DNA of 52,806 bases from Robiginitalea sp. GTDB lineage: Bacteria > Bacteroidota > Bacteroidia > Flavobacteriales > Flavobacteriaceae. A program made the translations under genes and the position numbers. The notes beneath the pieces were generated by a model. The model was not told the origin of the DNA. It did no database searches and saw only the letters and a program-made list of their open reading frames with translations. Positions within the stretch are counted from its first letter, which is position 1; every line of letters begins with the position of its first letter. Positions 1-52,806 of the stretch are shown piece after piece. The stretch lies in contig JAHECA010000022.1 in assembly GCA_024642005.1 (NCBI GenBank), positions 1 through 52,806 on the forward strand, given 5' to 3'.

Positions 1-1
1 G

Positions 2-2290
2 GCCCTGGAACGCGTGCGCAGCCGCACCATGGGCATGCAGACCAGCGATGAGCTGCGCGAAGTAGTGCTGGTCATCAACGAACAATTGGACAAGCTCGAC
101 TTCGGTTCCAATGCCTGCAATATCATCGTGATTGACAGGGAGACCGGCGATTCCACCTATTGGGTCTCCGGCTTTACCAAAGACATCTATCCGGTCAGTT
201 ATCACGTCCCCTATCTGGACCACCCCTATTATGAAGCGCTCCTGAACCCCTGGAAGCGGGGTGACCGGTATGTGGTCTATGAATATTCCGGCCAGGACAA
301 AAAAGACTTTGAAAAAATTTCCTTTGCCAAAAGCGGGTTCAGGGATGTGCCCGCAGAAGCCAAGAAAGTCATGAAAAGCCTGCCCTTTGTGGTACTCTCC
401 ACGGCATACTTTTCAAACGGGGCCCTGCAGGTGATCGGCCCCGAAGCCCTTTCGGAAGATAAGGCCCTGATCCTCCAGCGATTCGCCAAGGTTTTCGACC
501 AGACCTACACCCGCTTCCTCGACCTGCAGAAAGCCGAGGCCCAGGCCCGGGAAGCCCAGGTCGAAACCGCCCTGGAGCGCGTTCGTTCCAGAACCATGGG
601 TATGCAAACCAGCGATGAACTCCAGGATGCCGCCAACGAGCTGTTTCGGCAGGTAGAAATTTTGGGGATGCCCGTTTTCGGCTGCGGTTTCAACATCTGG
701 GACCCCGGCCGCAGGGCCGCCACGGCCTGGATGGCCCGGAAAGACCGGATGCAACCCCCATTCAAGACCTCCAGTTCAGAAGACATTTTTGCGCGCATCC
801 ACAAGGCGGCCGGAAAAGGAGTACGACTGTTCGTGGAAGAACAAGTCGGCAAGGCCCTGCAAGACCACTATGCATACATGGTGACCATTCCCACCTTCCG
901 GGATATCGTTCAGGAAATGGCGACAAAAGGCCTTACGACACCCGAGTTTCAGGTCATGCACTGCGCCTTCTTCTCGCAGGGGTACCTGATGTTCATATCC
1001 CATGAGCCGGTGCCTGATTTCCATGAGATCTTCAAACGCTTCGCCGGGGTCTTTGAACAGACTTACACCCGTTTCCTCGATCTGAAAAGAGCCGAGCTAC
1101 AGGCCCGGGAAGCCCAGATCGAAACAGCTTTGGAACGCGTGCGGTCGCGATCGATGGCCATGCAAACCAGCGAAGAGCTGCAGGAGGTCATACGGGTTAT
1201 TTTTGAACAGCTGGCGCTTTTGAATATCCATGCAGAACACGCCGGGATCGTAGTGGATTACCAGCCCGGGCAGGATTGGCATTTCTGGGTCGCCGACAAG
1301 CAGGACATCCCCTCCAAAATTACCGTACCCTTCCTGGATTTGCCCTGGGACCGGCAATTTACAGAAGCAAAGAAAAAGGGGGCCGATTTCTTTACCACCC
1401 ACCTGAACTTTGAAGAAAAAAACAGCTTTTACCAGCAGCTGTTGCCCCACATCGCCGGCGTTACCCCGAAAGCCCGCGACTTCTATTTCAGTTGCCCCGG
1501 GCTGGCTGCCTCCACCGTACTGCAAGACGATATCGGGCTGTATATCGAAAACTTTTCCGGCAACCCCTATTCGGAAGAGGAAAACAGCATCCTCCGGCGT
1601 TTTGGAAAGGTCTTCCAGCAAACCTACACCCGCTTCCTCGACCTCCAGAGAGCCGAGGCCCAGGCCCGGCAAGCCAAAATCGAAGCGGCCCTCGAAAAGG
1701 TGCGGGCCCGCACCATGGCCATGCAGCACTCCGATGAACTGGCAGAGGCCTCCCACATGCTCGACAAGGAAGTTCGGGCGCTGGGAATTGAAACCTGGGG
1801 TTGCGCCTTCAATATTTACCGGGAGAGCGACTCCATAGAATGGTTTGGGAACGAAGCCGGTCTTTTGCCCACTTACACAGTTCCCCGGGTGGGGATCTTC
1901 AAGCAATATTACGAGATGGGACAACAGGGCGAAACGCTCTATGTTAAGGAAATTTCGGGCGAGGAATGTGTGGAGCACTACGAATTCATGTGCACCCTGC
2001 CGGTGCTGGGGGACGTACTTCGAAAGCTCAAGGAGACCAATGGGGCCTTTCCATCGTCACAGACAGACCATGTGGTCTATTTCAAGTACGGCTATCTATT
2101 GTTCATAACCCGGGAAGCCGTTCCCGAGGCATATGATATCTTCAAGCGGTTTACCGCCGTTTTTGAGCAGACCTACACCCGTTTCCTGGATCTGAAAAGG
2201 GCCGAGGCTCAAGCCCGGGAGGCCCGAATCGAAACGGCCCTCGAACGCGTGCGGGCCCGGGCCCTGGCCATGCAGCAGCCCGAGGAACTG
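2..2290 (+). repeat. Coding tandem repeat: sensor module plus helical linker
   Basis: In-frame repeats lie within the kinase gene. Linker copies are near 1-50 (partial), 501-620, 1059-1178, 1617-1736 and 2166-2285, about 549-567 bp apart. The linkers are strongly conserved at DNA level (for example acctacacccg and gccgaggc), while the module interiors have diverged. Linkers after modules 1 and 3 read RFLDLQ; those after 2 and 4 read RFLDLKRAE. This suggests duplication of a two-module unit. Confidence 0.85.
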
Positions 2291-3616
2291 AAAGACGTGG
2301 CCCGGGTGCTGCGCCACGAGATGGGCCTGCTGGGGGTGGAGGAGCTGGAGACCTCGAGCATCTACATCAATGATGAAGAGGCCCGCAAAGCCGAATGCTG
2401 GTATGCCATCAAAGACCTCCGGGAACAGGAAAAGATCATGGTAGCCGACCACTTTGCCCTGGACCTGCAGGATACCTGGGTGGGGCGCGAAATGCTCAAA
2501 TTATATGGGTCGCAGGACGAGCAGGCCTCTATTGTGATGAAGGGGGAACACCGGAAGGAATGGATCCGCTACTGCGAAAGGCAATCCGAACCCTTCCGGG
2601 GGTACTACGGGGAGGAGATCCCCGAAAGGACGTACCACCTTTACAAATTCTCGCACGGGGCCATAGGCGTGGCCACCTCGGGCGCGCTATCCGACGAAAG
2701 CTGGGGCTTGCTCCGACGCGCCGCATCGGTGTTTTCACTGGCCTATTCCCGGTTCAGGGACCTCACCCAGGCGCGCCTCGACCTGCAGCTCCTCAAGGAA
2801 GAAAAAAAGCGGGCCGAAGACGCCCTGGCCGAGCTGCAGCATACTCAAAAACAGCTCGTGCACGCCGAAAAAATGGCCTCTTTGGGTGAGCTTACCGCCG
2901 GCATCGCCCACGAAATCCAGAACCCGCTCAACTTCGTCAACAACTTCTCGGAGGTGAGCCGCGAGTTGCTGGAAGAAATGATCGAGGAACTCAAAAAAGG
3001 GGATGCCGAAGAGGCAGACGCCATTGCGCGGGATGTCATCCAAAACCTGGAGAAGATCGTGCACCACGGCCGACGGGCCGACGGCATCGTAAAGGGCATG
3101 CTGCAGCACAGCCGCAGCGGGGATGGCAAAAAGGAGCCCACCGACCTCAACAAACTGGCCGACGAATACCTGCGCCTGGCCTACCACGGGCTGAGGGCGA
3201 AGGACAAGTCGTTCAACGCCACGATGGAAACGAACTTTGACCCATCAGTCGGAAAGATCGATGTGATACCCCAGGACATCGGCCGGGTGCTGCTGAACCT
3301 GGTGACCAACGCCTTCCATGCGGTATCGGAACAGAAAAAAGAAGCCCCCGAAGGCTATGAACCCACCGTAACGGTGAGCACCCACAAAACCGAACATGGA
3401 GTGGTAATTACGGTGCGCGACAACGGGAACGGCATTCCCGAATCCGTCCGGGAGAAGATCTTCCAGCCCTTCTTTACCACCAAGCCCACCGGGCAGGGCA
3501 CGGGGCTTGGGCTTTCGATGAGTTATGACATCGTGACGAAGGGGCACGGGGGCTCCCTGAAAGTTGAATCACAGGAAGGTGCGGGAAGCAAATTTATGGT
3601 TATCTTACCCGTGTAA
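2..3616 (+). CDS. Histidine kinase with five tandem sensor modules (5' end outside window)
   Basis: The frame is open from base 2, so the N-terminus lies upstream. Five modules of about 185 residues follow one another. Each ends in a helical linker (TYTRFLDL, then ALERVRxR..MxMQ), with ALERV-type motifs at nt 2, 569, 1127, 1688 and 2237. Modules 1 and 3 resemble each other, as do 2 and 4 (GCxFNI, HYxFMxTxP, GYLxFI); module 5 differs. A coiled coil leads into HisKA ([19 protein letters not shown], phosphoacceptor His at nt 2909-2911) and a HATPase with N box ([12 protein letters not shown]), DNGNGIPE and [12 protein letters not shown]. There is no membrane segment in the visible part, so it is probably cytosolic. 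The modules look GAF-like in length and placement; their ligand is unknown. It has no receiver of its own, and the two receivers at 7436-8850 are the likely partners. Kinase identity is certain; the sensed signal is not. Confidence 0.93.
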
Positions 3617-3694
3617 GCTATAAAGGCCTGTCATCCTTTCCCCCGGGGTAGGCAGCTTGCATATAAACCGAAACCGACCAACCAACAACCGCGC

Positions 3695-6600
3695 ATGCAG
3701 TCATCGTATTCACGATATCACATTCCGATTGGCATCCTTCTTCCGCTTTGCCTCCTGATGGGGATTGTGCTTTCGTCTCAGCAGCCCAAAATCGCCTTTG
3801 AGAAGTACGGGGTGCTCGAGGGGCTGCCTGAGGAGTTTGCTTTTTATCAAGTTCAGGACCAGCAGGGATTTATTTGGTCCAGCACCCAAAACGGCCTGGT
3901 CAAGTTTGATGGGTATACCATGCGGGTTCTCAAAGGAAATAAGGACTGGGAAGACATCGGGATACGAAACCTGAATGGAGGATTGTTGTTAGACCGCAAC
4001 GGCCGGTTATGGCTCGCCGCGGTATCCCGGGGAGGCGGGCTTTTCTCGTACGACCCGAAAACTGAAAATTTTACACACTATCCGAATGATCAGAACGACT
4101 CCACCAAAGTACCCTTTGAGAGCTGCAGTCTGCTCTTTGAGGATATCACCGGCGATATCTGGTTTCGGAGCGCTTCGGATGACGGGGAACAGCGTTTTCT
4201 TTGCCGGATCGATCCCGTGACACATCGGGTATCGCGTTATCCGCATGATCCCCCTTTCTTGAGCAATCCGATTGTGCTGAATTTTAAGATGTCCGAATCC
4301 AGGCGCGACAGCAGCATTTGGATCAATACGGAGGAGGATTCGAAATTGATGCGATTCAATCGGGAAAAGGACCATTTTGAGCTCATCTTCGAAAAAGGGG
4401 ATACACTGCCCGGAACGGAACTTTTGGATTCCATCCAGGATATCACCCCGGCTGGAGGCAGCGGGCTTATCCCTATGGGTAACAACCGTCGTTTATACCT
4501 GTGGGACCCGCTTAAGCGCCAGGTTGCCGAATCCTATTCATTTCCCACAAATAAGGACAGTATCTGGTTGGGGACAGCCTTTGAAGATCGGATGGGCCGG
4601 ATCTGGCATACTTCTTACGGACAGGTAAACCGGATAAACCGTGAAACTTCGGAAATTGAGAAATTTACCGTAGGGGCCGGCAAACTCGATTTCATTAAGG
4701 CATTGACCAACGTGCAATCTGTGATCCCTGAATTCCAAAATGAGGATTTTATCATTTTCGCCATTGCATGGCGCGATAATCAAAACAGGGGTCAAAGGAC
4801 CTGGATGCGCTATGATCTGAAAAGCGGGCATTTTGATTTTTTTGACACACAATTCAACGACCCGGAAAATGAATTCGTTGAAAATAATTTTGGGCGCAAA
4901 TTTTCCATGGACAAAACGGGCCTGCTTTGGATCGGAACCCGGCCCAATATGTACAAGCAAGCCCCAAAATCTAGGCAGATTGCACAATTCAAGCATGAAG
5001 ATGGAAATCCGGAGAGCCTGCATAACGACACGATAGCCCGGTTTTTCCAGGACAGCCGGGGACGACTCTGGGTGGGTACAGTCAATGGCATTGCAATCCG
5101 GAATGCTGATAATAGTTTCGAACAGCAATTCAGCGGCCCTGGCAGGAGTAGCAAAAATTCCCTGGGACAGATTTTTAAAATTTATGAAGATTCCAATGGC
5201 CTGATCTGGGTGGCGACCATCGGAAAGGGTCTTTACCGATGGAATGAAACCCGTACGTACTTTGACAGGATCGTGCTGGGCCCTGGTTTGGACCTGATCG
5301 CCGGTGTATGGGAAGGCCCCGAGGGTAATCTTTGGGTTTCGGTCTGGCAGCGGGGAATTTATATCATCGATCCGAATACCGGAAAGGTTGTTCGGAAGTT
5401 CGAACCGGATAAAAAGGATACCCATGGCCTGACGAGTTCAACCATGATCCACCTGTACAGGGATTCAAAAGGCCAGATGTGGCTTGGGGATAGCCGGGAA
5501 ACCGAGCAGGGACTGTACCGGTATTTACCGGAAACCGGGACCTTTAAATCCTACAGCTTTGATGCCGTGGATACGCTTACACTCAGCAGCAGCGAGATCA
5601 CCCTGATCACCGAGGACGACCGCGGGCGCATGTGGGTGGGAACTGACAACGGCCTGAACCTGTATGACCGGGAAGCCGACCACTTTCTCCGGAACAACGA
5701 CCTGTACGCCATTCCAAGCATTTCATCCTATGCACGTGCCGGCGATGGTAAAATGTGGTTCACCACCTACAGTGGGGATGGCCTGGCACTGGTAGGACCG
5801 GGCGTCAATGATGTTGAAATGTTCGGTGAGGAAAAGGGGTTGTTGCACAATGATGTTTCCGCTCAATTTGGAATTGAAATCCCCATCGACGATGCCGGAA
5901 AATTATGGTTGCCTACGGACCGGGGCCTGTCGGTGTTCAATCCATCTACCCGGAGTTTTACCAGTTACTTTGAAGAAGACGGGTTACAGCCGTATAGTAC
6001 ATTCCGAACTATATATCGGTCGCAAAACGGGGACATCTGGTTAGGGGGTAACAACGGAATAAATCACATTGTTCCCGCAACCCTCGCTGAAAAGGACCAC
6101 ACGCCCCCTTCCGTCGTCATAACGCGTATGGGCATCCTGGATAGTGTATACGCTGCAGCGGATGGTGTTCTTTTCGAGATGGCGGTTCCCTATTCGGAGG
6201 CGGTTACCCTAAACCATACCCAGCGGGACCTGAGTTTTGAATTCGTGGCCCTGCACTTCCTGAAACCCGAAGACAACCTGTACTCCTGGAAGCTCGAAAA
6301 CTACGACGACAACTGGACGGAACCTTCCAAAGAACGTAGAGCAAGTTATACCAACCTTTCGCCCGGCGAATACACCTTCAGGGTGAAAGGTTCCAACGCC
6401 GACGGGGTCTGGAACGAGGAAGGGGCCCAGATCCGCATCACCATCCGCCCGCCCTGGTGGCAGACCGGTTGGGCCTATGCCGGGTATTTAGTCATCCTGG
6501 GGTGGATCGGTTTTCTATTCCACCGGTTTCAAAAACAGCGCACCATCCGCCAGGAACGGGAACGCTCACAGGCCAAGGAGCTGGAACAGGCCCGGGAAAT

Positions 6601-7402
6601 CGAAAAGGCCTATGAGCAGCTCAAGGCTACCCAGGAACAGCTGATCCTCTCTGAGAAGATGGCCTCCCTGGGGGAGCTTACCGCCGGCATCGCCCACGAG
6701 ATCCAGAACCCGCTCAACTTCGTGAACAACTTTTCGGAGGTAAGCTCAGAGCTCGTTGACGAAATGAACGAGGAGCTCGACAAGGGAGCCATTCAGGAAG
6801 CGAAGGCCATTGGCGGAGACCTGAAACAGAACCTGGAGAAGATCAACCACCACGGCAGGCGGGCCGACAGCATCGTGAAGGGGATGCTGCAGCACAGCCG
6901 GGGCAGCGAGGGCAAGAAGGAGCCAACCGACATCAATAACCTGGCCGACGAATACCTCCGCCTGGCCTACCACGGCCTGCGCGCCCGCGACAAGTCCTTT
7001 AACGCGTCCATGGAAACCGACCTGGACCCGAAAGCAGGCACGCTGAACGTTGTGCCCCAGGACATCGGCCGGGTGGTCCTGAACCTGGTGACCAATGCCT
7101 TCTATGCGGTTACCGACAGGGCCCGCGAGGCCGGGGCCGGCTACCAGCCCACCGTGACCCTGAAAACGCGCAAAACCGGCAAGGGGGTCGAAATCGAGGT
7201 TACCGACAACGGCATGGGAATTCCCGAAAAGAACCGCTCCAAGATCTTCCAGCCCTTCTTTACCACCAAACCCAGTGGGAAAGGAACGGGGTTGGGGCTG
7301 AGCATGAGCTATGACATCGTGACCAAGGGACACGGGGGGGAATTAACCATGTCCTCAGAAGAAGGAAAAGGCACTACCTTTAGGGTAGTCTTGCCGCAGT
7401 AA
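3695..7402 (+). CDS. Two-component propeller sensor histidine kinase (Reg_prop/Y_Y_Y/HisKA)
   Basis: The protein has 1235 residues. An N-terminal hydrophobic segment (about 9-28) is a signal or anchor. Residues ~30-800 hold many short propeller blades of two-component regulator type ([32 protein letters not shown]). A Y_Y_Y domain follows (~840-920, [20 protein letters not shown]), then one TM helix (~928-947), a coiled coil, HisKA with His1001 ([10 protein letters not shown]) and a HATPase ([16 protein letters not shown]). This is the usual layout of a periplasmic sensor of the HTCS class, but without fused receiver or HTH, so it must act through separate regulators. Its kinase core is nearly the same as that of the upstream kinase. 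It starts 78 bp after that gene and is followed 33 bp later by a receiver gene. In gut Bacteroidetes such propellers sense glycans; the ligand here is unknown. Confidence 0.93.
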
Positions 7403-7435
7403 AAATTGAAATTTGAGCAAGCAAAAACAGTGACC

Positions 7436-7810
7436 ATGAAAATACTGGTTGTAGACGATGAGCGCGATGTACAGATCCTCTTTCAGCAGCGCTTCCGCAA
7501 AGAGATACGCAATGGGGAAATCGAATTCCACTTTGCCTTTTCAGGGGAAGAAGCCCTGGCCTTGATGAATTCCATGCAGCAAAAGGCAGTATTGATCCTT
7601 TCGGACATCAACATGCCTGGCATGACGGGCCTCGAACTGCTGGAGCGGATCCGCACCGAATACGAAACCCCGCCCCCGGTGGTGATGATGATCACCGCCT
7701 ATGGCGACGAGCAGAACCGCACCACGGCCGAGCGGCTGGGGGCCAACGATTTCCTGACCAAACCCCTGGATTTCAATTTATTGAAAGAAAAACTTAACAC
7801 CCTGAACTGA
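7436..7810 (+). CDS. Single-domain response regulator (receiver only)
   Basis: A CheY-like receiver of 124 residues. The acidic pocket is in VVDDERD, the phosphoacceptor is Asp57 (LSDINMPGM), the Thr is in MMITAYGD, and the conserved Lys is in FLTKPLDF. I chose ATG 7436 because it begins directly with the first beta strand (MKILVVDD); an upstream TTG at 7406 would add ten non-conserved residues. There is no output domain, so it may act as a phosphate shuttle or by protein contact. Its stop overlaps the next start (TGATG), so it is probably translated together with the cyclase-linked regulator. The two kinases just upstream are the obvious donors. Confidence 0.92.
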   Translation: MKILVVDDERDVQILFQQRFRKEIRNGEIEFHFAFSGEEALALMNSMQQKAVLILSDINMPGMTGLELLERIRTEYETPPPVVMMITAYGDEQNRTTAERLGANDFLTKPLDFNLLKEKLNTLN

Positions 7811-8850
7811 TGGCCAAGATACTGGTGGTCGACGATGAGACCGACCTGGAAGTGCTCATCAAGCAAAAGTTCCGCAAACAGATCCGCAGCAACGAATACG
7901 AATTCCTGTTTGCCTACAACGGGAGGGAGGCCCTGGAGAAGCTGGGTGCCGAACCCGAAGTAGACCTGGTCTTAAGCGACATCAACATGCCGGAGATGGA
8001 CGGGCTTACCCTGCTTTCGCGCCTGAATGAGCTCAACCCCCTGCTGAAGGCCGTAATCGTCTCGGCCTACGGCGACATGGACAACATCCGCACCGCCATG
8101 AACCGGGGGGCATTCGACTTCGTTACCAAGCCGATCAATTTCGAGGACCTGACCATCACAATGGAAAAAACCCTGACCCACGTGCGGCAGATTCGGGACA
8201 CCCTCAGGGCTGTAAAGGAAAACAACATCCTGCGCATGTATGTAGACGAAAACGTGCTGAACTTCATGAGCGGGCAGGAATTCGAATCGAAGATCACGGC
8301 CAGCGAACACATCGAGGCGACCGTAATGTTCATCGATGTGTGCGGGTTTACCTCCATCAGCGAGAAGGCGCCTCCGGAACTTGTGGTGAACATGCTCAAC
8401 GCCTATTTCGACGTAATGGTAAAAGAGATTATTACCCACGAGGGGTATATTGACAAGTTCATGGGCGACGCCATCATGGCGGTCTTCAGGGGCCAATACC
8501 ACTTAGACCGGGCCATCGACGCAGCCCTTTCCATCCGGCAACAGGTAAACAAGCTGCCCGAGATGGAGGGCGGCTTCGGGTACCGGCCCCAGGTCTCCAT
8601 CGGCATCAGGAGCGGGGAAATGGTGTCGGGGAATATCGGCTCGGCCAGCCTGAAGCGCCTCGACTACACGGTTATCGGCGATACGGTTAATGTGGCGGCC
8701 CGCCTGCAGGGGGCGGCCGGGCCCAACCAGATCCTGATTGCGGAAGCGTGCTACCAGCAGGTGAAGGAATCGTTCAAATGCGAAAGGTTGGGCGAAATTG
8801 CCGTGAAGAACAAGGCAGAGAAGCTCACCGTCTACGAGGTAATGGAATAA
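7810..8850 (+). CDS. Response regulator fused to class III adenylate cyclase
   Basis: 346 residues. A receiver (1-~120, phosphoacceptor Asp57 in LSDINMPEMDG) is joined by a helix to a class III nucleotide cyclase domain (~165-346). Metal-binding Asp176 (FIDVCGF) and Asp220 (FMGDA) are present, as are the transition-state residues Asn294 and Arg298 (TVNVAARL). The purine-selecting positions hold Lys216 (DKFMGD) and Thr287 (YTVIG), the pattern of adenylate rather than guanylate cyclases. The likely product is cAMP, made when a kinase phosphorylates the receiver. All catalytic residues are intact. The gene overlaps the preceding receiver by one base. Substrate choice is inferred from two residues by comparison with mammalian cyclase. 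Confidence 0.93.
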   Translation: MAKILVVDDETDLEVLIKQKFRKQIRSNEYEFLFAYNGREALEKLGAEPEVDLVLSDINMPEMDGLTLLSRLNELNPLLKAVIVSAYGDMDNIRTAMNRGAFDFVTKPINFEDLTITMEKTLTHVRQIRDTLRAVKENNILRMYVDENVLNFMSGQEFESKITASEHIEATVMFIDVCGFTSISEKAPPELVVNMLNAYFDVMVKEIITHEGYIDKFMGDAIMAVFRGQYHLDRAIDAALSIRQQVNKLPEMEGGFGYRPQVSIGIRSGEMVSGNIGSASLKRLDYTVIGDTVNVAARLQGAAGPNQILIAEACYQQVKESFKCERLGEIAVKNKAEKLTVYEVME

Positions 8851-8858
8851 GCCTGCCC

Positions 8859-9659
8859 ATGCTCCCTATATTCAGAAAGCTGCGCCACCGTTTGCTGGCC
8901 GAGAATCGGTTTACCCGCTACCTGCTTTACGCACTGGGGGAAATACTGCTGGTGGTCATCGGCATTCTGCTGGCCCTTCAGGTGAACAACTGGAATGAAG
9001 ACCGCAAGTTCCGCGCCCAGCAAACAGGGTTGCTCACCGACCTTACCCAAGACCTGGAGGCCAACCTAAGCGAACTGCGGTTCGGTCGTACGATGAACAG
9101 CCAATTGCTCGAGGAGTATCGCGGCCTGATGCAGGCAATCAGGGAAGACCAACCGGCTTCCCCGGCCATCGACAGCCTGTGCCTGCACCTGGAAAACTGG
9201 CACAGCGCTTATATTACCAGCACGGCTTATGAAAGCCTGAAGAACAAGGGCCTGGAAATTATCCGGAACGACAGCCTGAAAGCAAAGATCATTTCGATAT
9301 ATGAAAAGACCTTTGTGTTTCTGGTCGAAGACTACGATCGGATGGAATGGGAATTCGCGAGTGCAGTTAAGACGCGTATTTTGAACAATTACATTCGCTA
9401 CGAAGAAGTTGAACCGGGCTCCGACAAGGGTTTGGGACTGGTTGACCCCCTGGATCCGTTGCTTTTCTACGATTTAGTTCGGGTGATGCCGGTCGATTTC
9501 GAGGCCATGAAAGCAGATGTATCATTTGTCAATATGCTCTCCCAGCTGATCCATAACCGTAGAAGGGGCGTGATCCTTTATTCCCAGGTCATTGAAGAAC
9601 TCGAAGGCCTTATCGGGGACATTCAGCGTGAACTGGGTGGCCATGTTAGCGCAGACTAG
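8859..9659 (+). CDS. DUF6090 family membrane protein
   Basis: 266 residues starting at ATG 8859, eight bases after the cyclase stop; an in-frame start inside the cyclase (8748) is unlikely. An amphipathic N-terminus (FRKLRHRLLAENRFTRYLLY) leads to one TM helix (GEILLVVIGILLALQVNNW), the hallmark of DUF6090 proteins common in Flavobacteriia, and then a soluble helical domain. The function is unknown. The position suggests co-transcription with the signalling genes. The stop is shared with the convergent sulfotransferase: CTAG carries both stop codons. Confidence 0.85.
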   Translation: MLPIFRKLRHRLLAENRFTRYLLYALGEILLVVIGILLALQVNNWNEDRKFRAQQTGLLTDLTQDLEANLSELRFGRTMNSQLLEEYRGLMQAIREDQPASPAIDSLCLHLENWHSAYITSTAYESLKNKGLEIIRNDSLKAKIISIYEKTFVFLVEDYDRMEWEFASAVKTRILNNYIRYEEVEPGSDKGLGLVDPLDPLLFYDLVRVMPVDFEAMKADVSFVNMLSQLIHNRRRGVILYSQVIEELEGLIGDIQRELGGHVSAD

Positions 9660-10678
9660 ACCGCCTGAATGGCCCGAAGCTCTTCCAGCAAAGCGTTTCT
9701 GCGCATGCGGCATTGCCGGTCTACCTCGAGATGACTCGCCAACAGGGCTTCCTTTTTAAGCGCTTCATTGGATCTGTCAAATTCCCGGAGCATCGCTGGA
9801 GTAAATTCCTTTTTGCCGGGATTCGTGACACATGGGTATCCGTTTTCCGCAAGCTCCGCTCCGGCCACGGTTTCAAAGATTTCAATCTCTTCGGGGGTAA
9901 GGGCCGTTAAAAACTTTTGGGTGTTGCCGGAAATAATGGGCTGGGTAAGATTGCTCCACATCGTGCCGGCGGCGGCGGTTACCTTAGACTCCTCAGAATT
10001 GAAATATTCCAGCGCCCGCTCATCGATTCCTCCTCCTAAAAATGCATTAAGCGATACAAGGACCGACGCAGGATCGGAAAGTAAGTCTTCGTATTTCAGG
10101 ACCAGAGAACGGTCTGGCCCTACCCGATCGGAGATGCGCCTGGCTTTGTGGTAATTGTTTTTCCATATCGTGGCCAGGTGGTAAGCGTGTTTTTCGCCCA
10201 CAAGGGTCCTTTTGAACGAAGCCGCCACATCGCGCCCGTCACGGATCAGGTGGATGTACAGGGGTTTTAAACCGTTTTCCTCGATTTGCTCAAAGTAATT
10301 GACGTTGGCCATGCTCTTGCAACACCAGAAACGGGCCCCGTCGTTGCGGGCCATCTTTTCATAAACCACCTTAAACACCTCAATCAGGGTAGGTTTCTGG
10401 CAGGCTGCTGCGATTTCTTCCCGGTCAAAGGCCAAATTCCAGGGCACGGGATTGGTTTCGATGAGCCGGCAGACATCGTGCACCAAACGGCGAAAGTTAT
10501 CCGGCTCGTCCAAATTGCCATATTTATTCAAAATGGGCTGGAACACCGACAAGATATGGGGGGGGTGGTGGGCCGAAATCAGGGGGGACTGGTTTAGGAT
10601 CAGCCTTAAAAGATTTGAGCCGGAGCGCTGGGTGCCGATAATCTGGATTGGCGTTAAGGCTGTGTCGGGTGTTTTCAT
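9656..10678 (-). CDS. PAPS-dependent sulfotransferase family protein
   Basis: 340 residues from ATG 10678. The 5'-phosphosulfate loop is GTQRSGSNLLRLIL near the N-terminus; the 3'-phosphate motif is LIRDGRDVAASFKR. Together these place it in the cytosolic sulfotransferase superfamily (Sulfotransfer_3-like), which moves sulfate from PAPS to a hydroxyl or amine. The acceptor is unknown. There is no signal peptide. Its ATG overlaps the TGA of the CHR transporter (ATGA), pointing to translational coupling and shared transcription with 10675-13216. The 3' end overlaps the convergent DUF6090 gene by three bases. A longer frame reaches 10780 but would run into the transporter. Confidence 0.88.
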   Translation of the reverse strand: MKTPDTALTPIQIIGTQRSGSNLLRLILNQSPLISAHHPPHILSVFQPILNKYGNLDEPDNFRRLVHDVCRLIETNPVPWNLAFDREEIAAACQKPTLIEVFKVVYEKMARNDGARFWCCKSMANVNYFEQIEENGLKPLYIHLIRDGRDVAASFKRTLVGEKHAYHLATIWKNNYHKARRISDRVGPDRSLVLKYEDLLSDPASVLVSLNAFLGGGIDERALEYFNSEESKVTAAAGTMWSNLTQPIISGNTQKFLTALTPEEIEIFETVAGAELAENGYPCVTNPGKKEFTPAMLREFDRSNEALKKEALLASHLEVDRQCRMRRNALLEELRAIQAV

Positions 10679-11862
10679 AATAAGCTTATCGTAAAGGCGA
10701 CGCCTATGAGCAGGGCGGGGTGAATTTTGGTAAAAACGGAGGCGGCCAGGGCCCCTGCAAAAATAGTCCAGGGCAGCCAATCCATCCCAAATGTTTTGAT
10801 GCCGATGGTGTAGGCACCGCTGAAAATCAACCCGATTACCACGGCCCGAATGCCCATCATAACGGCCCCTATGGCCTTCAGGTGTTTGATTTTCTCATGC
10901 ACATGGGTCAGCAATAGCATCAGCATGGCCGAAGGAAGAAAAATAGAAATAGTGGCAATTACAGCCCCGCTAATGCCTGCCATTTTATAGCCGATAAAGG
11001 TAACACTGCTCAAAATCGGGCCGGGTGTCACCTGGCTAATGCCTATAGCGGCGTTAAATTCTTGCAGGGTTACCCAGCCCAAATCAGACACCAGGGCCTG
11101 TTGCATGATCGGAATAATCACATACCCACCGCCAAACAGGGTTAGGCTCATACCCGAAAACACGCTCGAAAGGGCCAGGGACGCCTCCAATTGGTTCGTA
11201 GCATAGGCCAGGCCAACCAATGCCAGGCCTCCCACTGCGAGAATACCCGCCAGGGTAATCATCTCCTTGCGGGTTATTAGCCGGGAAGGCATTGTATCGA
11301 CCGGGGTGGCAGCCTGTTTATCCCTGTAAAAAAAGTAGCCTGCCACCCCCCCTGTTAAGATCGTGCCGATGAGCAGGAACACATGGGTGGCCGTTACGGA
11401 AACCAAAAAGGCCAGGATGGCGAGTACCCACTGGCTGGGCAGTTTTATCTGCTTTCGGGCCATGGTATACCCCACGCTGGCAATGATGGCCGCAATTACG
11501 GGTATCACATAAGCAATGGAAGCGCTTAATTGCATCCCGGCTGAATAATACAACACCGCAAAGCCCAGAACCAACAGGGAGGTTGGCAGGAGTATCCCAA
11601 AAAAGCTGACAAAGGCCCCCCGTATGCCCGATACGACAAATCCGTAATAAACCACCGAATTAACTGCCAATGGCCCGGGTAGCATGGCGGCGAGGGAGGC
11701 CCCTTCCAGGATCTGATTATCGGAAAGCACCTTTAATTTATCGGACAGCTGCTTTTTGACCATGGCAACCAGGGCCATATGCCCACCAAACGAAATGCTG
11801 CCGATCAGGAAAAAGTTCCAGAAAAGGCCCAGGAGGGAAATTTTGGCCGGATTGCTTTTCAA
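10675..11862 (-). CDS. chrA: CHR family transporter (chromate/sulfate type)
   Basis: About 395 residues, very hydrophobic, with two homologous CHR halves. The first begins FFLIGSISFGGHMALV and contains AAMLPGPLAVN; the second contains LFGGGYVIIPIMQ and ISQVTPGPILSSVTF. The paired FGG...PGP motifs are typical of full-length ChrA proteins, which export chromate and may also handle sulfate. The start is uncertain: no ATG precedes the first helix, so I take TTG 11862, four bases after the upstream stop. Tight packing between two sulfotransfer genes favours an oxyanion such as sulfate as the natural substrate, but that is inference. Confidence 0.87.
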   Translation of the reverse strand: MKSNPAKISLLGLFWNFFLIGSISFGGHMALVAMVKKQLSDKLKVLSDNQILEGASLAAMLPGPLAVNSVVYYGFVVSGIRGAFVSFFGILLPTSLLVLGFAVLYYSAGMQLSASIAYVIPVIAAIIASVGYTMARKQIKLPSQWVLAILAFLVSVTATHVFLLIGTILTGGVAGYFFYRDKQAATPVDTMPSRLITRKEMITLAGILAVGGLALVGLAYATNQLEASLALSSVFSGMSLTLFGGGYVIIPIMQQALVSDLGWVTLQEFNAAIGISQVTPGPILSSVTFIGYKMAGISGAVIATISIFLPSAMLMLLLTHVHEKIKHLKAIGAVMMGIRAVVIGLIFSGAYTIGIKTFGMDWLPWTIFAGALAASVFTKIHPALLIGVAFTISLL

Positions 11863-11866
11863 ACCG

Positions 11867-13216
11867 TTACTTGCTTGAGAAAAAAGGTGGAACGTAAGTG
11901 GCCCGGTAAGGTACCGGGATGCCAGCACCCGCCTGATACAGGATTTTTCCAGAAGGGTCCAGCACCGCCAGGCCCTCTTTGGGCGACGAACATACCAGCA
12001 GGTTGCCGTTGGGCAGTACCTGGGCATTGCCCATCTTTACGGTGAACAGCTCCTGCGGCAGGGCAATGTCCATTGCGCGTTCGGCCTTCCCATCTGCAAG
12101 CCTGTAAGAAACGATGCGTGTCTGACGCTTCCTGCGGCCGTTGTCGAAGAGCATGTAATGGTCATTCGGGTCTTTGAGGATGGCGTGCTGGTAATCAAAG
12201 GGCGGCCCGTCCATCTCGAAATCGCCTCCCTCCCCCAGCACCCATATGCGCTGGCCGGTTTTTACATCCACCTTCCAAACCTGGTTCCAGTCGCGGTACG
12301 AGATCAAAAGATTCTCGTCGGAATCAAAGGCCAGGGCATTGGCGTGGCCCCAGTCCCCATCCATCTCCTTGACGGGAATCCCATCGGGCTTTACCACGTC
12401 GAACGTACTCCATTTCCAAAGGATTTCCCCCTGTTTGTTGAATCGGATAACCGCACTGGAAACGGCCAGCTCCCGGGTGCCGCCCATCTGGTATGGGATA
12501 CTGTCGTATACCAGGGCATATACATCCCCGTTATGGTCGATCACCTCGTGGTGCGCCATCAGGTGCTGTTTGGCCAGGTCAATATCGAAAGAAACCCGGC
12601 CATCGAGGGTATACCCAATGATGCGGTCCCCGGCGCTGTTATTGTCTTTGGGGTCGCCCACCAACACAGCCACCTCATTCGACGCGGTCAGGTGGGATAG
12701 CTTGGGGATACGCGGGGTGTGCTGGTACCAAACAACTGCCGATTCGTTGTTGAGCATGTAGACCAGGCCGTCTTGCTGGCCTTTTTTCTGGGTCAGGATA
12801 TAGCCGTCAAAGGCATTGCCGGTATTTATTTTTTCACTCACCTGAACCAGGGTGCTGTCTGGGGCGGGTGTGCGGAAATCCAGGGCGGCGGAGATCGCGT
12901 GGTCCTGATGCAAAATTTCCACCGCGTAGTCCCTGCCTGGTTTCAGGCAGGCCAGCAAGACATTCTGGGTTTTCCCGGGTGGCAATCCCTTCAGGAAAAA
13001 GGCCTCCCCAGATTTAAGATCACTGATGCGTACCGAGACTTCGATGGAATCCTTTAAGCTGAATTGCAAAGCCCGGACCCCGGGGTTTGCAGTTTCGCCC
13101 AGTATCGGTGCTGCTGTAAAATAGTTTTCAGACCGACAGCCGTTGGAGGTAATTAAAACAAGTGCAGCGGCAAGAAAAAATAACGATTTCACTCCGAAAA
13201 TTGACCTTTCTCCCAT
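11867..13216 (-). CDS. Arylsulfotransferase (ASST)-like lipoprotein
   Basis: 449 residues. An N-terminal hydrophobic stretch ends in a lipobox-like LITSNGC (Cys27), so it is probably a lipoprotein on the envelope. The rest is a propeller-like repeat protein with the look of arylsulfate sulfotransferases: HH (222/223, LMAHHEVIDHNGD), GHANAL (His291), YQHAIL (His344) and the phrase VLPNGNLLV. ASST enzymes move sulfate from one aryl ester to another through a sulfo-histidine without PAPS. The spacing of histidines fits, but the catalytic one cannot be fixed without alignment. It is first gene of a three-gene run with a CHR transporter and a PAPS-type sulfotransferase. A paralogue is at 51121-52791. 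Confidence 0.8.
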   Translation of the reverse strand: MGERSIFGVKSLFFLAAALVLITSNGCRSENYFTAAPILGETANPGVRALQFSLKDSIEVSVRISDLKSGEAFFLKGLPPGKTQNVLLACLKPGRDYAVEILHQDHAISAALDFRTPAPDSTLVQVSEKINTGNAFDGYILTQKKGQQDGLVYMLNNESAVVWYQHTPRIPKLSHLTASNEVAVLVGDPKDNNSAGDRIIGYTLDGRVSFDIDLAKQHLMAHHEVIDHNGDVYALVYDSIPYQMGGTRELAVSSAVIRFNKQGEILWKWSTFDVVKPDGIPVKEMDGDWGHANALAFDSDENLLISYRDWNQVWKVDVKTGQRIWVLGEGGDFEMDGPPFDYQHAILKDPNDHYMLFDNGRRKRQTRIVSYRLADGKAERAMDIALPQELFTVKMGNAQVLPNGNLLVCSSPKEGLAVLDPSGKILYQAGAGIPVPYRATYVPPFFSSK

Positions 13217-13634
13217 GCCATTGATTTTAGTGCATCCTGTTCATTACCGCAGTAGCCAACCTCACTATCCAGAAGGGTATTAGTGTCTTCCCTATCTAAA
13301 GAAAAACCGGGCAGAGAACAGCGGCAAAACTACCAATTTTCACCGAAATGAGGTAATTTCTCCAAACAGTTGCGATCCTTTCAGACCAAAGGGCCAAGCC
13401 AAATTTTGACACGACAAGGCGCGTTGTGTCCCAAATTACGGGGACTGTTCGCCCTGCAAGGCCTATAGCCGGAAGCTGCACAGAAAGGCCCCGGACCTTA
13501 TGTGATCCACTTCGGCGCTTCAGAAGTCGAAGGGGAAAACATTCAGGTCCAATCCCGGCCGCCGACCCCCTGAAATGCAAAGACCCCGGCACTTCTGCCG
13601 GGGTCAACGCACTAATACTACTAAGATAAAAGGC
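13217..13634. other. Gene-free stretch of 418 bp
   Basis: I see no supported gene here. A 103-codon minus-strand frame (13296-13607) has no recognisable content and runs through a terminator hairpin. The stretch should hold the promoter of the 13216 gene and the terminator of the DUF4293 gene. I found no clear TTG/TAnnTTTG pair. Confidence 0.5.
13582..13605 (-). terminator. Hairpin downstream of the DUF4293 gene
   Basis: A perfect 10-bp stem (GACCCCGGCA / TGCCGGGGTC) with a CTTC loop lies 30 bp past the minus-strand stop. Only three T follow in the minus direction, so it is a moderate terminator or an RNA 3'-end stabiliser. Confidence 0.6.
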
Positions 13635-14045
13635 TTACCGTAACCGGTCCACAGATTTTACGAGCTCCTCATCCCGCTTGACAGCCCTGTTGGCCAGGAC
13701 CAAAAAAACGATAGAAAACACGGGGATTAGCAGCCCAATACCCTTCTCCGAGACCGAAGTCTCTCCGGATAGGTTTAGGGTCCGGTACACGAAAGTTCCT
13801 AGTAAAAAAAGGTTCAACAAAATATTCAGTCGGTTCAGTACGAACTGTTGCTGGCGGGTTTTATAACGCGTAACCGCAACAAGGGCAAGCAGGGCCGAGG
13901 CGTAAAAAGCCAGGGATATCCAAAGTATTTCCCCGGCGTATACCGGCTTGCCTGCCGCATCAGACCAAAGCGGAGCCCAAAACGGCAAGAGGCCGGCGGC
14001 CAGGGCCACCAGCAACATATAAACCGTTTGGGTGCGTTGGAGCAT
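13635..14045 (-). CDS. DUF4293 family membrane protein
   Basis: 136 residues with four TM helices (near 7-26, 42-62, 74-93 and 104-123) and the typical MLQRTQTVYMLLV beginning of DUF4293 proteins. This family is restricted to Bacteroidota and often sits beside rho, as it does here in divergent orientation. The function is unknown. A good -7 element lies about 60 bp upstream on the minus strand. Confidence 0.88.
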   Translation of the reverse strand: MLQRTQTVYMLLVALAAGLLPFWAPLWSDAAGKPVYAGEILWISLAFYASALLALVAVTRYKTRQQQFVLNRLNILLNLFLLGTFVYRTLNLSGETSVSEKGIGLLIPVFSIVFLVLANRAVKRDEELVKSVDRLR

Positions 14046-14103
14046 GGTTATACTGCGTTACGTTTATAGTTCAAGGTCCAAAATGGCTTCCCTGAACGAA
14101 GCA

Positions 14104-14111
14104 CAAAAATA
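14104..14111 (-). promoter_or_regulatory. Possible -7 element (TATTTTTG) for the DUF4293 gene
   Basis: On the minus strand the bases read TATTTTTG, a match to the Bacteroidota -7 consensus TAnnTTTG, about 60 bp before the start codon. No good TTG is found at the -33 distance. Confidence 0.4.
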
Positions 14112-14259
14112 AGGAGATTCACGATTTTGACGAAACCTTTCCGCCGAAAGTTCAGACCGGGCTGGCCATTGGTCGCAAGCGTCTTATTCTAAGGGGGTTC
14201 AGCCGGTGCCTGCAGGCATAATTAACACCCTGGCAGCATCAAAATTGGAATTTTATTTG

Positions 14260-14267
14260 TAGGTTTG
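14260..14267 (+). promoter_or_regulatory. rho: Possible -7 element (TAGGTTTG) for rho
   Basis: A perfect TAnnTTTG lies 133 bp before the rho start. A TTG at 14245-14247 is only 12 bp upstream, closer than usual, so the -33 part is weak. If used, it gives a leader of about 125 nt; rho leaders commonly carry autoregulation. The rest of 14046-14399 shows no gene. Confidence 0.4.
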
Positions 14268-14399
14268 CAACGTTATTAGTTTTAGCACTCACCAAAAAGG
14301 GCGTTCATGCCCTGGATCTATCCGAATAACATTTCTTCAACCGTATTGAATTACCGTATTGAATTTTAGATTCATCGTATAACTTTTTTGAACTCATTC

Positions 14400-16133
14400 A
14401 TGTTTGAGATTTCTGAACTTAAGGCTTTGAAGCTGCCTGAGCTTCAAGACATTGCCAAAGATTTAAATGTCCCCAAGTACCGCACCATGAAAAAGCTGGA
14501 CCTGGTTTACCAGATCCTGGACCTGCAGGCCAGCAACCCAGCCGCCGTACGCGAACAAAAACAGGACACCACCGAGCCTGCCCCAACCCCCTCCCCCGAA
14601 CGCGGGCCCAAACCGCAAAGAGGCCGCGACCGCCGCGAAGGCGGCAACCGCTCCCGCCACCAGCAGAATGGTGAAACCAAGCCTGAAACGCCGGTTGCCG
14701 ACGGTGAGGCTCCTCAGGGCGAAGAGCGCCCTAAAGAAGAGCGCCAGCAGCGCCAGGAAGGTGGCGAGGGCCAGCAGCGCCAGCCGCGCCAGCACCGGCA
14801 GAAAGAACACAAGGAACCCCGCGAACACAAGGAACCCCGCGAGCGTAAAGAGCCGCAGCAGCATAAGGAGCAGCAGCAGCATAAGGAGCGCAAAGAACCG
14901 CACAAAGACCGAAAGGGCCCCAAAGAGCCCCGCGAAGCATCCGAATACCCAGCAGACCGCAAAAACGGCAACTTCGACAAAGACCAGCGCAACAAATACA
15001 AACAGCCCGAATACGAGTTCGACAGCATTATCGACAGCGAAGGCGTGCTCGATATCATGTCAGACGGCTATGGCTTTTTGAGGTCTTCCGATTACAACTA
15101 CCTCTCCTCCCCCGACGACATTTATGTGTCTCAGTCGCAGATTCGCCTGTTTGGCCTGAAGAGCGGCGATACCGTTTTGGGGGCTGTACGGCCTCCCAAG
15201 GAAGGAGAAAAGTATTTCCCCCTCATCAAGGTTACCAAGATAAACGGCCTGGACCCTGCAGTGGTGCGCGACCGCGTGTCTTTCGAGCACCTTACCCCGC
15301 TCTTCCCCAAGGAGAAATTTAACCTGGCCGAGCGCCAGAGCAACATCTCTACCCGCATCATCGACCTGTTCTCCCCTATCGGAAAAGGGCAGCGTGGCAT
15401 GATCGTAGCCCAGCCGAAGACCGGTAAGACCATGTTGCTGAAAGATATCGCAAACGCCATTTCGGCTAACCACCCCGAGGTGTACCAGATAATCCTGCTC
15501 ATCGACGAGCGGCCCGAAGAGGTAACCGACATGCAGCGCAACGTGCGCGGCGAGGTGGTGGCCTCAACTTTTGACAAGGAGGCTACCGAACACGTTCGCG
15601 TGGCCAACATCGTCCTCGACAAGGCCAAGCGCCTGGTGGAATGCGGGCACGACGTGGTGATTCTTCTCGATTCGATTACCCGCCTGGCGCGGGCCTACAA
15701 CACCGTGCAACCGGCTTCCGGAAAAGTGCTTTCAGGGGGGGTCGACGCCAATGCCCTGCACAAGCCGAAACGTTTCTTCGGAGCTGCGCGGAATATCGAA
15801 AATGGCGGCTCACTCACCATTATCGCCACCGCCCTGACTGAAACGGGCTCCAAGATGGACGAGGTAATCTTCGAGGAATTCAAAGGAACCGGCAACATGG
15901 AACTGCAACTCGACCGCCGCATCTCGAACCGCCGGATTTTCCCGGCCATAGACCTGGTGGCTTCCAGCACGCGCCGCGACGACCTGCTGCTCGACGAGAA
16001 TACGCTTCAGCGCATGTGGATCATGCGCAAATACCTGGCCGACATGAACCCCATCGAGGCCATGGAATTCATGGAACAACGCATCAAGCAGACCCGTACC
16101 AACGAGGAGTTCCTGATGACGATGAGCCAATAG
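14400..16133 (+). CDS. rho: Transcription termination factor Rho with long disordered insert
   Basis: 577 residues from ATG 14400 (a TTG at 14388 would add four). There is a Rho N-terminal helical domain (1-~45, [16 protein letters not shown]). A charged low-complexity insert follows (~46-200), rich in K, E, R, Q, P and H with repeated KEPRE/HKE units. Then come the RNA-binding fold (~205-275, [14 protein letters not shown]) and the RecA-like motor with P-loop AQPKTGKT (337-344) and Walker [15 protein letters not shown]. The protein is a hexameric RNA-dependent ATPase that ends transcription. The insert makes it much longer than the 419-residue E. coli protein. In Bacteroides thetaiotaomicron a disordered Rho region is reported to drive phase separation, and the insert here could do the same. 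A strong terminator follows. Confidence 0.98.
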
Positions 16134-16154
16134 CAAAGCGCTTGCAGCGACTAC

Positions 16155-16180
16155 AAACCCGGCCCCGTGCCGGGTTTTTT
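16155..16180 (+). terminator. Rho-gene intrinsic terminator
   Basis: AAACCCGG and CCGGGTTT form a stem with loop CCCCGTG, followed by a T run, 22 bp after the rho stop. Confidence 0.88.
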
Positions 16181-16461
16181 CATGGGTCCGGAAATCTAGC
16201 GGCGCCCCAAAGGGAAAGGGTTCAGATGCGCTTTACGCCAACCCGAAACCACACTGGCCCTGACCCATTTGCAGACCCAATCATCCGTTTGCTGCTTCAG
16301 GGATTTATCATGGTCATGCAGGGCTGCCTTCTTATCGGTTTCTGTAGAATTCGTATCTTATAGGGTGTACCTGTATCAGTAAGGCCGGCATGCTGTTGGT
16401 TTCTAAGTTGCATTCCTTTGCTTCAGAACAAACGATTTATCTGGCTTAAAGCGCATATCCA
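16181..16461. other. Gene-free stretch before the 7-TM protein
   Basis: With the terminator this makes a 328-bp gap. I see no supported gene or RNA. It presumably carries the promoter of the gene at 16462, but I found no clear consensus match. Confidence 0.5.
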
Positions 16462-17172
16462 ATGTTTGAAGGTTTTATGGAAGCTTTGATAAACCAGCCC
16501 TTTTTGTTCATTTTTGCACTGGTATTGGCCGTGTCCCTAATCCGGTATAAACGGTATTATGACACGCCGCTGCGCTACTTCCCGGTTCTGCTGATGTTTA
16601 ACGTTCTCACGGAGATTCTGGGCATGCGCATTATAGAAGGCAAGGACGGGAGTATTGTTTACGCCAACTTTTATTCCAACCTCAACTGGGTGGCCTACAA
16701 TATCCAAACCATTTTCTTTATCCTGTACATACTTTATATCTATCTGGCCTATCTCGAAAATCCAAAACTCCGAAAGGGGCTCCGTATAGGTATCTCCCTC
16801 TATGTGATCGTGAGCATTTGCAATATTTTTATCCAGGATTTTGTCACTCAGTCACAACTCTATAGCTATATGGTGGGCGTGCCACTGGTGATCTTTTATT
16901 CCGCCATGTATATCAGGCGGGAATTCCAAAATAAAGAAATGGCAGGCATGATGCACCGCAATTTATTGTTGTGGATCAGCCTGGGGAATCTGGTGTTTTT
17001 TATGGGGTATGCCCCGTTGAAGATCTATCGGTCATTCTGGGCAAGCGATCTCTGGGCAGAAGTTGAATGGATCCGCAATGCCCAGCTTGTACTCATATAT
17101 TTTCTCCAGTTCTGCCTGCTGGCCGGCTTCCTGCTGATGGGACGCATGAAAAAACCCAAGGTCAACGTTTAG
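16462..17172 (+). CDS. Seven-helix integral membrane protein of unknown function
   Basis: 236 residues. Seven hydrophobic helices can be seen (for example FLFIFALVLAVSLIRY, TIFFILYILYIYLAYLE, VPLVIFYSAMYI, LVLIYFLQFCLLAGFLL), with a short basic C-terminus (GRMKKPKVNV). I recognise no catalytic or transport motif. Both neighbours are separated by terminators, so it is probably a single-gene transcript. The helix count alone does not justify calling it a receptor. Confidence 0.75.
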   Translation: MFEGFMEALINQPFLFIFALVLAVSLIRYKRYYDTPLRYFPVLLMFNVLTEILGMRIIEGKDGSIVYANFYSNLNWVAYNIQTIFFILYILYIYLAYLENPKLRKGLRIGISLYVIVSICNIFIQDFVTQSQLYSYMVGVPLVIFYSAMYIRREFQNKEMAGMMHRNLLLWISLGNLVFFMGYAPLKIYRSFWASDLWAEVEWIRNAQLVLIYFLQFCLLAGFLLMGRMKKPKVNV

Positions 17173-17282
17173 TTGACAGTACCCGTTGTACCTGACTGGC
17201 CCGCATGAGTGAACCGCAGGTTTACCGGTTATGGGCATGGAAGGCTGTCGTTATTTGAGGAGATACCCTACTGGGTATAAAA

Positions 17283-17306
17283 AAACCCCGGACCGGGCCG
17301 GGGTTT
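17283..17306 (-). terminator. Terminator between the 7-TM gene and rpsT
   Basis: AAACCCCGG and CCGGGGTTT form a 9-bp stem. In the minus direction it is followed by a run of eight T, making a strong terminator for rpsT. It may also stop plus-strand transcripts from 16462. Confidence 0.88.
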
Positions 17307-17327
17307 AAAATGGGGAAAGCGGGCTGC

Positions 17328-17579
17328 TTATAAATGAGCTACTTGCTTCATGAGTTTGCTCTTCAGGTTGGCCGCCTTGTTCGAGTGGATGATATTGCGC
17401 TTTGCCAGCTTGTCGATCATGCTCACCACAGAAGGCAACAGGGCCTCAGCCTTTTTCTTGTCTTCTTCGTTGCGCAATTTCTTGATCGCGTTGCGGGTAG
17501 TTTTGTGCTGATAGCGGTTGCGAAGGCGTACGGCCTCGTTCCGGCGGATGCGTTTTAATGCAGACTTGTGATTTGCCAT
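17328..17579 (-). CDS. rpsT: 30S ribosomal protein S20
   Basis: 83 residues, highly basic, beginning [26 protein letters not shown], with TTRNAIKKL and the C-terminal [17 protein letters not shown]. This is the usual S20 pattern and length; the protein binds 16S rRNA early in 30S assembly. It lies 53 bp downstream of two tRNA-Glu genes on the same strand with no terminator between, so read-through from the tRNA promoter is plausible. Confidence 0.97.
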
Positions 17580-17632
17580 GTTTTTTACTCTAAAGCGGCT
17601 CCGTTGCGGAACCTTTTAATTGACCTATTTCG

Positions 17633-17704
17633 TAGCCCGTAGGGGAATCGAACCCCTGTTACCAGGATGAAAACCTGGCGTCCTAACCCCTAGACGAACG
17701 GGCC
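17633..17704 (-). tRNA. tRNA-Glu (anticodon TTC), copy 2
   Basis: The minus strand gives a 72-nt cloverleaf: GGCCCGT acceptor, D arm with GGGGTTAGGAC, anticodon stem CCAGG/CCTGG with loop TTTTCAT (anticodon TTC), and T arm CAGGGGTTCGATTCCCCT. CCA is not encoded. Position 1 pairs as G-U with position 72. It is identical to the copy at 17771-17842. Confidence 0.96.
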
Positions 17705-17770
17705 GTTATTTCAGCTAGCAGCTCGCAGCGACGGTTAACGGGATGCGAATGCGCTGCAGTAACAGCTTCG

Positions 17771-17842
17771 TAGCCCGTAGGGGAATCGAACCCCTGTTAC
17801 CAGGATGAAAACCTGGCGTCCTAACCCCTAGACGAACGGGCC
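17771..17842 (-). tRNA. tRNA-Glu (anticodon TTC), copy 1
   Basis: Same 72-nt sequence as the copy at 17633. The identity extends slightly beyond both ends (17767-17851 versus 17629-17713, about 85 bp), as expected of a recent tandem duplication. It is nearest the promoter at 17932-17961. Confidence 0.96.
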
Positions 17843-17931
17843 GTTATTTCAAATTGCAGTCCGAAGTGGCAAAAGGCAGTAACTGCCAACCACCTGCCGA
17901 AAGCAAAAGTTACCTTCCGATAAGGCAGGTG

Positions 17932-17961
17932 CAAAAATACAATTATTTTTTACCAGTACAA
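17932..17961 (-). promoter_or_regulatory. Bacteroidota promoter for the tRNA-Glu pair
   Basis: On the minus strand TTG (17961-17959), a 19-bp spacer and TATTTTTG (17939-17932) match the Bacteroidota sigma consensus. It lies about 90 bp upstream of the first tRNA and just past the proS stop, so it can drive tRNA-Glu, tRNA-Glu and perhaps rpsT. Confidence 0.7.
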
Positions 17962-17984
17962 CACCCTTTCGGGATTTTTTGCGC

Positions 17985-19460
17985 CTAATACGCCTTGGCG
18001 AAAATGACCCGGTAAGGCGATGGTTTTCCGGTAACTACGCAGCGCCCAGGATCGGCTTTCGGATCGAGCGGAATGAGGCGTATGGTCGCCTTGGTCTCGT
18101 CCTTGATCCGTTCTTCTGTTTCAGGTGTGCCGTCCCAATGGGCCGATACAAACCCGCCCTGTTTTTCAAGGACCTCCTTGAATTGCTCGTAGGTGTCTAC
18201 CTCGGTAATATTCGCGTCGCGAAAGGCCTCGGCCTTTGTGAAAATGGCCTCCTGAATTTCGTCCAGCAACGACACTATGCGGTCGGCTATGCCCTCCATG
18301 GGCACCACTTCCTTGGCAAGGGTGTCGCGGCGGGCGAGTTCCAGGGTGCCGTTTTCGAGGTCGCGTGGGCCGATGGCCAGGCGAACAGGCACCCCTTTGA
18401 GTTCGTATTCGTTGAACTTGAAGCCGGGCTTGTGGGTGTCGCGGTCGTCGTATTTGACCGAGATACCTTTGGCCTTGAGTTCCTCCATCAGGGGGTTAAC
18501 TTTGGCGCCGATGGCCGCCAACTGGTCTTCGCCCCGGTAGATGGGCACGATTACCACCTGGATGGGCGCCAGCTTAGGGGGCAGCACCAGGCCATTATCG
18601 TCGCTGTGGGTCATGACCAGGGCGCCCATAAGACGGGTGGAAACCCCCCAGGAGGTAGCCCAGACGTAATCGAGGCCGCCCTCTTTGGTGTCGAATTTCA
18701 CATCGAATGCCTTGGCAAAATTCTGGCCTAGAAAATGGGATGTCCCGGCTTGCAGCGCCTTGCCGTCTTGCATCAGGGCTTCGATACAATACGTCTCCAC
18801 GGCCCCGGCAAAACGCTCCCCGGGGGTCTTGGTCCCTTTGATGACGGGCACCGCCATAAAACGCTCGGCAAAGGTGGCGTATATGCCCAGGATAACTTCG
18901 GCCTCGGCAATGGCCTCGGCCTCGGTGGCGTGGGCCGTATGCCCCTCCTGCCAGAGGAACTCGGCCGTGCGCAGGAACAGGCGGGTGCGCATTTCCCAGC
19001 GCACCACATTGGCCCATTGGTTAATGAGCAGGGGCAGGTCGCGGTACGACTGTATCCACTTGCGGTAGGTATCCCAGATTATGGTTTCCGAGGTGGGCCT
19101 GACGATGAGCTCTTCTTCGAGCTTGGCGGTTTCATCGACCACGATGCCGCTGCCGTCTTCGGCGTTCTTGAGGCGGTAGTGGGTCACCACCGCGCATTCC
19201 TTGGCAAAGCCCTCTACATGGCTGGCTTCCTTGCTCAGGTACGACTTGGGTATGAACAGGGGAAAGTAGGCATTCTGGTGGCCTGTGTCTTTAAACATTT
19301 TGTCCAGGGCGGCCTGCATCTTTTCCCATATGGCATAGCCGTAGGGTTTAATTACCATGCAGCCCCTTACCCCGGAGTTTTCAGCCAGGTCCGCTTTTAC
19401 CACCAGCTCGTTGTACCACCTGGAGTAATCCTCGCCGCGCTTCGTTAAATTTTTGCTCAT
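17985..19460 (-). CDS. proS: Prolyl-tRNA synthetase, short (archaeal/eukaryotic-like) type
   Basis: 491 residues, the length of the short ProS type without the long editing insert of E. coli ProS. Features include [17 protein letters not shown], the motif 2 region [27 protein letters not shown], the motif 3 region [24 protein letters not shown], and a C-terminal domain ending VIFAKAY. It charges tRNA-Pro in the cytosol. It has its own consensus promoter (19512-19539) and is divergent from the Gly/Tyr-rich lipoprotein gene. Confidence 0.97.
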
Positions 19461-19506
19461 CGAAAGTTGTTTGGCACAGTAGTTGTACTGCTATACATCG
19501 AAATAA

Positions 19507-19538
19507 TTGGTCAAAACTAATTATTTTTAGTATGTTCA
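19507..19538 (+). promoter_or_regulatory. Possible divergent promoter for the 19561 gene
   Basis: Plus strand: TTG at 19507-19509, 21-bp spacer, TATGTTCA at 19531-19538 (two mismatches to TAnnTTTG), 22 bp before the ATG. It overlaps the proS promoter on the other strand, so the two may compete. Confidence 0.4.
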
Positions 19539-19539
19539 A
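19512..19539 (-). promoter_or_regulatory. proS: Bacteroidota promoter for proS
   Basis: Minus strand: TTG (19539-19537), 17-bp spacer, TAGTTTTG (19519-19512), an exact match to TTG-N17-TAnnTTTG, about 50 bp upstream of the proS ATG. Confidence 0.75.
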
Positions 19540-19560
19540 CAATAAATAAAAATTGCTGTC

Positions 19561-20856
19561 ATGTCTTTATCGCCAAACCCCACCCATACACGGTATGCCG
19601 CCTTTGCAGGGCTCATCGGCTTGCTGATGGCTTCCTGCGGTTCATACCAGCAGGCTTCTTATTACGACTACGACGGAATTTACAGCAGCGGCTCTGAAAC
19701 CGGGGTTGTTACCCGTCAGGAGCAGGCCCCGCGCCGCCAGGCTGAACAGAAAAAGAGTGACTTCTACGAGAACTACTTCGGCGAACGGGCCGAGGAACTC
19801 GGGCAGGCACTCAACAGCGAAGCCTTTACCGACATCGATTCCTATACCAGTACAGACAGCCTGGGCGTCGCCCGCGACAGCCTGATGGGCGACCCGAACG
19901 ACTACCTGGCCTATGACAACGATTACCAGGGTTACGGCGGCTGGGGAGACCAGGGCGGCAATGTAACCGTAAACGTCTACGGCGGCAATTACGGCGGTGG
20001 ATGGTATGCCCCCGGCTATTATAACAGCTGGGGCTACTACGGCTGGTACAGTCCCTGGAGGCCTTACTCCTGGTATGGATGGGGATGGGGTTACGCCGGA
20101 TGGTACAATCCGTGGTACGGATATGGCTATTACCCTTATTACGGCTATCCTTACTACGGGTATCCCTATTACGGTTACCCCTATTACGGGCGCTATCCCT
20201 ACAACGGTTACGCCTATGGGTATAACAGCGGCCGAAGGGGTTATTACAACAACAATTCCCAAAACCTCAACAGCAGCCGCTACAGTGCCACGGCCAGTAA
20301 CTCCCGTTACCGGACCAACAGCGGACGGTCTAACCTGAACAGCACCAGCGACCGCTACGCCAGCAGCTCCCGAATTAACCGCAGCCGCGTCAATGTAGAT
20401 GCCGCAGCGCGAAACCAGGCTTACCGCACCAGCCGCAGCAGTCGCACCTCCAACTATTACGACGCTACCGGGCGCAGCACCCAGAGATATACCACAACCG
20501 ACAGGAGCGGCACCAATGGCCGGACCTATTCTTCAGGGTCGACCTATGGCCGGAGCCCGGGCACATACAACAGTTCCGGAAGCACTTCGGGAAGGACCTA
20601 CCGCAACTACAATTCAGGCAGCCAGTCCCGTTCCTCGGGAGGTAGCTACCGCAGCAGCGGAAGCAGCAGCCGGCCCTCCGGAGGCAGTTACCGCAGCAGT
20701 GGCGGCAGCAGCCGTTCTTCAGGAGGCAATTTCAGCAGTGGCGGCAGCAGCCGGTCTTCCGGGGGCAGCTTCAGCGGCGGAGGCGGCGGCAGCCGGTCTT
20801 CCGGCGGTGGCAGCAGGTCTTCCGGCGGCGGACGTTCCGGTGGAAGAAGCAACTAG
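19561..20856 (+). CDS. Low-complexity Gly/Tyr/Ser/Arg-rich lipoprotein
   Basis: 431 residues. A hydrophobic N-terminus ends in lipobox LLMASC (Cys about 26), so it is predicted to be a lipoprotein. The mature part has an acidic segment, then a Tyr/Gly/Trp/Pro block (~139-230, with YYGYP repeated) and a Ser/Gly/Arg block to the end (~334-430, with RSSGGS-type repeats). I see no folded domain. Such prion-like composition suggests an extended or self-associating surface protein, but no function is known to me. It lies 37 bp upstream of a FadL-type barrel gene on the same strand, so the two may be co-expressed. Confidence 0.8.
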   Translation: MSLSPNPTHTRYAAFAGLIGLLMASCGSYQQASYYDYDGIYSSGSETGVVTRQEQAPRRQAEQKKSDFYENYFGERAEELGQALNSEAFTDIDSYTSTDSLGVARDSLMGDPNDYLAYDNDYQGYGGWGDQGGNVTVNVYGGNYGGGWYAPGYYNSWGYYGWYSPWRPYSWYGWGWGYAGWYNPWYGYGYYPYYGYPYYGYPYYGYPYYGRYPYNGYAYGYNSGRRGYYNNNSQNLNSSRYSATASNSRYRTNSGRSNLNSTSDRYASSSRINRSRVNVDAAARNQAYRTSRSSRTSNYYDATGRSTQRYTTTDRSGTNGRTYSSGSTYGRSPGTYNSSGSTSGRTYRNYNSGSQSRSSGGSYRSSGSSSRPSGGSYRSSGGSSRSSGGNFSSGGSSRSSGGSFSGGGGGSRSSGGGSRSSGGGRSGGRSN

Positions 20857-20893
20857 CCAGTCAGCCCTACATCCTATCTAAAAAGCCTTGAAC

Positions 20894-22402
20894 ATGAAAC
20901 GTATCATCACTTTCATCCTGCTTGGGGTGTGCGCCGCCGGCAGCGCCCAAATCGCTCAGGACGTACTGCGGTACGGCCTTGAAGAAATCCACGGAACAGC
21001 CCGGTACCAGGCCATGGGCGGGGCTTTCGGCGCCCTGGGGGGCGACCTTTCTGCCCTTAACGTGAACCCGGCCGGGTCGGCCGTTTTCGAAAACGGCACC
21101 TTCTCCATAACAGGCGGGGTATACAACCGTCAGAACGGCGGGGCTTTTTCCGGACCCTACACGGGCACCAACATGAGCTCCACCGAGCTGGGCCAGGTGG
21201 GCGGTGTATTTGTCTTCAAGAGTGCACCCGGTCCCGGCTGGAACAAAATCGCCCTGAGCATCAATTACGACATGGTCGACAACTTCGACAACGAATTCCG
21301 CGTGCTGGGCAACAGCAATATCGGGGTAGACAACTACTTCCTGAATTTCGCGCAGGGGGAACCCCTCGGGCCCCTGCGGGTGCAGGAGGGCGAAACCATC
21401 GTGGATGCCTACCTCGACATTGGTTCAAGCCTGGGCTTTGGCGCCCAGCAGGCCTTTTTGGGCTTCCAGGCTGGCTTTATCGACCCTGTTGACCCCGATG
21501 ACGACGCCAATACCGACTATTTTTCAAATGCCAGCTACAACTCCGTAAACCAGGATTACCGCCAGCTGTCTAACGGCTTCAACAGCAAATTCATCATGAA
21601 CATCGCCGGGCAATTCCAGGAAAACCTCTATTTGGGGGCCTCCCTGAATTTCCACGGGGTGTTGTACGAGCGGGTAAGCTACCTCGACGAGAGGGGCTAC
21701 GACTCGGGTTCGGCCATACAGGCCTCGAGCTTTGACACCTTCCTCCACACCGAGGGGACCGGCTTCTCCTTCAACCTGGGGGCCATCGCCAAGGTGAATG
21801 AGACCGTGCGCCTGGGGGTTGCTTACCAGTCGCCCACCTGGTACGAGCTTACCGACGACTTCTCCCAACGCGCCAATACGGATTTCATCGACAAGAACCC
21901 CGACATCACGGCTATTAATTTCGGCGTGGTTAACCTATTCGGAAAATACACCATCAAGACCCCGGCCAAGTATACCGGCAGCCTGGCCTTTATCTTCGGC
22001 AAGTCGGGCCTGATTAGCCTGGATTACGACTACCAGGATTTTTCCAGGGCAGAGCTCAGGCCAACGTCCGATCCGAACTTCAGCACGGAGAATGCCTATA
22101 TGGCTGCAAACTTAGGCGGGGTATCCACCTTCCGCCTGGGAGGGGAATACCGGGTAGACCGGGTTAGCTTCAGAGGCGGGTACCGCTTCCAGCAAAGCCC
22201 CTATACAAGCAACTCTGCCTGGGGCGACCTGCAGGCCTATTCAGGCGGCCTTGGCTACAGTTTTGGCCCGCACCGCCTCGACTTCGCCTACAGCCGCAGC
22301 GAACAGGACACCGGCGAGGCCCTTTTGGATGGCGGGCTCCGCGATGCCACCGTCAATCGGGTACAGCACTATTACACCCTGGGCTACACGCTCAATTTTT
22401 AG
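20894..22402 (+). CDS. OmpP1/FadL family outer-membrane protein
   Basis: 502 residues from ATG 20894. The signal peptide (MKRIITFILLGVCAAGSAQ) is followed by the FadL-family start: YGLEEIHGTARYQAMGGAFGALGGDLSALNVNPAGSAVF. The rest alternates in the manner of a beta-barrel and ends in aromatic residues (YYTLGYTLNF). Family members are long barrels that bring hydrophobic molecules such as fatty acids or aromatics across the outer membrane. The substrate is unknown. A terminator follows at 22427. Confidence 0.9.
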   Translation: MKRIITFILLGVCAAGSAQIAQDVLRYGLEEIHGTARYQAMGGAFGALGGDLSALNVNPAGSAVFENGTFSITGGVYNRQNGGAFSGPYTGTNMSSTELGQVGGVFVFKSAPGPGWNKIALSINYDMVDNFDNEFRVLGNSNIGVDNYFLNFAQGEPLGPLRVQEGETIVDAYLDIGSSLGFGAQQAFLGFQAGFIDPVDPDDDANTDYFSNASYNSVNQDYRQLSNGFNSKFIMNIAGQFQENLYLGASLNFHGVLYERVSYLDERGYDSGSAIQASSFDTFLHTEGTGFSFNLGAIAKVNETVRLGVAYQSPTWYELTDDFSQRANTDFIDKNPDITAINFGVVNLFGKYTIKTPAKYTGSLAFIFGKSGLISLDYDYQDFSRAELRPTSDPNFSTENAYMAANLGGVSTFRLGGEYRVDRVSFRGGYRFQQSPYTSNSAWGDLQAYSGGLGYSFGPHRLDFAYSRSEQDTGEALLDGGLRDATVNRVQHYYTLGYTLNF

Positions 22403-22426
22403 ACGCACCTAACGCAAAACTAATCG

Positions 22427-22448
22427 AAAGCCCCCTTGAGGGGCTTTT
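22427..22448 (+). terminator. Terminator after the FadL-family gene
   Basis: AAAGCCCC and GGGGCTTT form a stem, followed by further T, 25 bp after the stop. The rest of 22403-22668 shows no supported gene. Confidence 0.8.
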
Positions 22449-22668
22449 TGTTTGGACGGCATTCAAGGAGGTTTCCTGATTGGAAATTGCAGGGTTGAAA
22501 GGTACCTTGGCAACCTGGGGGCAAGGGGATGTTTCCCCTGGGGCTTCGCCTGGCAAATATTTGGAAAGTCGCCAGGGTTATGCAGGGTTCGCGCTTAACT
22601 TGAAGTTTGGGCGGGGGTGGGGCAAGTGCGCCTATGTAAAAACATTGGAGCGCAGTTCCATGCCTCCC

Positions 22669-24102
22669 CTACCGCTTCAGGGTGAAATGCGCCCGCACCA
22701 GGTTGGCCACCAGCACCCCCTGTAAGTCGCGGCTGTATTCCAGCCGGAACCAGTAGTCGGATGAGGGCATGGGGCGTCCGTTAAAATTACCGTCCCAGCC
22801 CAGGCTGGTCTCGTCAATCTGCTTGAGCAGCTTGCCATAACGATCGAAGATAGACACCACCGGATCGGTAAGGGTTTCAATGCCGAGGATGTGCCAGGTT
22901 TCGTGCAGGCCGTCTCCGTTCGGGGTAAAGAATTTGGGGTAACCCACTACCAAAAAGGGAATGGGCTCGGTGGTGCCGCAGCCATTCTTGTCGTTGATCA
23001 CCACGGTATTGATGCCAGGTGGCACGTCGCGGAATACCGGGTCGTCCTGGAATTCGCCCCCGTTGATGGCGTATTCGTAGTCGCCGTTGCCTACAACGGT
23101 AAATTCTACTGTATTGCTATCGGAAAGATCATCTAGGATCGTAATTCCATTTATAGGATCCAATTGGGGAACTCCGTAAAAGATTATTAGGATATCATCC
23201 CGAATTACCGGCCCAACGTTGGGAGTTATTTCCACAAAATACCTCCCTGAGTCTGGGCTGGAAACCACCAGTTCTTCCCCGAAGGTGCCGCTTCCGGGCA
23301 GGGTGGCGTCAATAACCCCGTCGTCTTCGTAATCGACAGTCCAGACCACCGAGGCGATGTCGGGTCCGGCCGGGGAATTCAGAGCGGACAGTTGTATGGG
23401 AGGATCAGTCTCGCAAGCCGAGATGTCCAAGCCGAGAAATTCGTCCCGCAGCGTGCAATCGAGGGCGGTTTGCTGGTTCTGGTTTACCGAATTGCCCGTA
23501 AAGGTGAGCGAAAAAGGTTCCGGGTCGCCGTCAAAGTTCGTGTTGTAGTTGTTGATGAGCAGGTAATACAGCTCGCCGGGCTGCACGTCAATCCACTCGT
23601 CGTAGGTGTTCTGGCTGCCGGTCAGGGGAGGCTCCCCGTTCTGTCCGTTTGCCGGGTTAACACCAACCCCTGTGAAAGCCGTATTGTTTACCTCGTAATT
23701 GCAGCGGATGGGCTGGGCCACGCCGCTGCTAATATCCGCACAATCCACATCGGGACCGTACAGGGCAAAATCCCACTCGGCTGTAATGGTGCCCGTGGCC
23801 CCCGGCAACGCCTGTATATCAAACCCAATGGTGCCCCCGGTGCCGGCCCGGAATACGAACCAGGAGGTGTTGTGCTCGATATTGGCCGAGGCGATGCTCC
23901 CCTTTTCCAGACAGCCCGATTGCCTGATCACATCCGGGTCGAAATCGTCCACATCACCGCTGCCGTCGTTAAAGGTAAAATAGGTGGTATCTGCGCACAC
24001 CGGAATGGCGCTTCGGCAATCGGGCGAATTTGGAGAACTCTGGGCCTGGAGCAAAGGGCTGCACAACAGCAGCCCGCCCAGCCATAGCAGGAAACTTCTC
24101 AT
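22669..24102 (-). CDS. Secreted protein with T9SS type B C-terminal domain
   Basis: 477 residues. A signal peptide (LLWLGGLLLCSPLLQAQ) precedes a Cys-containing N-terminal domain (DCRSAIPVCADTTYFTF, WFVFRAGTGGTIGFDI, YYLLINNYN) and a middle region with Ig-like segments. The C-terminal ~90 residues are the gliding-motility-associated type B sorting domain: FFTPNGDGLHETW, IFDRYGKLLKQ, GWDGNFNGRPMPSSDYWF, ending AHFTLKR. It is therefore predicted to be exported by Sec and then by the type IX system to the cell surface or medium. It is a paralogue of the next gene upstream; the passenger role is unknown. Confidence 0.92.
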   Translation of the reverse strand: MRSFLLWLGGLLLCSPLLQAQSSPNSPDCRSAIPVCADTTYFTFNDGSGDVDDFDPDVIRQSGCLEKGSIASANIEHNTSWFVFRAGTGGTIGFDIQALPGATGTITAEWDFALYGPDVDCADISSGVAQPIRCNYEVNNTAFTGVGVNPANGQNGEPPLTGSQNTYDEWIDVQPGELYYLLINNYNTNFDGDPEPFSLTFTGNSVNQNQQTALDCTLRDEFLGLDISACETDPPIQLSALNSPAGPDIASVVWTVDYEDDGVIDATLPGSGTFGEELVVSSPDSGRYFVEITPNVGPVIRDDILIIFYGVPQLDPINGITILDDLSDSNTVEFTVVGNGDYEYAINGGEFQDDPVFRDVPPGINTVVINDKNGCGTTEPIPFLVVGYPKFFTPNGDGLHETWHILGIETLTDPVVSIFDRYGKLLKQIDETSLGWDGNFNGRPMPSSDYWFRLEYSRDLQGVLVANLVRAHFTLKR

Positions 24103-24213
24103 AGACGAGGGGCGCGAATTATCGTATAGTATAACTCGAATGGCCTTGATTTAGTATGCTCCTGCAGGTGTTTTTGCCCATTTCTCGATCAATGGGGCGC
24201 CGGGGGTTCCCGA

Positions 24214-26028
24214 TCAGCGTTTCAGGGCGAAATGGGCGGTCAAATAACGCGCTTCGACCCGTTCGCCCTGCGCATCCATATAGGTGAGCCGGAACCAGTA
24301 GTCGGTATCGGGCAGTGGCTGCCCGTTAAAAGTGCCGTCCCAGCCGGCGCTGGACTGGTCAAGCTGCTTCAGCAGTTTTCCGTAGCGGTCAAAAATATAG
24401 ACCTCGGGCTGGTCCAGGTGCTGTATCCCAACAATTTGCCAGGTATCGTTCACCCCGTCCCCGTTGGGCGTAAAAAAAGGCCTGAATCCTACCACCGTGA
24501 TGGTTTCGGTTACCCGTCCGCAACCCTGCAGGTCGCGCACATACACCTGGTGCAGGCCCGCCGGCACCTCGTCAAAAACCGGGCTGGCCTGGAACGAACC
24601 GGCATCGAGGGCATACTCGTAATCGCCGGCAGCGGCGGTCTGGATGGTAACCCGATTGGCTACCTGCATGTCTTCGATCAGAATATTGGCTATGCTCGGG
24701 GCTTCCGAAATGCGCACTTCGACGCTTCGGACGGTTTGACAGGAAAGGCCGCCGCCCTGGCGTGTGGCCCTAAGGGTGTAGACCCCAGGCTGGCTAACGG
24801 AGATACGTGGGGCGGTCTGACCGGTACTCCACCGGTAGTTTACCCCGGGCTCCGGGTTGAGAGGCCCCAGGTTTACCCCGGCTGCATTCTCGCAGAGGAG
24901 CTCCACTTCAGGAAAATCCAGCACGGGTTCGGCCACCATATCGAACCGGAACGATTCGGAGGCGTCATAACACTGCGGGTTCTCCAGGGAAGTGGTACGC
25001 ACAAACACGGTATAGGATCCGCCTATCGGGTCGTAGTTTTGCGGGAGGGGGTTTGCGTTTTGCTGCGCATCGGCGGCGCTGCCGTGGTAACTCACACGAA
25101 AGGCAGCCGGGTCTTGCGGGCCCAGCGCTTCGGCGTCCTTGGCGCTGAGGTCGAGCCCTCCCTGCCCGCTGCACAGGGCCTCGTCGGCCAGGGCATAGGT
25201 CAGGGGAATCGGGCTGAAACCCACCTGTACATCGCTGATTATCGTTGAGCCGTCGGGCAGGCTAACCTGCACCCGATAAGTGGCCGGGGTGGTAGCCACG
25301 TAGGCAGGGGCCGTTTCGCCTGGGAGGGTCGCAAAGCCCGAGCCGGTATCGGCAAACCATTGGTAAGCCGTGGCCCCTGGTGTGGTAGCGTCGAGCGGTA
25401 CGGAATCGCCCTGGCAGGCGGCAACAGGCGGGCCGAGCAGGTTGCTCACGATGGAACAGTCGAGGGCGTCGAAGGGGTTGGTCACAAAGATCTGCCCCGA
25501 AAACTGGATGCTGAAGCCCGAGTTGGTATTGCTGAAGTTGTTGATAAGCAGGTAGTAGTCTTCCCCGGCCTGCACGTCGAGCCAGGGCTCATACTGGTAG
25601 GTGCCGGTATTCCCGGTGGGGTCTGCCCCCACCCCCATGTAGGAGGCCATTTCCCGGTTGTCATAGAAATTGCAGCGCACCGGGTCGCCCAGGCTGCTGC
25701 AATCGCCGGCCTGATACAGGGCAAAATCCCAGTCTTCGGCCGGGTCGAAAGAGATGTTGAAGCCGAGCTGGCCAGCTGCCGCGGTTCGGAAGCGGTACCA
25801 GGCCGAATTGGATTCGATAAAACCGCTGAGGCTGGTTTCCAGGCAGCCCGTCTGGGAGGCCCCGCCGAAATCGTCGGCCCCGAAACCCGATGTACCCCCG
25901 TTTACCGGGGTATTGCTGCAGATGGGCACAGCCGTGCCACAATCGGGGGTAACCTGGGCCTGAAGCCCCAGGGCTCCCAAGAGCAACCAACAAGCCAGAT
26001 ACCAATTCAGATACCTCAAAATGCGCAT
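24214..26028 (-). CDS. Secreted protein with T9SS type B C-terminal domain (larger paralogue)
   Basis: 604 residues with the same plan as its neighbour. A signal peptide (LACWLLLGALGLQAQ) is followed by an N-terminal domain with paired Cys (DCGTAVPICSNT, WYRFRTAAAGQLGF, WDFALYQAGDC, YYLLINNFS). Added Ig-like segments with cysteines follow (YQWFADTGSGF, YRWSTGQTAP). The type B sorting domain starts near residue 513 (FFTPNGDGVNDTWQI, IFDRYGKLLKQLD, GWDGTFNGQPLPDTDYWF). The two genes are 111 bp apart on the same strand and probably arose by duplication. The surface role is not known. Confidence 0.92.
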   Translation of the reverse strand: MRILRYLNWYLACWLLLGALGLQAQVTPDCGTAVPICSNTPVNGGTSGFGADDFGGASQTGCLETSLSGFIESNSAWYRFRTAAAGQLGFNISFDPAEDWDFALYQAGDCSSLGDPVRCNFYDNREMASYMGVGADPTGNTGTYQYEPWLDVQAGEDYYLLINNFSNTNSGFSIQFSGQIFVTNPFDALDCSIVSNLLGPPVAACQGDSVPLDATTPGATAYQWFADTGSGFATLPGETAPAYVATTPATYRVQVSLPDGSTIISDVQVGFSPIPLTYALADEALCSGQGGLDLSAKDAEALGPQDPAAFRVSYHGSAADAQQNANPLPQNYDPIGGSYTVFVRTTSLENPQCYDASESFRFDMVAEPVLDFPEVELLCENAAGVNLGPLNPEPGVNYRWSTGQTAPRISVSQPGVYTLRATRQGGGLSCQTVRSVEVRISEAPSIANILIEDMQVANRVTIQTAAAGDYEYALDAGSFQASPVFDEVPAGLHQVYVRDLQGCGRVTETITVVGFRPFFTPNGDGVNDTWQIVGIQHLDQPEVYIFDRYGKLLKQLDQSSAGWDGTFNGQPLPDTDYWFRLTYMDAQGERVEARYLTAHFALKR

Positions 26029-26127
26029 GGTAGAATTTGTGAAGCTCCAAATTAGACAGGTGAGGCGAGGTGGGCGAATTTATGTTGTGTAGCCGTGTTT
26101 TCGGGCCATAAAGTGCCATTTTATGTA

Positions 26128-26135
26128 TATCTTTG
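26128..26135 (+). promoter_or_regulatory. folE: -7 element (TATCTTTG) of the folE operon
   Basis: A perfect TAnnTTTG lies 21 bp before the folE ATG. No TTG is found at the usual -33 distance, so the match is partial. Confidence 0.5.
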
Positions 26136-26156
26136 CCTTTTGAAAATCACGAACCG

Positions 26157-26840
26157 ATGAAAATCGACTCTGCCCTGGAAGCCTCGCACGACGCCCATGG
26201 AGACGACCACTTTTCGGGCTCGGAGGAAACACCCCTCCGGGAAGACGCGTTTTTGCTGAGCGACACCGAAAAAATCGAACGCATCTCCCAAAACGTACGC
26301 GAGATCATGCTTACCCTGGGCCTCGATCTGAACGACGACAGCCTGAAAGGCACCCCCGAGCGGGTTGCCAAAATGTATGTGCGGGAGGTATTCGGCGGGT
26401 TGCACCCCGATCGGCGGCCCAAGTCGTCTACCTTCGAAAACAAATACAAGTACGGCGAGATGCTGGTCGAGAAGAACATCATCGTCTACAGCACCTGTGA
26501 GCACCACCTGCTGCCCATTGTCGGGCGGGCACACATCGCCTATATTTCTGGCGGCACCGTGGTGGGCTTATCCAAAATGAACCGCATCGTAGATTACTTT
26601 GCCCGCAGACCCCAGGTACAGGAGCGCATGAACATACAGATCGTTCGCGAACTGCAGCGGGTATTGGGCACCAAGGACGTGGCCTGCGTAATCGACGCGA
26701 AGCACCTCTGTGTGAATTCCCGCGGCATCCGCGATATCGACAGCAGCACGGTAACGGCTGAATACGGCGGGCGCTTCGGGCAGGAAGAGGCGCTGCGCCG
26801 CGAATTCCTGGATTACATTAACCTCGAGACCGAATTTTAA
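26157..26840 (+). CDS. folE: GTP cyclohydrolase I
   Basis: 227 residues from ATG 26157. Zinc ligands Cys114, His117 (CEHHLLP) and Cys185 (DAKHLC) match the E. coli enzyme with a four-residue offset. [31 protein letters not shown] and SRGIRD complete the active site. It converts GTP to dihydroneopterin triphosphate, the first step of tetrahydrofolate synthesis, as a cytosolic decamer. A 45-residue acidic N-terminal extension is poorly conserved. cysS starts 11 bp downstream, so the two probably form an operon. Confidence 0.98.
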
Positions 26841-26851
26841 GGCTGCAAGCC

Positions 26852-28330
26852 ATGGCGTTGTATAAGGAGCAAACCCTGAAGGTTTACAATTCCCTCTCCG
26901 GGGAAAAAGAAGTATTCGAGCCCGTGCACGAAGGCCACGTGGGCATGTATGTGTGCGGGCCCACGGTCTACAGCAACGTGCACCTGGGCAATTGCCGGAC
27001 CTTCATCTCCTTCGACCTCATTTTCCGCTACCTGCGGCACCTGGGCTACAAGGTGCGCTACGTGCGCAACATCACCGATGCCGGGCACTTGGAAGACGAT
27101 GCCGACCATGGCGAAGACAAGATCGCCAAAAAGGCCCGCCTTGAAAAGATTGAACCCATGGAGGTGGTTCAGCGCTATACGATCGACTTCCACAACATCC
27201 TGCAGAAATTCAACCTGTTGCCGCCTAGCATCGAGCCCACGGCTACCGGGCATATTGTGGAGCAGATCGAGCTCATCAAGGAAATCCTCCTGAAGGGCTT
27301 TGCCTATGAGACCAACGGTTCGGTGTACTTCGATGTGGTTAAATTCAACGAAGACCACACCTATGGCAAACTGAGCGGGCGCAAACTGGAAGACATGATC
27401 GCCAACACACGCGAACTCTCCTCCCAGGACGAAAAACGCAATCCCCAGGATTTCGCCCTCTGGAAGAAAGCCGAACCCCAGCATATCATGCGCTGGCCCT
27501 CCCCATGGGGCGAAGGCTTCCCCGGCTGGCACCTGGAGTGCACGGTGATGAGCACCAAATACCTGGGTGAGACCTTCGATATACACGGCGGGGGCATGGA
27601 CCTGAAATTCCCCCACCACGAATGTGAAATCGCCCAGGCAGAAGCCTGCTACGAGCACGCCCCGGTGCGGTACTGGCTGCATGCCAACATGCTTACCCTC
27701 AACGGCAAGAAAATGGCCAAATCAACCGGGAACAACCTGTTGCCCGGGGAGATATTTTCGGGGAACAACCCCATCCTGAGCAAGGCCTATACCCCCTCTG
27801 TGGTGCGCTTTTTCATGATGCAGGCCCACTACACCAGTATTTTGGACCTCAGTGACGAGGCCCTGCTGGCCGCGGAAAAAGGGTACCTGCGCCTGATGGA
27901 CGCCCTCGACCAGCTGCCGACCCTCCCCACGGGGAAATCTTCTGAATTCGATGTAAAGGCCTGGCGGCAACGCTGCTACGAAGCCATGAACGACGACTTC
28001 AACAGCCCCATTCTGGTAGCCCAGCTGTTTGAGGCAGTCAAGGCCATTAACCTGGTGCGCGACGGGAAACAAACGGTGACGGCTGGCGACAAACAAGTCC
28101 TCGCCGAATCTTTCGAAGCGTTCGTTTACGACGTGCTCGGCCTGGAAAAAGGCCGTCGCGACGGAGTTGATACCCGGAAGCTCGAAGGCACCGTGGAACT
28201 GCTTATCGAAATGCGCAACCAGGCACGGGCCAACAAGGACTACGCCGCTTCCGACCGGATAAGGGATGCCCTGGCCGGACTCGGCATCCAGCTCAAGGAT
28301 GGCAAGGACGGCACCACGTTCACCTATTGA
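26852..28330 (+). CDS. cysS: Cysteinyl-tRNA synthetase
   Basis: 492 residues. The class I HIGH motif is HLGN in [17 protein letters not shown]; the KMSKS motif is KKMAKST (about residue 286). Zinc ligands are in [15 protein letters not shown] and HHECEIAQ. The C-terminal anticodon-binding region includes [21 protein letters not shown]. It charges tRNA-Cys. It lies 11 bp after folE and 12 bp before yidD. Confidence 0.98.
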
Positions 28331-28342
28331 AAAAATAGCCTT

Positions 28343-28579
28343 ATGGCCCTAAGCCGCCTGAGCCGCCTTGCAACACGACCCCTGGTCGCCCTGGTGCGGT
28401 TCTACCAGCGTTATGTTTCCCCCCTTACGCCCCCCAGCTGCAGGTATACCCCCACGTGCTCCCAGTATACGGTGGAAGCCCTGCAAAAACACGGGCCGCT
28501 CAAAGGAGGCTGGCTGGCCCTGAAACGGATCGCCAGCTGCAACCCCTGGGGCGGTTCGGGATACGACCCCGTTCCCTGA
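28343..28579 (+). CDS. yidD: Membrane protein insertion efficiency factor YidD
   Basis: 78 residues with the full family pattern: [23 protein letters not shown], a His-Gly pair, GGWLALKRI and [13 protein letters not shown]. YidD is a small amphipathic membrane-associated protein that helps YidC insert inner-membrane proteins. Here it follows cysS rather than rnpA. It starts 12 bp after cysS. Confidence 0.96.
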
Positions 28580-28603
28580 AAACACCTTGCAGGAGGCTTT
28601 TTT

Positions 28604-28634
28604 TTGGAATTTGGAGCTTGGAATTTGGAATTTG
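28604..28634. repeat. Short AT-rich direct repeat (TTGGAATTTGGA x2)
   Basis: TTGGAATTTGGA occurs at 28604-28615 and 28618-28629, followed by a partial copy, in the gap between yidD and lgt. It is more AT-rich than its surroundings and non-coding. Confidence 0.8.
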
Positions 28635-28676
28635 CAGCCCCTCCGGGGGCGCTGGTTTTAGTATCTTAGCCACAAA

Positions 28677-29648
28677 ATGCTATCTATGTTGTTTTTGGGC
28701 TTTACCTGGAACCCAGACGACACCCTGTTTAAACTCGGGGTGCTGCAAATCAAGTACTACAACCTGCTTTGGATCCTCGCTTTCGTGTTGGGCTGGCACA
28801 TCATGAAACGGATTTTCGACCGGGAGGGGCGCAGCCGCATCGAACTTGATGCCCTGTTTATTTACACCGTGCTGGCCACGATGCTGGGTGCCCGCCTGGG
28901 CCACGTCTTTTTTTACGACTGGGACTATTACAGCCACCACCTGGCCGAAATTTTGCTGCCCATAAGGGAGGCTCCCGGCAGCAGCCTCTTTGGCATCATT
29001 AATGGATACGAGTTTACCGGCTTTACCGGGCTGGCAAGCCACGGCGCCGCCATTGGGGTTATTATCGGCATGTACCTTTTTACCCGCAAGCACCCCGGCT
29101 TCAAGATGCTCTGGATTCTCGACCGACTGGTGATCCCGGTATCCCTGGGGGCCTTTATGGTGCGGCTCGGCAATTTCTTCAACTCTGAGATCAACGGCAA
29201 GGTAACCGACGCCTCCTTCTTTCTGGCCACGCGCTTCGTGCGCGATTCAGACGACATGCCGGGCAGGCAGGCCATGGCCATAACCGGGCAGGCCACCCCC
29301 GAAAGCGCATACAAAGCCCTGGTAAACGACCCCCAGTTTGCCCACCACCTCGAAGCAATTCCCTTCCGCCACCCGGCACAACTCTATGAAGGGGTCTTGT
29401 ATATCTTCGTCTTTATCGCCCTTTACCTGCTGTACTGGCGAACCGACAAGAAAGACCAGCCGGGATTCCTATTCGGCCTGTTCCTGGTACTGCTGTGGAC
29501 CATACGCTTCTTCGTGGAATTTGTCAAGAAGAGCCAGGGTGGCTTCGAAGATTCGCTGGGCTATTTGTCCACGGGCCAATGGCTGAGCATCCCCTTTGTG
29601 CTGCTTGGCTTCTATTTCATGTTCCGAAATAAATCAGCCCATGCTTAA
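28677..29648 (+). CDS. lgt: Prolipoprotein diacylglyceryl transferase
   Basis: 323 residues, multi-pass inner-membrane protein. Family motifs are seen: a YYNLLWILAF start, LGARLGHVFFYDW, GFTGLASHGAAIGV, VRLGNFFNSEINGK (the signature with essential Arg and Asn) and HPAQLYEGVLY. It moves diacylglycerol from phosphatidylglycerol to the lipobox Cys of prolipoproteins, several of which are coded in this window. It overlaps the following lipoprotein gene by eight bases. Confidence 0.97.
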   Translation: MLSMLFLGFTWNPDDTLFKLGVLQIKYYNLLWILAFVLGWHIMKRIFDREGRSRIELDALFIYTVLATMLGARLGHVFFYDWDYYSHHLAEILLPIREAPGSSLFGIINGYEFTGFTGLASHGAAIGVIIGMYLFTRKHPGFKMLWILDRLVIPVSLGAFMVRLGNFFNSEINGKVTDASFFLATRFVRDSDDMPGRQAMAITGQATPESAYKALVNDPQFAHHLEAIPFRHPAQLYEGVLYIFVFIALYLLYWRTDKKDQPGFLFGLFLVLLWTIRFFVEFVKKSQGGFEDSLGYLSTGQWLSIPFVLLGFYFMFRNKSAHA

Positions 29649-30156
29649 TCGCTTCCGCAAACCCCTGCCGGCTGTTGTCCTGCTGGGAGCATTGGTGATC
29701 CTCGGGGCAACCGGCTGCAAGGAAGACGCCAAAACAAGCCTGAATACCGAGTCTGTTGCCTTTACGCGGGAAGGTCTGCTCAACATTTACCAGGGCCAGT
29801 CAGACACCGTGCGCCATGAGGTTGTTATCGAAATCGCCGAGACTGAGTACGAGACCCAGACAGGCCTGATGTACCGCAAAAACATGGATGATTCGGCCGG
29901 CATGCTCTTTATTTTCCCTGACGAGCGCATGCACTCCTTCTACATGAAAAACACGCACATCGCACTCGATATCCTCTTTATCAGGGGCGACCTGACCGTG
30001 GCCAACATTGCCCGGAATACGAAACCCCTGGATGAAACAGGAATCCCCTCGGCCGAGCCCGTACAGTACGTGCTCGAAATCAATGCCGGGATGAGCGAAC
30101 GCTGGGGCATTGAGCCAGGTGACCGCATCCAGTTCTGGAGGAACGAGGAAGAATAG
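29641..30156 (+). CDS. DUF192 domain lipoprotein
   Basis: 171 residues from ATG 29641, which lies inside the lgt end. A hydrophobic segment ends in lipobox LGATGC (Cys about 26). The DUF192 domain spans ~55-170: ETEYETQTGLMYRKNMDDSAGMLFIF, MKNTHIALDILFI, EINAGMSERWGIEPGD. DUF192 proteins are small envelope or secreted domains of unknown biochemical role. The overlap suggests coupled translation with lgt. Confidence 0.92.
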   Translation: MLNRFRKPLPAVVLLGALVILGATGCKEDAKTSLNTESVAFTREGLLNIYQGQSDTVRHEVVIEIAETEYETQTGLMYRKNMDDSAGMLFIFPDERMHSFYMKNTHIALDILFIRGDLTVANIARNTKPLDETGIPSAEPVQYVLEINAGMSERWGIEPGDRIQFWRNEEE

Positions 30157-30178
30157 GCCTGGCCAAATCACGCAAGGC

Positions 30179-30709
30179 ATGAAATACCTCCTAAACGGCA
30201 CATCTTCTGAGCGCCTCGCCTACCGTCCGGTTGGGGAAACCGACTATGAAGCCTGGCTGCCCTTTTTCCAGGACCCTGCCAGCACGGCTTTTTGGACGGG
30301 AATACCAACAGACCCGCAGGTAGCCTGCCGCGAACAATTTAACCGCATCTTTGAGCGCTATCGGCAGGGTTTGGGTGGTATGAACGCACTGCTCGACAGG
30401 GAAACAGGGAAGTTATTGGGCCTTGCCGGCCTGTTGTTACAACAGGTCGATGGGTTGGAAGAGCTCGAAATCGGCTATTCGCTGCTGCCGGGTGCCAGGG
30501 GAAACGGCTACGCCTCAGAAGCTGCCCGGCATTGCCGCGACCAGGCCTTCGGGCACGGGTGGGCTGAGTCCCTAATTTCCATTATCCATATCCGCAACGA
30601 ACCCTCGATGCGGGTGGCCCGCAGCATCGGTATGCGGCCCGACAAGGTTACCGTTTACAAAGAAAACCCGGTCCGTATTTTCCGGATCCGGGTCGGTGGA
30701 ATTCATTAA
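30179..30709 (+). CDS. GNAT family N-acetyltransferase (RimJ/RimL type)
   Basis: 176 residues from ATG 30179, 22 bp after the DUF192 gene. It has an N-terminal ERLAYRPVGETDYEAWLPFF, a central LEIGYSLLPGARGNGYASEAARHC holding the acetyl-CoA loop, and IIHIRNEPSMRVARSIGM, the usual final helix. The layout is that of acetyltransferases acting on ribosomal proteins or small amines; the substrate cannot be told. It probably belongs to the same transcript as lgt. Confidence 0.9.
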   Translation: MKYLLNGTSSERLAYRPVGETDYEAWLPFFQDPASTAFWTGIPTDPQVACREQFNRIFERYRQGLGGMNALLDRETGKLLGLAGLLLQQVDGLEELEIGYSLLPGARGNGYASEAARHCRDQAFGHGWAESLISIIHIRNEPSMRVARSIGMRPDKVTVYKENPVRIFRIRVGGIH

Positions 30710-30731
30710 TTGATACGCCTTGCTGAACAGG

Positions 30732-30941
30732 TCAGGATTTTTTGGTCGAGCAGGTATTGATGCCAAAAGGGGCATACAAAGGACAAAAGCTAACCAGGCT
30801 GGTGAGTACGAATACCCCGGCAAGGATTAGCAAAACCAGGCCCAGGGTACCGCTTATGGTTCCGGTGTAATACAATGCCGCAATGACAACGGCTGCGATA
30901 ATGCGGATCATGCGGTCTCCGCTTCCCATGTTTTTTTTCAT
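30732..30941 (-). CDS. Small DUF2892 (YgaP-type) membrane protein
   Basis: 69 residues with two close TM helices (RIIAAVVIAALYYTGTISG, LGLVLLILAGVFVLTSLV), then FCPLYAPFGINTCS, the classical DUF2892 ending with two conserved Cys. E. coli YgaP carries this module after a rhodanese domain; here it stands alone. A 32-codon membrane gene lies 11 bp upstream on the same strand. It is convergent with the GNAT gene. Confidence 0.9.
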   Translation of the reverse strand: MKKNMGSGDRMIRIIAAVVIAALYYTGTISGTLGLVLLILAGVFVLTSLVSFCPLYAPFGINTCSTKKS

Positions 30942-30952
30942 GCTGTTTGGTT

Positions 30953-31051
30953 TTAGTTAGACAAGGTATTTATAAGCCAGACAACCAGATAGATAGTCGT
31001 AAGACATATCAGGCATACGCCTGCCAGCTGTATCCATTTCCGGTACTTCAT
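30953..31051 (-). CDS. Tiny single-helix membrane protein (32 aa)
   Basis: ATG at 31051-31049 opens a 32-residue frame ending TAA: MKYRKWIQLAG, a hydrophobic run of about 20 residues (VCLICLTTIYLVVWLINTL), then SN. The basic start plus single helix fits a real small membrane protein oriented with its N-terminus in the cytosol. It ends 11 bp before the DUF2892 gene, so the two would form a two-gene unit. The evidence is composition and position only. Confidence 0.6.
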   Translation of the reverse strand: MKYRKWIQLAGVCLICLTTIYLVVWLINTLSN

Positions 31052-31128
31052 CTGACGATTAAAAGTAGGCCTTCAGGGGAACAACTTTTGTGACACAGGT
31101 TACACTGGCCGGGTTTCCATCAACCATT

Positions 31129-31158
31129 TTGTGCCCCGGAGTACTTCCCCTAATTTAG
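31129..31158 (+). promoter_or_regulatory. Promoter for the double-ABC ATPase
   Basis: TTG at 31129-31131, 19-bp spacer, TAATTTAG at 31151-31158 (one mismatch to TAnnTTTG), 15 bp before the ATG at 31174. Confidence 0.6.
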
Positions 31159-31173
31159 CAAAAATTACCCACC

Positions 31174-32430
31174 ATGCCCAGCCCGTCCCATACGGCCATC
31201 TACACCGACAACCATTCGCGCAAGTCTGAGTTTGCCCAACGGCTGCTCGAGGGCCGCCCCCCAAAGGATCTTGCCTATCTAAATGGGCTTAAGGGGGCGT
31301 ATTTCTCCAATGAGTCACTGGCCGGCTTCCTGGAAGAGGAGGCGCGCCACGACAGGTCGGGCCTGGCGGTGCAGGAGGGCCGCCCTTTGAAGACCTTCTC
31401 CAGCGGGGAGCGCAAGAAAGCCCTGTTGCGCCACCTGCTCGCCCAAAAGCCCGACTTCCTTCTCCTCGACGATCCGTTCGACAACCTCGACCGCGCCTTC
31501 CAGGTTTCCCTTCGCGAGGAACTGGAGGGCCTCGGCAGTGCGCTGCTGCTGGTCCAGCTGATAAGCCGGCCGGCAGACCGGCTGGCTGGGATTGGCCATG
31601 CAGCCTTCCTCAGGGGCGAAGAACTGGTGGGTTATCCCGATTTTCAGCCGCCGCTGGTCGAGCCGGCATTTGGCCATGGCAAAACCATCCCGCCTCCCCC
31701 GGCACCCCTGCCCCACCTGCCGGAGGCGCTGGTCGATTTCCGAAACGCAAGCCTCACCTACCCCGGCAAACCCGTCCTGAAAGAAATCAACTGGACCATC
31801 CGCAAGGGGGAATTCTGGGAATTGCGTGGCCCTAACGGCAGCGGGAAAACCAGTCTCATCACCCTTATCAGCGGAGACAACCCGAAAGCCTTCGGCATGG
31901 AGCTGTACCTGTTCGGGGCCCGGAAGGGCAGCGGGGAAAGCGTCTGGGATATCAAAGGGCACATCGGGTATTTTACGCCGGCCCTGGCCGATCGCTTCCG
32001 GGGCTACCATACTGTCGAAAACATGCTTATTTCAGGACTCACCGATTCCATCGGCCTCTATGTGCGTCCCGGAGATGCCCAACGCGCCCTGGCGGCCTCC
32101 TGGCTCAGGCTGCTGGAACTGGAAGGCCAGAAAGACACCCTGTTCTGCGACCTGACGGCAGGGGAACAGCGCCTGGTGTTCTGTGCGCGTGCGATGATCA
32201 AACACCCGCCCCTGCTCATCCTGGATGAGCCCACGGCCGGGCTCGACCCACAGGCAGCGGCCCTGGTGGTGGCCCTGATCCGAAAAATGGCAGAAGAAAG
32301 CCGCACGGCCCTGGTTTTTGTATCCCATCGGGACGAGCCGGGCCTTGACCCGCCATTGGTTTTCGAGCTGGTACCCGGGCCCGATGGTTCAACTGGGATA
32401 TGCCAAAGGCGCCAGGCCCATAAGGGCTAA
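31174..32430 (+). CDS. Double ABC ATPase with a degenerate first half (ModF-like)
   Basis: 418 residues, two ABC nucleotide-binding domains and no TM helix. The C-terminal half is complete: P-loop GPNGSGKT (219-226), signature LTAGEQ (327-332), Walker B LLILDEP (Asp351, Glu352). The N-terminal half keeps a signature (FSSGE, 75-79) and Walker B (LLLDDPFDNLD, Asp99), but has no Walker A: the expected place reads TDNHSRKSEF. Asp100 replaces the catalytic Glu. The plan resembles E. coli ModF/PhrA, a soluble ABC protein of uncertain role. One ATP site therefore probably lacks its P-loop, as in asymmetric ABC proteins. No permease gene is adjacent. Confidence 0.88.
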   Translation: MPSPSHTAIYTDNHSRKSEFAQRLLEGRPPKDLAYLNGLKGAYFSNESLAGFLEEEARHDRSGLAVQEGRPLKTFSSGERKKALLRHLLAQKPDFLLLDDPFDNLDRAFQVSLREELEGLGSALLLVQLISRPADRLAGIGHAAFLRGEELVGYPDFQPPLVEPAFGHGKTIPPPPAPLPHLPEALVDFRNASLTYPGKPVLKEINWTIRKGEFWELRGPNGSGKTSLITLISGDNPKAFGMELYLFGARKGSGESVWDIKGHIGYFTPALADRFRGYHTVENMLISGLTDSIGLYVRPGDAQRALAASWLRLLELEGQKDTLFCDLTAGEQRLVFCARAMIKHPPLLILDEPTAGLDPQAAALVVALIRKMAEESRTALVFVSHRDEPGLDPPLVFELVPGPDGSTGICQRRQAHKG

Positions 32431-32592
32431 AAAGATGCGGGCCTGAGCCGACCTGATGGCAATGGGCTTGTTCCTTTTGCTATTTTTTCCTATTTTATAT
32501 ATCCGCCAACCCCTTCCTCGAAGGATACAGGTTTTCAACTCGCTGGAATTGGATCCTGCCCCCCGTTTACAGATTTGTATAATCTACAGATC

Positions 32593-32967
32593 ATGCCGGT
32601 CGCAATCACATATAAAGATTACCAAACGTACCTTTTACTGGAAGTAACGGGGCCCGGCAATACAGAATTTGTTCTTTCGGAAGGTCAGAAAGTCTGGAAG
32701 CGGATGAGCGAGCTTTGCCAGGAAATGGGCAGAAACCGGGCTTTGCTGGTCCTAAACCTGCAAAAACACATACACATTGGGATGAGCATGGACCTGGCGC
32801 GCCTGGCGGAAGAAAACGGCTGGGAACGGGAATACCGGCTGGGCATCGTTTCCAACCTGCAGAACCGCATGACCATGGACCTGATGAAGTCTTTCCTGAT
32901 ACACCGGGGTTTTGAAACCGAGGTTTTCGACAACCTGCGACTGGCCCGCCGGTGGCTTATCCATTGA
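32593..32967 (+). CDS. Small cytosolic protein, possibly STAS/SpoIIAA-like
   Basis: 124 residues from ATG 32593 (a TTG at 32575 is less likely). It has alternating strands and helices (YLLLEVTGPG, RALLVLNLQKHIHIGMSMDLARL, YRLGIVSNLQNRMTMDLMKSFLIHRGFETEVFDNLRLARRWL) and no signal or TM. The ending with a Trp in RRWL and the overall plan recall STAS-like proteins of the SpoIIAA/DUF type; I am not certain. It ends 60 bp before the convergent secDF, separated by a terminator. Confidence 0.65.
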   Translation: MPVAITYKDYQTYLLLEVTGPGNTEFVLSEGQKVWKRMSELCQEMGRNRALLVLNLQKHIHIGMSMDLARLAEENGWEREYRLGIVSNLQNRMTMDLMKSFLIHRGFETEVFDNLRLARRWLIH

Positions 32968-32982
32968 TGTTTTAGAAAAAAA

Positions 32983-33008
32983 AAGCCGCGGCCTCCCGGC
33001 CGCGGCTT
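32983..33008 (-). terminator. secDF terminator
   Basis: An 11-bp perfect stem (AAGCCGCGGCC / GGCCGCGGCTT) with TCCC loop, followed in the minus direction by a run of T. Confidence 0.9.
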
Positions 33009-33026
33009 ATAAGTTACTGCTGTTCC

Positions 33027-35987
33027 TTAGCGGTTATTCGCTCCGGAAGATTCTTTTTTGGACAGCGTATCGAACATCAGGGGGGTGGCGATGAACAGGG
33101 ACGAATACGTTCCCACCACAATCCCCACGATCATGGCAAACATAAAGCCACGCAGCGTTTCCCCGCCAAAGACGAAAATCGCCAACAGCACTACCAGGGT
33201 GGTGAGCGAGGTGTTCAGCGTACGGCTCAGGGTGCTGTTCAGGGCCAGGTTGGTGTTGATACCGCTTTTCCAGCCGCGTTCGGCAATGGTCTCCCGAATC
33301 CGGTCAAATACCACCACCGTGTCGTTAAGGGAATATCCGATCACCGTCAGGATGGCCGCGATAAAGGCCTGGTCAATTTCCATGCTGAAGGGCATCAGGG
33401 CGCTGGTGAGCGAGAAAACGCCCAGCACGATCATCACATCGTGGAACACCGCAATAACCGCCCCGAGGGAGAACTGCCATTTGCGGAAGCGCAACAGGAT
33501 ATACATGAAGACCACCGCCAGGGAGCCGATTACGGCCCAGACGGCATTCTTCTTGATGTCGTCGGCAATGGTGGGCCCCACCTTGCGATACTTCATCACC
33601 CCAATCTGGTCATTGGTGCCGCCCGGGGCAAAATCTTCATAGGTGGCTCCGTCGGGCAGGTATTTCTGGAGCGTATTGAACAGGATATGCAAAATTTCGT
33701 CGTCTACCTCAGTGCCCCCTTCGTCTACCTTGTATTTGGTGGTCACCATAATCTGGTTGGCATCGCCAAAGGTCTTGGCGCTGGCGCTTCCCAGGGCAGC
33801 CGTGAGCTCACTGGTAATTTCGGTGGGGTTTACCGCATGCACAAAGCGAACCTGGTAATTGCGCCCCCCAACAAAGTCGACGCCCTGGTCAAGCCCTTTG
33901 GTGAAGAGGGACACTGCCCCTATTATGACCAAGATCCCTGATCCTATATAGGCTATTTTCCGTTTGCCCAGGAAGTCGAAATCGAGGTTGCGGAACAGGT
34001 TCTTGGTAAGGGCCGTGGTAAAGTCCAGGGTCCGGCCGCGCTTGTGAAGGAACCAGTCTATCAGCAGGCGCGTTACGAAGATGGCCGTAAAGAGGGAAGT
34101 CAAAATACCAATGATCAGCGTGGTGGCAAAGCCTTTGATCGGCCCGGTACCGAATACCAGCAAGATCAAAGCCGTAAGGCCGGTGGTGATGTTGGCATCC
34201 AAAATGGAAGACAGGGCGTTGTCGAACCCGTCGGCAACAGCCTGTGACATGCCCTTTCCTTTGTTGAGCTCTTCCTTGATGCGCTCGTAAATTAGCACGT
34301 TGGCATCCACTGACATCCCGATGGTGAGCACGATACCCGCAATACCGGGCAGGGTGAGCACCGCCCCGAGGCTGGCCAGCACACCGAAGATCAGCACGAT
34401 GTTGAAAGTCAGGGCCACGTCGGCAAACCAGCCTGCCCTGCCGTAATACAGGATCATCCACAGCAGCACGAAGCCCATGGCAATCAAAAACGAGGTAAAC
34501 CCGCTGTCGATGGCCTCCTGCCCGAGCGATGGGCCTACCACGAACGAATCGATAATCTCGGCCTTGGCAGGCAGTTTCCCGGCCCGAAGCACGTTGGCGA
34601 TATCCTTGGTTTCGTTTACGGTGAAGGTGCCGGTAATCTCAGAGCTTCCCCCTGGGATACCCCCTTTCTGGGATACGCCGGGTGCCGTATAGACGCGATT
34701 GTCGAGCACGATGGCAATACCGGTATTGTTCAGGTTGGCCTCGTTGGTGAGCTGCTGCCATTCGCGGGCGCCGCGCACGTTCATGTCCATGCCCACAGCC
34801 GGGCGGTTGTACTGGTCGAACTGGTCGCGTGCGTCGCTCACCACGTCCCCGCTCATCCGGGGCATATTGTCCCGGTTCGATTTCAGGGCGTAGAGGGCAG
34901 CCACTTCCACGCCCTGAGAGGGGCGTTCCCACATGAATTTGGTGAATTGCACCTCCTGGGGAAGCAGGCGTCGGATGCGGGGCAGGCGCAGCCATTCCCC
35001 TATCTCGGCGGTATCTTTGATGGCAGCAACGCCCACGGCAAAGCCGGGACCGCTCAGCTGCAACTTTTCAAAGAGCGGGTTGTTCTGTGCGGTCAGGTCG
35101 AGAGAATCCTGGGCCACGTCGGAGAGCAGGGAATCGATCTCGCTTTCCGGTTTGGCTTCGGGTTTTTCATCGGCTTTTACCAGCAATTTAAGTTCCTCGT
35201 TGGCCTGGATCAGGAAGTTGATCAGGTTCTGGTTTCCGGGCTCGTAAGTTTCCCAGAATTCGAGCTGGGCGGTGCTGGAGAGCAGGTCCTGGGCCCGGGC
35301 GATGTCGCGGGCGCCGGGAAGCTCCACCAGGATACGACCCGAACTGCCTTCGCGCTGGATGTTGGGCTGGGTCACGCCAAAGCCGTCAATCCGCTCGCGC
35401 AGCACCTCAAAAGCCGAAACCACAGCCTCGTCGACCTTGCGGCGGATGATGGGTTTCACTTCCTCATCGGTCATCTCAAAATTAACCTCATCGCTAAGCC
35501 CCTTGTTGGCAAAAATATCGGGGGAAGCCAGTTTGGTATCGCCCTTGATTTCATCAAAGGCATCAAAAAACAAATCGAGGTAGGTAGCATCGCTGTTCCG
35601 GGAAGCCAGGTCTGCATTGGCAAGGGCCTTGTTAAAGGCGGGGTTCTTGCTGTTGTTGGCCAGGCCGGAAAGGATGTCGCGCACCGATATTTGAAGGGTT
35701 ACGTTGATCCCTCCTTTCAGGTCGAGGCCTTTGTTGAGTTCCTTTTTCTTGGCTTCCTCGTAGGAAGTAAACCCGAGGACCGGGTTCTTGGCCACCGAAT
35801 CCAGGTAGCGGGCTTCGGCCTGTTCGCGCTTTGCGACATATTCGGGTTCACTGGCCGGCACGGTCGATTCTGCAAATGCAGAGGCGTCCGATTCGATCTT
35901 GGAGGTGATAAAGGTGAAGGATAACTGGTACAGGCTCACCAGTCCGAACAGCAAAGCGAAAAGCCGTATAAGTCCTTTATTATTCAT
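33027..35987 (-). CDS. secDF: Fused protein-export subunit SecDF
   Basis: 986 residues. SecD occupies about 1-650: first TM helix, periplasmic head with LKGGINVTLQISV and GRILVELPGARD, then five helices with GMSVDANVLIYERIKEEL. SecF occupies the rest: one helix after GKRKIAYIGSG, a small loop with GVDFVGGRNYQVRF, then five helices with LNDTVVVFDRIRET. The protein uses the proton gradient to pull secreted proteins through SecYEG. The single-chain form is usual in Bacteroidota. A consensus promoter lies upstream and a strong terminator downstream, so it is probably transcribed alone. Confidence 0.98.
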   Translation of the reverse strand: MNNKGLIRLFALLFGLVSLYQLSFTFITSKIESDASAFAESTVPASEPEYVAKREQAEARYLDSVAKNPVLGFTSYEEAKKKELNKGLDLKGGINVTLQISVRDILSGLANNSKNPAFNKALANADLASRNSDATYLDLFFDAFDEIKGDTKLASPDIFANKGLSDEVNFEMTDEEVKPIIRRKVDEAVVSAFEVLRERIDGFGVTQPNIQREGSSGRILVELPGARDIARAQDLLSSTAQLEFWETYEPGNQNLINFLIQANEELKLLVKADEKPEAKPESEIDSLLSDVAQDSLDLTAQNNPLFEKLQLSGPGFAVGVAAIKDTAEIGEWLRLPRIRRLLPQEVQFTKFMWERPSQGVEVAALYALKSNRDNMPRMSGDVVSDARDQFDQYNRPAVGMDMNVRGAREWQQLTNEANLNNTGIAIVLDNRVYTAPGVSQKGGIPGGSSEITGTFTVNETKDIANVLRAGKLPAKAEIIDSFVVGPSLGQEAIDSGFTSFLIAMGFVLLWMILYYGRAGWFADVALTFNIVLIFGVLASLGAVLTLPGIAGIVLTIGMSVDANVLIYERIKEELNKGKGMSQAVADGFDNALSSILDANITTGLTALILLVFGTGPIKGFATTLIIGILTSLFTAIFVTRLLIDWFLHKRGRTLDFTTALTKNLFRNLDFDFLGKRKIAYIGSGILVIIGAVSLFTKGLDQGVDFVGGRNYQVRFVHAVNPTEITSELTAALGSASAKTFGDANQIMVTTKYKVDEGGTEVDDEILHILFNTLQKYLPDGATYEDFAPGGTNDQIGVMKYRKVGPTIADDIKKNAVWAVIGSLAVVFMYILLRFRKWQFSLGAVIAVFHDVMIVLGVFSLTSALMPFSMEIDQAFIAAILTVIGYSLNDTVVVFDRIRETIAERGWKSGINTNLALNSTLSRTLNTSLTTLVVLLAIFVFGGETLRGFMFAMIVGIVVGTYSSLFIATPLMFDTLSKKESSGANNR

Positions 35988-36034
35988 TTGTTAAGTGGTT
36001 ATCTGAAATTCAGTGGGTTGCTGTAAATAGCGTG

Positions 36035-36065
36035 CAAATATATTACTTCCCCTAGGAAATGCCAA
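36035..36065 (-). promoter_or_regulatory. secDF: Bacteroidota promoter for secDF
   Basis: Minus strand: TTG (36065-36063), 20-bp spacer, TATATTTG (36042-36035), an exact match to TAnnTTTG, about 47 bp before the ATG. Confidence 0.75.
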
Positions 36066-36120
36066 TAAAATAAAAGGTTTTGTACCCGGGCCGGTTACCA
36101 GCGGCCGGCACAGGAAAAAA

Positions 36121-36147
36121 GGCACCCTCCCGGGCCGGGAGAGTGCC
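36121..36147 (-). terminator. mdh terminator
   Basis: GGCACCCTCCC and GGGAGAGTGCC pair with one mismatch. A run of T follows in the minus direction, 23 bp past the mdh stop. Confidence 0.85.
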
Positions 36148-36170
36148 TCAATTCGACAATGCGCAGCCGG

Positions 36171-37097
36171 TTAAACTTCCAGCAGGTTGTTTGTCTTGGT
36201 AACCCCCTCGGCGCTTTCGTGCATTTTGGCCTTTTCGGCAGCGTCGAGTTTCAGTTCCACGATCTTCTCGATCCCGTTGCGGCCGAGGATTACCGGCACG
36301 CCAATACAAAGGTCTTTCAGGCCGTACTCACCTTGCAGGAGGGCCGAACAGGGCACCATTTTCTTCTGGTCGCATGCAATGGCCTGTGCCAGGGCAGAAA
36401 CGGCTGCGCCCGGGGCGTACCAGGCGCTGGTGCCGAGGAGTTTGGTGAGGGTGGCCCCCCCTACCTTGGTGTCTTCGGTTACCTGCCCGAGGCGCTCGGC
36501 AGATAAAAATTCGGTTACCTTGACACTGTTGCGGGTGGCGTGGCGCGCAAGGGGTACCATGCCGGTATCGCTGTGCCCGCCGATTACCATGCCGTCGACG
36601 TCTGAGATGGGTGCACCCAGGGCTTCGGCCAGGCGGTATTTGAAACGGGCGCTGTCAAGGGCACCACCCATACCGATAATGCGGTTGCGGGGCAATTTGG
36701 TGGTTTTGTGCACCAGGTAGGTCATGGTGTCCATGGGGTTGCTCACCACAATGACAATGGCATTGGGGGAGTGCTCAAGCAGGCTGGAAGAAACAGCCTT
36801 GACGATGCCGGCGTTGATGCCGATGAGCTCTTCCCGTGTCATGCCGGGCTTGCGCGGAATACCGGAGGTAATCACCACGATGTCGCTGCCGGCCGATTTT
36901 GAATAATCATTGGTAGATCCTACGATACGGGTATCAAAACCGTTCAGGGAGGCGCATTGCATCAGGTCCATCGCCTTGCCTTCGGCAACGCCTTCCTTGA
37001 TGTCGAGCAGAACCACTTCGGATGCAAAATTCTTGATCGCGATGTACTCGGCGCAGCTGGCTCCGACAGCCCCGGCCCCCACTATGGTAATTTTCAT
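36171..37097 (-). CDS. mdh: Malate dehydrogenase (LDH-like type)
   Basis: 308 residues. Rossmann start MKITIVGAGAVGAS, acidic residue after the second strand (VVLLDIKEG, favouring NAD), and substrate loop GIPRKPGMTREEL, where Arg marks malate rather than lactate specificity. VSNPMDTMTYLV and the catalytic His in GGHSDTGMVPL are also present. It interconverts malate and oxaloacetate in the TCA cycle. It is flanked by its own -7 element and terminator. Confidence 0.97.
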   Translation of the reverse strand: MKITIVGAGAVGASCAEYIAIKNFASEVVLLDIKEGVAEGKAMDLMQCASLNGFDTRIVGSTNDYSKSAGSDIVVITSGIPRKPGMTREELIGINAGIVKAVSSSLLEHSPNAIVIVVSNPMDTMTYLVHKTTKLPRNRIIGMGGALDSARFKYRLAEALGAPISDVDGMVIGGHSDTGMVPLARHATRNSVKVTEFLSAERLGQVTEDTKVGGATLTKLLGTSAWYAPGAAVSALAQAIACDQKKMVPCSALLQGEYGLKDLCIGVPVILGRNGIEKIVELKLDAAEKAKMHESAEGVTKTNNLLEV

Positions 37098-37131
37098 AAC
37101 TGTATTGCTTTTGTAAGTGTTAGAAGAGATT

Positions 37132-37139
37132 CAAAAATA
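37132..37139 (-). promoter_or_regulatory. mdh: -7 element (TATTTTTG) of mdh
   Basis: The minus strand reads TATTTTTG about 35 bp before the mdh ATG. No clear TTG lies at the -33 distance. Confidence 0.5.
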
Positions 37140-37340
37140 CAGTTTTTCCGGCGAAAAACCGAGCGAAACAACAGGGGATTGACACCGCTTGCAAGCCCCG
37201 AATACGGTCTTGAAACCGGCCCGACAACAGGTCATTGGTCGAAAATTCCCCTCCTGTGCCTATCATTCGTCGAAAAATAACAATATGCCCGCTTTTCCCG
37301 CGTTCCGGCTATACCCAAATCTTACAATGAACCTGGCATC

Positions 37341-37718
37341 ATGCACTTTAACTCCCCCCGCATAGTCCTGCTGGTATTGATGGTCGCAACAGGCCTCGCC
37401 AGCTGTTCCAATGTCCCCGAAAACAACGACCCTGTTATCGGTATCTGGGCGCGCACCGAAGCGCCTGAAGGCTCATCGCACCAGACTACCCTTCGCGAGG
37501 AATGGATTTTCAACGATGTTTACCTGGGGCGGTACCACCGTTACGAGGACCAGAACATTACCATTCAAACCGATTTTACCTGGAGCTTAATCAAGAATGT
37601 GTATACCATCGAATACCCGGGTCTTGACCGGGCACCGGAGCAGGTAACCATGCACCGCAACTCCGATGGCATTACCCTGGAAACCCTGGCTGGGGAAGTC
37701 CTGGCCGAAAGAGAGTAA
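37341..37718 (+). CDS. Small lipoprotein of unknown function
   Basis: 125 residues. The signal ends in lipobox GLASC (Cys about 22). The mature part looks like a small beta-rich domain (PVIGIWARTEAP, REEWIFNDVYLGRYHRY, TDFTWSLIKNVYTIEY), similar in style to lipocalin-like lipoproteins common in Flavobacteriia. No specific family is recognised. It lies between mdh and gyrB on the opposite strand and shares a two-way terminator with gyrB. Confidence 0.75.
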   Translation: MHFNSPRIVLLVLMVATGLASCSNVPENNDPVIGIWARTEAPEGSSHQTTLREEWIFNDVYLGRYHRYEDQNITIQTDFTWSLIKNVYTIEYPGLDRAPEQVTMHRNSDGITLETLAGEVLAERE

Positions 37719-37743
37719 CCCCCACAATTACCATCTATATAGA

Positions 37744-37775
37744 AAAAGCCCCGGAACATCTGCTCCGGGGCTTTT
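37744..37775. terminator. Two-way terminator between the lipoprotein gene and gyrB
   Basis: AAAAGCCCCGGA and TCCGGGGCTTTT form a 12-bp stem with an 8-base loop. T-rich flanks on both strands serve both converging genes. Confidence 0.9.
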
Positions 37776-37790
37776 CATTCAGCACGTAAT

Positions 37791-39767
<1,977 letters not shown>

Positions 39768-39770
39768 CTA

Positions 39771-39778
39771 CAAATATA
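39771..39778 (-). promoter_or_regulatory. gyrB: -7 element (TATATTTG) of gyrB
   Basis: The minus strand reads TATATTTG about 40 bp before the ATG. The nearest TTG is only 13 bp further up (39794-39792), inside a CCCCTG-TTTG-CAGGGG hairpin (39786-39801), so the -33 part is unusual. Supercoiling-sensitive control is possible, as for gyrase genes elsewhere. Confidence 0.45.
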
Positions 39779-39829
39779 GGAAATACCCCTGCAAACAGGG
39801 GCTGTTCAGCCCGTTTTGACTCTTTTAAG

Positions 39830-39852
39830 TTATCAACAAAATTTGTGGAAAA
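39830..39852. other. Pair of DnaA-box-like sites upstream of gyrB
   Basis: TTATCAACA (39830-39838, plus) and TTTTCCACA (39852-39844, minus) each differ by one base from the E. coli DnaA box TTATCCACA. They face each other five bases apart. Two near-matches may be chance; no larger cluster is seen. Confidence 0.3.
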
Positions 39853-39883
39853 ATGCCCGTCTTAAATGCGTTTCAGGCAACGA

Positions 39884-39911
39884 AAAAGGCACTGCTGTGG
39901 CAGTGCCTTTT
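39884..39911 (-). terminator. asnB terminator
   Basis: AAAAGGCACTGC and GCAGTGCCTTTT form a 12-bp stem with TGTG loop, 58 bp past the asnB stop, with T after it in the minus direction. Confidence 0.85.
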
Positions 39912-39969
39912 CAGGATGACCGGTAACAGGGGGCTGGCAGCCCTTCTGAACCGTTCAGGCCGGCCCGAA

Positions 39970-41640
39970 CTACTTCTGATAGGCATCGGCGTGGACGCGC
40001 GCCACGGCCCGTCCCGAGGGGTCGTTCATGTTCTTGAAGGCCTCGTCCCACTCCAGGGCGATCTTGGTGCTGCAGGCCACGGAAGGTTCCTGGGGTACGC
40101 TGCGGGCAGCAGCGTCTGACGGAAAATGCGATTCAAAAATGCTCCGGTAGTAGTACTCTTCCTTGTTGGCCGGGGTCTGGATCGGGAACCGGAAATGTGC
40201 ATTGGCCATCTGTTCGTCGGTTACCTCGCGTGCCACTACTTCCTTCAGGGTATCGATCCAGTTATAGCCTACACCGTCAGAGAATTGCTCTTTCTGCCTC
40301 CAGGCCACACTTGCCGGCAGGTAGTCTTCGAACGCCTTGCGAACCACCCATTTCTCCATGCGCTCTTTGGTAATCATTTTGTCGCGGGGGTTCAGCCGCA
40401 TGGCAACATCCATAAACTCCTTGTCGAGGAAGGGCACCCGGCCCTCGATGCCCCAGGCCGCCAGAGACTTGTTGGCGCGCAGGCAGTCATACATGTGCAG
40501 CTTTTCCAGTTTGCGCACGGTTTCCTCATGGAATTCGCGGGCGTTCGGGGCCTTGTGGAAATACAGGTATCCTCCGAAGAGCTCGTCGGCCCCTTCTCCC
40601 GAAAGCACCATTTTAATCCCCATCGACTTGATGACGCGAGCCATCAGGTACATGGGGGTGGAAGCGCGAATAGTGGTGATGTCGTAGGTCTCCAGGTGAT
40701 AGATCACGTCGCGGATGGCGTCGAGGCCTTCCTGAATGGTAAATTTTATTTCGTGGTGCACGGTGCCAATATGGTCGGCCACTTTGCGGGCAGCCGCCAG
40801 GTCGGGCGAGCCCTCAAGACCCACAGAGAACGAGTGAAGCTGCGGCCACCAGGCATCGGCCTGGTCGTCTGATTCGATACGCTTGCGGGCGTATTTTTTG
40901 GCCACGGCCGAGGTAATGGACGAGTCGAGCCCCCCGGAAAGGAGCACGCCGTAAGGCACGTCAGACATCAATTGCCGGTGCACGGCATCTTCCAAAGCCT
41001 TGCGAAGGGCGGCGATATCGGTAGGGTTGTCCTCCACGGCCTCGTACGATTTCCAGTCGCGCTCATACCACCGCTGGAAGCCAGGTGTCTCGCTGCTCAG
41101 GTAATGGCCGGGCGGGAAAAGTTCAATTTTGGTGCAGATACCTTCCAACGCCTTGAGCTCGGAGGCCACATAAAAGGTGCCGTGCCTGTCCCAGCCGATA
41201 TACAGGGGAATAATCCCCATGTGGTCGCGGGCAATCAGGTAGCTGTCGGTGCGGGCGTCGTAAATGGCGAAGCCGAAAATGCCGTTGAGCTCGTCGAGGA
41301 AGGCAGGGCCTTTCTCCTGGTACAGGGCCAGGATTACCTCGCAATCCGATTCGGTCCGGAAAGCATACCGCCCCTCGAACTGCCGGCGCAGTTCCCTGTG
41401 GTTGTATATTTCCCCGTTGGCGGCCAAAATCACGCTGCCGTCGGGGCTTAGCAGGGGCTGCTTGCCAGAGGCCGGGTCTACTATGGCGAGCCGCTCATGA
41501 GCCAGTATGGCGTTTTCGGAGGCATAGATCCCGCTCCAGTCGGGCCCGCGGTGACGCACCGCCCGCGCCATTTCCAGGATTTGGGGGCGCAGGTCTTCCG
41601 CTTCTTGTTTCAGGTCGAAGGCACATACAATTCCACACAT
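39970..41640 (-). CDS. asnB: Asparagine synthase B (glutamine-hydrolysing)
   Basis: 556 residues. The N-terminal glutaminase domain starts MCGIVCAF with Cys2 as nucleophile and has RHRGPDWSG and ANGEIYNHRELR. The synthetase domain has the PP-loop LLSGGLDSSITSAVA and later SGEGADELFGGYLYFHKAP and RVPFLDKEFMDVAM. It makes asparagine from aspartate, glutamine and ATP in the cytosol. The upstream 239 bp are AT-rich and hold the promoter; only a weak -7-like CATTTTTG is seen on the minus strand. Confidence 0.98.
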   Translation of the reverse strand: MCGIVCAFDLKQEAEDLRPQILEMARAVRHRGPDWSGIYASENAILAHERLAIVDPASGKQPLLSPDGSVILAANGEIYNHRELRRQFEGRYAFRTESDCEVILALYQEKGPAFLDELNGIFGFAIYDARTDSYLIARDHMGIIPLYIGWDRHGTFYVASELKALEGICTKIELFPPGHYLSSETPGFQRWYERDWKSYEAVEDNPTDIAALRKALEDAVHRQLMSDVPYGVLLSGGLDSSITSAVAKKYARKRIESDDQADAWWPQLHSFSVGLEGSPDLAAARKVADHIGTVHHEIKFTIQEGLDAIRDVIYHLETYDITTIRASTPMYLMARVIKSMGIKMVLSGEGADELFGGYLYFHKAPNAREFHEETVRKLEKLHMYDCLRANKSLAAWGIEGRVPFLDKEFMDVAMRLNPRDKMITKERMEKWVVRKAFEDYLPASVAWRQKEQFSDGVGYNWIDTLKEVVAREVTDEQMANAHFRFPIQTPANKEEYYYRSIFESHFPSDAAARSVPQEPSVACSTKIALEWDEAFKNMNDPSGRAVARVHADAYQK

Positions 41641-41844
41641 AGTAAGCTATTTATATTTTGAAAGGCAAAAATGCATTTTAAATGCTTTTAATGAAAGCAA
41701 AAAGCATCTTTAGGTTAAAGTATGTAATTATATATTCGATTTTTAATTCATTTTGATAGAATGGCCTTAAGATATTCTCCTGGTCGCGACAAAGTGTAAG
41801 CCGGGCAATTTTAACGACTCTTTAATATCGGGGGCGTTAAAAAA

Positions 41845-41863
41845 GACCGTAGTTTTAACGGTC
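41845..41863. promoter_or_regulatory. Inverted repeat just upstream of the DUF2911 gene
   Basis: GACCGT-AGTTTTA-ACGGTC is a perfect 6-bp dyad with 7-base spacer, followed by seven A, 17 bp before the ATG. It could be an operator or a 5'-leader hairpin. The spacer includes a -7-like TAGTTTTA. Confidence 0.4.
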
Positions 41864-41879
41864 AAAAAAAATCAGACTC

Positions 41880-42413
41880 ATGAGAACCACGCTTACACTT
41901 ACTGCCCTGGCCCTGACCATGGCCTTTACTTCCAATTTACAGGCACAGGATTTTCCCGGCCTCGACAAAAGCCCGATGGACCTGGCAATCTACCCGGGGC
42001 GCGAACCCCAGAAAGTAGTCCGGGTAACCTACAGCCGCCCCCAGCTGAAAGGGCGGTCGCTGGAAGACCTTGCGCCTAACGGCAAAGTCTGGAGGACCGG
42101 GGCGAACGAATGCACCGAGATTACTTTTTACAAGGACGTCACTTTCGCAGGAACTCCTGTGAAGGCCGGTACCTACTCCCTGTTCAGCATCCCCGGCCCG
42201 TCTGAGTGGACCATGATCCTGAACAACAACCTGAACCAGTGGGGGGCGTACGCCTATGAGGAAGGAGCCGACCTGGCCCGCGTAAAAGTGCCTGCCGCTT
42301 CGGCCGGCGACGCGCTGGAAGCGTTTTCGATGGCATTCCAGGAAGCCGATAACGGCGTAAACCTGGTGCTCGGATGGGACAAAACCCGCGTAACCGTGCC
42401 TATCACCTATTAA
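41880..42413 (+). CDS. DUF2911 family exported protein
   Basis: 177 residues. The signal peptide (LTLTALALTMAFTSNLQAQ) is followed by the DUF2911 pattern: SPMDLAIYPG, VTYSRPQLKGRSL, GKVWRTGANECTEITF, VKAGTYSLFSIPGPSEWTMILN, LGWDKTRVTVPI. The family is abundant in Bacteroidota and has no known biochemical role. A dyad lies in its leader and a terminator after it. Confidence 0.92.
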   Translation: MRTTLTLTALALTMAFTSNLQAQDFPGLDKSPMDLAIYPGREPQKVVRVTYSRPQLKGRSLEDLAPNGKVWRTGANECTEITFYKDVTFAGTPVKAGTYSLFSIPGPSEWTMILNNNLNQWGAYAYEEGADLARVKVPAASAGDALEAFSMAFQEADNGVNLVLGWDKTRVTVPITY

Positions 42414-42433
42414 GCCACCGGCACCCAAAATGC

Positions 42434-42460
42434 AAAACCGGCCAGCAGGCCGGTTTTTTT
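42434..42460. terminator. Terminator after the DUF2911 gene
   Basis: AAAACCGGCC and GGCCGGTTTT pair with AGCA loop. Seven T follow on the plus strand, with T-rich sequence on the minus side too, so it may also serve the converging amidohydrolase gene. Confidence 0.88.
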
Positions 42461-42462
42461 AT

Positions 42463-44085
42463 TTAATACACCTGCTCGCCCGCTACATAGGTCTGGCGGA
42501 TGCGAATATCTTTGAGACTGTGGGCCGGCAGTTCCATCAAATCGCCGCTCAACACCGTAAAATCAGCCCATTTTCCAGCCTCAATACTCCCTTTCTCGCC
42601 TTCCTCGAAATTGGAATAGGCGGCCCACAGGGTCATCCCTTTCAGGGCCTGCTCGCGGGTAAGTACCTGCCCGGGCATAAATCCGCCTTCAGGATACCCC
42701 ACCCGGTCCTGGCGGGTAACCGCTGCATAAAAGGTCTGTATGGGGTCTACCCGCTCGACCGGGAAATCGGTGCCCAGGGCCACCCGGCCCGAAGCCTCAA
42801 GGAGGCTGGCATAGGCATAGGCCCCCGCCATACGGTCGGGCCCCAGCCTTTCTTCTGCCCAGTACATGTCGCTGGTGGCGTGGGTGGGTTGCACTGAGGG
42901 GATTATTTTGGAGCCGAACATCGAAATGTCGGCGGTATCTACAATCTGGGCATGCTCAATCTTCCAGCGAGGGTCGTCCAATCCGGCCAGGGCGCGGGTA
43001 TAGGCCCGCAGTACGGCGATATTGGCCGAGTCGCCTATGGCGTGCGTGTTCATCTGATACCCTGCGGCTGCAATGCGCTGAGCCAGGGCTTCGAGGTCGC
43101 CTGCCGGGGTAATCATGGCCCCGTAATGCCCCGCCTGATCGGTATAGGGCCTTTTGAGGGCCGCCCCCCGCGAGCCGAGCGCCCCGTCGGCGTATACCTT
43201 CACGGCACGTACATTCAGGCGGTCGGTCTTAATGGGGCCGCGCGCAAGGTAGTGCTCCAGGTTAGACGGGCTGTTGCTCACCATGGCATACACCCTGATG
43301 CTGAGGGCCCCGGCTTGCTGCAGGCTGTCGATCAGGGCAATGGTGCCCTGGCTGAGGCCGGCGTCATTTACCGTGGTAAGCCCGTTCTCAAAACAGATGG
43401 CCTGGGCAGCCAGCAGGGCATTGACCTGATCGGCCCGGCTGGGCTCAGGCCATTGGGCCATAACCAGGTCCATGGGGCTGTCTACCAGGATGCCGGTGGG
43501 CTGCCCGCCGCTCAGCACCACTTCTCCCCCGGGGACCCGGGTGGTGGCGGTAATCCCGCCCAGGTCAAGGGCCTTCTGGTTCACCAGCAAGGCATGCCCG
43601 TCGACGCGTTCGAGGGCAACAGCGATTTCGGGAAACAGGGAATCAAGGGCTTTCTTGTCGGGGAATTCCTTTACTGCCCAATCGTTCTGGTCCCAGCCCC
43701 GCCCATAGAGATAGTCAGACGGGTTGTGGGCCTGGAAGGCGCGCACCCGCTCCAACACCTCATCGAAACTCTGGGTTCCCACCAGGTCTACCACGCCCTG
43801 GTTCAGGCCAAGCCCGTAGAAATGACAATGGGCGTCTATCAGGCCGGGCACCAGGGTCTGTCCGTCAGCATCAATCTGGCGGGGGGCAACATACCTGGCG
43901 AGAATCGCCTCTGTGTCGCCTACTTCCAGGAAGCGGCCGTCTTTGACGGCAAAGGCAGCGGCCTGGGAAAAAGCGTTGTCTACCGTATAAATGCGGGCAT
44001 TGTACACCAGCAGGTCTGCCTCGAGGGGGGCAGGCCCGCATGAGGCTAAAAGCGACAGGGCCAAAAGGGAGGAGATTCGCAGCAT
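42463..44085 (-). CDS. Amidohydrolase (YtcJ-like) lipoprotein
   Basis: 540 residues. The signal ends in lipobox LLASC (Cys about 16). The mature part is an amidohydrolase of the Amidohydro_3 type: metal site LIDAHCHFYGLG, then NDAGLSQGT, YADGALGSRGAAL, NTHAIGDSAN, KIEHAQIVD and GTDFPVERVDP. Such enzymes hydrolyse amide or ester bonds with bound zinc; the substrate is unknown. The lipobox places it in the envelope. It starts 33 bp after the OmpA-type gene on the same strand and may be the last gene of a run from 50087. Confidence 0.92.
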   Translation of the reverse strand: MLRISSLLALSLLASCGPAPLEADLLVYNARIYTVDNAFSQAAAFAVKDGRFLEVGDTEAILARYVAPRQIDADGQTLVPGLIDAHCHFYGLGLNQGVVDLVGTQSFDEVLERVRAFQAHNPSDYLYGRGWDQNDWAVKEFPDKKALDSLFPEIAVALERVDGHALLVNQKALDLGGITATTRVPGGEVVLSGGQPTGILVDSPMDLVMAQWPEPSRADQVNALLAAQAICFENGLTTVNDAGLSQGTIALIDSLQQAGALSIRVYAMVSNSPSNLEHYLARGPIKTDRLNVRAVKVYADGALGSRGAALKRPYTDQAGHYGAMITPAGDLEALAQRIAAAGYQMNTHAIGDSANIAVLRAYTRALAGLDDPRWKIEHAQIVDTADISMFGSKIIPSVQPTHATSDMYWAEERLGPDRMAGAYAYASLLEASGRVALGTDFPVERVDPIQTFYAAVTRQDRVGYPEGGFMPGQVLTREQALKGMTLWAAYSNFEEGEKGSIEAGKWADFTVLSGDLMELPAHSLKDIRIRQTYVAGEQVY

Positions 44086-44118
44086 GTTAAAGGAATGTGT
44101 AGTGATCGCACAAGATAC

Positions 44119-45234
44119 TCATTTCCGCTCAGCCTGCCCGTTGTCTGGCTTGCGTGTACTGATCCGGAATTCCACCCGCCGGTTTTGCCGCCTCCCTTCG
44201 GGGGTGCGGTTGTCGGCCACAGGCCGGGAGGCCCCGTAAGCCTGCCAGCTCAAACGCCCGGGAACCAGACCCAGGGCCTGGAGGTAGTTGGCTACCGCCT
44301 GGCACCGCCTCCTGGAGAGGTCCTGATTGTAAGCGGCCGACCCCAGCCCGTCGGTATGCCCGTAGAGCTCCAGAAAATAGGATGCATCGGTGGAAAGGAA
44401 CCCGTAAAGCCTGCCAAGCTCGGCCTGCCCGGAAGGGGTTAGCTGATCGGTATCGAACTCGAACAGCAGGGCCGGGAGTACCAGCAGGCTGTCGAGTGGG
44501 TAAGGCGCCGGCCCGGCTTTGGTTCCTTCGGCCAGGAGGGAAATGCCGTCAATGTAGTAATACGCCCCCTTGTTCGAAGCCCTCCCCGTGCGGCGGGTAC
44601 GGGTTTGGGCATTGGGCTGGAAATTGCCCAGCAGCAGGTAGCGCTCGGTACCCTGGGCCTCGAATTCGAACCGCACTTCCTGCCAGCCTTCCATATTTTC
44701 GAGGTACCCGGGGCCCTGGCTTTCCAGGTAGTGGTACTGGTTGCCTTTCTGGGCATACCAGACATTTTTGGTCAGGGTCTTTTTAGTGCGTACCTCCAGG
44801 GGTTCCCGGGCAAAAAGCACCCCAAGGTTCCCGATCGCATAGTCTGAACGCTCCGACAGGCTAACGTAAAACGAGAGCGAATAGGCCCGGTCCTTTACCA
44901 GGGGCTGGCGCAGGGGCACCTGCAGGTATTCCCTGTAATCCTGGGGGGCGTAGGCGTAAAACCCGGCATACCCCTCCCCTTCCAGCGCACCCTGCTTCCC
45001 GTTGAAATTCTCAGGTGCCCCCATGGTCTGGCTGCAGGCGTGGAAAAAATCGGTGGAACCCTGGGTGGGGGTTTCCCAGTCTTCCAGGTCGTCGGCGGCG
45101 TTGCCGAGATGGCGCGGGCACTGTCGGAAGGTCTCAAAACCCGGGTTGGCCACCAGGTTCTGGGCCAGCAGGTTCGAATCGGGCCATGAGAACAGGGCCA
45201 GGAAACCAATTATGTACGTGCCTAGGCGCTTCAA
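44119..45234 (-). CDS. OmpA family protein with N-terminal lectin-like domain
   Basis: 371 residues. A signal peptide (IIGFLALFSWPDSNLLAQ) is followed by NLVANPGFETFRQCP, a start seen in carbohydrate-binding-like sandwich domains, with YYIDGISLLAE near residue 220. The C-terminal ~115 residues are an OmpA peptidoglycan-binding domain: FEFDTDQLTPSGQAEL, LELYGHTDGLGS, NQDLSRRRCQAVANYL, NRRVEFRI. It probably ties an outer-membrane or surface component to the cell wall. It lies 68 bp downstream of the barrel gene. Confidence 0.9.
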   Translation of the reverse strand: MKRLGTYIIGFLALFSWPDSNLLAQNLVANPGFETFRQCPRHLGNAADDLEDWETPTQGSTDFFHACSQTMGAPENFNGKQGALEGEGYAGFYAYAPQDYREYLQVPLRQPLVKDRAYSLSFYVSLSERSDYAIGNLGVLFAREPLEVRTKKTLTKNVWYAQKGNQYHYLESQGPGYLENMEGWQEVRFEFEAQGTERYLLLGNFQPNAQTRTRRTGRASNKGAYYYIDGISLLAEGTKAGPAPYPLDSLLVLPALLFEFDTDQLTPSGQAELGRLYGFLSTDASYFLELYGHTDGLGSAAYNQDLSRRRCQAVANYLQALGLVPGRLSWQAYGASRPVADNRTPEGRRQNRRVEFRISTRKPDNGQAERK

Positions 45235-45302
45235 TGGGCGAATATCTCTCTCTGAAGATACACTATTCGGCCCGTGGAACCCGTTTTTGAGCGTCTGGGG
45301 TG

Positions 45303-47060
45303 CTACAGATCGAATTTATAGCTCACCCCACCGAGAACCTGGAACCCCTGCACAGGGAATTGGGCCCAGCGCTGGTAGCTGTTGTTGGCCAGGTTACTGG
45401 CTTTGGCAAAAAGGGATAGCTGTTCGTTTACGTGGTACCCCAGCTGCAGGTTGGCATCAAAAAAGCCATCGAGGGTTAGCAGGGTGGCCGGATACAGCAA
45501 AGGGTCGGTGTTGGGCAGGGCCACTGAGGAAAAGTCTTCGCGCTGGCCCACATAAAAGAGGTTGGCCCCCAGGTACCAGCCCGATCCTATCTGGTAGTCG
45601 AGGAACAGGCGCGCCTCCACGTCGGGCAGGTTCCAAGCCGGGTTTTCGGTCTCGGTGCCGTAATCGTAGGCCGAGCCGCTCACACCCATGCTGAAATTCC
45701 GGTTGAGGCTCAACTGCAGCTCCCCGAAAATCGCGATGGTCCGCAGGTCGTCGTAAAAGACCCGGAAGGAATTGCCATAGTTATATGCCTTCTCGTCGCC
45801 CCTTGCCTCGTTTTGGGGGTTGAGGATATAGAGGGGGCGAAAGTTCTCGGTCGTGTAGGATCCTTTTACGGTGTAGCTGAGGTCGGGGGTAAGCTGGCCT
45901 TTGAGGCCCAGGTAAGCCTCATACTGACGATCGGTGGGGTGCACAGCCAGGGTCGGCGCCACAAAGGGATTCTCCACGCTGTAATCGTAATAGGAGTTTT
46001 GCTGCAGCCCGCCTTCCACCCCCCCGAAGGCGATCACGGTCTCGTCCATCAAGTTGTATGACGCCTTTACGGCCGGGTAGATATAAAAATTGTTTTCGTT
46101 TTGTTCCAGGTCGAGGCCAAAGACCAGGCGGGCGCCCAGCTCGAGCTTGAGGTCGTCGCGCAGCAACAGCAGGCTCGGATGCAGCCCGGTTTGCAAAAAG
46201 CGGTATTCGAAGGGGCCTGAGTTGGTGAACTCGGACTGGTCGGCATTGGCGAAACGACCCCCCACATAATCCAGGAGCACCCCCAGGGAAAATGTTTCCT
46301 CGGTAACCGGGAATTCGAACTTCGGTTCCAGCTTCAGTCGGTTTTCCCAGGAGTCGGCAGCATCCCAAAAGCGGCGCGCCAGCACCCTGGCGTCGGTAAA
46401 GTAGGTGTCTTCGAAGTGCACCTTGCCCTCGAGCTGCCCGCGCATGTAGTTCTGGGTCGGGTCGAGGCCCGCCAGGGCCGGCGGGTCAAACACTCCTTCG
46501 GGCAGGCCGTACCAGTTGTAAAGCCGGTGTTCCAGGCCCGCCCCGGCACTCCAGTTCCAGTCGCGCTCGCGCTGCGACCAGGTAAGGTCGAGGGCAGTGT
46601 TGTAAAAATCGGTGTCGAGGGGGGTGGCGTCGAGCTGCCCGCGCGATGACCGGTGGTTCAGTCCCACGTCGAGCCGCTTGCTGCCCCGGTCAAAATCGCG
46701 GCTGATGTACAAATCGGCAAGGGCGTTGTTGTAATTGCCCAGGGCCATGGAGGCATAGCTGTTGAATAGCTTTTCGGGTGCGGCCCGCTCCACGGCGGCT
46801 GCCTTGCCCTTCGAAGGGGTGAAGGTCGATGCCACCGGCACCGAGTTGATGCTGTATGTAACCGGCTTCTTCTGCAGGGCGATGCTGTCGTTCAATTCGG
46901 GCAGCGACTTGATCTTGTAGGCATCCGACACGGTTGGCGTATAGGAGCGCACCACCGTTACCGTTTCGGTGCCCAGCTTGTCGTCTTGCGCCTTTGCGGT
47001 TACCCCGGCCAACAGGGCCAGCACTACCGCCCAGGCCCGCATTCCTTTCAAAGTGTCCAT
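45303..47060 (-). CDS. TonB-receptor-like outer-membrane barrel lacking a plug
   Basis: 585 residues. The signal peptide (WAVVLALLAGVTAKAQ) is followed by a short region with ETVTVVRSYTPTVSDAYKIKSLPEL, recalling a TonB box or plug remnant. The rest looks like an outer-membrane barrel ending in SLFAKASNLANNSYQRW and VLGGVSYKFDL, with the closing aromatic typical of TonB-dependent receptors. I see no complete plug domain. The gene starts three bases after the stop of a giant TPR gene, so the two are surely co-translated. It may be a passive channel or assembly platform rather than a nutrient receptor. Confidence 0.85.
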   Translation of the reverse strand: MDTLKGMRAWAVVLALLAGVTAKAQDDKLGTETVTVVRSYTPTVSDAYKIKSLPELNDSIALQKKPVTYSINSVPVASTFTPSKGKAAAVERAAPEKLFNSYASMALGNYNNALADLYISRDFDRGSKRLDVGLNHRSSRGQLDATPLDTDFYNTALDLTWSQRERDWNWSAGAGLEHRLYNWYGLPEGVFDPPALAGLDPTQNYMRGQLEGKVHFEDTYFTDARVLARRFWDAADSWENRLKLEPKFEFPVTEETFSLGVLLDYVGGRFANADQSEFTNSGPFEYRFLQTGLHPSLLLLRDDLKLELGARLVFGLDLEQNENNFYIYPAVKASYNLMDETVIAFGGVEGGLQQNSYYDYSVENPFVAPTLAVHPTDRQYEAYLGLKGQLTPDLSYTVKGSYTTENFRPLYILNPQNEARGDEKAYNYGNSFRVFYDDLRTIAIFGELQLSLNRNFSMGVSGSAYDYGTETENPAWNLPDVEARLFLDYQIGSGWYLGANLFYVGQREDFSSVALPNTDPLLYPATLLTLDGFFDANLQLGYHVNEQLSLFAKASNLANNSYQRWAQFPVQGFQVLGGVSYKFDL

Positions 47061-47063
47061 AAG

Positions 47064-50000
47064 CTAGTTGTTTCCGTCAGGGTTTACGTCGGCGTTGCGA
47101 CGGGCCTCCCGGGATTTGATTTGTGCCAGTTCGGCCCGTGCCTCTTCTACCAGGTCGGGATAGGCGCCAAAGTTGGCAATCACGTTCTCCAAAATATAAG
47201 TGGCCTGGAAGGCATCGTCGAGCTGCTCAAAATTATTTGCCATCAGCACCAGGCCTTTACCCCCCCACTCCTTGTAAGCGGCGAAATCCTTGGCAAGGCG
47301 CTGCACAGCCTGGTTGGACGCCTCGTAGGACCCGTCACGCTGTTTGAACAGGGCATCGTAATACAGGGCCTCGGCTGCCGTTTTGCCCGTGGCGATCTTC
47401 AGCACCTCGGCATAGGCTGTACGGGCCTTTTCGGCATCGCCGGTTTCCCAGGCCGAGCGGGCGATCATCAGGCGTGCGTCGCTGCGGATGCGGTCGTCGA
47501 GGGACGGACTGGCCAATACTTTCTCGGCATAGGCCAGGGTTTGGCGGTAATCCTTCTTCCCGAAATAACCTTTCATCAGGTTCGATTGGGCAAAGGTGCG
47601 GTTCTGGGGTATATCGGCCGTGCTTTCCAGCTGCTGGAGATAGGGCATGGCTGCGGTATAGTCGTCGCGCGAAACCAGGATCTCACAGACGCGGGTAAGG
47701 GCCTGTTCCCCCATCTCGCCTCCCCCGGATGCCGCGACTGCCTTGAATTGCTCCAGGGCCGGTGCGGTCTCGCCCTGGCTGAAGTAAATCTGGGCCAGCC
47801 TGAAACGGGCCTGGCGGTTGTTGAGCCCGGAAGGGAACTGCTCCAGGTATTTCTCGAGCGAACGCCGGGCAGCGGCCTGGTTGCCAGCTGCAAACTGACG
47901 GTCGGCCGCCTCGTAAGCCGCCGATTCCAGCTCGCTGTCGGTCACCTCCACAAAATCGAGCTTGCGAACCCAGGCGGCATACTGGTCTACCTGCCCCTGG
48001 TCTACGTAAATTAGCTTGGCGGTCTGCACGGCCTGCACGGCTTCCTGGGTTTTCGGGTAACGGTCTGCCACCTCCCGGAAAACAGCCAGGGCCTCCTGGT
48101 TCTGACCGCCATTGTAGTACACCAGCCCCTTGCGCATGAGGGCGGCAGGCACCAGGGCACTCTTCGGATGGGACGCTATCAGGCGGTCGTAGGTCTGAAC
48201 GGCAGTCTTGTCTGCGCCGCCCTGCACGTAGGAGTTCCCCAGTTCAAAGAGTGCGTCGTCTACCAGGCTCGAATTCGGGAAGCGGGACGTGAAAGCGTCG
48301 AGGGCCTCGCGCTTGGTTTGCTCCTGCCCGATAAACCCAAAGCTCATGGCCTTCTGGAAGGCGGCGTAGTCGCGTTCGGGGCTGCCCGAAGCCAGGGCCT
48401 GGTCGTAGGCGCCAATGGCATCGCGGTACCGGCTGCTCACGAAGTAGCTGTCACCCAGCCGCATCCAGGCATCGGTCTTCATCGGGCCATCGGGCGCGGC
48501 TGCCGTGAAGGCCCCGAAGCTGGTTGCTGCCTGCTCGTACTGTTTCATTTTGAAATGGGCGTACCCGAGCTGGTATTCCAACTGGGCGTATTCGATGGTT
48601 GCCTGGCGGGCAGCCGGGAGCTGCCTGAACCGTTCATAGGCCGACAGGGCCTGCTCGTAGTTGCGCAGGGCAAAGGCCGATTCGGCCTTCCAGTAGGCCG
48701 ACCGGGCCGTGTAGAGGGGATCGGCACCTGTGGCCAGCGCTTTGTCGAAAAGGGTCAGGGCCCCACTGTAATCTTCGGCCAGGAACAATTCCACACCGCG
48801 GAAATAGGCCACTTTCTGAAAGGTAGCCGCGCTGGCGTACCCCCGGTTGGCTTCCAGGAGCTGCATGGCCCCCTGGAAATTTTTCGAGGTGATATAACTA
48901 TCTACCAGCAACTCGCGCAGTTCGGCACTGTGGGCGTCGTTCGGGTACTGCTCCAGATAGGCGCCCAGTACGGTGGGTACGGGCTCGTAGGGGTTACCGA
49001 TCTCATAGCTCAGGCGGGCGTAATTGAGCAGGGCATCGCGGCCGATCTCCGGGCTGAAATCCATCCGGGAGGCATTGCGGAAGGCGTTGAGCGCCTCCTG
49101 CTTCTTGTCGAGCTCCAGGTAGCATTCGGCCAGATGGTAGTAGGCATTCTGGGCTACCGCATCGTTTCCGCCGATAATCTTGTTGAATTGCTGCGCAGCA
49201 TTGGCGTAATCGCCCTGCTTGTAATAGGCGTAGCCCAGCAGGTAATAGTCGGTATTGCTCCAGCGGCCCCGCTTGCCTTTGTATTCGGTTAGGTAAGGGA
49301 TGGCATTCTCGTACTGGCCCAGGTTGAAATAGCTCTCGCCTATAATTTTGTTGAGTTCCGAGATCTCGGTGCGGTCAGACTTGGGCAGTTGCTTTTTGGC
49401 CTGGGCGATCGCCTCCTCGAAATTCCCCAGCTTGAAATTCATGTCGGCCTGATAATAGGAAAGTTTCTCATCGAGCACTTTCTGGTCGGTAATCTGGTCG
49501 AAGCGCTGGTTGGCCTGCTGGTAGTCGTCTTGCTGGTAAGCGATATACCCCAGGTAATATTTGGCCTGAGACCCGTACTCGGGGCTGTTGCTCACCCGCT
49601 GCAGGAAGGGTTCGGCCTCTCCGGGCTTGTCGGAGGAAAAGAGCCCGTAGCCCATGCGGAAATCGTAGCGTTCGCGTTCCTTGCGCGAAAGGGAGTACAA
49701 CTCCACCTTCCGGTACCATTTAACGGCATACGGGTAGCGCCCGTTTTCGAAGTAGTAATCGGCCACATCCATAAAGGCCGAATTCCGGCGCACCGAGGTG
49801 GGATACTGCTCCACGAAATCTTCCATGAGGCGGTCGGCCCCCAGCTGGTTCAGCCGCACCGCGGCATTGGCGATGAAATAGGCACTGCTCGATTCGGTCT
49901 CGGGGTCGTCGGTTTGCTCCCTGACCTGTTCGAACAGGGTTTGGGCGGCCTGGTACTGTTTGTTGTTGTACAGGGCCAGGGCATCCTGGTAGGCTTTCTG

Positions 50001-50087
50001 AGGGTGGGTGTAAATGGCCGATTCCTGGGGGTATGCCACAGCGGCAAGTCCGGCCAGGGCCAGTAGTACGGTAAGCTTCTTTCGCAT
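47064..50087 (-). CDS. Giant tetratricopeptide-repeat protein, exported
   Basis: 1007 residues from ATG 50087 (a longer frame to 50123 adds residues before the signal peptide). The signal (KLTVLLALAGLAAVAYPQ) is followed almost entirely by TPR-like helical repeats: AYQDALALYNNKQYQAAQTLFEQV, YYLGYIAYQQDDYQQANQRFDQI, YYLLGYAYYKQGDYANAAQQFNKI, LGNSYVQGGADKTAVQTYDRLI. The tail is charged. It is probably a periplasmic scaffold. It is three bases upstream of the barrel gene, and the pair is likely a functional unit. Confidence 0.9.
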   Translation of the reverse strand: MRKKLTVLLALAGLAAVAYPQESAIYTHPQKAYQDALALYNNKQYQAAQTLFEQVREQTDDPETESSSAYFIANAAVRLNQLGADRLMEDFVEQYPTSVRRNSAFMDVADYYFENGRYPYAVKWYRKVELYSLSRKERERYDFRMGYGLFSSDKPGEAEPFLQRVSNSPEYGSQAKYYLGYIAYQQDDYQQANQRFDQITDQKVLDEKLSYYQADMNFKLGNFEEAIAQAKKQLPKSDRTEISELNKIIGESYFNLGQYENAIPYLTEYKGKRGRWSNTDYYLLGYAYYKQGDYANAAQQFNKIIGGNDAVAQNAYYHLAECYLELDKKQEALNAFRNASRMDFSPEIGRDALLNYARLSYEIGNPYEPVPTVLGAYLEQYPNDAHSAELRELLVDSYITSKNFQGAMQLLEANRGYASAATFQKVAYFRGVELFLAEDYSGALTLFDKALATGADPLYTARSAYWKAESAFALRNYEQALSAYERFRQLPAARQATIEYAQLEYQLGYAHFKMKQYEQAATSFGAFTAAAPDGPMKTDAWMRLGDSYFVSSRYRDAIGAYDQALASGSPERDYAAFQKAMSFGFIGQEQTKREALDAFTSRFPNSSLVDDALFELGNSYVQGGADKTAVQTYDRLIASHPKSALVPAALMRKGLVYYNGGQNQEALAVFREVADRYPKTQEAVQAVQTAKLIYVDQGQVDQYAAWVRKLDFVEVTDSELESAAYEAADRQFAAGNQAAARRSLEKYLEQFPSGLNNRQARFRLAQIYFSQGETAPALEQFKAVAASGGGEMGEQALTRVCEILVSRDDYTAAMPYLQQLESTADIPQNRTFAQSNLMKGYFGKKDYRQTLAYAEKVLASPSLDDRIRSDARLMIARSAWETGDAEKARTAYAEVLKIATGKTAAEALYYDALFKQRDGSYEASNQAVQRLAKDFAAYKEWGGKGLVLMANNFEQLDDAFQATYILENVIANFGAYPDLVEEARAELAQIKSREARRNADVNPDGNN

Positions 50088-50191
50088 AGTGTTCTCTTGG
50101 GTTACGGATAACCGAATTCCCACTTAATAACGGCAAATAGCCCTGGTCAAGTATGCAGGCTGAAACGAAATACGGGAAATTAACAGGCGTC

Positions 50192-50224
50192 TTGGGCCGG
50201 AATGGGAGGAACTTATTACTTTTA
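50192..50224 (+). promoter_or_regulatory. ftsE: Possible promoter for ftsE
   Basis: TTG at 50192-50194, 22-bp spacer, TACTTTTA at 50217-50224 (one mismatch to TAnnTTTG), 18 bp before the ATG. Confidence 0.4.
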
Positions 50225-50242
50225 TATCAACAAAACAGACCC

Positions 50243-50926
50243 ATGGCCGAGCCCGTATTAAGCCTGAATGACGTAGCCGTATACCAGCAGGAGAACCTTG
50301 TCCTGAACGAGATCAGCCTCGAGATAAAGTCCGGGGAGTTCGTGTACCTGATCGGCAAGACCGGGAGCGGCAAGAGCAGTTTCATGAAAACGCTGTATGC
50401 CGACCTGCCCCTGCGGGAAGGCCAGGGCCATATTGTGGGCTTCGACCTTAAAACCCTGTTGGAAAAAGACATCCCTTTCCTGAGGCGCAAACTGGGTATC
50501 GTCTTCCAGGATTTCAAACTGCTGCCCGACCGCAACATTCACAACAACCTCCTGTTCGTCTTGAAGGCCACCGGCTGGACCGACCCTGATGCCATGACCG
50601 CGCGCATCGGAGAGGTGCTCGACAAGGTGGGCATGAAGACCAAGGGCTTCAAATTCCCGCACGAGCTGTCGGGCGGGGAACAACAGCGCATCGCCATTGC
50701 CAGGGCCCTGCTGAACGATCCGGAGCTCATCCTGGCAGACGAGCCCACCGGCAACCTCGACCCCCAGACCAGCGTAGAAGTCATGAAAGTGCTGCAGGAG
50801 ATCAACAAAACCGGCCGCACCATCCTGATGGCCACCCACGACTACGCCCTCATTCTGAAGTACCCCTCCAAGACCCTGAAATGCGATGGCAACAAGGTGT
50901 TCGAGGTCATCCAAAAAGCCGGTTAG
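50243..50926 (+). CDS. ftsE: Cell-division ATP-binding protein FtsE
   Basis: 227 residues from ATG 50243. It is a single ABC domain: [22 protein letters not shown], the Q-loop region [55 protein letters not shown] and the His switch in ATHDYAL. This is the FtsE pattern; FtsE with the membrane protein FtsX controls cell-wall hydrolases at the septum. No ftsX is seen in the window, so the partner must be elsewhere, as happens in other Bacteroidota. It is divergent from the TPR gene. Confidence 0.92.
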
Positions 50927-51120
50927 CCTCCCAGGCCCCGGGGGAGGCGCTCCATTTACCCTGTGCAGGTTTCCTGTTTGTTCAGGCGCCGTGCCCGACA
51001 GGGAATATTTGGACCTGGCGCCAACTAAACAGATTTTATGTATATTAACTGTGCCTAAGGGATGGGCTAGCCGCCCCCTACTCCGTCCTTTATCCCTAAT
51101 AGCAACTTTTAATCAACTCA

Positions 51121-52791
51121 ATGAAAACAACTCAAACCGCTTTCCTGGCGGCCCTGATGCTGCTCGGGCTGTCCTGCAAACAAGAACCCCAAACGCCCCC
51201 TGAAGAACAAGCCGAAGCCACCCCGGTGCGGGAATGGAAACCCGAAGACATGCGCAACATGACCGGGCTCACCGCTCAGCGCGGTGTAATTCACGACAGC
51301 GACCAGGATACTGAGGGCTACGTGCTGTTCGAGCCCTTCCTCACGACCTCGACCTTTCTGGCCAACAAGAACGGGGAGATAGTACACCGCTGGGACACCA
51401 AGCTGTCTTCCATGGATTCGTACCTGCAACCCAATGGGCACCTCTTCCGCCTGGAACGGGACGAAGACTTCCCGACCTTTGCCGCCGGTGGCCAATCGGG
51501 GCGCATCACGGAATACGACTGGGACGGGAACGTGGTGTGGGAATTTAAGATGGCCAACGAGAAGGAATTGCTGCACCACGATTTCGAGATCATGCCGAAC
51601 GGGAACATTTTGGCCATCGCCTACGAGGTGGTGCCGGCCGAGGAGGCCGCAGCCCTGGGCCGCAATCCGGAACACCTGCCCAAGGCAGGCCTATGGCTCG
51701 ACAAGGTCGTCGAGATCAAACCCACCCGGCCGTCAGGAGGCGAAATTGTCTGGACCTGGTACATGAAAGACCACCTGGTGCAGAACTTCGACAAGTCCAA
51801 AAAGAACTTTGGCGAACCGGCTGAAAACCCCCGCAAGATCGACATCAACTTCCACAGTACCGAAGTCGGGGGCGGCCCGCCTCCCTCTGCGGAACAGATC
51901 CAGCAAATGATCCAGCAGGGCATGACCACCTCGAATGCCACGCCAGAGAACCAAGGGTCCGACATCACCCACACCAACGCCATCAGCTATAACCCGGGGC
52001 TCGATCAAATCGTCATCAGCATGCCGGGGATGAACGAGGTGGCCATCCTGGACCACAGTACCACAACTGCCGAGGCCAAAAGCAGTACCGGCGGTCGCTG
52101 GGGCCACGGGGGCGACCTGCTCTACCGCTGGGGCAACCCACAGAACTACGGGATAGGAACCGATGCCGAGCGTCGGCTCTACGGCCAGCACGATGTCAAA
52201 TGGGTACCCAAGGGCTTGCCAGGGGAAGGCCACCTGACCGTGTTCAACAACGACATCCACGACGGCAAAGCCAAGTTGCCGACCATCTGGGCGGGCTTCC
52301 CAACAGCAAGCCCACCGGAGTTCGCCATGGCCATCGGCGACGTGGGCAACTACAGCGCCGTGCTGGAGTTTGCCCCGCCCACCGATGCCAACGGGGCCTA
52401 TATTTTGAATGAAGAAGGTACCTTCGGGCCCGAAGAGATGGTTTGGAAATATACGGCACCCGACACCTATTCGTTTTATTCAGCCTTTATTTCGGGGGCA
52501 CACCGCCTGCCCAACGGGCATACCTTCATAACACAGGGAATGAACGGGCGGTTTTTTGAAGTAACCCCCGAAAAGGAAATCGTCTGGGAGTTCTGGACCC
52601 CCTTCGCCGGTGACTACCGCCTGGCCGATGGGACATTCCCGCAACCGGCAGGGCCCATGCGGTATGCCACCTTCCGCAGCACCCTGCTGCCAGCCGATTT
52701 TCCGGCATTTGCAGGGAAAGACCTGAAACCGCTGCAACCTCAGCCCGAACCGTTTAAAATGCCGCCGCCCCCGGCGCCGGCCGAACAGTAA
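51121..52791 (+). CDS. Arylsulfotransferase (ASST)-like lipoprotein, second copy
   Basis: 556 residues. The signal ends in lipobox LLGLSC (Cys about 19). The body is a propeller-like protein with family phrases: YLQPNGHLFRL, LLHHDFEIMPNGNILAI (His152/153), ITHTNAISYNP (His284), GQHDVKWVP (His357) and SGAHRLPNGHTFI (His461). The order HH, HxNA, QH matches the gene at 11867-13216, but this one is longer and also has a His in the last motif. It probably transfers sulfate between aryl compounds in the envelope; loss of that activity cannot be ruled out. The C-terminus is proline-rich. The gap 50927-51120 shows no gene. Confidence 0.85.
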   Translation: MKTTQTAFLAALMLLGLSCKQEPQTPPEEQAEATPVREWKPEDMRNMTGLTAQRGVIHDSDQDTEGYVLFEPFLTTSTFLANKNGEIVHRWDTKLSSMDSYLQPNGHLFRLERDEDFPTFAAGGQSGRITEYDWDGNVVWEFKMANEKELLHHDFEIMPNGNILAIAYEVVPAEEAAALGRNPEHLPKAGLWLDKVVEIKPTRPSGGEIVWTWYMKDHLVQNFDKSKKNFGEPAENPRKIDINFHSTEVGGGPPPSAEQIQQMIQQGMTTSNATPENQGSDITHTNAISYNPGLDQIVISMPGMNEVAILDHSTTTAEAKSSTGGRWGHGGDLLYRWGNPQNYGIGTDAERRLYGQHDVKWVPKGLPGEGHLTVFNNDIHDGKAKLPTIWAGFPTASPPEFAMAIGDVGNYSAVLEFAPPTDANGAYILNEEGTFGPEEMVWKYTAPDTYSFYSAFISGAHRLPNGHTFITQGMNGRFFEVTPEKEIVWEFWTPFAGDYRLADGTFPQPAGPMRYATFRSTLLPADFPAFAGKDLKPLQPQPEPFKMPPPPAPAEQ

Positions 52792-52806
52792 TCGAATCGA
52801 AATCAC

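What the first reader, a model, noticed from the sequence alone, without database searches (positions are those of the whole stretch)
9656..13216. Coupled operon of arylsulfotransferase, CHR transporter and PAPS sulfotransferase
Three minus-strand genes are packed with a 4-bp gap and an ATGA overlap. One moves sulfate between aryl esters outside the cytosol, one is a chromate/sulfate-family transporter, and one uses PAPS inside. The shared theme is sulfate. This suggests that the CHR protein moves sulfate or a sulfo-compound here rather than serving chromate resistance. A cyanobacterial CHR protein (SrpC) is known from a sulfur-regulated plasmid. The combination may be an undescribed system for making and exporting, or salvaging, sulfated molecules.
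Basis: partly seen in the sequence, partly recalled or inferred. Interest (0 to 1): 0.7.

Follow-up and report, generated by a model that had tools for sequence, protein, structure and literature searches.

The report
Two-compartment sulfation operon of Bacteroidota
Three neighbouring genes in a flavobacterium belong to a widespread, apparently undescribed gene system that seems to activate sulfate inside the cell, carry it out on a small molecule and attach it to something outside, often beside genes for taking up complex sugars.

Summary
In detail: three tightly packed minus-strand genes encode an exported arylsulfate sulfotransferase (ASST), a fused CHR-family transporter and a PAPS-type sulfotransferase (ST). 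It is not a one-off. One ST-seeded scan gave 48 loci across Bacteroidota: CHR in 43, ASST in 34, SusD in 33, SusC in 30, APS kinase (CysC) in 24, PAP phosphatase (CysQ) in 24; the next family was in 13. Gene orders vary while the members stay together. ST-linked and unlinked CHR proteins fall on two sides of one fully supported branch; 0 of 23 unlinked CHR genes have ST or ASST beside them. A Serratia plasmid carries PAPS synthase, ST, CysQ and CHR together. ASST keeps its catalytic residues; its nearest solved structure is Cpz4, whose donor is made by a PAPS enzyme. Best reading: ST makes a sulfated carrier in the cytosol, CHR exports it, ASST passes the sulfuryl group on outside. Carrier, acceptor, and CHR direction are unproven. 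The window genome shows no CysC or CysD, but a contig ends where a sister keeps them, so that absence is unsafe. Nine searches of an open-licence library showed no earlier description.

The parts
11867..13216 (-). ASST gene: exported arylsulfate sulfotransferase, 449 aa
   Evidence: PF05935/PF14269; AF2 model matches Cpz4 and E. coli ASST
13136..13138 (-). Cys27, lipobox-like site (SNGC) at the end of an N-terminal hydrophobic helix; membrane-anchored export
   Evidence: pattern search, strict pattern met by 14 of 35 ASSTs including this one; helix 7-25 in the model
12548..12553 (-). His222-His223 (His223 matches E. coli ASST His252)
   Evidence: invariant in 35 of 35 ASSTs; mapping
12338..12346 (-). 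His291 to Asn293 (match His356 and Asn358)
   Evidence: both invariant in 35 of 35; mapping
12293..12295 (-). Arg308 (matches Arg374)
   Evidence: Arg in only 17 of 35 ASSTs, Tyr, Ala or Phe in the rest
12185..12187 (-). His344 (matches the sulfated nucleophile His436)
   Evidence: invariant in 35 of 35; mapping
10675..11862 (-). CHR gene: fused two-half CHR-family membrane transporter, 395 aa, TTG start 4 bp after the ASST stop
   Evidence: PF02417 twice; AF2 model all-helical, pLDDT 88; groups with ST-linked CHRs
9656..10678 (-). ST gene: PAPS-type sulfotransferase, 340 aa, ATGA overlap with CHR
   Evidence: PF13469; 65-67% identical to the closest relatives
10604..10648 (-). ST residues 11-25, IQIIGTQRSGSNLLR, presumed loop for the 5'-phosphosulfate of PAPS (motif role recalled)
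   Evidence: invariant in 7 of 7 aligned STs

Best explanation
The trio is the compact form of a two-compartment sulfation relay. Step 1 (inferred from the family): in the cytosol ST moves the sulfuryl group of PAPS onto a small acceptor, most likely a phenolic or enolic carrier; in relatives CysC makes the PAPS and CysQ removes the by-product PAP. Step 2 (inferred): CHR carries the anionic sulfated carrier out through the inner membrane. Step 3 (chemistry known for the family, export supported here): the membrane-anchored ASST takes the sulfuryl group on His344 and hands it to an acceptor outside the cytosol. Where SusC-SusD-ASST stand together the acceptor is plausibly a sugar hydroxyl of a glycan or glycoside handled by that pair. 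The desulfated carrier diffuses back. Shown: the genes, their conserved linkage, conserved catalytic residues, nearest structure Cpz4. Not shown: carrier, acceptor, substrate and direction of CHR, co-transcription, and a PAPS source in this strain.
For: Linkage: of 48 ST-seeded loci CHR 43, ASST 34, SusD 33, SusC 30, CysC 24, CysQ 24, next family 13; CHR directly upstream of ST on the same strand in 39 of 47 loci with an ST ORF, 18 of these with a 4-bp overlap; shuffled orders keep the members together. CysC and CysQ fit PAPS use in the forward direction; APS kinase hits of E 1e-40 or better in 33 of 36 ST-bearing genomes tested. Serratia plasmid cassette ATP sulfurylase/APS kinase-TauE-ST-CysQ-CHR. 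ST-linked CHRs separate from 23 unlinked ones with full support. ASST catalytic residues conserved; nearest solved structure Cpz4 by sequence and by fold. Precedent: Cpz8 (PAPS-dependent) sulfates a triketide pyrone and Cpz4 passes that sulfate to an aminoribose (PMC6731281, passage). ASST donors are aryl sulfates, not PAPS (PMC13426309, passage), so an exported ASST needs a sulfated carrier.
Against: No carrier-making gene was recognised in the loci whose ORFs were annotated. The window genome shows no APS kinase, no Sat and only one PF01507 protein, CysH-like, although an assembly gap is likely. CHR, ST and ASST are not always together: 5 of 48 loci lack CHR, 14 lack ASST (some are cut by contig ends), and three family genomes have SusC/SusD-ASST with no ST match. 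The Serratia cassette has no ASST hit on its plasmid and its CHR branches, on a long branch, on the side of the unlinked CHRs (starred, 96). Arg374 is replaced in 18 of 35 ASSTs. CHR passes the NCBIfam chromate-efflux subfamily model. No transport or enzyme data.
Confidence: 0.45

Rival explanations
1. Supply model: CHR imports inorganic sulfate for PAPS synthesis; ST sulfates a product that leaves by another route; ASST works separately on environmental aryl sulfates.
For: CHR is the gene most tightly tied to ST (39 of 47). Sulfate uptake limited a PAPS cell factory (PMC6731281, passages).
Against: The Serratia cassette has its own TauE-type transporter as well as CHR. The model leaves the repeated ASST linkage unexplained.
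Confidence: 0.2
2. Detoxification: ST sulfates toxic phenols met while degrading plant or algal matter, CHR expels the phenyl sulfates, and ASST moves the sulfate among phenols outside.
For: Same genes and direction as the relay; ASSTs sulfate many phenols (PMC13426309, passages). Carriers include Formosa algae, Pedobacter and Mucilaginibacter (their habitats are recalled).
Against: Repeated SusC/SusD and glycosidase neighbours point to glycans; no phenol-handling gene was seen beside the trio in the loci annotated.
Confidence: 0.15
3. Inward salvage: ASST and CHR collect organic sulfate and ST runs backwards (aryl sulfate + PAP to PAPS), feeding CysH.
For: Some PAPS sulfotransferases remake PAPS from PAP and an aryl sulfate (PMC13426309, passage). 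The window genome shows CysH and sulfite reductase but no CysD, Sat or CysC, while the 8 other near-complete congeners have a CysD-type protein.
Against: CysQ would destroy the PAP needed, yet is in 24 of 48 loci, as is CysC. APS kinase is strong in 33 of 36 ST-bearing genomes. The window strain's missing genes would lie just past a contig end.
Confidence: 0.1
4. Ordinary chromate resistance next to unrelated sulfur genes.
For: CHR passes TIGR00937, 188.3 against a cut-off of 171.7 bits.
Against: It fails both ChrA and ChrB equivalog cut-offs. Conserved linkage across several families, a separate CHR group and the Serratia cassette.
Confidence: 0.03

Closest known systems
Caprazamycin two-step sulfation (Cpz8 then Cpz4), Streptomyces
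   Same: A PAPS-dependent ST and a PAPS-independent ASST encoded in one pathway; the window ASST's nearest solved structure is Cpz4.
   Different: Gram-negative envelope, a CHR transporter between the two enzymes, CysC/CysQ and SusC/SusD neighbours in relatives, no known carrier; ST was not compared with Cpz8.
E. coli CFT073 periplasmic ASST with DsbL/DsbI
   Same: Exported ASST with matching active-site residues.
   Different: That operon is ASST with DsbL/DsbI and no ST or CHR (PMC13426309, passage).
ChrA chromate efflux (CHR superfamily)
   Same: Same Pfam family and NCBIfam subfamily model.
   Different: Below both chromate equivalog cut-offs; sulfation neighbours instead.
Bacteroidota polysaccharide utilisation loci
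   Same: SusC-SusD pairs, glycosidases or sulfatases, sometimes ECF sigma/FecR-like genes, around the system in relatives.
   Different: They include a gene set that adds sulfate; the window copy has no SusC/SusD beside it.
PAPS clusters cysC-cysD-cysN-cysQ for polysaccharide or metabolite sulfation
   Same: PAPS supply and PAP removal with a sulfotransferase (seen in L027).
   Different: Those seen here lack the exported ASST and the linked CHR.

Membership tests
Arylsulfate sulfotransferase (ASST) | PF05935/PF14269 above cut-off | tested here: met
   66.9 and 58.9 bits against 24.2 and 27
Arylsulfate sulfotransferase (ASST) | Catalytic His436 and His252, His356, Asn358 | tested here: met
   35 of 35 aligned ASSTs, window included
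Arylsulfate sulfotransferase (ASST) | Arg374 | tested here: met
   Arg308 in the window; Arg in only 17 of 35 relatives
Arylsulfate sulfotransferase (ASST) | Sulfuryl transfer from aryl sulfates | not testable with these tools
   needs enzyme assay
ChrA chromate efflux pump | Chromate equivalog models NF053759/NF053760 | tested here: not met
   99.2 and 96.3 bits against a cut-off of 250 each
ChrA chromate efflux pump | Broader CHR subfamily model TIGR00937 | tested here: met
   188.3 against 171.7 bits
PAPS-dependent sulfotransferase | Sulfotransferase fold family with a PAPS-binding loop | tested here: met
   PF13469 86.3 bits; invariant TQRSGSN loop in 7 of 7; activity not testable
Cpz8/Cpz4-type two-step sulfation | PAPS-dependent ST and ASST in one gene set | tested here: met
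   window, and 33 of 47 loci with an ST ORF
Cpz8/Cpz4-type two-step sulfation | Enzyme making the aryl or enol carrier | not tested
   no search for type III PKS or similar was made in the genome; none recognised in the loci annotated
Cpz8/Cpz4-type two-step sulfation | ST product serves as ASST donor | not testable with these tools
   needs coupled assay
Polysaccharide utilisation locus | SusC/SusD pair beside the genes | tested here: not met
   none in the window; in relatives SusD 33 and SusC 30 of 48 loci

The most novel reading that the evidence does not exclude
Bacteroidota run a transmembrane sulfuryl relay in which a CHR-family protein exports an organic sulfate ester and so supplies the long-sought natural donor of an exported ASST; in SusC/SusD loci the cell thereby writes sulfate onto glycans that it handles at its surface or in the periplasm, instead of only removing it.
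Probability: 0.3. Interest if true: 0.87.

Novelty: new variant of a known kind. Interest (0 to 1): 0.7.

Why it matters
A 2026 review says that in over 40 years no natural substrate of PAPS-independent ASSTs has been identified and that their role in bacteria is poorly understood; it names caprazamycin's Cpz4 as the case with an established role (PMC13426309, passages). This gene set offers a concrete, testable source of the donor (a cytosolic PAPS enzyme plus a transporter), a likely non-chromate role for one CHR group, and a sulfate-adding function inside sugar-uptake loci. It also supplies many new enzyme sets for making sulfated compounds.

Tried and rejected
Chance neighbours: rejected by linkage across Bacteroidota and by 23 unlinked CHR genes used as a control.

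ATP-free PAPS salvage in this strain: looked strong when APS kinase, Sat and CysD were not found in the window genome while the 8 other near-complete congeners have a CysD-type protein. Demoted when the sister G191 proved to keep cysQ, cysC and cysD (read by eye) just beyond bshA, where the window genome's contig ends. CysH directly followed by sulfite reductase is also seen in G335 and G191, so it is no scar peculiar to this strain.

A single glycan target: accessory enzymes differ between loci (GH20, GH123-type, GH16, GH2, GH31, trehalase/GH63-like, sulfatases).

CHR fold: the AF2 model is confident but Foldseek gave no match at E 0.001 or better (best UraA, E 4e-3, TM 0.38, then SLC26-type proteins), and no solved relative by sequence. 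Nothing was built on it. VIA-align was not on hand.

Promoter: one pattern search failed on syntax and was not repeated.

Literature: nine searches listed no paper recognisable as describing this gene set; two returned nothing, and of the others only the listed titles and abstract starts were seen, 10 to 20 per search (up to 1,515 papers matched). Passages were read in PMC13426309, PMC6731281 and PMC11576661 (the last: one reference-list passage). The library holds open-licence papers only.
Full report
What is there. Three minus-strand genes occupy 13216-9656: ASST (449 aa), 4 bp, CHR (395 aa, TTG start), an ATGA overlap, ST (340 aa). Pfam supports all three names: PF05935/PF14269, two stretches of PF02417, PF13469. 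NCBIfam places CHR in a chromate efflux subfamily (TIGR00937, 188.3 against 171.7 bits), but it fails both chromate equivalog cut-offs. The neighbours are a convergent DUF6090 gene overlapping by 4 bases and a DUF4293 gene 419 bp upstream, with a short ORF without a Pfam match between.

Conservation in the family. In 299 genomes ST matched in 16 genomes besides the window's, six of them closely (45-65% identity: G006, G212, G143, G014, G238, G121). The same six hold the six best CHR matches (E 2e-67 or better; the other 49 genomes with a CHR match start at E 6e-35), side by side with ST. Nine other genomes have an ASST match: these six (beside CHR in four, about 9 kb off in G006 and G212) and three without any ST match (G225, G094, G023). 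Of the 10 genomes held for the genus only the window strain has ST, so in this genus the trio is a gain or a rare survival.

The wider system. One scan of one-per-species genomes with the ST alignment gave 48 loci, in Flavobacteriaceae, Sphingobacteriaceae, Cyclobacteriaceae, Reichenbachiellaceae, Spirosomataceae, Prolixibacteraceae and Saprospiraceae among others (families as printed). Clustering the ORFs of these loci gave ST in 47 (the 48th, L120, is cut by its contig end), CHR in 43, ASST in 34, SusD in 33, SusC in 30, CysC in 24, CysQ in 24; the next family, an M1-peptidase-like protein, was in 13. Representatives were confirmed by Pfam as SusD, a SusC-type TonB plug protein, PF00459 and PF01583. 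The counts are conditional on ST, which seeded the scan; many loci are cut by contig ends; L116 is counted although its ST is in pieces. CHR is directly upstream of ST on the same strand in 39 of 47, with a 4-bp overlap in 18 of the 39; SusC-SusD-ASST stand in a row in 26 of the 33 loci with both ST and ASST ORFs. Orders differ: SusCD-ASST-CHR-ST, with or without CysQ-CysC; CHR-ST-CysQ-CysC then SusCD-ASST; ASST-CHR-ST-SusCD; SusCD-ASST-ST and CHR farther on. Retention despite reshuffling argues for a functional unit with an outer part (SusC-SusD-ASST) and an inner part (CHR-ST-CysQ-CysC). The three family ASSTs without ST also follow SusC/SusD, directly in G225 and G094 and three ORFs later in G023.

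The inner part alone. Two plasmid records, both Serratia from river water, hold an ST at 41.7% identity. The one opened has, in order, an ATP sulfurylase/APS kinase fusion, TauE, ST, CysQ and CHR, with transposases around. The other was not opened and is probably not independent. No ASST match was found on either (E 1e-10). The Serratia CHR is most like ST-linked CHRs by identity and path (45% to L104), but on the quick tree a starred branch (96) puts this long row on the side of the unlinked CHRs.

CHR group. A careful tree of 44 linked and 12 unlinked CHRs, and a quick tree with 23 unlinked ones, put the two sets on the two sides of one fully supported branch; the program warns of long branches. 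The 23 are those of 49 unlinked genomes for which loci were given. None of the 23 has ST, ASST, SusD, CysC or CysQ within the roughly 1.5 kb held on each side; one has a SusC-like ORF. All 23 are from one bacterial family.

Enzyme evidence. In 35 aligned ASSTs (34 from loci and the window's) the residues matching E. coli His252, His356, Asn358 and His436 are invariant; the Arg374 place is Arg in 17 of 35, the window's included. A strict lipobox pattern was met by 14 of 35, the window's included; by eye most of the rest have a looser lipobox or an N-terminal hydrophobic stretch. The AF2 model of ASST (pLDDT 89.5) matches Cpz4 first (9kf6, 9kf4), then E. coli ASST; by sequence the same two Cpz4 entries come first. 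In the caprazamycin pathway the PAPS-dependent Cpz8 sulfates a triketide pyrone and Cpz4 hands that sulfate to an aminoribose (PMC6731281, passage). CysQ hydrolyses PAP, which inhibits sulfotransferases, and raised yields together with CysDNC (same paper). APS kinase had a hit of E 1e-40 or better in 33 of 36 ST-bearing genomes; it was absent from the window genome and that of L104, and only marginal (E 1.7e-4) in that of L077. These 36 are a chosen part: 33 of the 48 loci were passed, 32 were held, plus G000, G014, G121 and G143. Together this favours the outward, PAPS-consuming reading.

A result against it, and its check. The window genome (99.97% complete, 78 contigs) shows no APS kinase, no Sat and only one PF01507 protein, a 207-aa CysH-like one followed by a sulfite reductase. 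The 8 other near-complete congeners have a CysD-sized PF01507 protein (two inspected). Taken alone this suggested that ST might run backwards and make PAPS from organic sulfates. But in G191 cysQ, cysC and cysD (read by eye) lie directly beyond bshA, and the window genome's bshA is cut by the end of its contig. An assembly gap is the likelier cause, and I do not build on the absence. The PAPS source of this strain is unverified. In the 39 genomes searched for PF01507, 37 had a match; those of L104 and L113 had none.

Mechanism. Best supported: PAPS to carrier (ST, cytosol), sulfated carrier outward (CHR), sulfuryl group to an outside acceptor (ASST). Carrier, acceptor and direction of CHR are inference. 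The glycosidases in the loci are diverse, so the acceptor may vary, or may be the cell's own material.

Novelty. The parts are known families and two-step sulfation is known from Streptomyces. The membrane-spanning gene set, its CHR group and its place in sugar-uptake loci were not recognised in the listings of nine full-text searches of an open-licence library. I rate it a new variant of a known kind.

Noticed in passing
L070:3633-18101 (G225); L071:3483-15898 (G094): SusC-SusD-ASST operons without ST or CHR nearby, with large proteins like the GH123_N (PF19543), DUF5107 and, in L070, M1-like proteins of L084 (likeness read by eye); no ST match in either genome.
   Followed up: partly
L181:8988-15029 (Serratia sp. 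JSRIV004 plasmid pJSRIV004_1): PAPS synthase, TauE, ST, CysQ and CHR between transposases on a plasmid typed as conjugative: the inner part of the system outside Bacteroidota.
   Followed up: partly
L107:9983-12696: ST followed directly by a different ASST-family protein (PF05935, E 1e-15), no CHR in the locus.
   Followed up: no
L116:9992 onward (Niabella ginsengisoli): ST and CysQ ORFs are short and in pieces: decay or sequencing errors; not mended.
   Followed up: no
G000 contig C63 end (L180); compare L176: Contig ends inside bshA, where a sister genome keeps cysQ-cysC-cysD; a warning against reading gene absence from this assembly.
   Followed up: yes
genus genomes: Sulfate assimilation looks patchy: G332 and G338 show a CysD-type protein but no CysH-type one.
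   Followed up: no
window 3695-8850: A 1235-aa sensor-kinase-like protein, a response-regulator-like ORF and a 346-aa ORF that looks like a receiver fused to a nucleotide cyclase stand in a row on the plus strand (read by eye).
   Followed up: no
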